NCBI GenBank assembly: GCA_025617745.1
Contig: CM046853.1
Coordinates: 58,365,233 to 58,429,232 of the forward strand
DNA length: 64,000 nucleotides
Source of the DNA: Heliocidaris erythrogramma
Lineage: Eukaryota > Echinodermata > Echinoidea > Camarodonta > Echinometridae
Direction of reading: 5' to 3'
Position numbers and translations under genes: made by a program. Positions 1-64,000 of this stretch are shown piece after piece; within the stretch, counting starts at the first letter, position 1, and every line of letters begins with the position of its first letter. The notes under the pieces are model-generated. The model was not told where the DNA came from. It was given only the letters and a program-made list of their open reading frames with translations, and made no database searches.

Positions 1-18
1 CAAAAGGAGCTCTGGTTC

Positions 19-485
19 TAACCCTTATTGTACTACCGCGCTTTTCGAACCGCTGCATTTCACGCAACGCCCTTTCTGACTTTTTTCTTTTGAGTATTGC
101 ACATCTTTTGACACCATGTTTACGAAAATCGGTTATACCGTCACCGAGTCGTGTGACCTTTTGAACCTCATGTCAGCCCGAAAACACAGAATTTCTGATT
201 TTGTGTACAAAACGAATGGGAAACGGCATTTCCTCATGTTCCTCCTTTATCACCTATAATTTCTTCTTTAAGAAGTTATTATAATCTATTCTAACTGAAT
301 ATTGGTTTAGATAACACCCTTAAACAGCAGATTTAAAAAAAACAATTAAAAAAAGTTAAAGGTGTTCTTCATGCGATTCATGAGGTCCATGCAAAATTTT
401 GCGGCGATCGGTCATGTCGCAGCCAAGATCAATCCTAACCCCTAGTCTGACAGGAGCTTGAATTAGCCCAGTACAGTAAGGGTTA
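19..485. repeat. Inverted-repeat (MITE-like) element
   Basis: The ends are near-perfect inverted copies of about 15 bases: TAACCCTTATTGTAC at 19-33 and its complement with one change at 471-485. No coding potential is visible inside. It lies in an intron of the coiled-coil gene, downstream of its sixth exon. The superfamily is not clear; only the termini support the call. Confidence 0.4.
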
Positions 486-645
486 AAAAAATAAAATTGT
501 GGAAAGGAAATCCCATATTTACACAGATAATCTAGAAAACGACCCAAAGAACAAAAAAGCATTTTTTTTTTACTGCTGCCTACATTTTTTAATTTTTATA
601 TGATCCATGCCAACCTTCTCCACCTATTAAGCCAAAATAACTCAC

Positions 646-746
646 CTTTGCTTGCTCAGCTGCATTCTTGTATTTCACGATTTCCATGCTCTTCATATCA
701 ATCTGTTTGTACAGTCTTGTCATTTGATCTTCCTTGTCTTCAATTT
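646..746 (-). CDS. Coiled-coil gene, exon 7 by position
   Basis: The acceptor is TTTTAAAAG|AAA and the donor is GCAAAG|GTGAG, phase 0. With the carried-over G it codes 34 residues, starting EIEDKEDQMTRLYKQIDMKS. It continues the coiled coil. No further exon is seen before the window edge. Confidence 0.8.
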
Positions 747-3700
747 CTTTTAAAAGCAACAACAAAAATAGTAAATGAATATTAACAATTATTTAAAACC
801 GATCTAGGGTTCTGGTAATAAAATGAAACTGCATTTCAGAAGAAACTGGTTTAAATGTGAATTGTTTTATCACACGGCACATGGGTTGTTTTGGCCAAGT
901 ATAATCAAACTTACAAATACCCACTGGAAATCAGATTCACTGGAAAGCAAAGCTCCACTTTCACACATCGTCATTAAAATAAGTAGGAAGAGAAAAGCGG
1001 TTGGGACTATTCTAACTTGATTTCCTCATCTTCCTTTGCTCATTTCTCAGTCCCGCGATTAATTTTTCGCTCGACTGAGTAAGGTGAATTTCACATGCTT
1101 TTAATTTTGCCGACGCCCTAGGCTCCCTGGCCAAAGAATACATAAATGAAAATATTCGCATGTTTTTATTTTCATTCCGCGCGAAATGCACGAAAATTTC
1201 CACACCGCGAAATATTCCATTTTTACAGTATTATACATACTGTGCTTTTTCTATTAAAAAAGGTTGGCAAATAACAATCTATACACTGGTAATGTACATT
1301 ACATTTTGATCCACAAAAAAACACAATGAAAACAATGAAAAGAAGAAGCAAGCCACTGAAAAGTTGCGTCTGATTCCATAGTATATGACACAGGTTGCTG
1401 AGTTGAATTTTGTTCATGTACACTGTAGGAAACCACACAACAAAATCTTACATTGACAGAACAAGGCAAAAGCAATCACGTGTGACATGGTGTAAGAAAA
1501 ATATAAATTTCAAGAGGATAAAGTGATTCACTGAGAACTTCATTAAATCCTTTTTCCTTGATATGTTCAGTGATGATGATTATCATTCCTCTCTTCCTGT
1601 TTTCCTCGGTGACCATTCTTTGTATCCAATTTTGATCATACGGATAAACATTTTCAAAAGCAGTGTGTAGGATGGACAAAGTTCTCACTCTGTTTCTCAC
1701 TTCACCCTGGTTGAACCCTAACTTTCTTCACCAACTTGTAGAATACTTGGTGGATGTCGGGATGAATAGTCCCCCTCCCCTCCCCTCCCTCCACACCCTC
1801 TCTCTCTCTCTCTCTCTGTCCCTCCCCTTGCTTGCACACACTCTTTCATTCTCCCTCAAAGTTTTCTCCGCTCCACCCCTCTCTCACTTTCTCTTTTTTC
1901 CTCCCCCCCCCCCCCCCCTCTCCCCCCTCCACCCTCTCTACATATATGTATACCCCTCTCTGTTGCACAATTGATAAAATGAAGTTTATCACCAAAAATA
2001 TTAAATCATTTTCAGTCCTGCATGACATATCAGACTTTTTATCTAGACAAAGTTTACAACTGAAATTAAAATCGTATCAACCTAATGTTCGTAACACTAA
2101 ACCACTTGAACTAACCAACACCTCTTTTGCCTGCATTTCAATGTTGTTTTCATCCCTTAAAGAAGTATTGCTTACCTGCTTGAGCACCCTGTAGTTTGTC
2201 AGTTAAACTCATGATGTCATCTTTGGCTTGTTGCAGAGCCTTTTCTAACTTCTTTTTACTCCTGTGAAATAAAACGTAATAAAAAAAATACTCAGATTTT
2301 ATAAAACACATTTTCTTGAGAATATAAAGCACATCTGTAAAACAGAATAAAAAGGAAAATCAGGGTGAATGGGAACAAAAGGTGGAAAAGCATTCTGGCA
2401 TGACATTTGCTCTAAGGAATGATACAGACCCTATTCATTTTGCTTTTAATGCGTGATGAATAAGGACATGAAAAGTGTCTGCATCAATCCTAGGCAAAAG
2501 ATATATATCATAAAACACTATTCCAATTCTTGTTTGTATTTGCTCTGATTGTTCATAGTCACCCTGCGCGTTATGATATACTTTAGGAGTAACCATGAGG
2601 AACCCAAGCAACTTTTTCACCTGGGTTGAAAATAAACATACATGTACCTATCATGAAAAGACCCCCAGAATCTCCTCAATCCATCTCCCTACATGTTTGT
2701 TGAAGCACACTGGCTACCAAGACTCAGACAAGTGAATACCCCTACCCCCCCCCCCCCCCCCCCCCCCGACTGGTGAAAGATGGAACAAAAACAGAGGCAA
2801 TAAGAAAGTTATGAATTTTTGAAAGTTGTAATCACTTATACGGGAATTTCAAACAAGCCAAATCGGTAATGTCACTGTGCTGTAGCAGAAGACAACTCTC
2901 CCATTGGCTCCAACACACAAAATTAATAAAAATATAAATTTTTCATGTACATGTACTGCTTAGTAGGATATTTTTTGGAGGACATATAACAGTATGCCAT
3001 CTACAATAGGTTTTGAGTATGGTACTGCCCTGGGGGAAAGGGTGCTCAGGAGAAAACTGGAAATTAATAGTAGTTTAGTGTACAACAGACAGGAGATGAT
3101 CGTTAATATGTCTCAATCGACTCACCAAATAGCGAAGTTTAGGTTTACATGGATGTATATTTCAAACATACATAACTTTATTATTCCTTGTCCGATTTCT
3201 TTCAAACTTTGACCATCCTGTTTCTCTCATTTTTTTGCTTTCACACATATCAACATTATCAATGTTGGATTGCCCTTTAAGCATGGCATTATATTTACAT
3301 TGTATCTCCTCATCTAGGAGTACAAATGGCTACCTCATATTAAGATGAGAATGCCACTGGGGTTGTGTGGACTTTTGAAATGGCCACTAGCTGTAATGCT
3401 TAACAGCAGTTGAGAATCATAACTGAATTCAATGATTAGGTAAGCCCACCGCACACTATACGATCGACTGCAATCCAATTTTGGAAATAAATCACAATAG
3501 CATTAAATATGGGCATTTAACAAATAAAATCTACCCGATTCAGGTTCTGAACAATAATATGAATACTAAACATTGAGTTTTTACGTGCTGTTTAAAATCG
3601 TTGACAATCGTAAGACTGCTCTGACATCACTACGATTCAGAGATTTAGAGGCGATTTGGCTTTTCCTCTCACTAGAAAGCTTACAACAGGACATATTTTT

Positions 3701-6700
3701 TTAATTTTACTATCTTTATGACTATTTAGAATTTCAATCAAAAATATTTTATGTGTTAAAATGTGTATATCAAATGCTATTACCTGTACATTTTCTCCTG
3801 AAATCGGATGGCACTATAATTAGAAAACTTGTAATTGGAAAACCATGTTTAAAGGAGAATTAACCTCAAACAATAAAGACGATAGTGATCAAAGGTGTTA
3901 TTTATTCCTACTTGTTAGACTATATGGCTTCGCGTCAAAATATACGAGATCGATACGAATCAAGATTTTCTGAGCAAAATTTATCATCTGCTAGCAATAT
4001 GTATCGTCTGCTAGCAATACATGGGGGCTGCCATTTTTTTATGTGTACAAGAAGATTTTCTTAATCCAAATGCCCAATTGCCTTTTTCAAAATTAAAAAC
4101 CCATTTGAGATTAAAAATATAGAATAGATATGTCAATTTATTTTTAAACTGAAGATTTCCTTATATATTTCTGTTGAAAATCGATATTCGCTTAATATAA
4201 ATCTATTTTCTAGATACTGTGACGCAATGGACGGAGCAAATTAATTCAAATTTTATGGATGCTTCTTCCCTGAGCATCTATAGCGGCAAACTATGCATTC
4301 ACCTGCTTTCGGATAATGGGACTTCAAAAGTCAGAATGCATGCTGCATATATTATGTTCTGCTCTGTTTGGCAAACCCAAGAAAATAGATTTTTGTTAAG
4401 CAAAACCAGACAATTTAAAAGTATCATTATAAAGATTTAATTTGTATAAATCATGTAAACACCCACTTTATATTTTTCGTCACATATGGGATTTTAGGTA
4501 ATGAAGAAAATCAATTTAGGTCTTGGATTCAAAATATCTTCCTGACCGGAACATTTCTCAATGGTTCATGTACAAATCCAAATCAGCAAGAAAATGGCAG
4601 CCCCCATGTAAATGAGTTCGAGACGATACAGGGTGTTGGAATATCTTTATTTATACCCTTTTCTAATATCTTATTAGAAAATGATTTAGGCCAATAAGTA
4701 GGAATATATTACACCTTTCAATATAAGTAAATTTGTACTCAGGGGTTAATTCTCCTTTAAATCAGTGATGGTGTTACCTTGAGATGTTGCATTAGCAAGA
4801 AAATCCTAATTCCCTTCTTCTTTTCAATCCTTTGTCTGTATTCATATTCCCTTTCATTACTAAATCTGGGCAAACTTTCAGCCTTGCCTAATGTCATTTG
4901 TGTGATCAAGTAGGTCTATTAATTATTAGCTAATAGAAGACTTACTTTGATGCAGCTTTGCCTCCGGTCATTTTCTCAACATAAGAGAGGATTTCAGTGT
5001 TGATCTCAGATAGTTTCTGCGTGGCACTTGAAGCAGTCTCCAAAGCATCTTGCACAGCAACCGATACCTCCTCAAGGTCAACTTCAGGTTCCTTGGGTTT
5101 AAACTCCTCTTCATCCACAGTGTTTATATACGCACCAAAAAACTAAAGAGAAACCCAAAAGTGGTATAATTGTTTATTGTTCGATGATTTCAAAAGTCTC
5201 ATGTGGTTTGAACACACATTAAAGATCTGCAATGTATGTTCAATTATGGTCTATGAAATACACAATATCGCATGGCCTCGAGGGGGATATCACAGTACAC
5301 ATGTATTGCCCGCAAAAGAATCAAATTGCCCCAAGTCGAAGACGAGGGCAACTTTTTTCAATATTCTCTGATAGTAGAGCTAGCTAATATCGTAATTATT
5401 ATTTATATCAGGTATATGCCTACTTTGTAGCAATTACAAACAAGTCTGAATTCTTGTTAGTCCCTCTATTATCAGGTTATTCATATCAAGCATGTAATCT
5501 GAGCAAAGCAATTATGATGTAAATTGTTACCAAGTGTATCCATTGCATATTCAAACGTGCACCCATTATACTGCACATACAAATTTTGTTTTACTGCTCA
5601 TAGCAGGGACTTCCAAAAGTTACATATTAGTCATGTTTGTTTAACACAGTATCAATTGGAAATCAGGGGATTTCCCAGAAGAAGCAGTACATGGGGAAAT
5701 ATTGCTGACTATCATCGAGAGGAGGCAAAATACGTATATATTTAATTGCACAGCTCAGGCTCAGAGGCCTGATATAATTAATCACTTGTATTACTTATTG
5801 AATCTTGTTCATCAAGTGTTTAAGGGGGCTCATTAAAATAAGTAGGAAGAGGAAAGTTATAATTATACAGGTTGTTATGCTATATGCTTTCAATGGACAT
5901 ATGTGGTTTGAAGTCATGTTGCAGATTTACATCTAAATATTGATTAAATGAGAACGCTCTTATCCATTTGATGCAATAAAAGAGTCTCAAAGTTGATTTT
6001 AAACATTTGGTGGATGTTTGAAATCAAGAAAGTCAAATTATCGCAAGGCCTTTGATTTCATTTTACAGCGGCTCGCGCAGGCAGTGGTTTAATGCACATT
6101 TTCCTATGTTGTAGTTGGAGTGCATATACACCATTTTTCTTTGTTACAGTGCATCTGATTGGTGGAAATAGACGAAAAAAAGAGGAACAGCATATTTTGA
6201 CGACACAGGACAATAGACCGCTTCGGTAATGTATTCAAATTTTATACATACCTTTCAAACAAAGGTTGTTCTTGACAACCTGAAAGCTTGCCGGAGGCTT
6301 GCCAGACATAGCAACAAATAATGTATGCAAACCGGATTCCAAGCATTGAGGCTCATTTATAAAAAGCAGGTTAATGGAATAGCTCGCCACTAGGTGCTCA
6401 GCGAATATATGTGCATAAATTTGTCTACATTACAGAAGCGGTCTATTGAGTGCTAAGTGAGCTTTCAGAATCTTGATTTGAAAGTCTATTAGCGCTCAAT
6501 TAACTAGAGCACTTAAAAGGAAAGACATCAAAGTAAGCTTTCAGAATACCGCCAATGGGCCCTCTTGCATAAAAAGTTGCGTTTGAACTCAACTCAAAAA
6601 ATTAAACGTAACTTGATTTTCAACCAATCAGAATGATGTATTTGAGACTTTTTTTTTGGAGCTGCAATTAAACGCAACTCTTTATGCAAGAGGGCCCTGG

Positions 6701-9700
6701 GTGGTGTTACATAAAGCTGTTCGTGAAGTTACGAATGAATTTACGAACGACTGGAACATGTTCTTAGGTGCTATACTAATCCGATTCTCAAGAACATATC
6801 ACCAGTCGTGCGTAAAGTCATTTGTAACTTACGAAAAGCTTTATGAAACACCCCACAGGTCTGTGAACTTCTCAAAACCAACCACAAAGATCATGACCTG
6901 TTGCTGGTATCTTCTCTTTTGAATAGTGTCATAGCATTAGGGTTAGTGGACGGGGTAGGGGTAAGGGTAGGGTTAGCCTATACAAATAACTTACATCATT
7001 GATCTGGGTCAACAACTTGAGTCTCTGGTCCGTGACTTCCTCAAAGCCAACCACAAAGATCATGACCTGTTGCTGGTATCTTCTCTTCTGTATAGTGTCA
7101 CTGATGATCTTCTCTAGCTCCAACTGAAATACATATACAAGGAGAAAGAAAAATCAAACCATTCACAATATATAACAAAAATTAAGTGTCACCCTGTACT
7201 TTCTATTAAACATTCATCAGATAAAATCTTTGACAAATTGCTCTGAAAACTGTTCTGCGGAGTTTGCTTAAATATGCCTCTTTTTAAAACATATTTCTGT
7301 GCTTTCACAATTGATTGGAAAACAAAGAAAAAAAACCTGCAATTTTCATACCATTATAATTCATGTTTTAGAGATTTATTTTACCATCTTTGCTTTTCTT
7401 GGTCATCTTGCTATCTCTAAACAAGACTTTTCTTGTTGGTGGAAGTCACATTTTCAATTAATCCAAGTGTGAAAACAGAACATAACAGAGTTTGAAATGC
7501 TGGGGGGAGTTCTCCCAAAATTAACAAATACATGTATATCTTTTTTAATCTGTGTAATGTAAATATAAATCCAATTCTACTCTGTGTAAAGTAATTGCCT
7601 CCATGACTTTCCCATTGATGTGCACTTGATATTTAGAAGCTTGGGCCCAGTTTTAATTTGTATTATTTACAAATTATTTTAAATTATTTAAAAAATAATT
7701 ATTTAAAAAAAACATTGGGAAAGCCTATTCTCAAGGAATGATGAGGTAAAAATTTTAAATTATAGATTTAATCTTGTATATTGTCTGCTGAGTGGGAAGA
7801 TGGGGTTAACTCATATCATTTAAAGCTGGCTCTCAACAGCATATCCTATGTATATGTACTAAATTAATTACAATGAAGCTTTAACAATACTCAGTCAGAT
7901 TCTTTGTTACACAAGACATTAAAAGACAAATTTCAATGACATATCACTCAGAAAAAATCTGTGATCAAAACATTTGTAATTTAGGAAGAATCTGGTTCAA
8001 TAATAATTCATACTGTATACAATATTTCATCTCAACTTCCTGTTTATTCCTATTTATGTCAGTCTTAACATTATTACATGTTACCTAATTTGCTTTTCTC
8101 TCTTGGCTTTTTGCATTCTTCCTTTTTACCTAAATATATACTCCTACATGTATTTATTTCATTCTTCTTCCTGCTAGCTCTCGATTTCCTTTTTTCCAGA
8201 TTTTCTAAATATACATCCAAAATGGCCTTTGATTACTATCCTCGTGAAATATTTTGAAACATTTTCAGTCCAGAAATAGTTCCTTCCTTATTATTTCTGT
8301 TTTTTCTGTCATTTTGGATATGTTATGAAATGCTTCCAATTACACAATTTGTGACATTTCAGAAAGCTTTTTAACCTACTAGGTTTCCCCAAAACTTATG
8401 TAAATATACATATCACTCATTATGTGAAAATTGTTGCATAGGTTAACCATTAGCAGGGGGAAAAGGAGTACTTTAGATAAATAAATACAAATTATTTCTC
8501 TGCAAAACATACTGAATATGCTGTGTCTTTTTGCATACATATATTTCTTATGATCAGGACAAACCTATGTCATGTACGCTAAATCATGCTGTCGATATCA
8601 TCCCCATCATGACATAGGCCTATGTGGAAATTGTTACATAGGTTAACCATTAGAAGGGGAAAAAAGTAGTTCTTTAGATAGCTAAATAAATACAACTTAT
8701 TTCTCTGAAAAACATACTGAATATGCTGTGTCTTTTTGCATACAGATATTTCTTATGATCAGGACAACCTATGTCATGTACGCTAAATCATGCTGTCGAT
8801 ATCATCCCCATCATGACATAGGCCTAGACACATGATACATGTGACATGGGTATTTTTGAAAGTTTTTAACATTATGAGCTGACCCACATTCACCAAATTC
8901 TGAAAAATTAGTACACTGCAGTATATTCAGTGCACAACATAAAACACACTAAAGCTAAGTTTCTAGATCTGCAAAGGACTTACCAAATCAGGAACAAAGT
9001 ATGCAGCTTTATTATCATCCATCATCTCCTCATTGAGTTCAAAGGCAGCCACAGTCTAAGAAAATCAACAACAAAAAACAAAAACAATTATGAAAGTGTA
9101 TACCAGTATGAAGAAGTATTATCCCTTTTTTATTCTTTTTTTTTCTATTTCAAAATGAGTAATCCAGTGAAGTCAGTGTCTGCAAACTATAAAATCATAA
9201 CAAGCCGATGAGGCAGGGCCATGGGTGAATGGCACATAAGTCAGGTGCTATTTTTCTTTTTGGTAGTGTTAAGCATAAGTCTCTCTGGATCATGACTATC
9301 AGAAAAATCATGCCTTCTTTATTCTTTATGTATAGATCCACATTAAGATCCATACATGTACCATATTACCCATATTAATATTTGGGGGAACAAAAATATC
9401 TGTTCTTTGAAATGTTCTTGAGCTTTTGCTCTGAACCGCTTGTCATCTTACTGATGGTTTTACCTGGATCCCTGGTTTATGAAATCCATTAAATAATTGA
9501 AGAATACTTTTACGAAGCAAAGACTAACCGGTACTCTTGATTGCAAGTGAAGTGAATGAACCAGTGCTATAACACATTGCTCCCACATTCTTTCCGTTCA
9601 GAGCTGGACGGGATCTGACTTTGTATTCATGATCTGAGACCGAGTTAATGCCTTTCTGGCTTCTCAGCAGATAAATTGAAATTTAAAAACTTTTACCTTG

Positions 9701-9885
9701 TTCACCCTGGATGTGATGCGGTCCAGTTCCTCTTTGGTTTGGTCAGCCTGGCGTTGAGCCTGAGCCTTCAGGTTCCTTTCAATCACAAGCTGGGCGGGGG
9801 CATCTCCCCGGTCTAAGACAGACACAGTGCCCACCATAGAGGGAGACCACTCCCGCATACCGGAATCTTCTGGTTCCTCATCCAT
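646..9885 (-). CDS. Coiled-coil protein of unknown identity, first six coding exons (3' end beyond window)
   Basis: Six exons join without a frame break: 9697-9885 (from ATG), 8984-9055, 6995-7123, 4946-5142, 2176-2261 and 646-746. Every acceptor ends in AG and every donor is GTAAG, GTAAA or GTGAG; intron phases agree at all five junctions. The 258 residues seen begin MDEEPEDSGMREW and are rich in Glu, Lys and Gln with heptad-like stretches (about residues 38-63, 148-195 and 197-258). That predicts a largely coiled-coil, soluble protein; no signal peptide or membrane segment is seen. Exon 4 holds an acidic linker (TVDEEEFKPKEPEVDLEE). I do not recognise the family. A ciliary or centrosomal coiled-coil protein would fit the composition, but that is a guess. 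The ATG at 9885 is the first in exon 2, one base after the acceptor, so a 5' untranslated exon must lie upstream (candidate ending at 19757). The gene continues past base 1. Confidence 0.85.
747..2175 (-). other. Intron of the coiled-coil gene with a pyrimidine-rich block
   Basis: No exon is seen. A CT-rich low-complexity block (1773-1945) includes a CT dinucleotide run and a 16-base C run. The reading frames over it are products of the simple sequence. Confidence 0.7.
2176..2261 (-). CDS. Coiled-coil gene, exon 6 by position
   Basis: The acceptor is TATTTCACAG|GAG. The first base completes a Lys codon left open by the previous exon. The donor is AAGCAG|GTAAGC, phase 1. It codes SKKKLEKALQQAKDDIMS and on to GAQA, a clear heptad-type coiled coil. 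Confidence 0.85.
2745..2767. repeat. Poly(C) tract, 23 bases
   Basis: An uninterrupted run of C in an intron. Similar-length C runs recur at 32259-32280, 46303-46325 and 51207-51227. Confidence 0.9.
3848..4761. repeat. Long inverted-repeat MITE (about 914 bp)
   Basis: The termini are TTTAAAGGAGAATTAACC at 3848 and its near-complement at 4744-4761. The arms extend inward as imperfect complements: an ATGGGGGCTGCCATTTT motif near 4020 is matched by its inverse near 4592. No transposase is present, so it is non-autonomous. It sits in the intron between the 4946 and 2261 exons. Confidence 0.7.
4946..5142 (-). CDS. Coiled-coil gene, exon 5 by position (acidic linker and helix)
   Basis: The acceptor is CTCTTTAG|TTT and the donor is TCAAA|GTAAGT, phase 2. 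It codes 65 residues plus two bases, from FFGAYINTVDEEEF to MTGGKAAS. An acidic, proline-containing linker is followed by a predicted helix. Confidence 0.85.
6211..6448. repeat. MITE with CAATAGACCGCTTC termini
   Basis: CAATAGACCGCTTCGGTAAT at 6211 is mirrored by ATTACAGAAGCGGTCTATTG ending at 6448, one mismatch over about 20 bases. About 238 bp, without coding potential. Intronic. Confidence 0.65.
6557..6697. repeat. MITE with GGGCCCTCTTGCAT termini
   Basis: GGGCCCTCTTGCATAAAAAG at 6557 is mirrored by an imperfect complement ending GCAAGAGGGCCC at 6697. About 141 bp. It abuts the next MITE with no spacer. Confidence 0.75.
6698..6855. repeat. MITE of the TGGGGTGTTTCATAAAGC type
   Basis: The left end reads TGGGTGGTGTTACATAAAGC. 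The right end (6790-6855) is its imperfect complement, finishing GCTTTATGAAACACCCCA. The two arms cover almost all of the 158 bp, so the RNA or single strand would fold into one hairpin. A related type of palindrome is at 54360-54499. Confidence 0.75.
6859..6930 (-). pseudogene. Duplicated fragment of the neighbouring coiled-coil exon
   Basis: About 72 bases match 7027-7098 inside the true exon (6995-7123), including one long exact block (6877-6921 against 7044-7088 or so). Read on the minus strand it still codes TIQKRRYQQQVMIFVVGFE. It lacks the start and end of the exon and has no convincing splice sites, so it is probably a dead exon fragment. It lies just beyond the MITE ending at 6855. 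The bases between copy and exon carry G-rich TTAGGG-like repeats (6938-6976). Confidence 0.8.
6995..7123 (-). CDS. Coiled-coil gene, exon 4 by position (43 codons)
   Basis: The acceptor is TATTTCAG|TTG and the donor is AATGAT|GTAAG, both phase 0. It codes LELEKIISDTIQKRRYQQQ through LTQIND. The central part (7027-7098) is duplicated as a worn fragment at 6859-6930; see that entry. Confidence 0.85.
7124..8983 (-). other. Intron of the coiled-coil gene, AT-rich
   Basis: No exon is seen. Apart from the tandem duplication at 8421-8825 there is only unique-looking AT-rich sequence. Confidence 0.7.
8421..8825. repeat. Tandem duplication, two units of about 200 bp
   Basis: Unit 1 (8421-8620) and unit 2 (8621-about 8825) agree almost throughout, including a long exact stretch around the words GTCGATATCATCCCCATCAT. 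Small changes in A runs separate them. Each unit contains an internal inverted pair of the word CCTATGTCATG/CATGACATAGG. Confidence 0.85.
8984..9055 (-). CDS. Coiled-coil gene, exon 3 (24 codons)
   Basis: The acceptor is TTTTCTTAG|ACT and the donor is GATTTG|GTAAG, both phase 0. The exon codes TVAAFELNEEMMDDNKAAYF followed by VPDL. At 72 bases it is a clean multiple of three, so skipping would keep the frame. Confidence 0.85.
9056..9696 (-). other. Short intron, nothing further seen
   Basis: AT-rich sequence between two exons of the coiled-coil gene. I see no repeat or regulatory element that I can support. Confidence 0.6.
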
Positions 9886-9886
9886 C
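9697..9886 (-). CDS. Coiled-coil gene, exon 2 with the start codon
   Basis: The acceptor has a long T tract followed by TTCGTAG, and the exon opens with G then ATG (9885-9883). It codes 63 residues, MDEEPEDSG to SRVNK. The donor is AACAAG|GTAAAA, phase 0. The C-terminal half (NLKAQAQRQADQTKEELDRI) is strongly charged and helical in character. Confidence 0.85.
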
Positions 9887-10577
9887 CTACGAACGAAAAA
9901 AAAAAAATTGTTTTCCTCAATTTTTTTCTTGGCATGGTATTTTTGTATTTATATGTCTCTCCACGGGCCATATGTGCATCCTGTGTTCAGCTCCACTGGC
10001 CAGTACAAGCTGGCCATTCAAAAGCATTGCGAACCGTGACTACAAAATTGCGACTACGATCTGAAAACGTACATTATTGACATTCACCCATCGTAAATTT
10101 TCTCCACAAATCAACTTTAGAATATCCAGAATCAGGATATGGAATGAAATTGGTGACAAGCCAGTGATTTCTGTGACCTTTTAGCTGCTGAAAACAAAGT
10201 GCGTAGCTTTAGGTCCCCCCATCATACAGCACTGTCGCTTCGCGACAGCGCAGTGTATAGTTGTGTTTAGTTAGCGCTGTGTATAGTTATAGACCATAGT
10301 ACTAGTAGTAGTTAGCTGTACGAGCTCCTTGGCTTTTCAATGTGGGCTTAGGGAGAGGTACAGGGGATGCATATATGGCGCTGGGAGGCAGATATAAACA
10401 CAGGAATACTATGCCTCATAATCACCCATTCCCATGCGCGGTGAACCTTGCAAACCACCCTGTGTGTTTGCTGAGGTGGTTCTGGTCATATTCGACCTCA
10501 AATTACAACAATCGAAATACAAAAAAAAGAGTAAATATACACAATTTCGGCAGGATGGATGAGGTTTTCTCAAGAAA

Positions 10578-10780
10578 TTGTAAAATCAGCACTGATTTTC
10601 TTATTTACTATATAAATCTATATACCTACCTATTATGCCTGTAGTCTTGACTACGGGACCCCTTCAAGAATTATCACACATGTGTCACAATATTGTGCGC
10701 ACCCCCCGTAATCCTATTGTCCCCTTTGCCACTCACGCGCGTCAATACGCTACGGCCATCTTCCTCTTTTGCGAGCAACC
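10578..10780. repeat. DIRS left inverted terminal repeat (3' side of element)
   Basis: The inner 150 bases, from CCTACCTATTATGCCTGTAG onward, are the complement of 16597-16740. The outer about 45 bases (10578-10622) are not shared with the right end but recur, inverted, in the internal complementary region. Confidence 0.9.
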
Positions 10781-10828
10781 CCAAGAAGAAACATGTTGCT
10801 TGCAAGGAGCGGGGAAGGAGGGAGGGTC

Positions 10829-10922
10829 ATAGGTAGGTATATAGATTTATATAGTAAATAAGAAAATCAGTGCTGATTTTACAAATTTACTGCAATAAAT
10901 CATATATACCTACCTATTATGC
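10829..10922. repeat. DIRS internal complementary region
   Basis: It carries the complement of the left outer end (10830-10882) followed directly by the complement of the right outer end (10883-10922). It therefore spells the joined ends of the element. In DIRS elements this region is thought to template the closing of circular DNA. Confidence 0.9.
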
Positions 10923-10989
10923 CAGACCAGCACCAACTCAAAGACCGGGAGGCATGTTTCGAGCAAAGGAAATAGGATTACACCAAAGA

Positions 10990-13848
10990 CTACAAAGAAG
11001 ACACAGCGGCCTTCAAGGTGGCTGACGCAAACAAAGCTTCACCTGCGGGAATATCCCTAAGGTAGCAAGAAATGAAGGAATTGGGCGAACGCCAATAAGC
11101 AGCCTTCAAAATATCAACAAGCGCCACACCTTGAAACAGAGCCCAAGGAGTGCTGACACTACGAGTATCATGAGCACGAGGCTTACTGTCGGATAAAAGA
11201 GCCTCTGTGCCAGCGGCCCTAATAGCTTCAACGATCCATCTAGAAATGGAATCAAGAGAGGCAGGAGAAAAAGGCTCTCTAGTGATCAGGAACAACTGAT
11301 CATCCTTACGATAAGACTTAGTCTTATCAATATACCATTTGAGAGCCCTAACAGGACACCAAACTTTGTCCTCACGCACCGAAGAAAGGTCAGAAAGTGG
11401 ACAAAGAAAAATCTCAACAGGACCGGAGGTAGCTGTCTGATTCTTGGCAACGAAAGAAGCCCTAGGAATCAATCTAACACCTTTTCTCTCCCAGCGAACA
11501 TGACCAGGAGTAAGAGAGAGAGCATGAAGAGTACTGCGCCTCTGCCCAGAGGCAATAGCTACCAAAAAGAGCGTCTTAACCGTAAGATGATGAAGCGAAG
11601 CTTCGCCTAACGGTTCAAAAGGAGGTTTCGCCAAGGCCTCCAGGACTTTAGGCAGACTCCAAGACGGCACTAACTTAGAAAACGAAGGTCGTTTCAGAAA
11701 GAACGAACGAATCAAACCGCTTAGTAGCGGGGAATTGGAAATCCCCGAACCATCCGAAAAACCCGAATGAATGGCCCCGATCGCCGAACGGTAGCCTCGG
11801 ATAGTAGAAATAGATCTCCCTTTGTCAAATAACGAGATTAAGAAATCCGCAATTGAACCAATAGGAGCCTTAGAAGGGGTTTGATTTCTCTCTTTGCACC
11901 AAAGGAAAAAGACCGAGAGACGGGAATTGTAAATTTCCCTAGTAGAAACCCTACGACTGGACATTAAAAAGTCCGCGGCTCTATCAGAGAGACCCGACTG
12001 TCTTGCAGATTCCCTGACAGGGGCCAAGCAGTCAAATGAAGAGACTCCGGATTGTGGTGAAGAATCCCCGATAGGGGCTGTAACACCAGATCCGCTCTTA
12101 ACGGGAGAACTAACGGTTGAGCCCTTAGAAGGCTCATAAGTTCCGGAAACCAATTCCTCCTGGGCCAAAAGGGAGCTATTACAAGCACCCTCGCCCGATC
12201 TTCCCTGATTTTCCGCAAGACACGCGGAATCAGTTGGAAGGGAGGAAAGGCGAATCCCTGAAGGTTCTCCCAGCTGAGGGAGAAAGCATCGAGAGCCCAT
12301 GCTCCCTGATCGCGAACACGGGAGCAATACTTCGGCAGCTGGTGATTTAGCACCGACGCAAATAGATCCACTTCCAGTGGACCTAGGCAACTGCGAATGC
12401 GGCAAAATACCTCCGGATGGAGCATCCATTCCGATGGAAGATACCTGCCCCGGGACAGAAAATCCGCAATGAGGTTTTCCCGACCGGGGATGAAAGAGGC
12501 CACGGGTGTGATTGCCATGCGACGACACCACCTCCACAGCTGAGCTGCTAGGGCATTCAGGGCAACCGAACGAGTGCCTCCCTGCCGATTGATATATGCC
12601 GCCACAGTAACATTGTCCGTGAGAATCAGAACCGAACGACTGAGAAGTCGACTTCTGAAATGGAGCAAGGTCAACAGAACTGCCATAAACTCCAGGACAT
12701 TGATATGAGGAAGAGTCCCAAGATGAGACCAATCCCCCGCAACCGTGCTGCCGTTGCAGTGTCCTCCCCACCCCAACCGAGAGGCGTCCGTCGAAACCGA
12801 TATCGACGGAAGAGGGGCAGAGAAGGACCTGCCTCGCGCGAGAAACACCTCGCTCGTCCAACAAGCGAGAAGAGACTTGATCTTTACTGGTACTGGAATC
12901 CAGACCAAAAGAGAGTCTTTTCCCGGCTTGAAGAACCTGAGGAGATGTCTCTGAAAGGGTCTCATGAGGAGCCGGCAGTCCTCTAAAACATCGACTAGAC
13001 TGGCTAGATAACCTAGAAACTGAAGCCACTGTCTGGCCGAGACTCTTCTGGCCAGCAAGAGCTTGCGAGCCGCAGAGACAATGGTGAGAATCCTGTCTCG
13101 ACTGGGCCGAGCTAACTGATTCCTTATGTCTAACACCGCCCCCAGAAAAACTGGGCTGCGAGTGGGGACTAACTCTGACTTTTCCCAATTTATTAGGAAA
13201 CCTAAGTCTTGAGTAAGAGAGACGAGCAAACGAGTCTCGTCCAACAAACGATCGCGCGACTCCGCAAGGAGAAGCCAATCGTCCAGGTAACAAAACAACC
13301 GCAGGCCGCGACGCCTCAGAAAGGCCGCTAGCACCGCTACAACTTGAGTAAAAACCCGAGGGGCCGGGCGCAGCCCGAAGGGAAGAGCCCGAAAACGATA
13401 AGTCTCCGAGAGGAAGGAGAACCCCAGAAGATCGCGAGATGCGCGATGAATGGGAATGTGAAAGTACGCGTCCTTGAGATCTATCGAGACCGCGTAGTCT
13501 TCCCTTTTTATCAACGGAAGAATGGAGGCAAGAGTCTCCATCCGAAAATGAACCGGAGGAATAAATTTGTTTATCCTTTTTAGATTCAGTATCAAACGAA
13601 GTTTTCCCGAGCGCTTGGGAATAACAAATATTGGAGAAAGGGAAAGAGACGGCCTGTCTCTTACCCTTTCTATAGCCCTCTTTTCCAGAAGAGACTCGAT
13701 CTCCTTTGAAGCATGAGATCGAGACAGGGCAGACATGGGAGGTGACCGAATTCTTATAGCCCCTCCGGGGAGCGAATCGCAAAGATCTATGAAGAATCCG
13801 TCTCGCACGACGGAGAGAACAAATGCGTCCCCGGAGATGGCCTCCCAA
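10990..13848 (-). CDS. DIRS tyrosine recombinase (C-terminal third of a long overlapping frame)
   Basis: The open frame is 952 codons, but roughly its first two thirds overlaps the polymerase frame and is Ser-rich with no recognisable fold. The recombinase is probably only the last about 330 residues, from around 12000 down to 10990. There, a SAM-like core-binding region (SDRAADFLMSSRRVSTREIY, then RSISTIRGYRSAIGAIHS) precedes a catalytic domain with an Arg (ASGQRRSTLHAL), the HDTR box (893-896) and the nucleophile Tyr near 929 (SFISCYLRD). It integrates the circular DNA copy without a target duplication. The translation start is unknown. Confidence 0.85.
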   Translation of the reverse strand: MGGHLRGRICSLRRARRILHRSLRFAPRRGYKNSVTSHVCPVSISCFKGDRVSSGKEGYRKGKRQAVSFPFSNICYSQALGKTSFDTESKKDKQIYSSGSFSDGDSCLHSSVDKKGRLRGLDRSQGRVLSHSHSSRISRSSGVLLPLGDLSFSGSSLRAAPGPSGFYSSCSGASGLSEASRPAVVLLPGRLASPCGVARSFVGRDSFARLSYSRLRFPNKLGKVRVSPHSQPSFSGGGVRHKESVSSAQSRQDSHHCLCGSQALAGQKSLGQTVASVSRLSSQSSRCFRGLPAPHETLSETSPQVLQAGKRLSFGLDSSTSKDQVSSRLLDERGVSRARQVLLCPSSVDIGFDGRLSVGVGRTLQRQHGCGGLVSSWDSSSYQCPGVYGSSVDLAPFQKSTSQSFGSDSHGQCYCGGIYQSAGRHSFGCPECPSSSAVEVVSSHGNHTRGLFHPRSGKPHCGFSVPGQVSSIGMDAPSGGILPHSQLPRSTGSGSICVGAKSPAAEVLLPCSRSGSMGSRCFLPQLGEPSGIRLSSLPTDSACLAENQGRSGEGACNSSLLAQEELVSGTYEPSKGSTVSSPVKSGSGVTAPIGDSSPQSGVSSFDCLAPVRESARQSGLSDRAADFLMSSRRVSTREIYNSRLSVFFLWCKERNQTPSKAPIGSIADFLISLFDKGRSISTIRGYRSAIGAIHSGFSDGSGISNSPLLSGLIRSFFLKRPSFSKLVPSWSLPKVLEALAKPPFEPLGEASLHHLTVKTLFLVAIASGQRRSTLHALSLTPGHVRWERKGVRLIPRASFVAKNQTATSGPVEIFLCPLSDLSSVREDKVWCPVRALKWYIDKTKSYRKDDQLFLITREPFSPASLDSISRWIVEAIRAAGTEALLSDSKPRAHDTRSVSTPWALFQGVALVDILKAAYWRSPNSFISCYLRDIPAGEALFASATLKAAVSSL

Positions 13849-14000
13849 GCGGGGAGAAACGCGTGAAGACGGCCACCTACCACATTCGGTTGAACAAGCG
13901 CTCGGGGAAAAACATCAAAACCCAGGCTTGGCCTTCTGCGAAGCCATCGCCTTACCACGAGTACCTCTCGAAATGCCCCTGCCACGACTCCCTCTCCCAC
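11964..14000 (-). CDS. DIRS reverse transcriptase / RNase H
   Basis: Frame of 678 residues. Reverse transcriptase motifs are in order: FVIPKRSGKLRLILNLKRIN (about 125-144), DLKDAYFHIPI (174-184), the catalytic CYLDDWLL (237-244) and LGFLINWEKSEL (267-278). RNase H follows: STDASRLGWGG (403-413), Glu437, TDNVTVAAYINRQGG (461-475) and the late Asp513. The last about 140 residues (VDLFASVLNHQLPKY, FAFPPFQLIP, IAPFWPRRNWFP) form the conserved C-terminal region typical of DIRS polymerases, sometimes described as methyltransferase-like. It copies the element RNA into DNA. Confidence 0.92.
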   Translation of the reverse strand: MGEGVVAGAFREVLVVRRWLRRRPSLGFDVFPRALVQPNVVGGRLHAFLPAWEAISGDAFVLSVVRDGFFIDLCDSLPGGAIRIRSPPMSALSRSHASKEIESLLEKRAIERVRDRPSLSLSPIFVIPKRSGKLRLILNLKRINKFIPPVHFRMETLASILPLIKREDYAVSIDLKDAYFHIPIHRASRDLLGFSFLSETYRFRALPFGLRPAPRVFTQVVAVLAAFLRRRGLRLFCYLDDWLLLAESRDRLLDETRLLVSLTQDLGFLINWEKSELVPTRSPVFLGAVLDIRNQLARPSRDRILTIVSAARKLLLARRVSARQWLQFLGYLASLVDVLEDCRLLMRPFQRHLLRFFKPGKDSLLVWIPVPVKIKSLLACWTSEVFLARGRSFSAPLPSISVSTDASRLGWGGHCNGSTVAGDWSHLGTLPHINVLEFMAVLLTLLHFRSRLLSRSVLILTDNVTVAAYINRQGGTRSVALNALAAQLWRWCRRMAITPVASFIPGRENLIADFLSRGRYLPSEWMLHPEVFCRIRSCLGPLEVDLFASVLNHQLPKYCSRVRDQGAWALDAFSLSWENLQGFAFPPFQLIPRVLRKIREDRARVLVIAPFWPRRNWFPELMSLLRAQPLVLPLRADLVLQPLSGILHHNPESLHLTAWPLSGNLQDSRVSLIEPRTF

Positions 14001-16173
14001 GAGAAGGAGCTGGCTGTGGCTCAGGAGGCGGGACCCTAGACACGCGACTGCGTTGACCCGAAACGGGACCAGCAGGTCTACGCTGAACAGGGGCCCGCGT
14101 TGGCTTAGAGCTAGTGTGAAACTGCTTAGTCATATCCGAGATCTGCTTACGCGCATCGATCTCTCTCTGAAAAACCGTAGCGAATTTACCACCAAAAAGC
14201 GAAGGACCCCGAGACGGAACATCTCGGAGAAGTTGAGCAATGCCCGACTCTCTAACACCCAGTGCCGAGAGAGCCGAGGTCCTGCGACGGAACGTAGCCG
14301 AAGCAGCTGCGGTGGAAAGCTGCGACCACTGCAGACAAAAAAGAGTATGCAACAGGTCGTCAATAATCAGCTTGTCACCATCGGTAACATTCAACTCCTC
14401 CGCCCTGGACCTAAGGTCGGAGAGAAACCCTTGAAACGCCGACAAACGCATCCCCGACCTAACCTGGCTTTCAATATTAGACCAGATCTTATCCTCCGCC
14501 TTGAAAGCGGCGGAGGTAAGCGGATTAGTCGCCCGTAAGCGACGACCAACCTCCAAAATCTCAGGAGACAGAGTCTTAGCCTTAAAAAAGCTGTCTTGGT
14601 CCTGAGAACAAAAGGCAAAGGCCTTACCCTTGACCGCATTAGAGCGCTTAACCAACAGCGCGGCCTCAATGCGGTCATACTCCAGCTTGAAAACCTCCTC
14701 AAGAGCAATACCCTCAGAGGAATCCTGCTGCTTAAATTTCCAACGCGAAGTCGAACCCTGCGCGCGGGTTGACTGAAATTCAGGGAGATATTTGGACAAC
14801 AAAGCAATCGCTTCTACCCCGCGAAGAGCAAGCGATTGAGACTCCGTCTGCCCAAGCGATTCGGGAACCGAAGCTTGAGAAGCCACATCCGAATCTGGTT
14901 CCACTCGAGTGGAATGAGACAAAGGAGCACTAACAAAGGCCTCCGCAGGCAGAGCCTCGCATGGTTCAACAAAAGTCTCCTCGCCCGGCGGAGCCCCAAG
15001 GGCCGCGGGAATAGGAGGCACATGCGAGTCCGACTCAGACAAAGAGGAATCAATCACAAAAGGCTGATTAGACTCAAGGCGAGATCCCTGAATAGGGACA
15101 GAAGTCAGGGTTGAAGTAGCCGGTACAAAGGACCAACCCTGATTCTGAGCAAAAGCCCGCATCATACTGAACATGTCAGCTTGAGAGGAGCTAGCTGGGT
15201 TAGCCAGGTCAGACGGGCAAGAGGCCGGCAAAGCCTTGCCACTTTTTGCCTTCTTCTTGGCCTTTTTCTTGGCTGGCTCGACAAAAGTCGTAGCCGAAAC
15301 CCTTTTCTTAGAACGCTTAATCGGATTCGTTCGGGTCCCCGAAGCCTCTTCGGAAACACGAACCGATCCCTCCGCGGAGGGGCGTTCACTTCCCATAAAG
15401 GGATTGGAGCGCTCATGGCGTAAGCCTAGAGAATCGCCCAAATCACCCATATTGGCTAAGCAAGAAGATGCAGTAGCCTTGGGTTGGGAGCTAAAAGCTC
15501 CCAGTGCGTGGGCAGACCGAGATGACTCGGTATGTGCCCGATGACTACTAAAGGCGTGTGAACCCGCTATTGGACCGCTCGAAAGCAGCAATAGGGGAGC
15601 ACTAGTAGTCACGCACTCAGGTGAAAACACCTGTTGCTCCGAAGAGCGTCCATAATTGTTAGCTCGAGCATTCCCATTAGCTGGCAATGTAGACAGCCCA
15701 GGAAGTACTCGTTCCCCCATATGGCGTTTGCCGGGGGCTAGGGTTTGAGAACCCAGACCAACATGGACTAAGCCCGTGGGCTGCCCTGCAGTAGTGGGGC
15801 ACGTCTCCCCTAACGGATCAGAGCGAGTGAACGCTACCGTACGGGAAACAACAGCCCCCCCCTCTGGTCTCAGCGACCGGGGGATTGGATTCGAGATATC
15901 CAAACCACTAGAATCTGACGCCACCCACCCCGAAACCACGGGCTTCGGAGTTGACAATCCCGATTCAGTTAACGCCACCCGTCCCGAAGCCGCAAGCTCC
16001 GAGACTGGCAAACTCTGCAAGGAAACACCACTAGGCAACTTACCCTTAGCCCTCCTCCCTCCCCCGTGTACCGCAGTACTCGGGGGAGTTCTGGAGGGCC
16101 GAGTCGTCTTGCTAGACGACTCTTCGGAAGAAGCAGGTCTCCTTGACCTAGCTGCTTCTTCTTCCGAATCCAT
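13915..16173 (-). CDS. DIRS gag-like protein
   Basis: Open frame of about 750 residues if it starts at MDSEEEAARS (16173); an upstream in-frame ATG at 16215 is less likely. The region just before the ATG reads like a 3' splice site (TGTTTTATTGCAG), so a leader intron is possible. The N-terminal half is Ser/Pro-rich and low complexity. The C-terminal part (about residues 500-680) looks helical, and the tail is Arg/Gly-rich (GRGSRGRGISRGTRGK), suited to nucleic-acid binding. It overlaps the start of the polymerase frame slightly. Position and composition, not a domain hit, support the gag call. Confidence 0.75.
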   Translation of the reverse strand: MDSEEEAARSRRPASSEESSSKTTRPSRTPPSTAVHGGGRRAKGKLPSGVSLQSLPVSELAASGRVALTESGLSTPKPVVSGWVASDSSGLDISNPIPRSLRPEGGAVVSRTVAFTRSDPLGETCPTTAGQPTGLVHVGLGSQTLAPGKRHMGERVLPGLSTLPANGNARANNYGRSSEQQVFSPECVTTSAPLLLLSSGPIAGSHAFSSHRAHTESSRSAHALGAFSSQPKATASSCLANMGDLGDSLGLRHERSNPFMGSERPSAEGSVRVSEEASGTRTNPIKRSKKRVSATTFVEPAKKKAKKKAKSGKALPASCPSDLANPASSSQADMFSMMRAFAQNQGWSFVPATSTLTSVPIQGSRLESNQPFVIDSSLSESDSHVPPIPAALGAPPGEETFVEPCEALPAEAFVSAPLSHSTRVEPDSDVASQASVPESLGQTESQSLALRGVEAIALLSKYLPEFQSTRAQGSTSRWKFKQQDSSEGIALEEVFKLEYDRIEAALLVKRSNAVKGKAFAFCSQDQDSFFKAKTLSPEILEVGRRLRATNPLTSAAFKAEDKIWSNIESQVRSGMRLSAFQGFLSDLRSRAEELNVTDGDKLIIDDLLHTLFCLQWSQLSTAAASATFRRRTSALSALGVRESGIAQLLRDVPSRGPSLFGGKFATVFQREIDARKQISDMTKQFHTSSKPTRAPVQRRPAGPVSGQRSRVSRVPPPEPQPAPSRGRGSRGRGISRGTRGKAMASQKAKPGF

Positions 16174-16596
16174 ACCACTGCAATAAAACAGACAATAAAG
16201 TATACTTTTTCTCAAAATAAGAAATACTTCAACTGAATGCAGTAAATAAGGGTAAAATTATTTGGGAGATACGCACTAAAGAAATTTTCACAGCCTAAAA
16301 ACCGTAAGAATAAACGCCGAACCCGAAGGCTCGGTGACAAACGGAAACACCCGCAAACACGGAAATATCTACGTGGGGCTGACCGTGAAAGAGAAAAATA
16401 AATGCCAAGAAAGGGAATCAAAAAATCCCTTGCAATCGGCAAGAGTGACTAATAAAACACAAAGTACTATAATCTAAACGAATATAGGTACCTAAAAGTG
16501 CTTTAACTATGTGAAAAAGCGCACCAAAAAGATACTATACGACCTGATTTCAGGAGCGCTGTGACTATACGTCCTAACTCGTCGGGGGCGAGCAAG

Positions 16597-16765
16597 AAAG
16601 AGGAAGATGGCCGTAGCGTATTGACGCGCGTGAGTGGCAAAGGGGACAATAGGATTACGGGGGGTGCGCACAATATTGTGACACATGTGTGATAATTCTC
16701 GAAGGGGTCCCGTAGTCAAGACTACAGGCATAATAGGTAGGTATATATGATTTATTGCAGTAAAT
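16597..16765. repeat. DIRS right inverted terminal repeat (5' side of element)
   Basis: This is the complement of the left repeat over about 145 bases. It is followed by an end-specific tail, ATATATGATTTATTGCAGTAAA, that also recurs inverted in the internal complementary region. Transcription of the element would start in or near this repeat. Confidence 0.9.
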
Positions 16766-18064
16766 CTTGGGATCGCAAGCGCACATCGATCTCTTCGATC
16801 GCGCACACAGAAAAACAGGACTTTTCTGTGTACACGATAGGGACCTAATTTTTATTTTAATCACAAAATTCTTTTGGGGAGATGTCAGCGCCTGCGTGTG
16901 AGTGCCCCTATCTCTAAATCTATTTATTATTACTAGTTTAGGCCTATACATGTAGGCCTAGAACTAGTAGATCTAGGCTAGGCACGCTCATCCAACACGA
17001 GAGGGCGCATTCTCTGTGTTCATTTCTGCTGTACAAAAGTTGCGACACGCTAGATCGGTCACCTGTCCATTCGCTATCATGCACACCCCCTTCAAAGTTC
17101 CCATTCTAGGGGCTTTTATATAAATCAATGGTTAAAAGAAATATGACGTCATTTTCCTTGCGACTTCAGCTTTACAATGCAAGTATTTTTCGCCAACGAC
17201 GACATCATAATCCATACGCAAATTGTGTTTGAATATGACTATAAGTACCACTTTTGCTTCAATTTGTCCGATTTTGTGAATATAATTTAAGTATCAGACA
17301 CATTACATCAAAAGTACATAGGCCTAGGCCTATTCTACTATAAAATTTAAATTGTAAGGATTGATTTGATACCATATTCGAGACGGTTCTTTCTGCCACT
17401 AACTGCCAAGACGGCTCGAAAAAACCCTTGTTTTGCGGTGAATTTTCCAACATGTAGCCTAGTCCCGTATATTGACGAATTTGAACCGAATGCAACACGC
17501 GCATGCGCACTGATCAGCTGATCTCTCGGACATCAAAAATGCAGACGAATTTGCCGACTGCCCATTGGCGAGGTTGTCGCATATAAAAAATCATAACTAT
17601 AGTTATATTAATTTTACGTCTAGATCAATACATTTTCATGTTCTGTGACAAAATCTCTTCAATTTAAGTTTCACTAGATTTTCATGAGCATTAAAAAATA
17701 TGTGAGCGTGCCTATCTAGGCCTAGGCTACTACTACTAGTACTAGGCCTACATCTTATTTTTACCCACATCAGCAAGCAATGGTCATATTGACCATTAGG
17801 ATCATATACATGTGTGTATACTGGGTATTGGGGATACAGATGTAATTTTGTTTGAAATGGAGGTTTTTGTGGGCAAACTGATACTTAGGTATCAGTCTAT
17901 ACATATGAATTTACAAGTTCGTTAAGACACAAAATGTAGAAAGTTATAAAAACTTACATTTACAGCCTTGTTTTTGGTAGTTGTTACACAGACATCGATA
18001 CGTATGACGACTGCTCTCAATATGTTGCGCACTAGTGAGGCCGCTCTACATGGTTACGCACCAT
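16766..18064. other. Probable first intron of the coiled-coil gene, upstream of the DIRS element
   Basis: No supported exon. Many TAGGCCTA-like words. A CCAAT box (inverted, 17561-17565) and an NRF1-type palindrome CGCGCATGCGCA (17500-17511) lie about 60 bases apart, followed on the minus strand by an open stretch starting MLENSPQNKGFFEPSW (17440 downward). That could be an alternative first exon, but its only nearby donor (ATATG|GTATCA) is poor and would not enter the main frame. Confidence 0.4.
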
Positions 18065-18334
18065 AAGGGCCACACTGACGACGTAAAAAATTTTAAAATA
18101 TTACGTACGTACGTAATAATACTACGTACCTACGTATTAAATACTACGTACCTACGTATTAAATACTACGTACGTACGTGATAATTACTACGTACGTACG
18201 TATTATTATTACGTACGTACGTAGTAATTATTACGTACGTACAGTACGTAGTAATTATTACGTACGTACGTACATAGTATTATTACGTACGTACGTAATA
18301 TTTTTTATTTTGTTACGTCGTCAGTTTGGCCCTT
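18065..18334. repeat. MITE with an ACGT/TACG palindromic core
   Basis: Termini AAGGGCCACACTGACGACGT (18065) and the complement ACGTCGTCAGTTTGGCCCTT (end 18334) differ at one position. The interior (18100-18295) is a run of TACGTACGTA blocks separated by short AT spacers. Each block is itself palindromic, so the whole element is self-complementary at two scales. Confidence 0.8.
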
Positions 18335-19040
18335 CCAGGTCTTCGTAGGAGATCGACGAACCAATCGCGCCGGTACCACTACGAGCGCTGAGGGCTCCCT
18401 TCAACATAATCGTGAAAAATACTAAATGGATGCTCTGACGGGTCTTGATAGGTGTTATCGAAAAAAAGGACCCAAAATTTCAGGAAACCCTCTTCAAAGG
18501 TCACAAAACAAACTGGTAAGTTTTAATCATCTATTATTCACCACCATTAGTTATATTTAAGTAAACTCCAAGATATGGGTTTCACTTAGTTAAATATAGC
18601 CAAAAATGCACAGTGATACATATTAGTACCTTACTGCGGCAGCCCGAACACTACTTGTTCGGGCTGCGATCTGCAGTCCTTTGATTGCATGGATGTCTCT
18701 TAATTACAAGGTCATTTGTCAAAATGATAGCCATGAAACATGACATTATTTGATTTTAGGCAACTTTAGGTACTTACAATATTTTACGATTGACTGTCGT
18801 CTTTCTTTTCAATGAGGATGATACAAAAAAGGCCTATTTATCTCCAAAAGCCTGTACTAAAAACTTCAGTAGGTCGGTGTTTTGCTTGCAATGCGCATGC
18901 GTCAGGAGCTCCAATAATTATATAGATAAGAAGGGAGCATTATGAATATTCATTAAGACGAGTGGCAGGCAGGAGCTCGAGCGAGTAGCGAATTCGATCG
19001 CTGGATATCAGTGGATATATGAATATTCATTAATCCTGTG
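18335..19040. other. Non-coding stretch, nothing assigned
   Basis: No exon or repeat that I can support. An NRF1-like GCGCATGCGTCAG is at 18893-18905. A short inverted word (CCCGAACACTACTTGTTCGGG, about 18642) may be a small hairpin. Confidence 0.4.
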
Positions 19041-19208
19041 ACGAAAACTATGCCGTCGTTGTAATAATTATTCATAGGCGCATGCGCAAGTACCTATTTT
19101 CACTTTTGCTTCAACAACATGGCGAATGGGACTGGTTTCGAAAATTGAAAGTAAAAAGTGAAATTCATCGATTCTACACATTTTTTAGGAAAAGCTGATT
19201 TGCGGAAG
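19041..19208 (+). promoter_or_regulatory. Candidate plus-strand promoter and first exon
   Basis: A GCGCATGCGC palindrome (NRF1 type, about 19078-19087) is followed about 40 bases later by AACATGGCGAATGG (YY1-like, 19125-19138) in sense orientation, then by a consensus donor GGAAG|GTATGT at 19209. This is the layout of a TATA-less promoter with a short 5' exon. The ATG inside it opens only nine codons. No downstream exon can be tied to it, though the candidate exons at 32563-33645 are on the same strand. Confidence 0.35.
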
Positions 19209-19756
19209 GTATGTTGCATCGTATATATGATACTTTAATTTAAAAAAAAAGCTTATATGGTCATATTTTCAATGGTCATTTGAACATTGGTAAATTGTGA
19301 GACCCACCGAATCGTACTGGTTTCACTCAGGACGCTGCCACTTCGTGGCACTGGCAGCGTCCCGGGGCTAATTAGTTCCGTACTCACTATTGCCTGCGTT
19401 ACTACACAGTCGGCAATGGCGTGTACCTATGAGTGTTTTTACCATATTAGTTACATCTTCCTCAGCAAGAATTGCTTGTAAAATCTGTCATGCTTGGGCA
19501 GAGGATGGCAGATTTTATTCACAAGTTTCTCGCTGGATGACGTTGGGAAAACACTTCCCCACGACTGGCCAACGCCTGCGCCAGGTCTCTGGCTCAGGTA
19601 GTCAAGTCGGCTTCAGTCCCCGGCTCACGGCCCGGCCCCCTGCACGGTACGGAAGCATGCCATAATTAACAATCACACACGGATGAGGCGACGAAAAGGA
19701 CGTCAACATTGATTTTCATTTATCAGATTATCTTGTTCAACTTTCTACCAACTTAC

Positions 19757-19912
19757 CTTTGTTCATCGAATCGTTGTTATGCCTTAAATCTGTTATCCTA
19801 TACTAAAAAGGAAGAAAATAGTCTATCATCTAGCTCTCAATATGTCAGTATCCATTGGAAAGTTAAGTTTTTGTCGAGGCCCTGTTCGCCGCCATCTTGA
19901 CTTTTCGTGGTA
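19757..19912 (-). promoter_or_regulatory. Candidate promoter and 5' untranslated exon of the coiled-coil gene
   Basis: On the minus strand an inverted CCAAT box and CACATGACC lie at about 19912-19930, then CAAGATGGCGGCGAA (canonical YY1 site, 19884-19899), then about 130 bases later a strong donor AACAAAG|GTAAGT at 19757. The upstream ATGs open only short frames, so this would be untranslated. Splicing to the acceptor at 9887 would make the first intron 9.87 kb and place the DIRS element inside it. The link is inferred from order and strand only. Confidence 0.5.
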
Positions 19913-20205
19913 ATTGATTGGTCACATGACCGTGGTTGCTCGGTTACGTCGATGGTGGTAAATGGTTTTCCGTATTGTTTTGTTTTTAGGCCTATGTCAG
20001 TCAATTATGACTATTTAAGCCTATTGAATAAGTGTCAAGCCCTTTGAATAATGAGACCTCAGTATGCAAAACATTATAATGGTTATTGATTGTCAGTGCA
20101 GGTATCTTCTATCATTGCATACTTTTTATTGATTACGGGCTTATTCAATGTCATGTTCTTCTTTATCATGAATTTACCACACATTGATCAAACTGACCAG
20201 AGCTG

Positions 20206-20556
20206 ATTACTTCTTCTTCTTCTAATTCTTCTTCTTCTTCTTCTTTTTCTTCTAGCTTTTTCTTCTTCTTCTTCTTCTTCTTCTTCTTCTTCTTCTTCTT
20301 CTTCTTCTTTTTCTTCTTCTTTTTCTTCTTCTTTTCTTCTTCTTTCCTTTTTCTTCCCCTCCTTCTTCTTATTCTTCTTCTTCTTCTTCGATCTTCCCTT
20401 CTTCTTCTTCTTCTTCTTCTTCTTGTTCTTATTCTTCTTCTTCCCCTCTTTCTTTTCCTTCTTCTTCTTCTTCCCATCCTTCCTCTCCTTCTTCTCCTAC
20501 TTCTTCTCCTCCTTTTTCTTCTCCTTCCTCTCCCCCTAAGTTCTTCTTCTTATTTT
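20206..20556. repeat. Long TTC/CTT trinucleotide tract
   Basis: About 350 bases of almost pure pyrimidine on the plus strand, mainly TTC repeats with T and C interruptions. Such mirror-like tracts can form triplexes. The Lys/Glu/Arg-rich reading frames across it are artefacts. Confidence 0.9.
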
Positions 20557-20810
20557 CCTCCTCCGTCCTCTTCCCCACCCCCTTAGGCCTATACATTTTC
20601 GCGAGGGGCTGACTCATTTGTTTTGAGTGCAAATAAACAGATTTTACATATTTTGGGCACCTCCTTCCCCGGCCTCCTTCCCCAAATTTGAGGTGGTGGT
20701 CGCCAGAATATCGGAACTTGGAAAATCCGGGGGCTGTATTGGGGTTATAATACTGATCGTCAAAAATGGTTGAGCCTAATAGTTATTTTGGTAAAACATA
20801 ATTATCTACA

Positions 20811-21006
20811 TGGCACGAAAAAGAGACATGATAACGAAGCTTTTCGACCTGCACTCATCAGGCTATCACGCAGGTATATAAAGTACTCGAAATCAACTAT
20901 ATTATTACTCGATGATTTCGAGTAATTTGTAATTATATTATACCTGCGTGATAAGCTGATGAGTGCAGGTCGAAAAGCTTCGTTATCATGTCTCTTTTTC
21001 GTGCCA
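20811..21006. repeat. Near-perfect 196-bp fold-back element
   Basis: The left arm starts TGGCACGAAAAAGAGACATG at 20811. The right arm (about 20939-21006) is its complement with only one or two changes over about 68 bases. The loop is about 60 bases and contains a smaller hairpin around TACTCGAAATCA/TGATTTCGAGTA. No coding sequence. The close match of the arms points to a recent insertion or recent conversion. Confidence 0.85.
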
Positions 21007-22253
21007 TATTGAAATTTTGTAGTACCAAGAAATTATTTGTATAATCATCTACGGATGAAAAATAGAATTGATTAATGGATAGAAAATAAATCGTCTCTAC
21101 GTTATTGTGCACATTATGATAACGCACATTAATCCATTTTGACATGAATTAATGAAGAGCTTGATTAACAATTTTTCTCTTTCAAATCATAAGTAATATT
21201 TGAAACTTCAAAATGACTTAGTTAAATAATGACTTGAATATGTGAAGAGAATTGATCTATATGGGATGAGGAGCTATTTGTTTCATTAAAAAACTGGAGT
21301 TGTGTCCTATTGATATGAGGATTAATGGATGGTAAAAAAGGCCCTACACAAATATTATTATACATGTATATATCAGTATTATGACTTGTATTCATGATAA
21401 ACAAAGGGATTAGTTGCAATTTCAAAAAAATATCTGTTAGTTATGCAACTTTATGTCGTCTGTGGCCTAGCAAAGTTAACTACTGAAATAACTTATGTCT
21501 TTTTTCACTATGAAATTTGCTCAATTAAACTGAGAAACATATTCAAGGGTATTTGCAGCATAAAAGACACAATCCCGTCCACCGCTTCGCCGTTATACCC
21601 GGGCATGCTATATAGCTACCGTGCTTGTGCATTAAATCGAGCATGATGTCGCTCCTAATGTCAAGGTTAAAAGAAAGATGACTGGAATTTTGATCTTCAA
21701 TTTGATAAAGAGTATTTAGCAGAATTTCACACCATGAATTGCTCGGAGACGTATTTCCCGTCTCCTCATTTATCCATCTTCTAGCTACTATCTCTCCATT
21801 TCTTCTTACTCCTTATCAGCTTTATGCATTCAAACACTCTGTGCTCATTGTACGTTTTGTTTATTTGGGGTTTCTTATTTGGGTTTTTTTTTATTCTCCT
21901 TCTTCCTTTTCCTCTTATCCTCCTTACACATACATGTTGGCGTTGATATCTTATAATCTCTCTCTCTCTCTCTCTCTCCCGTTCTTTTTCAAAATATAGA
22001 TTTGCAGTTGTTAAACGTGTGTATTTCCTTGGACCCGGTGAAAGCTACATGAAACCGATACTTGATCAGGATTTCTTTCAAGGGACTATGGCTAGTGTAG
22101 CCAATAATCATTTGGACACGCTTATAAATTAATTCATACCTAAAAACAAGCAAAATAACATCATTTTAAGTTCAGATACTTAAAAATACTACAAAAAAAT
22201 ACAATAAATTGTACATCAACTAAAAGGAAATTATATCGTCAAAATGGGCATAG
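21007..22253. other. Non-coding AT-rich stretch
   Basis: Nothing that I can support except a short CT dinucleotide run at about 21958-21978. Confidence 0.5.
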
Positions 22254-22380
22254 TAACAAGTCATGTTCGTTGAGGCATGACGAGTTACGTACGGTCCATT
22301 AATCACAGGAATGTTCATTTTCATACCCTCTTGTGATTTATGGACCATAATTCGTCATACTTCAACGAACATGACTTATT
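22254..22380. repeat. Palindromic MITE, copy 1 (AACAAGTCATGTTCGTTGA)
   Basis: The two halves are imperfect complements for nearly the full length; the termini are AACAAGTCATGTTCGTTGA and TCAACGAACATGACTTATT. A related copy is at 22928-23050. Confidence 0.75.
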
Positions 22381-22402
22381 ATAATGCCAAGTATACTTCT
22401 CT

Positions 22403-22686
22403 TTAAAGGGATACGCCACCGGGCGGCCGTGGGGAAAGTCAGGATTGCGTAAGCCCCATTCACTCGTACACAAAGTTTGTGCGTCGAACGCATCCGTCGG
22501 ACTGCTGGGATTATAATTCGGACTGCACGAAGCCGACCGAATCTCGCACGAGAGCTCAAGCTCAGGCGGAGCGTATATGTTGCGCGGTCTGTCCGAGGTT
22601 TGCGCCCCCGGGGCGCCGGCATGAATCAGGTAACGATCATGCCCTCTCGCGGCATAAAAACGTCCACAATCTGAGTATCCCTTTAA
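22403..22686. repeat. GC-rich TTAA-flanked element, copy 1
   Basis: Ends read TTAAAGGGATACGCCACC and CTGAGTATCCCTTTAA, giving TTAA on both sides and a short AGGGATAC terminal repeat. That is the signature of a TTAA-targeting non-autonomous DNA element. The interior is much more GC-rich than its surroundings and rich in CpG. A second copy lies inverted at 25884-26228. Confidence 0.75.
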
Positions 22687-22927
22687 TAATTATGATACAC
22701 AATAATCATATTTCATTCAGTATTTTACATTTTGTACACTCATTTAAAAATAAAAAAATCATTTCCAAGATTCTTGGATACACTGGAAATACATGTGGAC
22801 ACTATAAATTATAGATTCATAACTCAAATTTCAGGTGTTATGACAACAATAATGCTGAATGTAATACAAAGAATTGTATATCAAATTAAATATAAATATA
22901 TCAGCTATAACATGGACACATTAAAAC

Positions 22928-23050
22928 AATATTATCATGGGGGCATGACGAGTTACGGTTCATAAATCACAGCAAAGTCTTATAGGCCTAATGAACGTTG
23001 TTGTGACTATGGACCGTAACTCGCCATAGCGCAACAATCATGACTTGTAT
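22928..23050. repeat. Palindromic MITE, copy 2
   Basis: It shares GGCATGACGAGTTACGG and ATAAATCACAG words with the element at 22254-22380 and has the same self-complementary layout, with a more worn left tip. Confidence 0.65.
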
Positions 23051-23147
23051 ACTATACCCGTCTTAACGACATATTTAGTTTATGTAAAATCTTTGCATTT
23101 CATTTGATAGTGTTTTAAAATCTGAACTTTAAATGGTGTTAATTTGC

Positions 23148-23183
23148 TTGTTTTATGTGTGAATTTCTCAACGTGTACACACG
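23148..23183. repeat. Direct repeat flanking copy A
   Basis: The word TTGTTTTATGTGTGAATTT, then CAACGTGTACACACG, recurs with one change at 23489-23525. The two copies bracket a segment holding an inverted GTGTCTCCC element (23236-23390). Confidence 0.7.
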
Positions 23184-23235
23184 CACGCGCGCGCGTGCGC
23201 ACACACACCCACACACAAACACACACATATATTTT

Positions 23236-23390
23236 CCTGGGTTCCACATTATTTTGGGAGACACGGCTTTGTCATTGCAATTGTTCCGCGTGTCTCCCAA
23301 ATGCGGTTCGTGTCTCCCTAATGATGTGGTCTGTATTGTGACCGAATAAACTGCATTGTTACGTGTCTCCCAAACTTGGGATCCAGTAAA
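23236..23390. repeat. Inverted-repeat segment built on GTGTCTCCC
   Basis: GGGAGACACG at about 23261 is followed by GTGTCTCCC at 23290, 23309 and 23361. The outer ends (CCTGGGTTCCACATT and CTTGGGATCCAG) are loosely complementary. Probably a small worn MITE. Confidence 0.45.
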
Positions 23391-23466
23391 ATATACATAT
23401 ATACATAAATATATATATACATAATTATATATATTAAATATCATAATTGATAGGATTAAAGTAAAT

Positions 23467-23745
23467 TGAATATATCATAAAGAAATGTTTGTTTTATGTG
23501 TGAATTTGTCAACGTGTACACACGTTGTCTCATATAGGCCATTATATAGCGCACAGTGGAATTGGTATGGATGTACCCCCTACGCTCGATGGAAAGAGAG
23601 GGGCTATATGTGAGATTGTTACTTTTCTTCGACGGGAGCCCGGATAGCTCAGTTGGTAGAGCACTGGTCATGTAATCCAGGGTTCCGGGTTCGAATCCCG
23701 GTCGGGACATTGTAATTTTTCTCACATTTCTTTACGATATATTCA
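23467..23745 (+). repeat. tRNA-derived element within 21-bp inverted termini
   Basis: TGAATATATCATAAAGAAATG at 23467 is mirrored at 23725-23745 with one change. Inside is a tRNA-like segment (23638-23708) reading GCCCGGATAGCTCAGTTGG and GGGTTCGAATCCCGG. It has A and B boxes, an intact D arm and T arm, but two acceptor-stem mismatches and A instead of T before the presumed anticodon. The 5' half resembles tRNA-Lys. It is better read as a SINE head than as a working tRNA gene. Confidence 0.6.

Positions 23746-23751
<6 letters not shown>

Positions 23752-23823
<72 letters not shown>
23752..23823. repeat. (AT)n(GT)n(AT)n microsatellite
   Basis: Alternating AT, then GT, then AT dinucleotides over about 70 bases, directly beyond the tRNA-derived element. 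Confidence 0.9.
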
Positions 23824-24835
23824 AGTCTATCTCTCCTACGGAAAGGCGAATCCTAACAATGCGGTTTATTCCGTCACATATATCGAATTACTCTTGTGCC
23901 TTCATGAATGATTATGTATCCCCTTTGCATATTTGTTAATTATTCTCACACACTTCTTCTTAATATGCAGCTTTTGGTTTGTTGTTTTTGTTGTTGTTGT
24001 TGGTCATGCCTTTCTGAGTGACATTTTCTTCTCTTTTCAGATTAAAAGTTCAGAATAAGCCCTTTGGACGAAAGCTTAAATAATTTATAAGTAGGAGAGA
24101 GAGAGAAAGGGAGGAATATGCATGGAAGGAGAGGGGTGTTTTCGGTGATGCATGTTGTATCATTCTGAAAATAATTAAATGTGTAGATAAATTGATTGTA
24201 AATAACCTTATACTCTGTCGCTTCGCTTGGATATTGGCAACTTATAGTTACCATTAATGAGTATCTATCAACATGACCGAAGATGGTCTGTTTTTCGGTT
24301 TAGAAGGCTCATCAATATTCTTTTTCTTTAATACCCCAAAATACCTAAATTGGCAGCCTGCTCCATGGGGGACACTTCCCCACAGATAGACGGCATTAAA
24401 CTAAAATCACGACTTGTGACGTGCTAGCCATTTATCGAATTATAGATCGTGTGTCATTTAAAGAGCGCGTTGCCCGTTTCCTGATATACATAGTGCATTG
24501 TTTACACTTTCGGAAAAATCTGAAAGCCACATCGGAACGCTTTAGATGAGGCTTTAACTGTAGGTATATCAAAAAGTGCTAATCAGATTGTTGAGTTAAT
24601 GGTTGGTGTTCTGTCCACAATCAAGCTGGTTTCAAAGTGGAATGACCGCAGAGCGTGTGTATGTTTCGATGCCATCGACCGTGGGTCGACATTACTTTAA
24701 CCCTTTCAGTTCCATCACCAAAAGCATCACTCTGTAGTACTCTCTGGAGTCAGTGCAGTTTCGGCTCACTTCATATAAGGTTAGCAAGAGGGTGATGGGG
24801 CGTATCCAGTATCCCGTAACCAGGTAACACAAAGG

Positions 24836-24953
24836 TTTGTAATCAATTGCCAAATGAGGATGGCCAATCAGGATTATCGTAATTGCATGTAGTTCAAAAT
24901 GCTGACCATTAACCAATCAGAATCATTGTTTCAAATTTGCAATTGATTGCAAG
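24836..24953. repeat. Worn inverted-repeat element (CAATTGATTGCAA)
   Basis: TTTGTAATCAATTGC at 24836 faces GCAATTGATTGCAAG ending at 24953. It shares its terminal words with the better-preserved element at 25135-25311. Confidence 0.45.
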
Positions 24954-25134
24954 CCTATATAGGATTGTCGGGGGGTGAAATGTATGAAAACCACCTCAGC
25001 CAGTGTAAATCATTTAATGTGATAGGAACATCTTCTGTCTGATCATTTTTTTTTTAAACCTTAAGGCAAATTTATTAAAATCAGTATGCAGCTGCACTTA
25101 AAGAGGATTTTTACACAAAATTTCACATGTCTTA

Positions 25135-25311
25135 TGGGGTGTTGCAAGAAAGTTGCAATCAATTGCAAATTGTAAAGCAAATTAGAACAACCATTCTGAA
25201 TGGTTCACGGTCTGCCCATTCAAGAAGATGCGCTTGCAACAATGATTTTGATTGGTCAGTACCGATCAGTTGCAACTTGCAATCAATCGCAACTTTCTTG
25301 CAACACCCCAT
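25135..25311. repeat. MITE with TGGGGTGTTGCAAG termini
   Basis: TGGGGTGTTGCAAGAAAGTT at 25135 is mirrored by AACTTTCTTGCAACACCCCA at the right end, followed inward by complementary CAATCAAT words. TTA flanks both sides and may be the target duplication. Confidence 0.8.
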
Positions 25312-25354
25312 TAGAGTATCGAGTGTTTGGAAATTCGGAATGGATCATTAAGAT

Positions 25355-25618
25355 TATAGCATCAAAGTCTAGTGGATAAGTCACCGGACTGCAGATCACA
25401 AGGTACGGGGTTCGAATCCCACCACGGCACTAACGTCCTTTGGCAAGACTCTAATCTACATTTGCCACTCTTCACCCAGGTGTAAATGGGTACGTGATAT
25501 GTTTGAGCACTAGTTTACTTTCGCGGTTCAGCTATAACCAGGGTAATAATGTCTAAGTGCCATGAGCGTCACTGCATGACGGATATGAGCGCTATATAAG
25601 TGGCCATTATTATTAATA
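25355..25618 (+). repeat. tRNA-derived SINE
   Basis: The head has an A-box-like TCTAGTGGATAAGTC and a B box GGGGTTCGAATCCCACC (25405-25421). The body holds CACCCAGGTGTAAATGGGTA (25475-25494), and the tail ends GAGCGCTATATAAGTGGCCATTATTATTA. This head/body/tail order is that of RNA polymerase III SINEs common in marine invertebrates. It is on the plus strand. Confidence 0.85.
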
Positions 25619-25883
25619 TAGTCACACTAATGCAAATATGGCCCTAGAGCCAAAATAGAGATTATCCTCATCAAGTTGGAAAATAGTTATAATGACAATG
25701 TGGCTTCATATTCTCGTCACGTTTCTACATGCACGTTTCTGTTTACATGCTCGGGTAATTATTGAACATCAGCCAGTAATTATTTAATTCAAGCCAGTAA
25801 TCTTTTATCCAGTTTTGTTTCACCAAAGTACATCTGTCATCAAATCGTTGTATCATATTGGCTTTCTATAGTCCTTAATTGTC

Positions 25884-26228
25884 TTAAAGGGATACTGAAC
25901 ACAGAACTCCTAAAGACGTCTTTAGGAGTTCTGTGATACTGAACCGCAGATTGTGGACGTTTTAATGCCGCGAGAGGGCACTGTGATCGCTACCTGATCA
26001 TGCCGTTGCCCCGCGGGGCGCAAACCTCGGATAGACTGGTCGCCGCACAAACATGCACGCTTCACCTGAGCTCGAGCTTTCGTGCGAGATTCGGTCGGCT
26101 TCGTGCAGTCGAAATGTAATCCCACTTAGTCCAACGGACGCGTTCGACGCACAAACTTTGTGTACGAGTGAATGAGGCTAACGCAATCCTGACTTTCCCC
26201 ACGGCCGCCCGGTGGCGTATCCCTTTAA
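25884..26228. repeat. GC-rich TTAA-flanked element, copy 2, inverted
   Basis: This is the reverse complement of 22403-22686 with many small changes and TTAA at both ends. It is about 60 bases longer because of a 34-bp palindrome plus a 10-bp duplication at 25891-25944. The two copies form a 3.2-kb inverted pair. Confidence 0.75.
25901..25934. repeat. 34-bp perfect palindrome with 10-bp direct flanks
   Basis: The half-sequence ACAGAACTCCTAAAGAC is followed by its exact complement. GATACTGAAC occurs directly before (25891-25900) and directly after (25935-25944). Copy 1 of the host element has neither. Confidence 0.9.
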
Positions 26229-26248
26229 TTATTGTCGTCATGGCTTCG

Positions 26249-27521
26249 TACACTGTTAATACGTTGATTAAAATTTTTAATCTTGTTGGTTAAAATTTTA
26301 ATCAACCGAGGGTTACCAGGTGAACCACACATTTGTAGGTTAAAACTTTAATCAACGGCCTGTTGATTAAAGTTTAACCTGTGGTCGATTAAAAGTTTTA
26401 ATCATTTGTTGGTTAATCGTATTTTGCTCAACGTTGGTTAAATTGGTGTTGATTAAACTAAAACATATTGTTGGTTAAATGTTTAACCATTTGTTGGTTA
26501 ATCATATTTTGCTCAACATTGGTTAAAATGGTGTTGATTAAACTTAAACAAATTGTTGGTTAAATGTTTAACCATTTGTTGGTTAGATTTATTTGATGAG
26601 AAACTCCCCGGAGAAACTCTTTTCATATCTGTAATTGTTGTCTAGCTAGCCTTATAACGAAATAGATCTACTCAGTGATCTACTTTCAGCGGTTTGGTAA
26701 GTTCGACCTTCTCAGACCTGGACTAGACTTGACTAAGGCAGGCCCACCGGTAGACTACGCCTACGCCTACATTGGTGCTTATATCTTTTTCTCAAAAAAC
26801 TGTTCTAGTTTCAGTGTTTGTCATTGCCCTGTCCGCGAAATATGGACATGCGTGAAGTTGAACACACCGCCATACCGCCGGCGTCGCCTCCTCGCTACCA
26901 TAGGCGCAGTCAGTAAATCTACCGGTGGGCCTGGCTTAGCCAGGTCTAGTCCAGATCGAGCAGGTCGAACTTGCTCCCAAGCCGTTTAAATTAGAAAGAA
27001 AGAGCACACTGTAGATCTATTTCTTTCCAAGATTAAGCTGGACAACAATCACATATATGAATAATAGTTTCTCACCTTCAAACACGCCGACAAACTCTTT
27101 GAAAGTCCCCACTCATTCAGCGACTTGAATGACAATGCCTTCCATTTTTATCGCAAACAATTTCTGTGATAGATTTTGTGCGCAGCGAATTTGTTCCAAA
27201 TCCATATGCGCATGCGCTGTTCGGTCACGCGATTGGTATTTTAATCAACTTTGATCAAACTTTTAACCAACAAAAAGATAAAGTGTCTTGACAGTTAGCA
27301 CTATCAGTTTGGCGGGAAAGCAGAGAACACTGTTTTTAATCAATGTTGGTTACAAAGTAACCAACAAGAATAAAAACAATAATTTTAATCAACAATATTT
27401 TTAACCCACGCAAGATTAAAAGTCATTTTTAACCAACATTCATTTTATAACCAATGTTGAGCGATTTTTAATCAACATTTTTTTTAATCCGTAGTTTTTT
27501 AATACATGTTTTAACAGTGTA
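26249..27521. mobile_element. 1.27-kb non-autonomous element with TTGGTTAA-array ends
   Basis: Termini are TACACTGTTAA (26249) and TTAACAGTGTA (27521). The left 340 bases and right 280 bases are irregular arrays of TTGGTTAA/TTAACCAA/TTAATCAAC words. The interior has its own inverted pair: GTTCGACC with GGCCCACCGGTAGA (26701-26755) against TCTACCGGTGGGCC with GGTCGAAC (26918-26970). An NRF1-like GCGCATGCGC is at 27206-27215. No transposase. Confidence 0.75.
26701..26970. repeat. Inverted repeat nested in the TTGGTTAA element
   Basis: Arms of about 60 bases, imperfect, with loops of GC-richer sequence. It could be an older MITE captured by the larger element or part of its original interior. 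Confidence 0.55.
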
Positions 27522-29374
27522 ACTGTTGCTCTCCAGTGAGTCGTGTATTCATTGGGGGAAGAAGCTGGTGTATGTCCCCTCCCCATTCCCCTTACCCATC
27601 TTACCCCTCTCCCTTCCTTTGCTTGAAACCCAAGGAAAAGAATCAATGCAAATTGGAATACAGCACACGGTTCTGTCAAGATACTATGCCCCACCCCAAT
27701 AAATTTCTCGATACGCCTTGCTCTTTCCCTGTTTCCGAAGCATGGGAATTACCAAGGAAGTGTCACAGTACAGTTCTCTGGAATGATTCAGCTCGTTTGG
27801 TTTTGGAACATCGAAAGTTGATGTTCATTGCATTTATCAGAGGAAGAAACTCATAATCGGGCGTTAATCATTAATCGACAAAGACGTTTATCTTGATGTG
27901 TATATAGCGTTTCGTGATTACTTTTATGTCAATGAAATTTGTCTTTCTTTGAAAGGCGGGAACTAATAAGGTAGCTGACACATTTCTGAGTTTAATTGAA
28001 CAATTCTAGAAAATATATGTGTCTATGTATGTCTGTTCGCTTTGCTTGTTTGGTTGTTTGTTGGTGTTGTTGTTTTTGTTGTTTATGTTTTGTTTTGTTT
28101 TTTACTTATTACATTAAAAGAGACGTCCCGTCACGTTGTAATGTGAGATTTAACAATTGAAAATAGGAAAATACACATCGTATAATAGTTCCTATTCGCT
28201 GTTTATAGATACAAAAAAGCTTGGGGTTTTTTTCAAATAATATTTTGGGATCATTATTGTAGATGCAATTCTTTCTCAGAGCCGTGGAAGTTATTGAGCC
28301 GCGGAGCGAAGTGTTTCAGTTTGGTCGGATAATGCGCCTTTAATATCTTGTGCAAGATGTGACGCCTAGTCCTCAACGTTGAGTGACGGAATGATTTTAT
28401 TTGTTATGTGCTATCATGGTTATGGGCCCTTTCATTTATCTGCTGTAGAAATGTGTTGTACCCTCTCTACGCTACTCTCTGTCTGTGTGTTCGTTCTCTC
28501 TCAATGGATCGTGGAAGGGAGTGTCTAGGAAGGGGTTGCGTCATCTTATAAGTTTTCACTCCCAATCCTAGCTCTCTCTCCCTCCATCTCACTCTATCTC
28601 CATCTCTCTCACGTAGTCTTCCCCTCATTTCCCCCAGTCTCTCCGTCCTTACACCTATCTTCACCCTGCAGCCCTCCCCGTTCTCTCTCTCTCTCTTTAC
28701 AATAATTGCAATATTCGTTCTGCACACTGCAAGTCTATTCTATCAATGTCCCTAGTTACCCATTTACTCATTTCCCTCAAAATGGAAATATGACAGCTTG
28801 ACATATCGTAACAATAACATTTTTGCAAACGAATATGTTCAGTTGGTAATTGAATAGAACATGCAGAAAACGTGTTATCGAATTCATTATTAGCGAATCT
28901 TGACAATAATCTAATCTACCCTTTCCCAGTGGCACTAATTTTACATTATGTGACATATTTCATTATATAGTTACAGTCTAACGCGTAAGGACGAAGTGAA
29001 TTTTATTCATTGCTGAACTCTCATATGACATTTATTTCAATAACAAATATATTAGTGATTTAATCTAAATTTAGTATGTCTGCTGGTGTTGAAATGTCAG
29101 TCTTAGTGTACTTCTTTGCTAGGATAAAAAGATGTTTGGAGATAAAAATTGAATTAACCTTTTCTATTCACATTGCAATCACTACAATGGCGTCACCTGC
29201 CATCTTTAAAAAAATTACTATATTAGCTGTTCTGTTTTCGAATAAATAGTTGCATGTGTGGTTTTTTTTCTCATCATGAGATCTTAATGCAAACTTCAAG
29301 ATGGAAATCAAACCAATAGACTTCCACTCTCCTTCAATTAAAAAGTTACCTATACATGGACATGTATGTATTCT
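27522..29374. other. Non-coding stretch with a pyrimidine-rich block
   Basis: No supported exon. A CT-rich block lies at about 28465-28705. The rest is unique-looking AT-rich sequence. Confidence 0.5.
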
Positions 29375-29644
29375 CAGGTGTCAATTATGATAATCGGGGT
29401 AACCTCGCTAGTCATAAGGACCGTTATTCATAAGGGCCACTATCCATAACGCATGACTACATGAATAGCGGTTTTGTATGAATAGCGGTGCTTCTAAATA
29501 GCGAGCAAATCATAGACAAATTACCTCGCTATTCATAAGGACCTCCATTTATAAGGACCACTATTCATAACTATTCATAAGGACCGCTATTCATAACGCG
29601 TGTTAAATGAATAGCGGTTCTTATGAATAGCGAGCGGACACCTG
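29375..29644. repeat. MITE built from CTATTCATAAGGACC repeats
   Basis: Terminal CAGGTGTC (29375) and GACACCTG (29644). Between them the word CTATTCATAAGGACC occurs several times in the left two thirds, and its complement GGTCCTTATGAATAG in worn form on the right, so both ends are arrays of one motif. Confidence 0.7.
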
Positions 29645-31741
29645 ATAATCAATGGACGTCCTTTTCGAGATAAATATCATGAACATTATTCTGATCTATT
29701 TCGTCGATGCATCCAACTTATCAAATTTTCTCTCAGTCTTCTTCAACTTCGCTTCTTCGCTTTTTGTTGGGTAAAATGTCTAACAATTGCTGGGTGAAAT
29801 TTTACCATGCAGCCCCCTGTGTAAATTTTAGAAAACAAATATACATGTTCACATTTTACCTACTATTAATATTTTTAGTGTTCTTACTAGTGGTATATGC
29901 AAACATGATTAAACATAGTGGGAGGGATCGAGTGAATCTGGATTACTGAACGTAGTCCCAAATAGTTATATTAAGCATTAAAAGTGTATTATTTTGTAAT
30001 CTCAAAAATATCACTGTCTTGCTTTTTTCCCCCGGAGGCCGGCGGGGGGATACTGGATACGCCACCATGTTGTTAATCGTGATGGACGACTCTCTAACCT
30101 TTTCTCGACTTTCTCTCTTTCACACTTTCACATCATACGGCCCTCGGAATGATGAAATTCCCAAAGTGGTTCCTTCCTGTCATTTTACGAACGCAAATTG
30201 GATCTTCTGCGGTATAGGCTCCTCCAAATCGAATTTAGGTCTATATGAAATCACCGTTTTCGCTCGACCACACCAACTTTCCCCCACGCGATATTGATAG
30301 GTTTACTTCTATGAAACGGAAGCCCCACTCAACTGTAAGAAAAAACTATTTGGAGGGGGTCTGTAGGAAGGGATATGAGAACGGTAAAGAGATAAAGTGA
30401 AATCTTAAAAAGAGTCTCAGAGGAAAAAGAGAACAAAATTACATTTAATGTAGCCTATGAGAGCAAAAGAGAGGTACAGAATAGAAAGGTAGAGGAGGGA
30501 GGGAGGGGAGAGACAGATAGACAGAGAGAGATAGAGAGAGGGGGAGAGAGAGAGGGAGTAACACAGGCAGAGTGAGAGAGATAGAGAGAGAGACATTGTG
30601 TTAGAGAAAGCAAGAGAGAGAGAGATGTTAGATTCGGATTGAGAGAGAGAGAGAGAGAGAGAGAGATGTTAGATCCGGATTGAGAGAGAGAGAGAAAGAA
30701 AGAAAAAAGGGAGGGAGAGAAACAGACCAGACTAGAGAAAGAGTGGTAGAGAGAGATGAGTACCACCCCCCCCCCCCCCATACCTAGATTCATGCTACTC
30801 CATTGAAATATTAAATTCATTTGTGTACAATGAGGGAATACTGTATTATCAACTTTGACGTTTCCAAGAAAGATAGACTTACACACGGAGAGAGAGAGAG
30901 AGAGGGGGGGGCGGAGATGGGGGGGGGTCGAAATCCATCGAATTGGAAAATTCACGTTTAAATGCTTCGGTATCTCATGATAAATCGTTGATTACAATGT
31001 ACACACTGGCTGGAATGTGATTAGTTTATGTGGTTGTAGCCGCTTCTCTCTTAACAGTCAATTGGTAACCCACATCCTGGTAACTTCTACCACAAAAACA
31101 CTGTCCTCCCTTTTCTTCTTGCATTCTTCTTTATCATTGCCTTATCTTATTCAAATTTTGAGCATCTTCTACCTCTATATAAGTTCCTTCTTGACCGATT
31201 CTTGTTTAATTTGATTAATGTTTCAGTTTCAGTTTTAATTTCAGTTTACTGTTTCATGTTTCACATTTACAGTGCTTTTACAGGTTTAAACAAGACAAAT
31301 GGTACAAACAAACATGAAATCTTTTGGCAGAGAAAATAAAAGAAGGTGAGTACCTCATATCGCTTGCATAGTGTATTAATTGAAAAGACTTGGCTAAAAT
31401 AAAAGTGAACTATGGAGGAGCCTATAAGGAGAAGCTACGCTTGTGAGTATGACGTTAGGCCTCAAGTTGTTATTGTTTCATTAACGAGCGAATTGGTTGT
31501 AGAGTAGCCATTTCTGATTCTATCAAATATGTATAGTTTTTCCAATAGACTGAGATCAATGCAATGTACAACATTGAACAAACACTCACTTTGAAAATTC
31601 GAAGTTGGGCCGTTTCATTTCAAGTGCAATTCATTGCATTATACGATAATAACTATTTGATCAATTTGCAATTACTTTTTGAGAGGGAGTTACGATAATT
31701 GATAGAAAGAATATTTTTGGTAATTTCTCTACTTTCTGAAG
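29645..31741. other. Non-coding stretch with GA-rich repeats
   Basis: No supported exon. Purine-rich low complexity occupies 30475-30750 and about 30885-30925, mainly GA dinucleotides, with two copies of the word ATGTTAGATCCGGATTGAG or close to it (about 30626 and 30667). Confidence 0.6.
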
Positions 31742-32063
31742 CAGGGGCGGATCCAGGATTTTGTATAAGGGGGGGGGGGGCGGACCGGGGTGGCACATAT
31801 GCAGGATTGTCAGCTTTAGGAAACCGCTTGGAGGGAGATCCGTATTTTTGGGGTCTCGGCAGCCTCTCCAAAAGTCGCTCAGTAGGGGGGGGGGGGTTAT
31901 GGGGTCCTTCCATAATTCTCTGACAAGCAAAACAATTAATAGATTAAAAAAATTAAAAACAAATAATAAAGGTTATCCGTTCTAAAAGGGGCACAATGCA
32001 TACTTTTCTTTAAAATGGGGGGGGCACAGGCCAAGATTGCCCCCCCCCCTAAATCCGCCACTG
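31742..32063. repeat. hAT-type MITE with 8-bp target duplication
   Basis: Termini are CAGGGGCGGATCCAGGATTT and AAATCCGCCACTG, with long G or C runs just inside. The flanks TTCTGAAG (31734-31741) and TTCCGAAG (32064-32071) differ at one base, which fits the 8-bp duplication of hAT transposons. It shares an internal stretch (CAAAAGTCGCTCAGTA, then TTATGGGGTCC) with 36480-36697. Confidence 0.8.
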
Positions 32064-32258
32064 TTCCGAAGTAATGCCGGGTAACAGTTCCTGTAGATAA
32101 AGAGACCATACATTCTTTTTACATCATGCATGGTGAACTACATAGCCATCTTGATCAAATCGGTGCTTTTGACAGAGGAAAGTGTTTAAAATTCAGGGTA
32201 GGGGCGAAGGCATTCATTGCAATAGCTTGCTTCAAATGATACCGGGTTGAGGCAACAG

Positions 32259-32280
32259 CCCCCCCCCCCCCCCCCCCCCC
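32259..32280. repeat. Poly(C) tract, 22 bases
   Basis: Uninterrupted C run, about 200 bases beyond the hAT-type MITE but outside its termini. Confidence 0.9.
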
Positions 32281-32562
32281 GAATCGACATCCCTGAAATT
32301 TGAGGATATAGAACGGATCACAATTATTTCAATCTTAGGCTTAGTGATGCTTTCATGAAACCTAAGGAATGACGTCTACCTCAAAATGGGGAAAATCTGC
32401 TCCTGACTCTGTGAAGCTGTGTTTCTTCGGAAAGGGGCCCATTTCTAGGCTCTGTTTATTTTCACTAGTCATGCTAGTTGTGTCAGGGAAAAGAATACGT
32501 CAGATGTATAGCACGGGAACTGACATGTACAAACAGACAAACAAAGACTTACATAAAAACAG

Positions 32563-33645
32563 ATAGTGGAGGGGAAAACCAGAGACCTCGTCCCTGGTAC
32601 ACAACCGCAACCACAAAGTTCATCAACCAGAGCTTCGAGGTAAGACCAACGGTTCTAAGCATATTATGTACATGAGTACTTTATTATGTAAATGTGGGTT
32701 GCTTTTAAAGCATTGTAGTTCATAACATGTTTTATGACATGATTATATCAAACCATTACGGTTAATATAATTCTATTTGGATGTATCTATTCATGTACAG
32801 TTTAAGGGTTTAATTTCCAAACTAGGCTGTGAATTAGAAAAAAGGAAGGTTAACCAGGCACTGCCTAGATCCCTCTTAATCAAATCAGACTGATATAAAT
32901 AAGCATCAGGGGTGGGGGATAAATGATGTGAGAACATACTACTTGATAACGGCAGGTGTAAATGTTCTGTGGTCATTATTGAAAGAGGGTGTTCACACTT
33001 CCATTCGAATACGATGGTGCTATGTCTAATGTTTAACCCTTTCAGGACAGGAATTATTTAAGGGCTAAATTGATCACATTTTGTTCTTCAAAATGGCAAC
33101 AATAATATTTTTTTGTGCTACATGGTTCTAATGAGGTGTAATGTCTTTGAAAACAATATACATGGTTACGAATTCTGTTGAAAAGTTGAAAAAATGTGCA
33201 ATTTTGATTTTAAAAAACCCAATGATTTTTAACCTCTCAATGTGTTGCCAATTTAAGGATTTTAAAGCTTATTCTTGTTTTTAAAATTCCTGGCATCAAA
33301 GGCAATATGGTCATGCAACAAAAATGGACACAGTGTGTGTAGAAAATTATTGCTCTCTCTACTCATGCATCTGGTGTATTTTTTAGAACTCTGAAAAAAG
33401 TTATTAAGTTATTATTATGAAAAAGTTATTGAGCCAAACCACAAAATGTGGTCAATTGTCTTGAAAGGGTTAATGTCTTCAAATTGGTGACGGTGGAATC
33501 GTTGATTTTGTTGTTGTTTTATTACCTTCTTCTCTCTCGGGTGGGGGGGGGGGAGGGTGAAGGCTTAGAATCTTACCAATAAGTCAACATTTTGGACTGA
33601 CCCTTCTCTCCTTGGTTCCCATAGCGACTTCCAACGTCAATATGA
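32563..33645 (+). CDS. Possible last two exons of an unidentified plus-strand gene
   Basis: Exon A (32563-32639) follows AAAAACAG and ends TTCGAG|GTAAGA. In the frame that stays open it codes SGGENQRPRPWYTTATTKFI and NQSFE. Exon B starts at 33625 after a strong acceptor (a pyrimidine tract ending TTCCCATAG, with a CTGAC branch-like word). It continues in frame as RLPTSI and then stops at 33643-33645. An AATAAA signal follows at 33998-34003. The protein end TSI fits a class I PDZ-binding tail. No homology is recognised and no upstream exons were found, so this is only a candidate. Confidence 0.3.
33033..33473. repeat. TTAA-flanked MITE (TTAACCCTTTCAGGACA)
   Basis: TTAACCCTTTCAGGACA at 33033 faces TGTCTTGAAAGGGTTAA ending 33473, followed inward by AATTGATCACATTTT against AAAATGTGGTCAATT. 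About 441 bp. It lies in the putative intron between the two candidate plus-strand exons. Confidence 0.75.
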
Positions 33646-34412
33646 TAACAAAAGGAAAGATGAGCAGTCAAATTTTTCATCTAAAGAAAATGTTACAAGT
33701 AGTCCTTATCGGGGACTTTCTATTTCGGTCTACTTTGATTGTTATCATTACCTAGAAGGCTTTGGTATCAAAATGTCAAGATTAACATATCTGTCTGTGA
33801 CAGATAACTTTTATTCTCAATCCTCTGTTTCTTCATCAACCGTTTCCTCTCTCTATCTCTTTACAATAATTACCAATATATAACTTCAATATGTTGACAT
33901 ATTCAGCCCGAGGCACTGCATGAAGGTCGGTATTTTGCTGGGAATGTTTGAGGACAGGGTAATCTCAATGAATCATGGACAAAGTAACAAATATATAAAT
34001 AAAGTTATTTTACGCTACACGCAAAACCAGAACACTGGCAAAATGTTTCTTGATTAAGGAAACTCTACAAACTTCTTTCAATAATTCTCGAAATGTAGGA
34101 CTTAAATCAGGCAGACCTAGCATGAGTTGAAAAAAAATATTTTATCTATACCCCAGTTAATTTTATGTGAAAATGTGGGACAGCTGTGGTTTGTCCAAAC
34201 CTATGATCCAAACCAAACATTATGAAGTGTAATTTTCTCTGTATATCATTAGTTGAGGCATGTTATTTCATTTATGTATTGGATAGTGACCTTATGATTA
34301 TAATTTCTAGTAAATATTTTTCTTTTCCCCGGCACCACTCTCTTATCAAACTCTTCCACTGCCCTGCACACATTTTTATAATGATTCTCTTTGCCGAATA
34401 AATCACAGTAAT

Positions 34413-34527
34413 GATATAACGATGATGATGATAATAATAATCATAATAATAATAATAATCATAATAATAGAAAAAATTAAAAAATTGTAATCATAATCAT
34501 AATAATCATCATAATCATAATCATCAT

Positions 34528-34563
<36 letters not shown>

Positions 34564-34590
34564 AATAACAATAATGATAATGATAATAAT
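34413..34590. repeat. ATC/ATA trinucleotide microsatellite
   Basis: About 180 bases of AAT and CAT triplets with switches between them; a second CAT/CCA tract is at 34778-34850. Apparent poly-Asp and poly-Ile frames are artefacts. Confidence 0.9.
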
Positions 34591-34852
34591 ATGGGTCTCT
34601 AATAAAGCACATACATCTAACACATTCGGGTGTACATGAAGCTCCAATCTAACCTACGACCATGTTTGCTTGTTTTTTGTTCTTGCTTTCCTCTTTCCTC
34701 TTTTTTTCAGGTTGAGTGTTAAAAAAGCTTGAGTATGATAATAGAGTTGTAACTCTATGACTATGACACATTTCCACCATCATCATCATCGTCATCGTCG
34801 TCATCATCACCACCACCACCACGACAACAACCACCACCATCATCATCCTCAT

Positions 34853-35813
34853 TCGTTATAAAACACACCAACAGTTGGATGTTCGGGAGACAAACATCAC
34901 AGGAAATGGAAATTCTAGGGTTTCATAATATTCTAATTTCTAATCTTTTCCTGAGATCAGAATACCCAAAGTATGAATTTGTCGAGGAATCCTTCCTATT
35001 AAATGTTTCAAACATCACAGTGATCCCTCCGACACCTTCATAAAACACTAATTTGGTGTCTAGTTCGCGACGTTCCCCAGGCTCAAATTACTTCTATCAC
35101 TCTTGGCGATCTTCTCATCATGCTAATTCTCTGTAACCGCCCATCTTACCCTCTTCTTTGAAACAAAGGCCTCTAGGGATTCTAATGTCCATGATAAGAC
35201 ACACCTTTATCCATTTCCTTTCGTGGTAATGATGCCTGGTGTATCATTCGCATGTATTACATTGTCTGCTTAGATAAAGTTCCATAACAGTAGCTGTTGT
35301 GTTGTAATCTATACTTCCTTGGCAGCCCCTGAAATCCGTGAAGCAGACCCCTGGAAACTGAAGCAGCCACTATGTACCTTGTCACGTCCTCTTTAGTATT
35401 ATGCATCATTTGCCAATTTGCAAACGGACAATCTTCTTATTTTTTATTGTTGGACATTCTGTATAATGATAATTTATTATTCGGAGACAATGTCCTACTG
35501 TCAATAGTTGTTCAGTATGAATATTTAATTCTTGTTCAATGCATACTCAATTTCAGATTAAAGTGAATATCATTTCAACAGTCCTATAATAGTGCAAGGT
35601 TTCGCTGTCGATCTTACCCTAAGAATCACTCACGCGCGAGCTATACTATGAAACCAGCACATCCTAACCACGATTTTCTTTAAATGAATTTGAATGATTT
35701 GTTATGATTATGATGGAGTGGGGGAAGCGTACAGAAGACACATACGTCTTGTGTGCCCCTCCCCCGACTATCTAGACCTTAGATGTGAAAATGAATTGTT
35801 TTGATTGAGCTGT

Positions 35814-35850
<37 letters not shown>

Positions 35851-36479
35851 CGCTCGCTCTTTCTCCGTCTCATCTATTGCTATATATCTTCCTTCTACGT
35901 CTCACCTCTCGAGTTAGACTCAAGCTCTTTGGTTTTAATCATCCCTCTTCCCTGTTTTACCCCATTTTTTCTTCATCGGGAAAAAATGCCTCGGAAAAAA
36001 CAGTATTAGATTTATTTTCATAAAGAAATTAATTACGACATAATAGGTTTCATAATATTTTTATGCATATAGATCTCATTGACAAACCCTTAATGAATCT
36101 ATTGTGACTCCTACTGCGCCTTGGGGAGACCAGCTATGAACAAGCAGTGACCGAGTGAATATTAATCTCATTACTTTTTTTTTTCAAAAACATGACAAAA
36201 AAGCCTTTCGGCATGTTTTTCTTTTTTAGTCAGGTTCACACGGAAGGAGCTAAACTTTAAAGAGAAGTTTGAGTTCTGGGAAAGGTGAGAAACAATTGTG
36301 ACCTTTCTCATTCCTTTTATGTCACTTTGGAAGAAGATCATAATAGGTATGCTGATCAAATGCCCTCATATTTGAAATATCCCTGCCGGAAAGAACACAG
36401 TGTCCCACAGTGTGTTCACAGTGTGCTCACATAGTTGACTCTGTGAAGGTGTGATTCACAATGACAAAACGCTCCAATT
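34853..36479. other. Non-coding stretch
   Basis: No supported exon. A CT dinucleotide run lies at 35815-35860. Confidence 0.5.
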
Positions 36480-36697
36480 TTTCGCCAAACCTTCAAAAGT
36501 CGCTTAGTAAGGGGTTATGGGGTCCACTTTGCCTCCATAATTCCATAACTAGACTTGGTCTTCACTCTAAAAGGGGGGGGGGGGGGCACAATCGAGAAAA
36601 TGGCGGATCGTCTATGGTAAAAATTCATACTTCTCTTCCAAAAGGGGGGGGGGGCACGGGCCGGCTGTGCCCCCCCCCCCCCCTGGATCCGCCAATG
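36480..36697. repeat. hAT-type MITE, second copy, left end unclear
   Basis: It shares CAAAAGTCGCTTAGTA, TTATGGGGTCC and two G runs with 31742-32063, and ends CCCCTGGATCCGCCAATG, a changed form of the usual CGCCACTG end. The left terminus cannot be placed. Confidence 0.65.
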
Positions 36698-37797
36698 CTG
36701 TATACGGTACTGGCAAGTATAATAACAAATTGGGAATATACAATGTGATACTGTATATTCTGGAAATGGACATGGACTTTTTCGACGAAGCCATTTGCTT
36801 AAATTCCATTGTGCATTTTGACAAAAGTTACACAAACAGGAAAGAGGAAGATTGTTTCATACGGCTTCTTAAAAAGCCAGCCGTCGATATTTATGGATAT
36901 CTTGCCATTAATGTAAAATAATTGCAAAAAAATAAACAAAAAAGGTTGCCAATACTGTATACTGACTTCAAGCACTTACATGAGAGAAAGAATTCACAAT
37001 TGAGGTGTAAACATCGGGATTAATTAGCGCTCTGTTTATTGGAAGGCCATCTCAATTATTTTACAAAAATTACGACTTTACAATGCGCCATGTAGGCTTT
37101 GTGTCAGCTCATTTGTAATCACTTATGACTCGAAGTAAAGTACCTTCATAAAGTGCGTTGACATTGATAACTTGGAACAACATTTTCAAGAAATCATGAG
37201 GAAATTAAATGTCATAAGATTATAATCCAACATCGTTATTTTCATATTATTTACAAAGTTAGAATCTGGATACAATGAGTACATCTAAGTATCTTTAAAC
37301 GCGATACCGTAATAGATAGGATTAAGATCCTCTATTGGCAAATTTTTACAAAAATACTTGAATGCACTGTACAAGCAACTTCTTTTGTGCATGCAATCAT
37401 TGCCCTGATTTAAAAAAAATAGAGATTGGGGTAATCCAAATGAATACATCAATCTAGTATTGCGACAATGATAATGGTTGATGGGGTTCGAATAGCATTC
37501 TAGACAATTAAATCAGAGGCATTTTGATTTTGTATAGGTAAAATGGTAATATACATATATATAAGAGAAAGCAAAAGCTTATTCTTCGAATTCATATGCT
37601 TATGATAGAATAAACAGAACAAATCATTTTCATCACGAATGAATTCCACTAATTTGCTACTCATAAATCATCGTTATTCGCAACTTGATTATCAATGGCG
37701 TCAATATCATTGTTTGACTTGACATGAGGAATTCATTTTCTTCTTTATTAGTATGGACGCTCATTTAGTTAATAGAGTGGATGTAGGTATATTGCAG
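36698..37797. other. Non-coding AT-rich stretch
   Basis: Nothing that I can support. Confidence 0.5.
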
Positions 37798-38362
37798 TTG
37801 CACACAAGGCGGTCAATTAGCTGACGTATGACTGCGTCAACAACTAGCACCTTCTATAAGACGCGCTATGCGAGCGTGACAGTGTATATACACTAAAGGA
37901 GTTCAAAAACAACAATGCAAATAATAGGTGGAATTAAGCCCAGCTCACAAGAGGGATGATTTGCTGACGTTAGGACCGCGTCAGGGACTTGTATGGTCTT
38001 TTGCAAAAGAGTGAAAGGGTGAACAATGTGCTACTTTCAACAACTGGCGTATGGGTTAATTGCCTTTGCATGGGTACTTTGCCGGGCTTTACTGGCATAA
38101 TTATGGGCTCATTTGTATTCACAGGCTTGATTAGCGCTGGCAACAACACAATCAAAGTGACACATCATAATGCAATGAGCGGTCTTTGACCATGTTGACG
38201 CGGTCATGGGAGAGTGACACCCAACGAAAAGTGAATGGACAATGAAAGGTGCACTACATTGCGTTGATATAATTATTAAAGTAAGCGTGCATAAATTTCC
38301 ATCATAATTATGCTTCATTAGCGTAGCTAATAACGCAATGGAAATGACGCTTTGTGTGCAAC
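37798..38362. repeat. Inverted-repeat element with GTTGCACACAA termini
   Basis: GTTGCACACAAGGCG at 37798 faces CGCTTTGTGTGCAAC ending 38362, and words such as TTAGCTGACG/ACGCTAATG suggest the arms continue. The interior is richer in CpG than its surroundings. Arms are worn. Confidence 0.5.
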
Positions 38363-40189
38363 GGGCCTAACAGAACGCTGTCAAGTTGACTTAAGACAGA
38401 AGGAATATTTATTTGCTCATGAGTTATTTACAGCAATAAATAACTTTAATTAGGACACTAAATGTTGTAGGCTAATCGATATATATTTGTCTGAATGAAT
38501 CGTGTGTGTTGTCCGAGGTTTGCCTTTTCTGTTACTGTCATCACCACCATCATCATCGCTATGATTGTATCAGTTTATCATACCTTCTGCTGAAACTCTT
38601 ATAGTATTCTTCACAATAATCTATGAACATTACTGTCTTATCACATTATACGAGGTCCAGTCAAATAATAATTGAGGCAAAAATAATGCGCATTACTTTC
38701 AAATGTTTATCTTCCCTAGACGAATGCCAAATGAGCTGTATGACGATAATTATGCCGAGTATTTGCGATAGTGAGACGATGCTGTTCATGACGGGTACAT
38801 GTTAGATGACTAATTTGCACATTTCATCTGCTAAATTGACCTAAAAAGAAATGAGGTTGTCTCTTTGTAATAGCTGGACATGGAAATATCTTTGTAGGGT
38901 ATAAAGTATGTTTGCAATAGAAAATTTTGAAAATTAAAACAGCTTAAAAAGGAGAACATGGTCTGGAGCAAGAAATATGATTATCTATTTGCCTTTCATT
39001 TTTATGAAGTAAACCAAAAAGGAGGATTATTTTCTTCTCTACTTTCATCTTGAAAATTAATGTTCATTAAGATGGGCCTATTATTTTTTACATCTTCATG
39101 GTTCTTCAATTTATTTGTTATTTTTACCCACAAAGTGCTCTCTTTTACAAATTAAAAGATGCGCTATAACAGTATATTGAACGAAGCAGAAGAGGTCTCG
39201 AAATACAAATTTAACACCGTATTTTATTTTACGCAACATGGAGTCGCCAAAATGGAACTACTAAATAAATACTTCGTTAGGGTACTGGAGGCTGCATTTC
39301 TTCGTGGACAATTGGCAATATAAAAAAAAATGTTCAGTATCAAACGATTAGTTATGAATAGTTAAGAGGCAGAAATGCTTTCTCGCACATTACTAATGGG
39401 TTTTTGATGAGACATTATTTGCAGACAATTGAGTGTGTCTCCTCGTGCCGTGGTAGCGCCTGCTAAATCGCTGCCAGATTAAAGACCTATTAAACATTAA
39501 GCTACCTGATACAGCACTTAATTACTACCTGTTACCGTTAAACTCTCCAGAGTGTCTCCATGATGTTAGGGATTCGCGCGTCTGCTGTCTATCCAGCCTT
39601 TTGTTTTTTACACACTTTTTTACACACTTTGTTTGCTCTTTTAAAGACAGAATGACAGACATATTCAATGATGACAGCACTCAGAAAGAAACCGGGGAAG
39701 GTAGATTTGTTTAAACAAAAATTTGGTTGGATCCTGTCGTTTCACAAGTCTGGTTGCCATGATAAAAACTCACAAGGATAATGCATTTCCTGATCGTGTA
39801 TCTTATAACAATACAATGGACATACTTTATGTCCTCCCACACACACACGTGATTTCCACACAGACTGAACACTATATAAAGAATAGAAATCGTCTAGAAA
39901 AGCAGCTCTACAATAAATTACATTTTCTTCAATGAAAAAATAGCTCTCAAATTTGTTAAGAATGATAATACGAAATGATACATAAGCGAACGGAAAGGTT
40001 TACACATTTAACAATCTTTTCTTTTTCCAATTTAGTCATATACAGTTGTTCTTCATAACTGTCTACATCGGTTGGTTGAAACGAATTTAAATTTTGGTTA
40101 AAGAATGAAATTGTAAACACAATGCCGATTCTGGAGAAACCGCAAATGAAACTTTGAAGTGTGAAAGTTGAAAGGTCTGAGCATGGTGG
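38363..40189. other. Non-coding stretch downstream of the peptide precursor gene
   Basis: Probably holds the 3' untranslated region of the precursor gene on the minus strand. The nearest AATAAA-type signals on that strand are more than 0.9 kb past the stop (about 39222 and 39112), so the 3' end is uncertain. Confidence 0.4.
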
Positions 40190-40287
40190 TCAAGGTTCTT
40201 CGAGTGAGCTGTCCATTATCTCTTGGATGAGCCTTAGGATTCTCATTTTTCGCGGATGACTGTCTACAATGATGTCCACATCTTCAC
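40190..40287 (-). CDS. Peptide precursor, exon 3 (C-terminal tail and stop)
   Basis: The acceptor is TTCTTCCGCTGCAG|GTG. It codes GEDVDIIVDSHPRKMRILRL and IQEIMDSSLEEP, then TGA at 40192-40190. The RK pair could release the last 18 residues as a second peptide. Confidence 0.8.
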
Positions 40288-43200
40288 CTGCAGCGGAAGA
40301 AGAAAGAAGGAGAGAGTGGAAGAGGTGATAATTAGTTTCTAATCACAGTCTACATTTACAAGTAGATAAGACCGGACCCTTGTCTTTAAAGATCAGTTGA
40401 CCTCATCAACTCCTTGGCCTTACAAAGTGAGTCGGAGATGTCTCAAAACGTCGTAAAACTTAAAAACAAACTTATACTACAATCTTATTGAGAATATTCA
40501 TTGATTTAATTCGGCATTGTTCGATCAACAGTATTTCGGTACAACAGAAGTACTTTCGTCTACTTATTACATCTCATCTTCGTGTTTACATATTTTTGGT
40601 TCAATTCAGACATATATTATTTCGAAAGTTTTCGTTTAAAAGAATTGTAGTGTTTAGGAAGGTTTAACCAGTTCCTCTTCACAATACAGTCATTGATAAT
40701 CTCCTTTCTCGATGCGTGTTCTTTTAACATACATTTATATTTAAAGACACCGCTTTTTGTCAACGATGAGGAAAGTCCTATGTTGTATAACATTCAGAAA
40801 TGATAGGAATCGATTTTTTTTGTTTCATGGCCCGCTTGCGAGATGATGATCAAATTCAAGGCACAAGATGGAATTTCATGCTCATGTAATCAAGAGGTGA
40901 TAGGGGTAAAAAAGGATCAAGACGTGTTCTAATCATGTGTACATGATTACATACGTGATAAAGACACAGAGGAGAAGTAGTACACGGATGGGCCTATCGC
41001 AAAAAAAAAGTTGTCTATTTTCCTTATGCTAATGCTGTATAGTAAAGTGGCATATCCAAAGGGAACGAAATGCAATCCTGGAGATAATAAATCGCATGTA
41101 CAGTGTATTTCTAATTTTCTTTCCGGGGCTGTAAACGGGGAAGGACACTTCCCTTTCGTGTTTCCTTTCATGTATTTTCACTTTTTTCTAAATATGTTTG
41201 CATATTTAGTCATATCTAAAGGACATTATTTCCCGCGCTGCATAGACATGATAGATAACTGCTCATCCTCATCCTCCCCTCTTCCCTTATCTATCTTTCT
41301 TTCTCTCCCTCTCTCTCTCTCATCGTTTCTTTCTCTCACTCTTACTCTCTCTTTCCCTCATTCAAAATAACATTACACATAATACATCCCAAGCTGAAAC
41401 ATAATAGTACGATGAACTTCCTCGGCCTCCTGCAATTCGATAATCCTTCCAACGTATTATGTATACTTGACTAGTTTCTACTGTGATAAAACGGTTTAGG
41501 TAATGAAATCTTTTCGAACCATTAGGCGCCCCTCTCAATCATTTTCACTCATCCACCCTTTGTGCCAATTTACCCGCTCGAATATCTCTATATTTAGCAT
41601 TCGTTTGTTCTCAATATCTCGTGACGTTCTAATATGTAAATTCCATCATGTGATTTTTTTTTAATGCACTCCATGACTTATTTCAAAGGTACCATGCAAC
41701 CTTTGGGGCTGTGACGAAACATCTACGTTGATTGGTTAATCACCGATTTAAACATTTATTTTGGTGACGTATTAACTTTCCAGCTACTTTCGACTTATTT
41801 TTCCCATTCCATTTCTGGCCTTAAAATTTCCAACATAAATATAAGCATCTTCATTATATTTACTTCAAAGATATTAAATAGACAGCACATTTTATCTCTT
41901 GCATGCATGTTCCATCTTTTTCCCCCAAACTCTTTTCATTACTTTACATCTCTTGCTAATTCTCTCTGTCTCGTTCCCATCACTTTTCTCTCCAGTTCAT
42001 TCACTCTCTTTCTGTTCGTCTCTGTCTCTGTCTCTCTCTGTCTCTCTCTCTCTCTCCCTCTCTCCCTCTAACTCTAAATTACCTTCCCCTTTGTACTTTA
42101 TTTCTCACTAGCTTTCCCCTCGTATCAGTATTTTTCGTGTTTCCGGTTTAAAATATCAGAAGATTAAGCAAATTAATCCATTTGACGCTACTATACAGCC
42201 AACAGTGAATCTAGAAAAGTTTTTTTCAGTTGAAGTTTTTTTGTTGTTGTTCTTGATTTGTAATCGCAGGTGATCAAATAACATTTTCAGCTTTGTTACC
42301 TAATAAAGGCCAAGTCCACCATAACAAAAAGTTGATTTGAATAAATAGATAAAAATCCAACAAGCATAACACTGAAAATTTCATCAAAATAGGATGTAAA
42401 ATAAGAAAGTTAAAAGTTTAATTTCTGCAGATTTCACAATTAGGAAGCTCTCATTGAATTGTGTATAGGTTGCAAAATGGCAATTACACATGTTCAGCGA
42501 GGAATCAAAACCTTGTTTCACATTATAAACAAGGAAAAATTAAAATATTTCATGTAATAAAATACAAAAGAAATAGTGATTGGGTGACGTCACTGGTTCC
42601 CTCATTTGCATACTGAGCAGGATGTGCATATAACTGTTTTGCGAAATTAAGCGAAACTTTAAAATACCATAACTTTCCTATTTTACATCCTATTTTGATG
42701 AAATTTTCAGTGTTATGCTTGTTGGATTTTTCTCTATTTATTCAAATCAACTTTTTGTTAGGTTGGACTTGGCCTTTAAATGGCAAGTTTGAGCAATTTG
42801 CATATTTTGCATATCGAAATCCAATGTGTTATTCATCTTACGTTATGCAGCATAACCGGTGACGCAACGAACGGAGGAGAGCAGGGAATTTGCCCTGTGT
42901 ACGTGACGTTTTGGATTTATGAATATTACGCAAAACGCTCAAAGGTGCTTTTGGGGCAACAAAGCTGAAATTGTTCGGAGACAACATGAGATCATAATGT
43001 TCACCAAAAAATCAACGGAAAGAATTTTTCTAGGTTCATAAAATGTCTCTATTCTTCTTTTTATTGAAGTACGTTGCCTTTGAAAATGATGAGAGGTTGA
43101 AAACTGCATCACACTTTCATTATAATGACCATTAATATTCTTATATCGGTATAGTGTTGAGATTCGTGTAAATGATTTTTAATAGTAACGTGGGTGAAGA

Positions 43201-46200
43201 TCTTTGCATTGGCATTACAGGGATTCATTTTCGTGAAATAGTTGAATGCCGTGGTCAAAGAATATTCAATTATTTATCATATTTACTTGTAGTGTGTCAG
43301 CAATTTAAGCTTTGTAAAAAAAAAAAAAAAAAAAAAAAACCTACCCGCATATCTATATCCTCATTTCTAAAAATGATCTCTAATCTCTAATCTAATCTCT
43401 AATCTAATCTCATCTCTAATCTTTCTTTCTATGAATCCATCTATTTATATGTATTTACAAAGTTACACATTCATCTTTCGTTCTTCTATCTATCTATCCA
43501 TCCATTGTTAGATATAAAACATTAGTATCTCATGACCGTTCGTGAAGTACCTAACATAAACTTTGAAATAGGCCTGTCTGTTTCATGTATGAGTGGAAAT
43601 TGAGTGGAAAATTGTGACGTACCTGACATTGTTTTCACATTTTCAGTGTTCATGCCTAGACCTACTTTGAGGGGTCTAAAACAAAACATTATGGCATATC
43701 AAAACTGTCGTATATATTTCAGATTTTGCTGCATTTTGGGGGTATGATGGTATCAATATGCGTCTCCTGATGATCCTCGGGAAATTGATTGCAAGCATTC
43801 TTGCCGACCAGGGTATTATTATCAGGGTTTACTGTATAGAGTCGATCAATCAACCCTCTTCGTAGTTACAAATATATACATATGTTGTATTTTAAACATA
43901 TAAGTCTATGATTTTACAATCTGAGTTCCTGTGTAAGTATATTATAAGTGAAAGGCTCTTTGAATGACAGATTTACATACGTTTTATCTGTCTCGGTTGA
44001 CCAAACATGCTACGATGATTGAGCAGTTATAAAGGTTTACGTCATACACTTATGTGACGTCATAGTTATGTCAAGAGACAAAAGGTTCAGAAAGTGCAGT
44101 GAAAGCCATGAAAGGGCATCTCCCTAATTAATGGCATCTACAGGTAAACATCGCGCTAATTGTGATTTTTTAAATGGAAAGTTAATTGATTGTTGATTTC
44201 ACTAATTCTCTTCACCTCTTGATGAATGTCAGATTTGCATCGCATTGTATTTATATAGTTACCACTTCAAAATAGAAATACGTAGAAAATATTAATGTAT
44301 AATGCATTCAAATTAATAAAAAGATGTTTCGTGCCGGTTTAGATACAACTCAAGATGACAATGCCGGTTTAGATTATTGCTCAAACATTATCCGTTTACA
44401 CTTATCGTCGTGTCTTATAATATAATGGTTAAGTCGAAATCTGAAATGATTTTATCAAATAGTATTTATTAGATCAATGGGAGACGTTTCATCTACATCT
44501 TACTCGAATAGTATAGACTACTTACATCATATCAAAACAGAAAAAATGTGTATTAAGTCTTTTCATTAATAAACCGACGCAGAACTAATATATAATAGTC
44601 CTGTTTCTCAAATAAACTTGTATTTTCTTATCATTTTCCACGAATAAAGATGAGAAAATAATTTGTATAGTTATGAATTATACTTCCTCCTCATTATCTT
44701 CCTTTTTGTGGATACTACTGAATTTCTATATATTTTATTATCTGTGTTTGAGGATAAAAACAATGTTATTTCATCATTTTTCCCCAGCAAGAGACTGGGT
44801 TTTTTTTAACAGTTGTAATAATTGTATGGCCACTAAAAAGATTATAGACGACAAGTACAATCTCATGTATATTGAAAAGGTATAGAAATGGTTTGCATTC
44901 GTGGAGCTAATCAATTTTCCGAATGCGAAACTTTGAATAGCGCAGTGAATGTCGCCCCATTTCTTTGTCTCTCCACCTCTCTCTCTCTCTCTCTCTGGGT
45001 ATGATTTAATTTGATATGTGTTATCAGTTTGGAATATGAAATCACATCACCTATGTAATATTATAATCATCATAATTATCGTAAAATGATATACGCAGAT
45101 TCTGATTTATATGCATTATTACTCAAAACAAGCTTCATGTTCGGGCGATGGTCGTGCAACTAATCATGTATGATCATTACGTTTCTATATGGATAATTTT
45201 CCTACCTAATAACTTTCTCATTGCCATTTGCACGGCCAATGAAATGAGAATTCATTTTAAATGGACAATGCGAGCCGGGCATTAAAAGATAAATGACTTG
45301 ATGCGACCGTATTAATCCTGTGATTGAGTTACGGTAAATACGGCCAGGTACTTAGTTTCGTGTGCACCTGATAATTTCGAATATCATTTTACAGAATGGA
45401 AATAATGAGAAAAAAAATGACAAGCTGGAGAAGAAATGAAACACCCTTTTGGGAGGATGGTTTGGGTGAAATTTCGGTCAGTCACAAACAGACAAACAGA
45501 GAATCTTTATAATGGATGCGAATATGAACGGAGCATTACCGCAATATTGTGTGTGTGTGGGGGGGGGGGGTGTTCTAGTATTGCCTTTCACACTTCAGGA
45601 TGCATATCGGCATTACTATGGTTTTTGCATATGTGAACAGGGCTTCTGTGAAAGTCACCGTATTGGAGTTCAACACAGGAGAATAAACCTAAATCTCCAG
45701 AGATGCCTAAAAATAACTCGTATCAATCTTCATGCAATTACATAAAAGATCCAATTAATAACTAACATATGAGAACAGCTTTCGCATGGCGGAAATCATA
45801 AACTACTTCAAGTTACATAGTAACCAGACAGACAAAACCAAGTAAAAACTTTTTAAATACGATTGATTATGGGAACATTCGTTTCCATCAATGCCATTTA
45901 AAATTTGTCATTCAAAATCTATTCATCATGTCCTATGTTATCAAAGAAAGAAAGGTATAGGGAAAGAGAGAGGCTGTAAAAGAAAGGTATTTCGGATTTA
46001 TTGTAATAAGCAGATCTTTCAAATAAAGGAAAAAACATCATGGAGAATGTATGTTTACCCATGGGTGTTTTTTACGTTTTTTCTTATATAGGCATACACA
46101 GATCATGCTCACCTTTCGCATCGTTTGCTCTCAACCCACAATGTCTCAACGAACAATTTCCTCTCTCATCACCCTTTAAAATTCGTTTTCTTTTTGGTGA

Positions 46201-47917
46201 GCCATTACCCTTGGCCACTTCTCTCAAGTAAAACATTATACCCGACACATATAGACGGGACCAACACAAGACCGAAAACAGACCGTTAAAAATATTACAT
46301 TACCCCCCCCCCCCCCCCCCCCCCCACCCCCGAATGTCCAAGTTACTGATCGGTTTGTCATGTGACTTTCGAACATTCGAACAAACGAGTGTATATACAT
46401 GTAGGCCTATAGGCAAAAACATACATCCTAATCTGAAAACCAGTTAACGAACGTTCACAAATTGGAGAGAATGAAAAGATAATTTACAACTTACCTTGAT
46501 TTGCCAGGTATTCTGGAGGTGACTTTACGAGTGGGCCATTTTCCTCTGGTAAGTAACCGCTAAGGTCTATCGTGGAGGGGTCGACTGCGAGGAGGCGGGC
46601 GGCGGGAGACTGGGGATCGATGTTGGCGGGGACACTGAGATCACGGTCGTCCGAGAAGAACGTTCTTTTTCCGATGTGTACATGGCAGAGCTTCGGGTGC
46701 CGCCCCTTGCAGAAGGAGCTCTTTGTACTGTGTGTCAGGTGGAATGTGGCACAGAGTGCTATCAGTACCGAGAATAATGCTGTGTGGAAAACGTAGAGAA
46801 AAAAAATTCATGATCATCACTTTAAAAACATTGTTTTTAAAACAAACCAGTGCTATGCGGTACAGAAAATAACATAGAAAACAATGGAGGGAGACGAGAC
46901 ATTTCGTCATTAGAAAAAAAAAAACATACATCATCATGAAGTGTAATGCAGAACAAAGACGATGGAGATACATTGCATCTCTGAAAGCGGATTTGCCACG
47001 GCTCTTGACTTTACAAATTTGGGCCTGGAATCAGATGCTTCAAAACTTCTACTGTGAAACCGTTGCTGCATTTTTCACAGACGTTCTTCAATCCGATCTC
47101 ATTGTTAATGGCTACGACCGATATGTAACGTCACCATCCGAGAGACGCGACTCGGATTCAAACCCAGGTCGGCTGATAGGAACACCAAAGAGCTGGCCAC
47201 TGGACAGACTTTCATCACTGCCTGTCCCTGGTCAGGGAGTCACATCTGGGAGGCTTACATTTCTTATTGTCAGCGTCATTTTGAAAAAAAAGGATGCGAA
47301 AAACAGTATAATATAACAACAATACTTTTAAAGTAGTTCTATAGGGAAAGGGGGAAAGCAATCCTAACGATGTTGAAAATGAGAAGACGGTTGTACTGAC
47401 AAGGTTTTAAAGTTCGGAAGGCCGCAACAATAATCTCTGCATCCATAAGCGAAACAAAAACTGCTTCGTAACACTTTCCTCTCCTGTGAGCATCTAGAAT
47501 GTGAATAATGGCATTAGTATAGTGGCACTGGAATGAAAATAGCTGACATTATCTTTTGAAAGTCGAGAATTCCAAGACCGTGTATAATTCCCTAGCCACG
47601 AATATTACATAGAGAAACCAGTATAATGAAGATTACAAAATTATAGGGAGGTGGAGTGAAAGAGTGAACGAAACAGGGAGGATGTGGAATAAATTAAAAT
47701 ACAGAACATAACGAAAATTATATACCAACTTGAATAAACTGCACACAATTCATTGTGAAATATCAAGCAATGAAATATATAATGGCATATCTTTCTTCAT
47801 GATAAAAAATATTGAACAAAAACAGACGAAATTCTCTCTATCTCTCTATGAAGAGAAAGATGAAAATTCAAAACGTTAACGAAAAACAAAAAAATGCTTA
47901 CACTGGGTGAGATCCAT
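40190..47917 (-). CDS. Secreted peptide-hormone / neuropeptide precursor, complete, 132 residues, family unknown
   Basis: Three exons join in frame: 47902-47917, 46495-46779 and 40190-40287. Residues 1-23 (MDLTQSLFSVLIALCATFHL and on) form a signal peptide: short polar start, hydrophobic core, small residues before the cut. Next comes SSFCKGRHPKLCHVHIGKR: Cys29 and Cys37 can close a seven-residue loop, and Gly42-Lys43-Arg44 is the classic amidation and dibasic cleavage site. The expected product is a cyclic amidated peptide of about 14-18 residues ending HVHI-amide. The rest (45-132) is an acidic spacer and a helical tail RKMRILRLIQEIMDSSLEEP, behind a second basic pair at 113-114. Position right after the signal resembles the vasopressin and calcitonin layouts, but the loop size and sequence match neither, nor MCH or elevenin as I know them. 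Secretory precursor: confident. Exact family: unknown. Confidence 0.8.
42304..42778. repeat. Long-arm MITE (TAAAGGCCAAGTCCACC)
   Basis: TAAAGGCCAAGTCCACC at 42304 faces GGTTGGACTTGGCCTTTA ending 42778. The arms match for about 130 bases, so 475 bp folds as a hairpin with a loop of about 200 bases. TA at both ends suits a TA-targeting element. Confidence 0.85.
46303..46325. repeat. Poly(C) tract, 23 bases
   Basis: Uninterrupted C run about 170 bases from the donor of precursor exon 2, in the intron. Confidence 0.9.
46495..46779 (-). CDS. Peptide precursor, exon 2 (signal core, cysteine peptide, spacer)
   Basis: The acceptor is TTTTCCACACAG|CAT and the donor is AATCAAG|GTAAGT, phase 1 at both ends, so the exon is symmetric. 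It is GC-rich against AT-rich introns, which supports coding. It holds LFSVLIALCATFHL, the CKGRHPKLC loop and the GKR site. Confidence 0.85.
46780..47901 (-). other. First intron of the peptide precursor gene
   Basis: A plus-strand open frame of 126 codons at 46936-47316 overlaps here. It has no recognisable domain and seems to be chance or old repeat. No other feature is seen. Confidence 0.55.
47902..47917 (-). CDS. Peptide precursor, exon 1 coding part
   Basis: ATG at 47917 with context CAAACAAAATGG is the first ATG downstream of the predicted start site. It codes MDLTQ plus one base. The donor is CCCAGT|GTAAGC, phase 1. The 5' untranslated part would run to about 48060. Confidence 0.75.
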
Positions 47918-48054
47918 TTTGTTTGGATGAACGAAGCTGACTGTGAACAAGATATAAAATATACTCTACTTTAGATCAAGAAAGAGGAGCGAGAATTTGC
48001 AAGGTTTCAGACGGAGAATCAGAGCGTTGGTTGAGCTGGAGATGTATGCCTTAC

Positions 48055-48256
48055 TGAAGTGAGAAAGAAGTTACCCACTGCTTTTAAAATGAACCAAGGA
48101 ATGATCATCGCCGAGCGCGAGGTCGCGAGTATGAGCGGCCGCGGCGCGCGCTTTTTCCCAATGACGTGAAAGGCAAAAGAGGGGAGGAGTTACATGTAAA
48201 TGTTATATATCATTCACTGATGGTGATGCGCAATGGATTTCTGTAATGACGTAAAG
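48055..48256 (-). promoter_or_regulatory. TATA/initiator promoter with CRE-like sites for the peptide precursor
   Basis: On the minus strand, TTTTAAAA (48089-48082) stands about 29 bases before an initiator-like CTCACTTC centred on 48060, the expected TATA-to-start distance. TCACGTCA-type (48162-48169) and TTACGTCA-type (48247-48254) CRE-like sites lie about 100 and 190 bases upstream, with a CpG-rich GCGGCCGC block between start and first CRE (48135-48151). CRE control is common for neuropeptide genes. Confidence 0.5.
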
Positions 48257-48829
48257 CTTATTTCAATTCATAGCATTTTAGATGTTTCTTTCTATTCGTT
48301 ATGAAGATGGTAACATAGCCCTATCAAACTAATTATGAAATGTAACAAATCCAAACTAAAAATGCTGAAGAAAATGGAATAAAAGCATCAGCAAAGAAGA
48401 ACTTTTGCCCAAGTTTTGTTTTATATACTATCATGATAAAAATCAACGAAATTTTGGTTATGTTTATACATTAAACTAAACCATAATGCACGTTGTTACG
48501 AAGCTTTAGATACGTAATAAGTGCACTCGTTGATGGTCAGACAAAAACTTGACATTTTCATGAAAATGTGTATATTTTGGGACTCCGTTTTCTTCGATTA
48601 TGCCCTTCGTTTTCTTCGATACTTGATATTAACGAAAATATGCGTTCGGGTTTAATTTCATCGGGGAATAGTCAAAACCATTTTTATATCAAGTGAAAGC
48701 CACCTGTGATGCATTATCAATTTGTAGTGTTTGATTGTACTTTCACTATATGAATATATTGGATAAGATATGAACATTTACAATTACAATTTCAAAATTC
48801 CCAAGCAGGGGACTGACGGCTTTAAGTCC

Positions 48830-49410
48830 TCTCCGAATCCCTGTTATTTTACAGCCTCGCGTATAAATCACAATTTCTTGTCAACAAATGGTTTTAAAAA
48901 AATTACGTATTTTTATGGGGAGTTTCTCGGCAGGTGGGACGTCAAGAATTACTGTTGTTTTGTTTACAGCCTCCTGTAAAATCACACGTTCTGGTAAACA
49001 ATCTGTAAAATTATTTACGTATTTTCGGGAGAATTTTCCAGCAGCTGGGACTTCATGGATCCCTGTCATTTCTCAGACTCACGTAAACATTGCACGTTCT
49101 TATTATTCTAAGACTGTAAAAATGAATTACGTATTTTATGGGGAATTTCCCAGCGGTCGGGACGTCAGAATGGCGTTTCATCAAGTGTTTTGTCAGTGAT
49201 ATTTACCAACAAATTTGCTCTTAGCCAATCAGATGCTTATAATAGTTATTGTAACTTGTCATTGATGACAAGTTTTATGAAATAGGGCCCAGGACTCCCT
49301 CTCATTTTACAGCCTCACGTATGAATTACAGGTTTCTATCGGACAATCTAAAACAGATATATGAATATAATTATTTACAGCGAATTTCTTGGGCTGTTTA
49401 AAGTTGTTAA
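48830..49410. repeat. 111-bp tandem repeat, about four worn units, with interruption
   Basis: The word GGGAC(G/T)TC sits at 48936, 49047 and 49159, a spacing of 111-112 bases; CAGCCTC-CGTA words recur in step and a last partial unit starts at about 49307. Because 111 is a multiple of three, a plus-strand frame stays open through three units (48888-49199), giving repeats such as YFRENFPAAGTSWIPV and FYGEFPSGRDVRM. A foreign segment with TTTTATGAAATAGGGCCC (about 49200-49290) splits units 3 and 4. Confidence 0.7.
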
Positions 49411-50355
49411 GTAGTGTATATGTATATGTAAGTTGTAAACCACACGTAACTCACATTAAAAGTTCTTAAAGCAATTCCCAACCACAAAACACAAACAACA
49501 AACAAACAAACAAAAACAAAGGAAAAGATAGGCCTAAATATATTCGTAACAAAAACTTTTAAGATTTCGTCAACAGAATCTTTTACCATTGTGATTCATG
49601 AACCGTAGAAATTAATATGATCAAACTAAGAGTAGACAAATCTGTACAAGATGGAAAAACATATATTCATAAACGCTTCCTTATATCATAATATCTAATT
49701 TTGATTAAAAAATAGCAGGGCTAATTGGGGTACATGTCATTAATCTCTTCTTATTCGGGACAAATCAACAAGAAATATTGTCACGTATGTCGTTTGAAAG
49801 ACGAAAGAAACCGCCATTTAAAACTCTGCGTTGTATCCTAATATAAACTTCCAGTTAAAGAGACTCACAATATAGGCGTGGTGAACATTTGATATAATCT
49901 CTTCGAATTCGATAACGCGAGATACGATATTACAAATCGTATTGACATAATATGTCGTTTGCAAGACAAAGACCAATATATCATTGAAAACATTGCCTTG
50001 TATCATGATATAAAATTCAAATTAAAGGAACACTGGGCTTGATGGACGGTTGAGAAATCTCTTCTGTTTCGAGGCAAGCAAACGAGAAATAGTGCCAAAT
50101 GTGTCCTTTGCATGATGAAGGGACATATCACTTAAAATATTGGCCTGTGTCCTAATATGAAATTCAAATTAAAAAAGAAAACAAACTCTAGGCTTGGTAT
50201 AATATATATACATGTATATATATTTTTTTCTTCTGTTATTATCAATTGTTTTATTATTATTATTTATTATTATATATATACATGTATATACACACACTAG
50301 CTTTGTATACATATCTACATATTTTTGATCATTATTTTTTTTTTTTATTATTATT

Positions 50356-50392
<37 letters not shown>

Positions 50393-50570
50393 AAAAATGA
50401 TTACTATGAAACGGCCGTAGCTTTTATTATCCTCCTTTATTCGTCAAGTTTTCGCTCTGTGATCTTCATCAGGACTCTTATACCAAATGATGGCTGACAT
50501 TTACATCGGAATGTACATTTGAATTTCTTGCAATTGTTAAGTACTTATCATTATAATAATAATAATAGTA

Positions 50571-50613
<43 letters not shown>

Positions 50614-51206
50614 TCATTGTTTTTATTATTATTACTATTATCATTATTGCTGTATGGTTGTTATTGTAAATGTAAATCATTTTATGTTTTACACCTTCCA
50701 CTAAACAATTTTGACCGACCACCAGCGTTGTGTTCGAGGAACATTTCTCACAAAATTCAAATAAACACCCACTGGGCTCGGTGTACGTTTGATAAATATC
50801 TTCTAACATGTCTAATTCGGTGGAAATGAGCGAAAAACATTACTACATTATGTTGGTTGCAAACTTAACTTGCGGGAAATGAAAAAAGGCCAACTGGTTG
50901 CCACAATTCATGGTCGGCCTCTTGACGTCTTTGACGAAACAATCGATGATTGGCTTTTGATGGCGCTCATCTTTCCACTTCATTGCCATCACCTGTACCT
51001 CCTGTCTTAATTGACACATCACAAACATGCAAGAACAACGCCCATTCGTTTGGCAGCTCCAAATCTACTTTTATGGGAGACGAAATGGTGAACACCAGAT
51101 TTCCAAACCGATGGTTTGACACCCTATATAATGCATATTTTTCCAGTGATTCGTTCCAGTTTTCAACCAAAGGGAAAACGATTACCAAACATTATGCGTT
51201 GCATAA
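49411..51206. other. Non-coding AT-rich stretch with microsatellites
   Basis: AT repeats lie at about 50357-50388 and a TTA trinucleotide run at 50570-50613. No exon is supported. Confidence 0.6.
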
Positions 51207-51227
51207 CCCCCCCCCCCCCCCCCCCCC
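51207..51227. repeat. Poly(C) tract, 21 bases
   Basis: Uninterrupted C run; the short reading frames nearby owe their Pro runs to it. Confidence 0.9.
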
Positions 51228-51651
51228 TCTGCAAGAAAAGAATATCAGAGAGAAGTCCTTCCTTTTGTCTACACACTAGTATTCCGTTTGAACGTGCTTT
51301 CTATATCGACAGCGTCCGAGTTGCATATTTTAGAAGCCACATCCGCTTAACTCTTTATGCCACTCAACTCTTTATGCCACTCAAAGGAAATCCTAGGGAC
51401 ACATTGTATTTCGCAAGGGTTTTTCCTGTTTTTAACCAAAATATTCCAGTTTATTTTTAAATTTCTACTGTAAAGCTAGTGACGGTAATGAGGAAAATCG
51501 CATGTTTTTTTCGATTTTGAGTTTTTTTTTCATTTTTGGACATCATTCACTAACATCTTGAACCTCACAAAGTTTCAGACCCATAATACTGTCCAATTAT
51601 GTAAATATGGCGATAACGTCAACAAGAAAATAGCTATTAAAAGGATTTTTT

Positions 51652-52096
51652 GTTTTCACGAAGTGACGGCTTACAGCCGCCCAGTATGTTTTACGTGCGC
51701 GGCTGAGATCCGTCACTTCGTGAAAACAAAAAAGAGCACGTCCTTAAATTGACTTTGTGTTTTCATGAAATGACGGTGAAATTTGCGGTGATCAAGTCCC
51801 ATATGTTTTACACGCGCGCGGCTGAGATCCGTCACTTGTGAAAACAAATCATAAGCGCGTCCTTGAATTTGTGTTTTCACGAAATCACGGTTATGTTTAC
51901 AGCTCATTTTCCCACAAAATATAAAAAATCATGCAAATAATTAAACATGGAACTAAACATGATCTACTCCAGTGTATAAAATGTATTCAACCTTCATACA
52001 TTAAAGAGGTTGAAATTATGCTTTAAAACTTTGAAAGCGATTCATTCAAAACTAACTTTCTTTTAGTTGCGCTCTCATCCGTCACTTCGTGAAAAC
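51652..52096. repeat. Iterated hairpin array (GTTTTCACGAAGTGACGG)
   Basis: The stem word GTTTTCACGAAGTGACGG starts at 51652, 51759 (changed) and 51873 (changed). Its complement CCGTCACTTCGTGAAAAC ends at 51727, 51845 (changed) and 52096. Three stem-loops thus follow each other at about 107-114 base steps. GCGCGGCTGAGATCCGTCAC is shared by the first two right arms. Confidence 0.8.
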
Positions 52097-52329
52097 AGTA
52101 ACGATATGCAGGCGTTAAAAGGGTTGTCATGTAGTCAGTTAAGACCGGAAATGGCTTATCATGCGAGTCTTTTGTAATGAACAGCACAATCCTTTATTTT
52201 TAATTGGTTTCTATTGCTTGTGTCTATCGGGGCTTGTGGCGACCTACGATCGTGCCGATTGGCACTCTTGGCAAATGAAAGGTTAAAGGAGGAAGCTAGT
52301 TCACACTAATCAAAACCGCCTTCAAAGAA

Positions 52330-52618
52330 AGGACATGTATTATCTATCAGATAGCTTACACTGCTTGTGAAAATTCCTACGTTGGAGAAGCAGGGAGAAC
52401 ACTACAAGATTGGAAAACACAAAATAGCCCCTAGACTGAATAATCTGTCTCATTCAACAGTTGCAAAGCATGTCCTTAATACTGGACATGATGATAATGA
52501 TGCCCACGTTATTCATTTTGAAGCATATTATTTCCCAAGAAAGGTAAATGAATTTATCAGGATTAAACAGATTAATCATTCAATGAATATGAAATTTGAT
52601 CTCCAGGCAGCATACTGA
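52330..52618 (+). pseudogene. Penelope-like element remnant, GIY-YIG endonuclease part
   Basis: Conceptual pieces include NSYVGEAGRTL, typical of the YVGETGR core of GIY-YIG nucleases in Penelope-like retroelements, and further on STVAKHVLNTGHDDNDAHVI with FEAYYFPRKVNEFIRIKQIN, which follows the usual pattern of His...TGH...(Y/W)F.RK..E.I.I. The element is broken, only its C-terminal region is left, and it looks old. No reverse transcriptase is seen nearby. Confidence 0.65.
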
Positions 52619-54359
52619 TTCTTGGCTCGAGGAGAAGATGAAAGCTTACTTAATTTTGATAGAAGCTTAAACACCATGTTACATTTCAGTCGATTCTTTA
52701 ATGCTGCTCATCGATTTTAAACATTCAACCGATTTTGTTTATTCAATGTTAGATTACTGATAATATGACAAATTACATTTGAAATATAATTTTGATTCCC
52801 TTTGATTTTATAAACTTGATTTATTTGGGAAGTTACTTCGCGACGGGTAGAATTCTGATTTCGATTTAACATACATGTTTTTCTAATGAGCAAAATATCA
52901 AATATTGGTATTTCATTTAGGATGGACATTTTAATTGATTTTCAGTAAACAATGAAAACAATTCATTTAATATTATCAATGAATAAAGCGACAAATGTAC
53001 TGAAATAAAAGAAACCTTCGCACATCGTCACCCCCAAGAAATACTTACAGTAAACAGTCCCAATTGGAAGTAACATCATTAATGTGTTCGTACGTTATTT
53101 CAATAATTGAAAAAAATAACACTGGAATTGGTAGACGTCATTTATATTCTGTATGGTGATGATCTAGTTAATTAAACGTATGCTTTATATATAATAACAG
53201 TCGACATTGGGTATTGTTCAATAATATTTCATCATGAATGTGACATCGATGGCTTCTGCAATAAAAAAAATTATAATCATTTCATTACGTCATAGCATTG
53301 AGCATTAATATCACATGCCCTTTTCAACACTTCCCAGCTTATATTTCTACAGAATACGTGTTAAGCATGATAATCAGACGTGCAATTTTCATTATTGTCA
53401 TTCGTTGTATTCATGTATCATTAGGACCTGAACTTTATCGTTGCAAGTCTTTTACCATCTCTTTACTATTTTTAGATTTGATGAATAAATACATTTTGTG
53501 CGATGGCTCTGCAGTGTTAGTCATATTTATTACACACTGGAGAATCTCCGTGAGTGCATCATACCAAACCTTGCTCAACATCATGCAAGATATCATACCC
53601 TCTTGATCTGACATTTTTCGTCCTTTGCTCCTTTTAGCAAGTTGTTGAATGGTTTGACATTTCGTCTTTCTCGAGATCCGTGAATTAAATAATTCCATTT
53701 GCCCTTTCACTTCTAAAAGTGAAAGGCAAAATCATATCAATGCTGAAACGAAGAACGGCGGATCTATTGAATTAAAAAGGCCCTTTCCGCATTGAACCAG
53801 TGTAGCGTGTCTCTCCTTCTATTTTAATTATTTCAGTCTCCTTTCGATCTGACTCTATCTCTCTCTCGCTCTTCCCTTTTGTTTCCTCTGACCATTCCTC
53901 CATATCTATTCATATTTTACTTACAATCCTCTAGCTTATATATTTAGGTTCGATATCCGGCTCCATATAGAGTAACATTGTAGCATTGGTTTTGCTGAGT
54001 GCAAATAGTCAATTTGTTTTCATATTTAAAGGAAATCTACTACTTCTAAATATTTAAGGTACAAGTAAATAGGATTTAAAAAGTGATGTAATGTAACCAA
54101 TTACAAAACACAATTGGGTCTTGTATCTATTTGCAAGCGATCTGCAAAGTCTGCGTTCACAGCACAGATTTTCTCGGCTCCAATACCTTTTTGACATAAA
54201 GTTTATAGGGCATCAGTTTGATATTTATCATTATCGTTGTCGGTGATAAGGGACCAGCAAAAAGCAATGGAAAAGTGATGTCAATGCACTTAAAAATAGG
54301 GCAACCTTAGTTGAGAACTAATTAATTTCACTGTCCTTTGTAATATTAACTATACATCA
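52619..54359. other. Non-coding AT-rich stretch
   Basis: A 24-base palindrome CCTTTCACTT/AAGTGAAAGG lies at 53703-53726. A 91-codon minus-strand frame (53435-53710) has no recognisable domain. Otherwise nothing is supported. Confidence 0.5.
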
Positions 54360-54499
54360 GGGAGGCGTTTCATGAAAGGACTTGTCAGATATTTTATCCG
54401 ACAAATGTGCTGTCAGCCAATCAGATTCAAGGATTTCAGTAGCTTATAACAGTTGTCGGGTAAAATATCCGACAACTTCCTTTCATGAAACGCTCCCCA
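54360..54499. repeat. MITE with GGCGTTTCATGAAAGGA termini
   Basis: GGAGGCGTTTCATGAAAGGA at 54361 faces TCCTTTCATGAAACGCTCCC at the right, with TTGTCGGATAAAATATC-like complements inside. It resembles in plan the TTTCATAAAGC elements at 6698-6855 and about 49200-49290. Confidence 0.8.
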
Positions 54500-54618
54500 G
54501 AATGTAAGAATTGAACACATTGCACAGTTGGCGTGACTGGCATAGGCGTATGAGGAGGGCGATTTTCGGGTAACGACTACCTCATATTCGGGCAGCGAGG
54601 TGCCTAAATAATCTCATA

Positions 54619-54921
54619 TAGAGTACCGAAGTGTGACGTCATCAAAGTTTGAATTTTGCATTTCAGTATTTTTAGGACCATATTTAGGTAGAGCATGATG
54701 GAAAACGTTCACACATCAAATTTGACATGAATCAGTTCACGGTGGCCCAAGGTATGGCTAAGGAGGTATTCATGCGGCCATATTTCGGGGCCCAATGAGC
54801 CAATTGCCATAAAATTTGGGCTCTAGATGTTTTTCACCATGTTCCTTTGAGATATGGTATAAAACATGTCAAAATGAAAAAAAAAAATAGCTTTTTGTGA
54901 CGTCATCACTTCGGTACTCTA
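54619..54921. repeat. MITE with TAGAGTACCGAAGTG termini
   Basis: TAGAGTACCGAAGTGTGACG, continuing TCATC, at 54619 faces TGACGTCATCACTTCGGTAC, continuing TCT, at the right end. About 303 bp, no coding potential. Confidence 0.8.
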
Positions 54922-57900
54922 TTTGAGCAGGAAGGTTTCCGAATATGTTATTTCTGTTACTTCAAAAAGTGTCAAAAATTTTGCTCGCTCGCAAAAAAGC
55001 GAAAGTTGATATTCGGACAAAAGACTTCAGCCCCCTTGCGAAAATGTGCCAGTACGCTTATGGTGATTGGGTCATGATTATCATAATCATTTGTCTTTTC
55101 TCGTCATTGACATTGAATATCCAAATTTCTCTAAAAAACATATTTGATTTGTCCTTTCTTGGTGCAAAACTTTATTCCTTTAATGAGAGTACTGGTTATG
55201 ATTCTCTCATCACATTTATTTTAAAAAATAGGCTTGATATATTACACTGATATAACAATTCTTTTGACATAACCCATCGGGTAAATTCATTTAATTATTT
55301 GACCCAGTCCCTGCAGATGACAAGTTAGATCTTTAGATCTCGTGGTGAATGGTGTTTGTAACATTGCGAAAGAGTGCGCGTGGTATTACTGAAACATTCG
55401 CCCTCACTTTACCTGTATGGTTTTTAATTCTAAACTTGATCCCGCTGATGGAGTCGCTAATGACTAAAGTTGTCCTTTGTGTCCTCTATTGACGTGAAAG
55501 CATCGTGGGGAAACAATGCTATATCCCCCAGTACTCGGAATACTGAATGGTATAGACGTGATACAGCTGGTCAATATGGAATTAAATTATTTGAGGAAAT
55601 ATAAATAGGGCTTGTCTGCCCGCGTGATATGGCGTTCACCCTGGATTATCAGATGTCATCGTGAAAACGTGCTCTTCCTGCCCGTCATTCTCCCATCATC
55701 GCACGTATGATTGCCAAAATCGAAATGACAGCGCGAAACAATTTATACGACTGATTGGACAAAAATCGTTTGACCGTAAGACTTGGATATTGTATCGGAC
55801 ACTGGTATCTTAGGTTTACTATGAATATGGTATTATCCAGAGTATTCAAGCAATAGACATTATGGAATTCTCATTTTTTCCCCTCTACATGTATTCGAAA
55901 GAGACTCATTCCCAATATTTTTACGATATCTATAGGTGTTACGTTACTTCAAAAAGAAACAAAACTTTCCCATGATTATCACGCCCTCGCTTCCTAATGC
56001 TCATGACTGACATTCCTTTAATGAATGAAATTCGCGTATTAGCGATGGCAAAATGAACATACTAATATAAAAGTTTAATTTCGCGATGTTTTTTCTTCTT
56101 TTGGAGGTAACAGTAACCAATAAATTACAAGGGCAACAGAATCAGGAATGGGAAAGGGAAGACTCATGTTTCCCACCAATTTCCCCAAATTTACAGAGAA
56201 ATTCCTGCGGGGTCAGAAAATTTTTGGGTGCCTTTTTGGGTGTCTTTTTTATGTTTTACATCTCACTCTCCACGGCAAGTATTCCATTTTTCCATACAAA
56301 ATGGTCATCAGATGCTTTTTGTACTTTGCTCTATGATATTTATTGGCATTGTGATCCTTCGAGAACTTGCCCAAAATGTGCTGTTATTGGTGTAATGCGA
56401 TTTTCTTTGAAGAATAGTTTTACAGTTTTATTACTGTTAGATAATGGTAGTATTGTTAGCCTCTTCTGAAGGGCTTAAAAACATTGCGGATCATGTGCTA
56501 CAAAATTTGAAGACAATTAATAATTATTGTTGTCATTTTTGCATTGTCCCTCACCCACGTACATCATGACGCCTCCACACTTGTACATACGCACGCACCC
56601 AAACCTAATTGCTGGTGCCCTTCTCATATTTGTGTCCCCTCCCCCCTTTGTTGTGCGCTTTTTCACCCTTAAACTAAATATTTTCCATTCCCTCCTCTCA
56701 GAATTTCATGTTGAATTAAAGAAAGCCCCTTCCTCCTTCATTACTTATAGTTCTTTGCGTATGCCATTTCACATTCTAAGTATATGAATACATACTTCAG
56801 AAACTATTTCAAGAAAGATGCATACTTTTAATTATTTTCCTTTTGACGTGGCGTTTTCCCCTTCAGCTTGAAAAACGCTACACCACCCTTATCTGTAAAA
56901 TGAATTATGCAATGCATACCTATACATGTACATGTATAGTGGAGATTGCATTTACGTTCTTTATAAACACAATCACCCTTTTCATGATGAAGTGAAATTT
57001 TGCCGAGTGCATTGTATATGTATACTACCCAGATAATAATGTCTCATACCCTTTTCTTATCCCTTTCTCGACTTGCATTAAGCGTCCCTTGGAGAGAGCG
57101 AGCTTTCCAATGGTGAGTGGAGCAAATAATTTCATATTAAAACAAAATGTCGAAAGGGGCATGTAGCATGACGAAATGCTCTTACTGATAAGGTCAAGAA
57201 GCAAATCAAATAAAGTTCAATAGAACAGAAAATGACTATCATGATATATTTCGATGGTTCTTCGTTGCGTCACATAGTCTTCAAGGAACGTTGCCCAACC
57301 GTAACTCAAACACACACACACACACACACACACCCTCACGTACGCACGCACACGCAACCGCACACAACTCTCTAAATTGAGAAGCAGTAATATTTTGTTA
57401 TAACTGTAAAATGTAAAGACAACAATGTTTTGTCCTTGACGTGGTTTTGGTATAAATCCAGACGGTTTAAAGCATCAATACAATAATTCTTCACAACATT
57501 AACTCTCGTCATGCAGTCCCCGTTAACTTCCAGTCATACTTCCCGAAAGGTCTTTTGGAAGTAAGCAGGAACACAAGGTACTAGGTACAAGGTTCAAGGC
57601 ACAATAGCCACTAATCGTAAACTTACTAAGTGAATGAAATTCGAATTGACAAGGCCACCGAGTAATGATATGTTTCAGGGAAGCTCCCATCTGGTACTTT
57701 TCGACCTCTCATTCCTTCTCTCTTTCGCTTCTCTTTTCCCCTAGGCCCTATTCTCATGACCAAGCGATTTCGTGATATATAGAACTATCGATATTTGTAA
57801 ATACGCCTCCAAATCTACTTCGTTCGAGTGTTCCATTTAGGGCTCTGATTGATCCAGGTACCGAATAATCATATCTTATCTTTTTGCTATACGTTTACTT

Positions 57901-58448
57901 TTATTCCAATACGCAAGTTGGAGATAGCAATAGTATCATTACACTTTTACTAGACAAACCTAATTCGTTTCTAACAGCGGTGACGTAGACATGTGGAGTA
58001 GAAATGTTTTGATCTTTTTTGATGAGTGATGCGATATTTCCAAGACATGCATCGTACTGGTTTGATATGAAAAGGCTTTCGAGGCTGCTATTCACACGCA
58101 TAAGAGTCGTTCACGCGTCTCACCTCAGAGAAGAGCGGTGTTTTACGTCTCTGAGAAGAAAGAACTTTTTTTTTTATTGTAGTCGAATATTGAATTTTGT
58201 AATTCTCTTTGCCTATAAAAAGCTCTCAAGCACACATGGAATGAGATATTATCCTCATCTTTTATCATTGTCTTCTAATACGGTCGTCTGTCTTCCCGAT
58301 CTATTTCTTGATACACTGCTAACAATTGTTCTCTTATTGTGTCCAAAGAACTGTGGCATCAGCACACAATAGGCCAAGTAATTAAGCTCTGTAAATAATG
58401 CCCACAATACAATTTTGGACTCGTTATTCCCACTTTGTAGGTTATATG
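54922..58448. other. Non-coding stretch
   Basis: A short AC dinucleotide run lies at 57309-57333. Reading frames of up to 127 codons (56086-56469) show no domain, no splice support and no coding bias that I can see. Nothing else is supported. Confidence 0.5.
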
Positions 58449-58500
58449 CACTGTAAAATATGCTGGGTAAACTTTTTCCCAATATTGGGTAAGTGTTACC
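58449..58500. repeat. End of a CACTGTAAAA-type element
   Basis: CACTGTAAAATATGCTGGGT is followed by alternating GGGTAA and TTACCC words. Only one end is recognisable. Confidence 0.45.
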
Positions 58501-58834
58501 CAACAAAGATGCATGCTTCCTTTTTAACAAATATTAGGTCTTTTACTCAACTCGTTTAAAGTGTGCGCATCAAGCATAAGTTATATCTCCTTCCTTATAT
58601 ACATTCTCTAATTTACTGATCTTAAGGGCACATGACTGTGCATAATTTACATCGAAGTTATAATTATCAAGAGAGAAAAGCTCGATGAGAAATGTTAAAA
58701 AATAAAATGTAATCGGATGACATTAGTAATGAACAGTAAAACAACAGAGTCAGCCGAAGTCACTGGAGAGTAAGTTCATATAAGCAGGGTTAAGAACGAG
58801 ACATGAAATACACGTAAAACTGATGCATAGAATG

Positions 58835-59062
58835 CACTCTAAAAACAATCTAGTCAAATATGACTAGAATCTAGTCAGATTTGACAAGAATAACTATTCC
58901 CACGAGCGCCTACACTATTCTAGTCAAAACTACCTTCTTCGGGTTTGAAGTGAACAGAAGCCTAGTCAAAATAAACAGAATCCTAGTCAGAATGTCTAGA
59001 ACTGATTAAGAAAATGTGACCAGGCAATTTGGTCAAAAAATGACTAGACGTTTATTAGAGTG
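58835..59062. repeat. CACTCTAAAAA-ended MITE with CTAGTCA arrays
   Basis: Left end CACTCTAAAAACAAT, right end TTATTAGAGTG. Between them CTAGTCA/TGACTAG words recur about ten times in both orientations. The plan is that of the TTGGTTAA element at 26249-27521 with a different motif. Confidence 0.7.
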
Positions 59063-60081
59063 TGTAAATCGGGATGAGAGGGAGAGAGATAGATAGAGGG
59101 AGAGAGTTGGAGAGAAATAGTGAGAATGAGAAGGAGAGTGTGTAAAGAGAGTTGAAGAGAGGGAGAAAGAAGGGGAGAGAAAGAGATAGAGAGGAGAGAG
59201 AAGAATGCTCAATAATATTGAAGATATGAATCAAACAAAAAGAAAAAAAATGGCTTGACAGACATCAGTAACAAAGAGAAAGTTGAAGGTGAATGAGGTT
59301 ACTGCTGGCAATGAACAGCATTTGACTCCTAAATCAGGTTAAATTTTATTAATCATTCGTTTCAAAGTAAATGATAGGCTTTGGATAAAAAAAGATAACT
59401 CAAATCTAAATATTGATGAATATTATTAAAAGGTTTCGATCTACATGTATCATCAACCAGGGTCCATGGAATACATACCTGGATGACTCTAATAAGAAAT
59501 AAGAAAACTGGGAATAATGTTGACGTCATCAAACCAACAAGCTTATGAATAGATGTACGCACGCTACAACACATCTTTTTAAAAAGGGCATAGTGCCTAA
59601 CCCAGTAACTTCGCCTTCATTAATACAAGGTAAATGATTAACGTGTTGTGTTTGAAAGAAGTCTTGAAGCAAAACACAGAATATTTTTTGTTAATGCGTC
59701 ATCTGCACGTAACCCTGGATCTAGGTCTAGTAAAGTAAAACTCTTTTAGTAGAAACTATTTTCACTTCAGTTATATTAAGGACACTTGGAAAAGTCCACA
59801 AGGCCTCTTGTGCAATGAGTCATGCACGACTAGATTCAAGGAGTTCAATAAATACTCACTATTTCAAATTATTATAATAATATGAAATTATGGTTCTTAC
59901 AAATCTGCCATTTCCAAACTGAAGCTTTAAGTAGAACAGAGACAATTTTATCAAACAAGAAGGGAAAGGCCCTATGTACATCCTCAATGTCATTTTGGAT
60001 CCTTATTCGTAAAATAATTTTAAACACCTAAACATACATATTATACCAAGTTGATATTAGCTTTATAATATCTAACTCGTG

Positions 60082-60124
<43 letters not shown>

Positions 60125-63100
60125 AAAGAGGGGAGAGAGAGAGAGAGAGAGGGAGATCAGGCGATTGAGAGAGAAAAAGAGAAAGAGGGGAAAGAGGAGA
60201 GAGAGACACACACAGGAAAGAGAGATGGAAAAGTGAGAATGTAGGAGGGAGGGAAGAATTAAAGAGAAAAGGGGAGGGTATTCTGCTATTTTCGCTGTAT
60301 TCATTGATACATTTGGCAACAACACCGCCCCACCCTCGCCCCCCCTCTTTCCTAAATATGGAAATGTTTACTGGTATACACTTGTTATTGGGAATAGATG
60401 CAACAACATAAGCTGACTTATATGCTTTGTTGTGTTAGTTATTCTTTCCTCTCTAATCACTTATAATTTTTAGTGGTTTCAGGCATTTAGAACGTAATTA
60501 AATACAATTCATTTTATCTCATCCTGACCGGATATCCTAATTAAACTGTTGGCAAATTGCTCGCTAATGTTGACTGCAAATGGTCTACATGTATTTCAAA
60601 AAACCTTGCAGGCTATTTCGGTCAAGCAATCGCCCAAAATTCATGTAATTGTGAACGACTTTCTTCGTAAAGTCGTTCCTTAATTGAGCGGGGAAATAGG
60701 TCTAAGTTCCCTTCTTTATATAGATTTTTACATAGAATGCATGAATGCCGAATCACGAATTTTCGAATGTCAATCCACCCAGGCTGTATAGAATCACAAC
60801 TTGCAGTTAGCCTTTTTTCTTGTCAGAAAGAAGCATTCATAAACTCAGAGTGACTAAAACAGATTTTTTTTTGTCCGCTGCTTTGTTAAAAATGGGAGGA
60901 AAAAATAGAGCGTCGATATTTCGAATATTCTTCTTTTATTCATAAAAGGGCACTGTCAAGGTAGTACGATAGTAGTTTACGGTGGCGTATCCAGAAAAGG
61001 CCAAAGCCCCCTTTTTTTTAAACGTACTACTTTCAGTGTGCGTATTTCTCATGAGACTGCCCAAGTGCATTCTGCCTCCAATCAAGAGGGTATCCCCCCC
61101 CCCCCCACCTTGTTTATCAGTTTCTGGAACACCTCTTGTCCGTTTTAATATGCTGTGATGAAGATGGTGTTTTGGTCTAATTGATGTTATGAATACATTG
61201 AACAGAAAAAAGTACAGCGGTGGAATCATCTTCCAGAAAATGCTGTTCAGTGATGTATCTGGTATTGTGGATGTGCGGGCGGGTAAATCGGTGTTTTGGG
61301 GATGTATAGACGGTTTCGTTTATAATGCTCGTGTCTGTGTGTGGGTGGGCATGGTTTTGAGTCAACTCGCTCATCACATAAAAGTACATTCTCCACTTCC
61401 CGACGTGAAATATGAAATCATCAGGAGAGGGCTCCTTAAAGTGCTAGGATTATATGTCTTCTGTCACTCCGAATGTTTCTTCATCATATATATTTGTCAA
61501 CTGCAATTTCCATTTTACATTGGGGAAGGCCAATGGCCAATAACTGTTACTTATAGTACCGGGTTTTATTATGTCATTCTGTTATTGTAATCCTATATAT
61601 CACATTATGTGAGGAAAACATCCACAAGGCTACTAGTAATAGCATCACCATTCTGACTCTATATAAGAGTGAGGAGCTCAAAAGCGTGTGAAGTTGTAAA
61701 TTGTGATTTAATATTTTGTTCCTGATTGGAAATATTCCAGTGGCAATGAACTCTATACCGGAATGAGACACATTTCATGGAAAATGTAAATTGATATTTT
61801 GAAATTGATTTTCCATTTTCACCAGTACAGTAACGATATAGATTAAAGCCAAATAAATATCCACTAATGTTTAAAGTGAAATCATTTACCTATCAATTTA
61901 TCACGTTTCCACAACTAACTCAATAATGATTTGCGCCACTATTCCCACTATCATTTCATAAAATAACAATAATGTGATTACTGATTAATTGTTAAGAGTG
62001 CGTATTCATTCTCGCAAATAATTTTGACCTTATAATATTCGTGGTGTGTCACGTTTTCAGGTCTACACCCGACACTTTTCTAAATGGACTGAAAAGAAGA
62101 CTGCGTTAATTCAGTTTTACAGGCTACTTTGAAAGATCAATGCTCATCCTGAAGACGAAGCATAATACATATAATTGAAATAAGTATTTTTAACACGATA
62201 AAAATACTTTCGAAAAATAAACTCAAGACAATTTCAATAGCCCTGTCTATCACCTTTAGAAATGTGCGAACATTACAATGGTGTATTACATAATCCGAAC
62301 CTGATTTATATGGGCAGTACAATAGGCCTTTGAAATTGCCCTTGAGTTTATTTTTCGATAGTAGTTCTTATCGTGTTTTTTTATCATTCTTTTGTATTGA
62401 TAATAAAGGGTGAATTTATGCTCTCTTCTTTCAGCCTACCAAAGTGTTGCCGTTTTTCAAATCCGACTCTCATTTAACGTGACGGCTCACTAAACATTAT
62501 TTATTTTAACCATATTTTTAATTAAAGATATTAAAATTTCTAAAGTGCAAACCCCATGACAGGAGCAGTTACTGCACTAATTTCTGGTACTTTTTCAAAA
62601 TCCAAATTGTAAAAACACTTCATAAGAAAATGTGCTTTCGGTAACTTTCTGTTTAGTTTGTTAAATATTTTGTTATCAAGTAAAGTAGCGGTTCGTTTAC
62701 AAAAAAAAATCTAACAATAATCATTTTGTAATCTTTTATATGGGGGATAGATGTGTATAGGGGGTGTTTGTGTGTGCGTGTGCGTGTGTGAGTGCGTTTG
62801 TGCGGAGTGTTCTTGTGCATTTCAATAATGTTTACCAGTGCAACTGTAAGGTTTAGTGTCCAGCTCACTAAAATGCAATTCCATGAAATTCAGTCGTTGT
62901 GAAATAGTTTTTTTTTATAAAGATTAATCCGACTGAATTCACCGATTAAGCCCATGGATAGGAAGTACGACTACGACACGCAATACCAAACCATTGTTTT
63001 GACAAGGCCACTAATATAAAATCAGCTCGAAGCAATGGGTAATTCCCCCAATTTCACCTCAAAACCCGCAGCCAGTACGAACGGGTAAACTAATCTGGTT

Positions 63101-63929
63101 GCCGTGATTGAATATCCATACCGCGGCTTCCATGATTAGTAGTGAATTATTCGTCTATAGTAGATGTCAATGTAGATGAGGGTTGCGCCCCTTCGCTCCT
63201 ACGTATTTTTATCATTATATACATATTATATATCTCATCTTTTAATATGAAATTTATTTTCCAGGGTCATTCACCTTCATATCTTACAATCAGTTATTGA
63301 TAAGCCCTTCTATACACTGACAGTCCAGTAACGTCATTAGCGTAATCAAGGAAGGGGGGGGGTAATTGCTATTGCCTATCCCTAACATACTGTCAGCAAA
63401 TGTGAGGCTTTTAGGCTAATTGAAACATAATGGGTTGTAAAGTTTACTAAACAAATTGACCCCAGGGCTGTGTTTAGGCCGTCTTTAATTCGAATATAAC
63501 AAGACAGCACCTTGGCCTAAATTTGTCGACTTGATTTCTTACTCGAGTCTAGCGTGGGGCTCACAGTACAAGGCCATCTTGAAGTAAGATACAAAGGCAA
63601 CACTTGGTCCTAATTTATCGACTGGACTCGATTTCACGCCACATTTTAGTGAAATGATTATGTACCACCATTCTACACATCGGCTAGTGAGTTCTTTTTG
63701 TCGAGTATTGAAGACCGGATAGGAAATCCATGAACTCATTCTGTTTCGCTCTTTACGAGGCTTGTGGCAACGAGCTAAGATTTATCAGCGGCGCGCCGCG
63801 GCGATGCCGCGATTTACATGTTCGTATACGGATACATTTCAATCAATGGGCTTGGAGGTATGTTTTTACATCCCACCTTTTCCCCCCTGACTATTGACTT
63901 AACCAGGTTGATATTATAACCTTAGGCAT

Positions 63930-63960
<31 letters not shown>

Positions 63961-64000
63961 AACTCTCTTTATCTCTCTCCCCTCTCTCTTTATCTCTCTC
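59063..64000. other. Non-coding stretch to the window end, with simple repeats
   Basis: GA-rich tracts lie at 59078-59200 and 60085-60215, and a CT tract at 63929-64000. A 133-codon plus-strand frame (61189-61590) has no recognisable domain. No gene is supported. Confidence 0.5.

Follow-up and report, generated by a model that had tools for sequence, protein, structure and literature searches.

On the minus strand of the window, by which we mean the whole 64-kb stretch of Heliocidaris erythrogramma DNA that was analysed, three exons could be joined in frame into a coding sequence of 399 nt, comprising 132 codons and the stop codon TGA (Table 1). In this spliced reconstruction both introns were of the GT..AG type and both were in phase 1, which agrees with the earlier note on this DNA, where three minus-strand exons had been joined into a precursor of 132 residues. 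Neither a stop nor a frameshift interrupted the 132 codons. When exon 2 was read without splicing, an in-frame TGA was met 11 codons upstream and the intervening codons held no ATG, so that exon 2 needs a first exon further upstream, which exon 1 provides. Two other offsets were tried for the exon 3 acceptor, and each of them shifted the frame. A stretch of 5' UTR would lie between the ATG and a possible core promoter.

Table 1 Positions of the precursor gene, its exons and the predicted peptide features in the window.
Feature	Position	Strand	Content and basis
Possible core promoter	48052..48089	minus	TATA-like TTTTAAAAG 48089-48081; initiator-like TCAGTA 48057-48052; putative
Exon 1	47917-47902 (16 nt)	minus	ATG in AACAAAATGG context; MDLTQ and first base of codon 6; donor GTAAGC
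Exon 2	46779-46495 (285 nt)	minus	Remaining signal peptide, cyclic peptide, G-KR and most of the acidic spacer
Predicted mature peptide TKSSFCKGRHPKLCHVHI	46673..46726, residues 24-41	minus	N-terminus approximate to within a few residues
Cys29	46711-46709	minus	Spliced translation
Cys37	46687-46685	minus	Spliced translation
Gly-Lys-Arg, amidation donor and dibasic cleavage site	46664..46672, residues 42-44	minus	Motif
Exon 3	40287-40190 (98 nt)	minus	C-terminal tail, RK, last 18 residues MRILRLIQEIMDSSLEEP, stop TGA
Dibasic RK	40252-40247, residues 113-114	minus	Motif, exon 3

Predicted processing of the precursor

The translated precursor begins with a hydrophobic signal segment. Next comes FCKGRHPKLCHVHI-G-KR, then a spacer of acidic character, and RK113-114 is followed by the last 18 residues. 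Its cysteines are residue 15, which lies in the signal peptide, and residues 29 and 37, and none occurs after residue 37. The arrangement C29-x7-C37-HVHI-G-KR stands close behind the signal peptide, the tail is acidic and cysteine-free, and the only dibasic sites are KR at 43-44 and RK at 113-114. Residues 24-41 carry a net charge of +4 and the spacer (residues 45-112) one of -10. The signal peptide, the two-cysteine loop of seven residues, the GKR and the acidic spacer named in the earlier note were thus all found again. A signal-peptide cut after Ser23 obeys the (-3,-1) rule, as do cuts at some other positions; a cut before Ser26 (after Lys25) places Lys at -1 and violates it. No basic residue occurs among residues 1-5, at the start of the signal peptide.

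The following maturation may be proposed on the basis of the spliced frame and the motifs in it, each step being modelled on established neuropeptide processing. The signal peptide would be removed after about Ser23, and Cys29 and Cys37 would form a single disulphide ring. A prohormone convertase would cleave after KR44, a carboxypeptidase would trim the Lys and Arg, and PAM would turn Gly42 into an amide, giving about TKSSF[CKGRHPKLC]HVHI-NH2. With one disulphide and the amide, the computed monoisotopic masses are 2074.083, 1844.940 and 1670.876 for peptides starting TKSSF.., SSF.. and F.., respectively. The acidic stretch would act as a spacer, and a second cleavage of the tail, at RK113-114, is possible. 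Neurons or endocrine cells would secrete the peptide, whose receptor may be a class A GPCR from the bombesin/endothelin/CCHamide-related group.

Chance expectation, composition and database searches

The window was scanned in six frames for a hydrophobic 12-mer followed, no more than 25 residues further on, by C-x(3-12)-C-x(0-12)-G-[KR][KR]. Exactly one such arrangement was present, and it was the precursor described here. In 100 second-order Markov sequences of the window length the mean was 0.15 per 64 kb, falling to 0.02 once a match also had to carry an open tail of 40 or more codons and to have an ATG or CAG/TAG close by; both figures are optimistic because the scan was designed after the finding had been seen. 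The arrangement exceeds chance. Together with the anatomy of the precursor, this test gives good support to the earlier proposal of a secreted precursor for a cyclic, C-terminally amidated peptide, the processing itself being predicted.

Exon 2 had a G+C content of 0.547, compared with 0.371 and 0.348 in the introns, and its composition is coding-like. Among the 2549 segments of 285 bp taken across the window (step 25), 67 reached this value; six of the 67 lay outside a retroelement, and one of these six overlapped exon 2. The retroelement was located at about 10.5-16.5 kb of the window. Splice sites were ranked with approximate matrix frequencies among 6722 GT and 7095 AG sites. The donor and acceptor of intron 2 fell in the top 0.03%, and donor 1 (top 4.7%) and acceptor 1 (top 3.0%) were weaker and ordinary. 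When splice-bounded open exons were ranked by an ad hoc score, exon 2 came first outside the retroelement, inside which four exons scored higher.

A search of the precursor against the genome (a 26-contig assembly of 1.064 Gb) returned one locus, the present one. No second copy or paralogue was identified in this assembly, and another search recovered only the gene's own exons 2 and 3. The precursor had no Pfam match at E 10, and its three matches in the PDB (best E 0.092) were taken as chance. In IMG/VR four stretches fit a pattern, none of them coding for a relative. Searches of paper full text with the peptide motif strings gave no relevant match, and the papers returned were unrelated. A coiled-coil-like exon (2176-2334, minus strand) had no Pfam match and three weak PDB matches, the best at E 1.2.

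Candidate receptors and other observations in the genome

The receptors related to those for bombesin, endothelin and CCHamide form an expanded set in echinoderms (PMC12002301). Eleven of these receptors are known from the starfish; a ligand is reported for one of them in the passages concerned, and two others gave no response to that ligand (PMC12002301). We searched the urchin genome with a stretch of the human GRP receptor, which gave at least 113 matches at E 1e-10 (130 of the 1016 first-look candidates were scored). Fifteen loci were taken from the 113 matches, and six of them, picked partly by mutual BLAST, were compared with the PDB. Bombesin-family receptors were the best PDB matches for five of the six (L017, L018, L019, L022 and L031), and the best matches of the sixth, L027, were somatostatin/opioid-like. 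Of the five, L017 is probably the orthologue of the bombesin receptor. Four more loci (L020, L021, L028 and L029) had good scores against the bombesin-like set, by mutual BLAST only. The chromosome that carries the precursor gene also has two nearly identical copies of a receptor of this kind, 0.5 and 0.8 Mb away. From these similarities we infer that the genome holds at least five bombesin/endothelin/CCHamide-related receptors, which are candidate receptors for the peptide.

Some further observations were made in the same genome. A neurophysin search gave three matches, and wider regions were taken around two of them. One neurophysin exon was preceded, at a distance of about 14 kb, by an exon with two NGFFF-G-KR copies, and we take these copies to be NGFFFamide, the sea-urchin NG peptide, as expected of an echinoid host. 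The narrower neurophysin loci contained no oxytocin- or NG-type motif. The mitochondrial gene order, read by eye, was cox1, nad4L, cox2, atp6, cox3, nad3, nad4, nad5, nad6 reversed and cytb, which fits echinoids.

Family assignment and comparison with known peptides

The closest likeness in layout was to the echinoderm np25, or CCHamide-like, precursors, a little-studied family similar in form to insect CCHamide, which include Arnp25 of a starfish (PMC4772807), Ajnp25 of a sea cucumber (PMC6586643) and the CCHamide-like precursors 1 and 2 of the brittle star Ophionotus (PMC5627052). Their accessions are KT601742 for Arnp25, MF422084 for Ajnp25 and MF155229 and MF155230 for the Ophionotus pair. 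As described in the relevant passages of these papers, the signal peptide directly precedes a single amidated cyclic peptide, after which comes a dibasic site. Arnp25 has 97 aa, with the peptide at 32-45 and KR at 46/47 (PMC4772807), and Ajnp25 has 147 aa, with the peptide at 31-47 and KR at 48/49 (PMC6586643). The urchin precursor has the same layout, with a single two-cysteine amidated peptide adjoining the signal peptide and a dibasic site after the Gly, the exact cut being approximate, and it shares a long C-terminal stretch with Arnp25 and Ajnp25. In the published description the Arnp25 peptide has two Arg ahead of its first Cys, a loop of four residues and a terminal Gly (PMC4772807), and its printed residue numbers give, by arithmetic, three residues followed by C-x4-C-x4-G. 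The urchin peptide likewise has four residues between the second cysteine and the amidation Gly, but it differs from Arn25 in its loop of seven residues instead of four; the loops of Ajn25 and the Ophionotus peptides lay outside this comparison. If cut before Ser26, the urchin peptide would read as three residues followed by C-x7-C-x4-G, 17 residues in all, which is the printed length of Ajn25 by arithmetic and not by alignment; the match is weak because this cut violates the (-3,-1) rule. NP25 of A. japonicus is described as not transcribed at the blastula and gastrula stages. No sea-urchin member was named in the main-text passages on np25, which report starfish, brittle star and sea cucumber, and the legend of fig. 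3 of the brittle star study, which covers the CCHamide and NPY panels jointly, lists Ophionotus, Asterias, Apostichopus, Ophiopsila, Amphiura and Patiria and no sea urchin (PMC5627052).

Judged by layout and not by sequence alignment, the precursor is probably an echinoid member of the np25/CCHamide-like family, which is the most likely of the readings considered. Against this assignment weigh the longer loop than in Arn25, an HVHI-amide and a ring unlike those of protostome EP/CCHamides, intron positions unlike those of echinoderm bombesin-type genes, the lack of a basic residue at the start of the signal peptide and the ordinary splice sites of exon 1. The earlier suggestion of a possibly undescribed family lacks good support, as only vasopressin and MCH had then been compared and the np25/CCHamide-like precursors match the layout. 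What is new here appears to be a defined sea-urchin peptide of this type and not a wholly new kind of hormone.

The gene might instead be a real neuropeptide precursor of a separate, undescribed and perhaps echinoid-only family, its likeness to np25 being the generic layout of cyclic amidated peptides. The loop length unlike that of Arn25, the empty Pfam result and poor PDB matches, the absence of the motif strings from the literature searched and the restriction of np25, in the passages cited, to the other three echinoderm groups would all suit such a family. However, position, the single peptide copy, amidation, the four residues after the second cysteine and the long C-terminal stretch agree with np25, and we consider a separate family possible but rather unlikely.

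Two readings outside neuropeptides were also weighed. A net charge of +4, one disulphide and an amide recall some hairpin antimicrobials, and the spacer of -10 could act as a neutralising acidic pro-piece, as expected of a secreted cationic host-defence peptide. This is nevertheless improbable, given few hydrophobic residues in the ring and no paralogues in the genome search; moreover, in urchin antimicrobial precursors the pro-piece generally comes before the peptide, and here the peptide adjoins the signal peptide. The gene could also be non-working, built of chance splice-compatible frames or a decayed relic, and an exon 1 of just 16 nt with ordinary splice sites would fit such an origin. 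Against this stand the coding-like G+C, the chance scan, the splice sites of intron 2, the rank of exon 2 and the intact 132 codons, which make a non-working gene very improbable.

On the preferred reading, membership of the np25/CCHamide-like family, the urchin peptide becomes a concrete candidate ligand for an orphan receptor group. It would also help to decide whether the likeness of np25-type peptides to CCHamide and endothelin reflects common descent or convergence.

Other peptide types were compared with the precursor. The loop of seven residues in place of four, with no cysteine after residue 37 and no Pfam match to suggest the neurophysin domain of that type, led us to reject the vasopressin/oxytocin type. 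Echinoderm MCH-type peptides lie at the C-terminal end of their precursor (PMC4772807), whereas the urchin peptide is N-terminal, and this type was rejected too. The earlier note had set the peptide apart from vasopressin and MCH by loop spacing. The bombesin-type peptide ArBN is printed without cysteines, and its gene has three introns, the first of which (phase 1) lies inside the peptide, with a phase 0 intron in the C-terminal region of the bombesin-type gene (PMC12002301). Like ArBN, the urchin peptide adjoins the signal peptide and is predicted to be amidated, and the receptor group is related. Unlike ArBN, the urchin gene has two phase 1 introns, one in the signal peptide and one in the C-terminal region; a bombesin-type identity was rejected on the intron pattern and the lack of cysteines in ArBN.

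With the protostome CCHamide/EP (GGNG) peptides, the urchin peptide shares two cysteines, an amidated C-terminus and a single copy adjoining the signal peptide (PMC6617912). In the passages on these peptides, Gly-Gly or Gly-Ala stands between the second cysteine and the amidated end, and the ring contains an aromatic residue (PMC6617912). The urchin peptide has HVHI in place of Gly-Gly or Gly-Ala, and its ring KGRHPKL has no aromatic residue apart from His. This His between the cysteines is itself a point of likeness, and the absence of a C-terminal His or Asn is a further difference.

It is unlikely, if conceivable, that the peptide is the ligand of one of the orphan echinoderm receptors akin to those for bombesin, endothelin and CCHamide, and that its single-ring Cys-His-Val-x-Ile amide represents a surviving intermediate linking protostome CCHamide/EP to vertebrate endothelin. 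In endothelins the second Cys is followed by His-aliphatic-x-Ile, two disulphides are formed and the peptide is not amidated. The second cysteine of the urchin peptide is likewise followed by His-aliphatic-x-Ile and the receptors are related, a likeness that was noticed post hoc, but the urchin peptide differs from endothelins in its single ring, its predicted amidation and its precursor.

Repeats and other features of the window

The inverted repeat in intron 2 of the gene for the predicted cyclic amidated peptide had arms of 109 nt with 96% complementarity and a spacing of 257 nt, and is likely a foldback/MITE element. The B-box-like motif in intron 1, together with its surroundings, is possibly part of a tRNA-derived SINE. 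Elsewhere in the window, the retroelement carried three long overlapping ORFs, one of which gave the reverse-transcriptase match, and was judged by eye to be DIRS-like. The lysine-rich exon candidate, which had no match in Pfam and weak matches in the PDB comparison, perhaps belongs to an adjoining gene extending beyond the window.

Features of the window and related loci in the assembly (G000; C1 and C16 are its contigs)
Feature	Position	Strand	Remarks
Splice-bounded exon candidate	2176-2334	minus	codes lysine-rich coiled-coil-like stretch
Retroelement	10990-16215	minus	RVT_1, E 7.2e-21
tRNA-Thr (TGT) gene	23638-23709	plus	isolated; Rfam and ARAGORN
Inverted repeat	42304-42778		intron 2 of peptide gene
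tRNA B-box-like GGTTTGAATCC	47154-47164	minus	intron 1 of peptide gene
L020, receptor	G000 C1:57.635 Mb		0.77 Mb from peptide gene
L021, receptor	G000 C1:57.924 Mb		0.48 Mb from peptide gene
L003, L004, neurophysin exons	G000 C16:10.19 and 11.02 Mb		same contig

Paired receptor and neurophysin loci

The receptor loci L020 and L021 are near-identical copies (418 of 420 residues identical), and both scored well against the bombesin-related receptor set. The presence of this pair near the peptide gene could reflect chance, segmental duplication or unmerged haplotypes. The neurophysin search of the assembly gave identical scores for exons L003 and L004. These exons and, likewise, several receptor pairs from the GRP receptor search represent either recent duplications or haplotypes left unmerged in the assembly.
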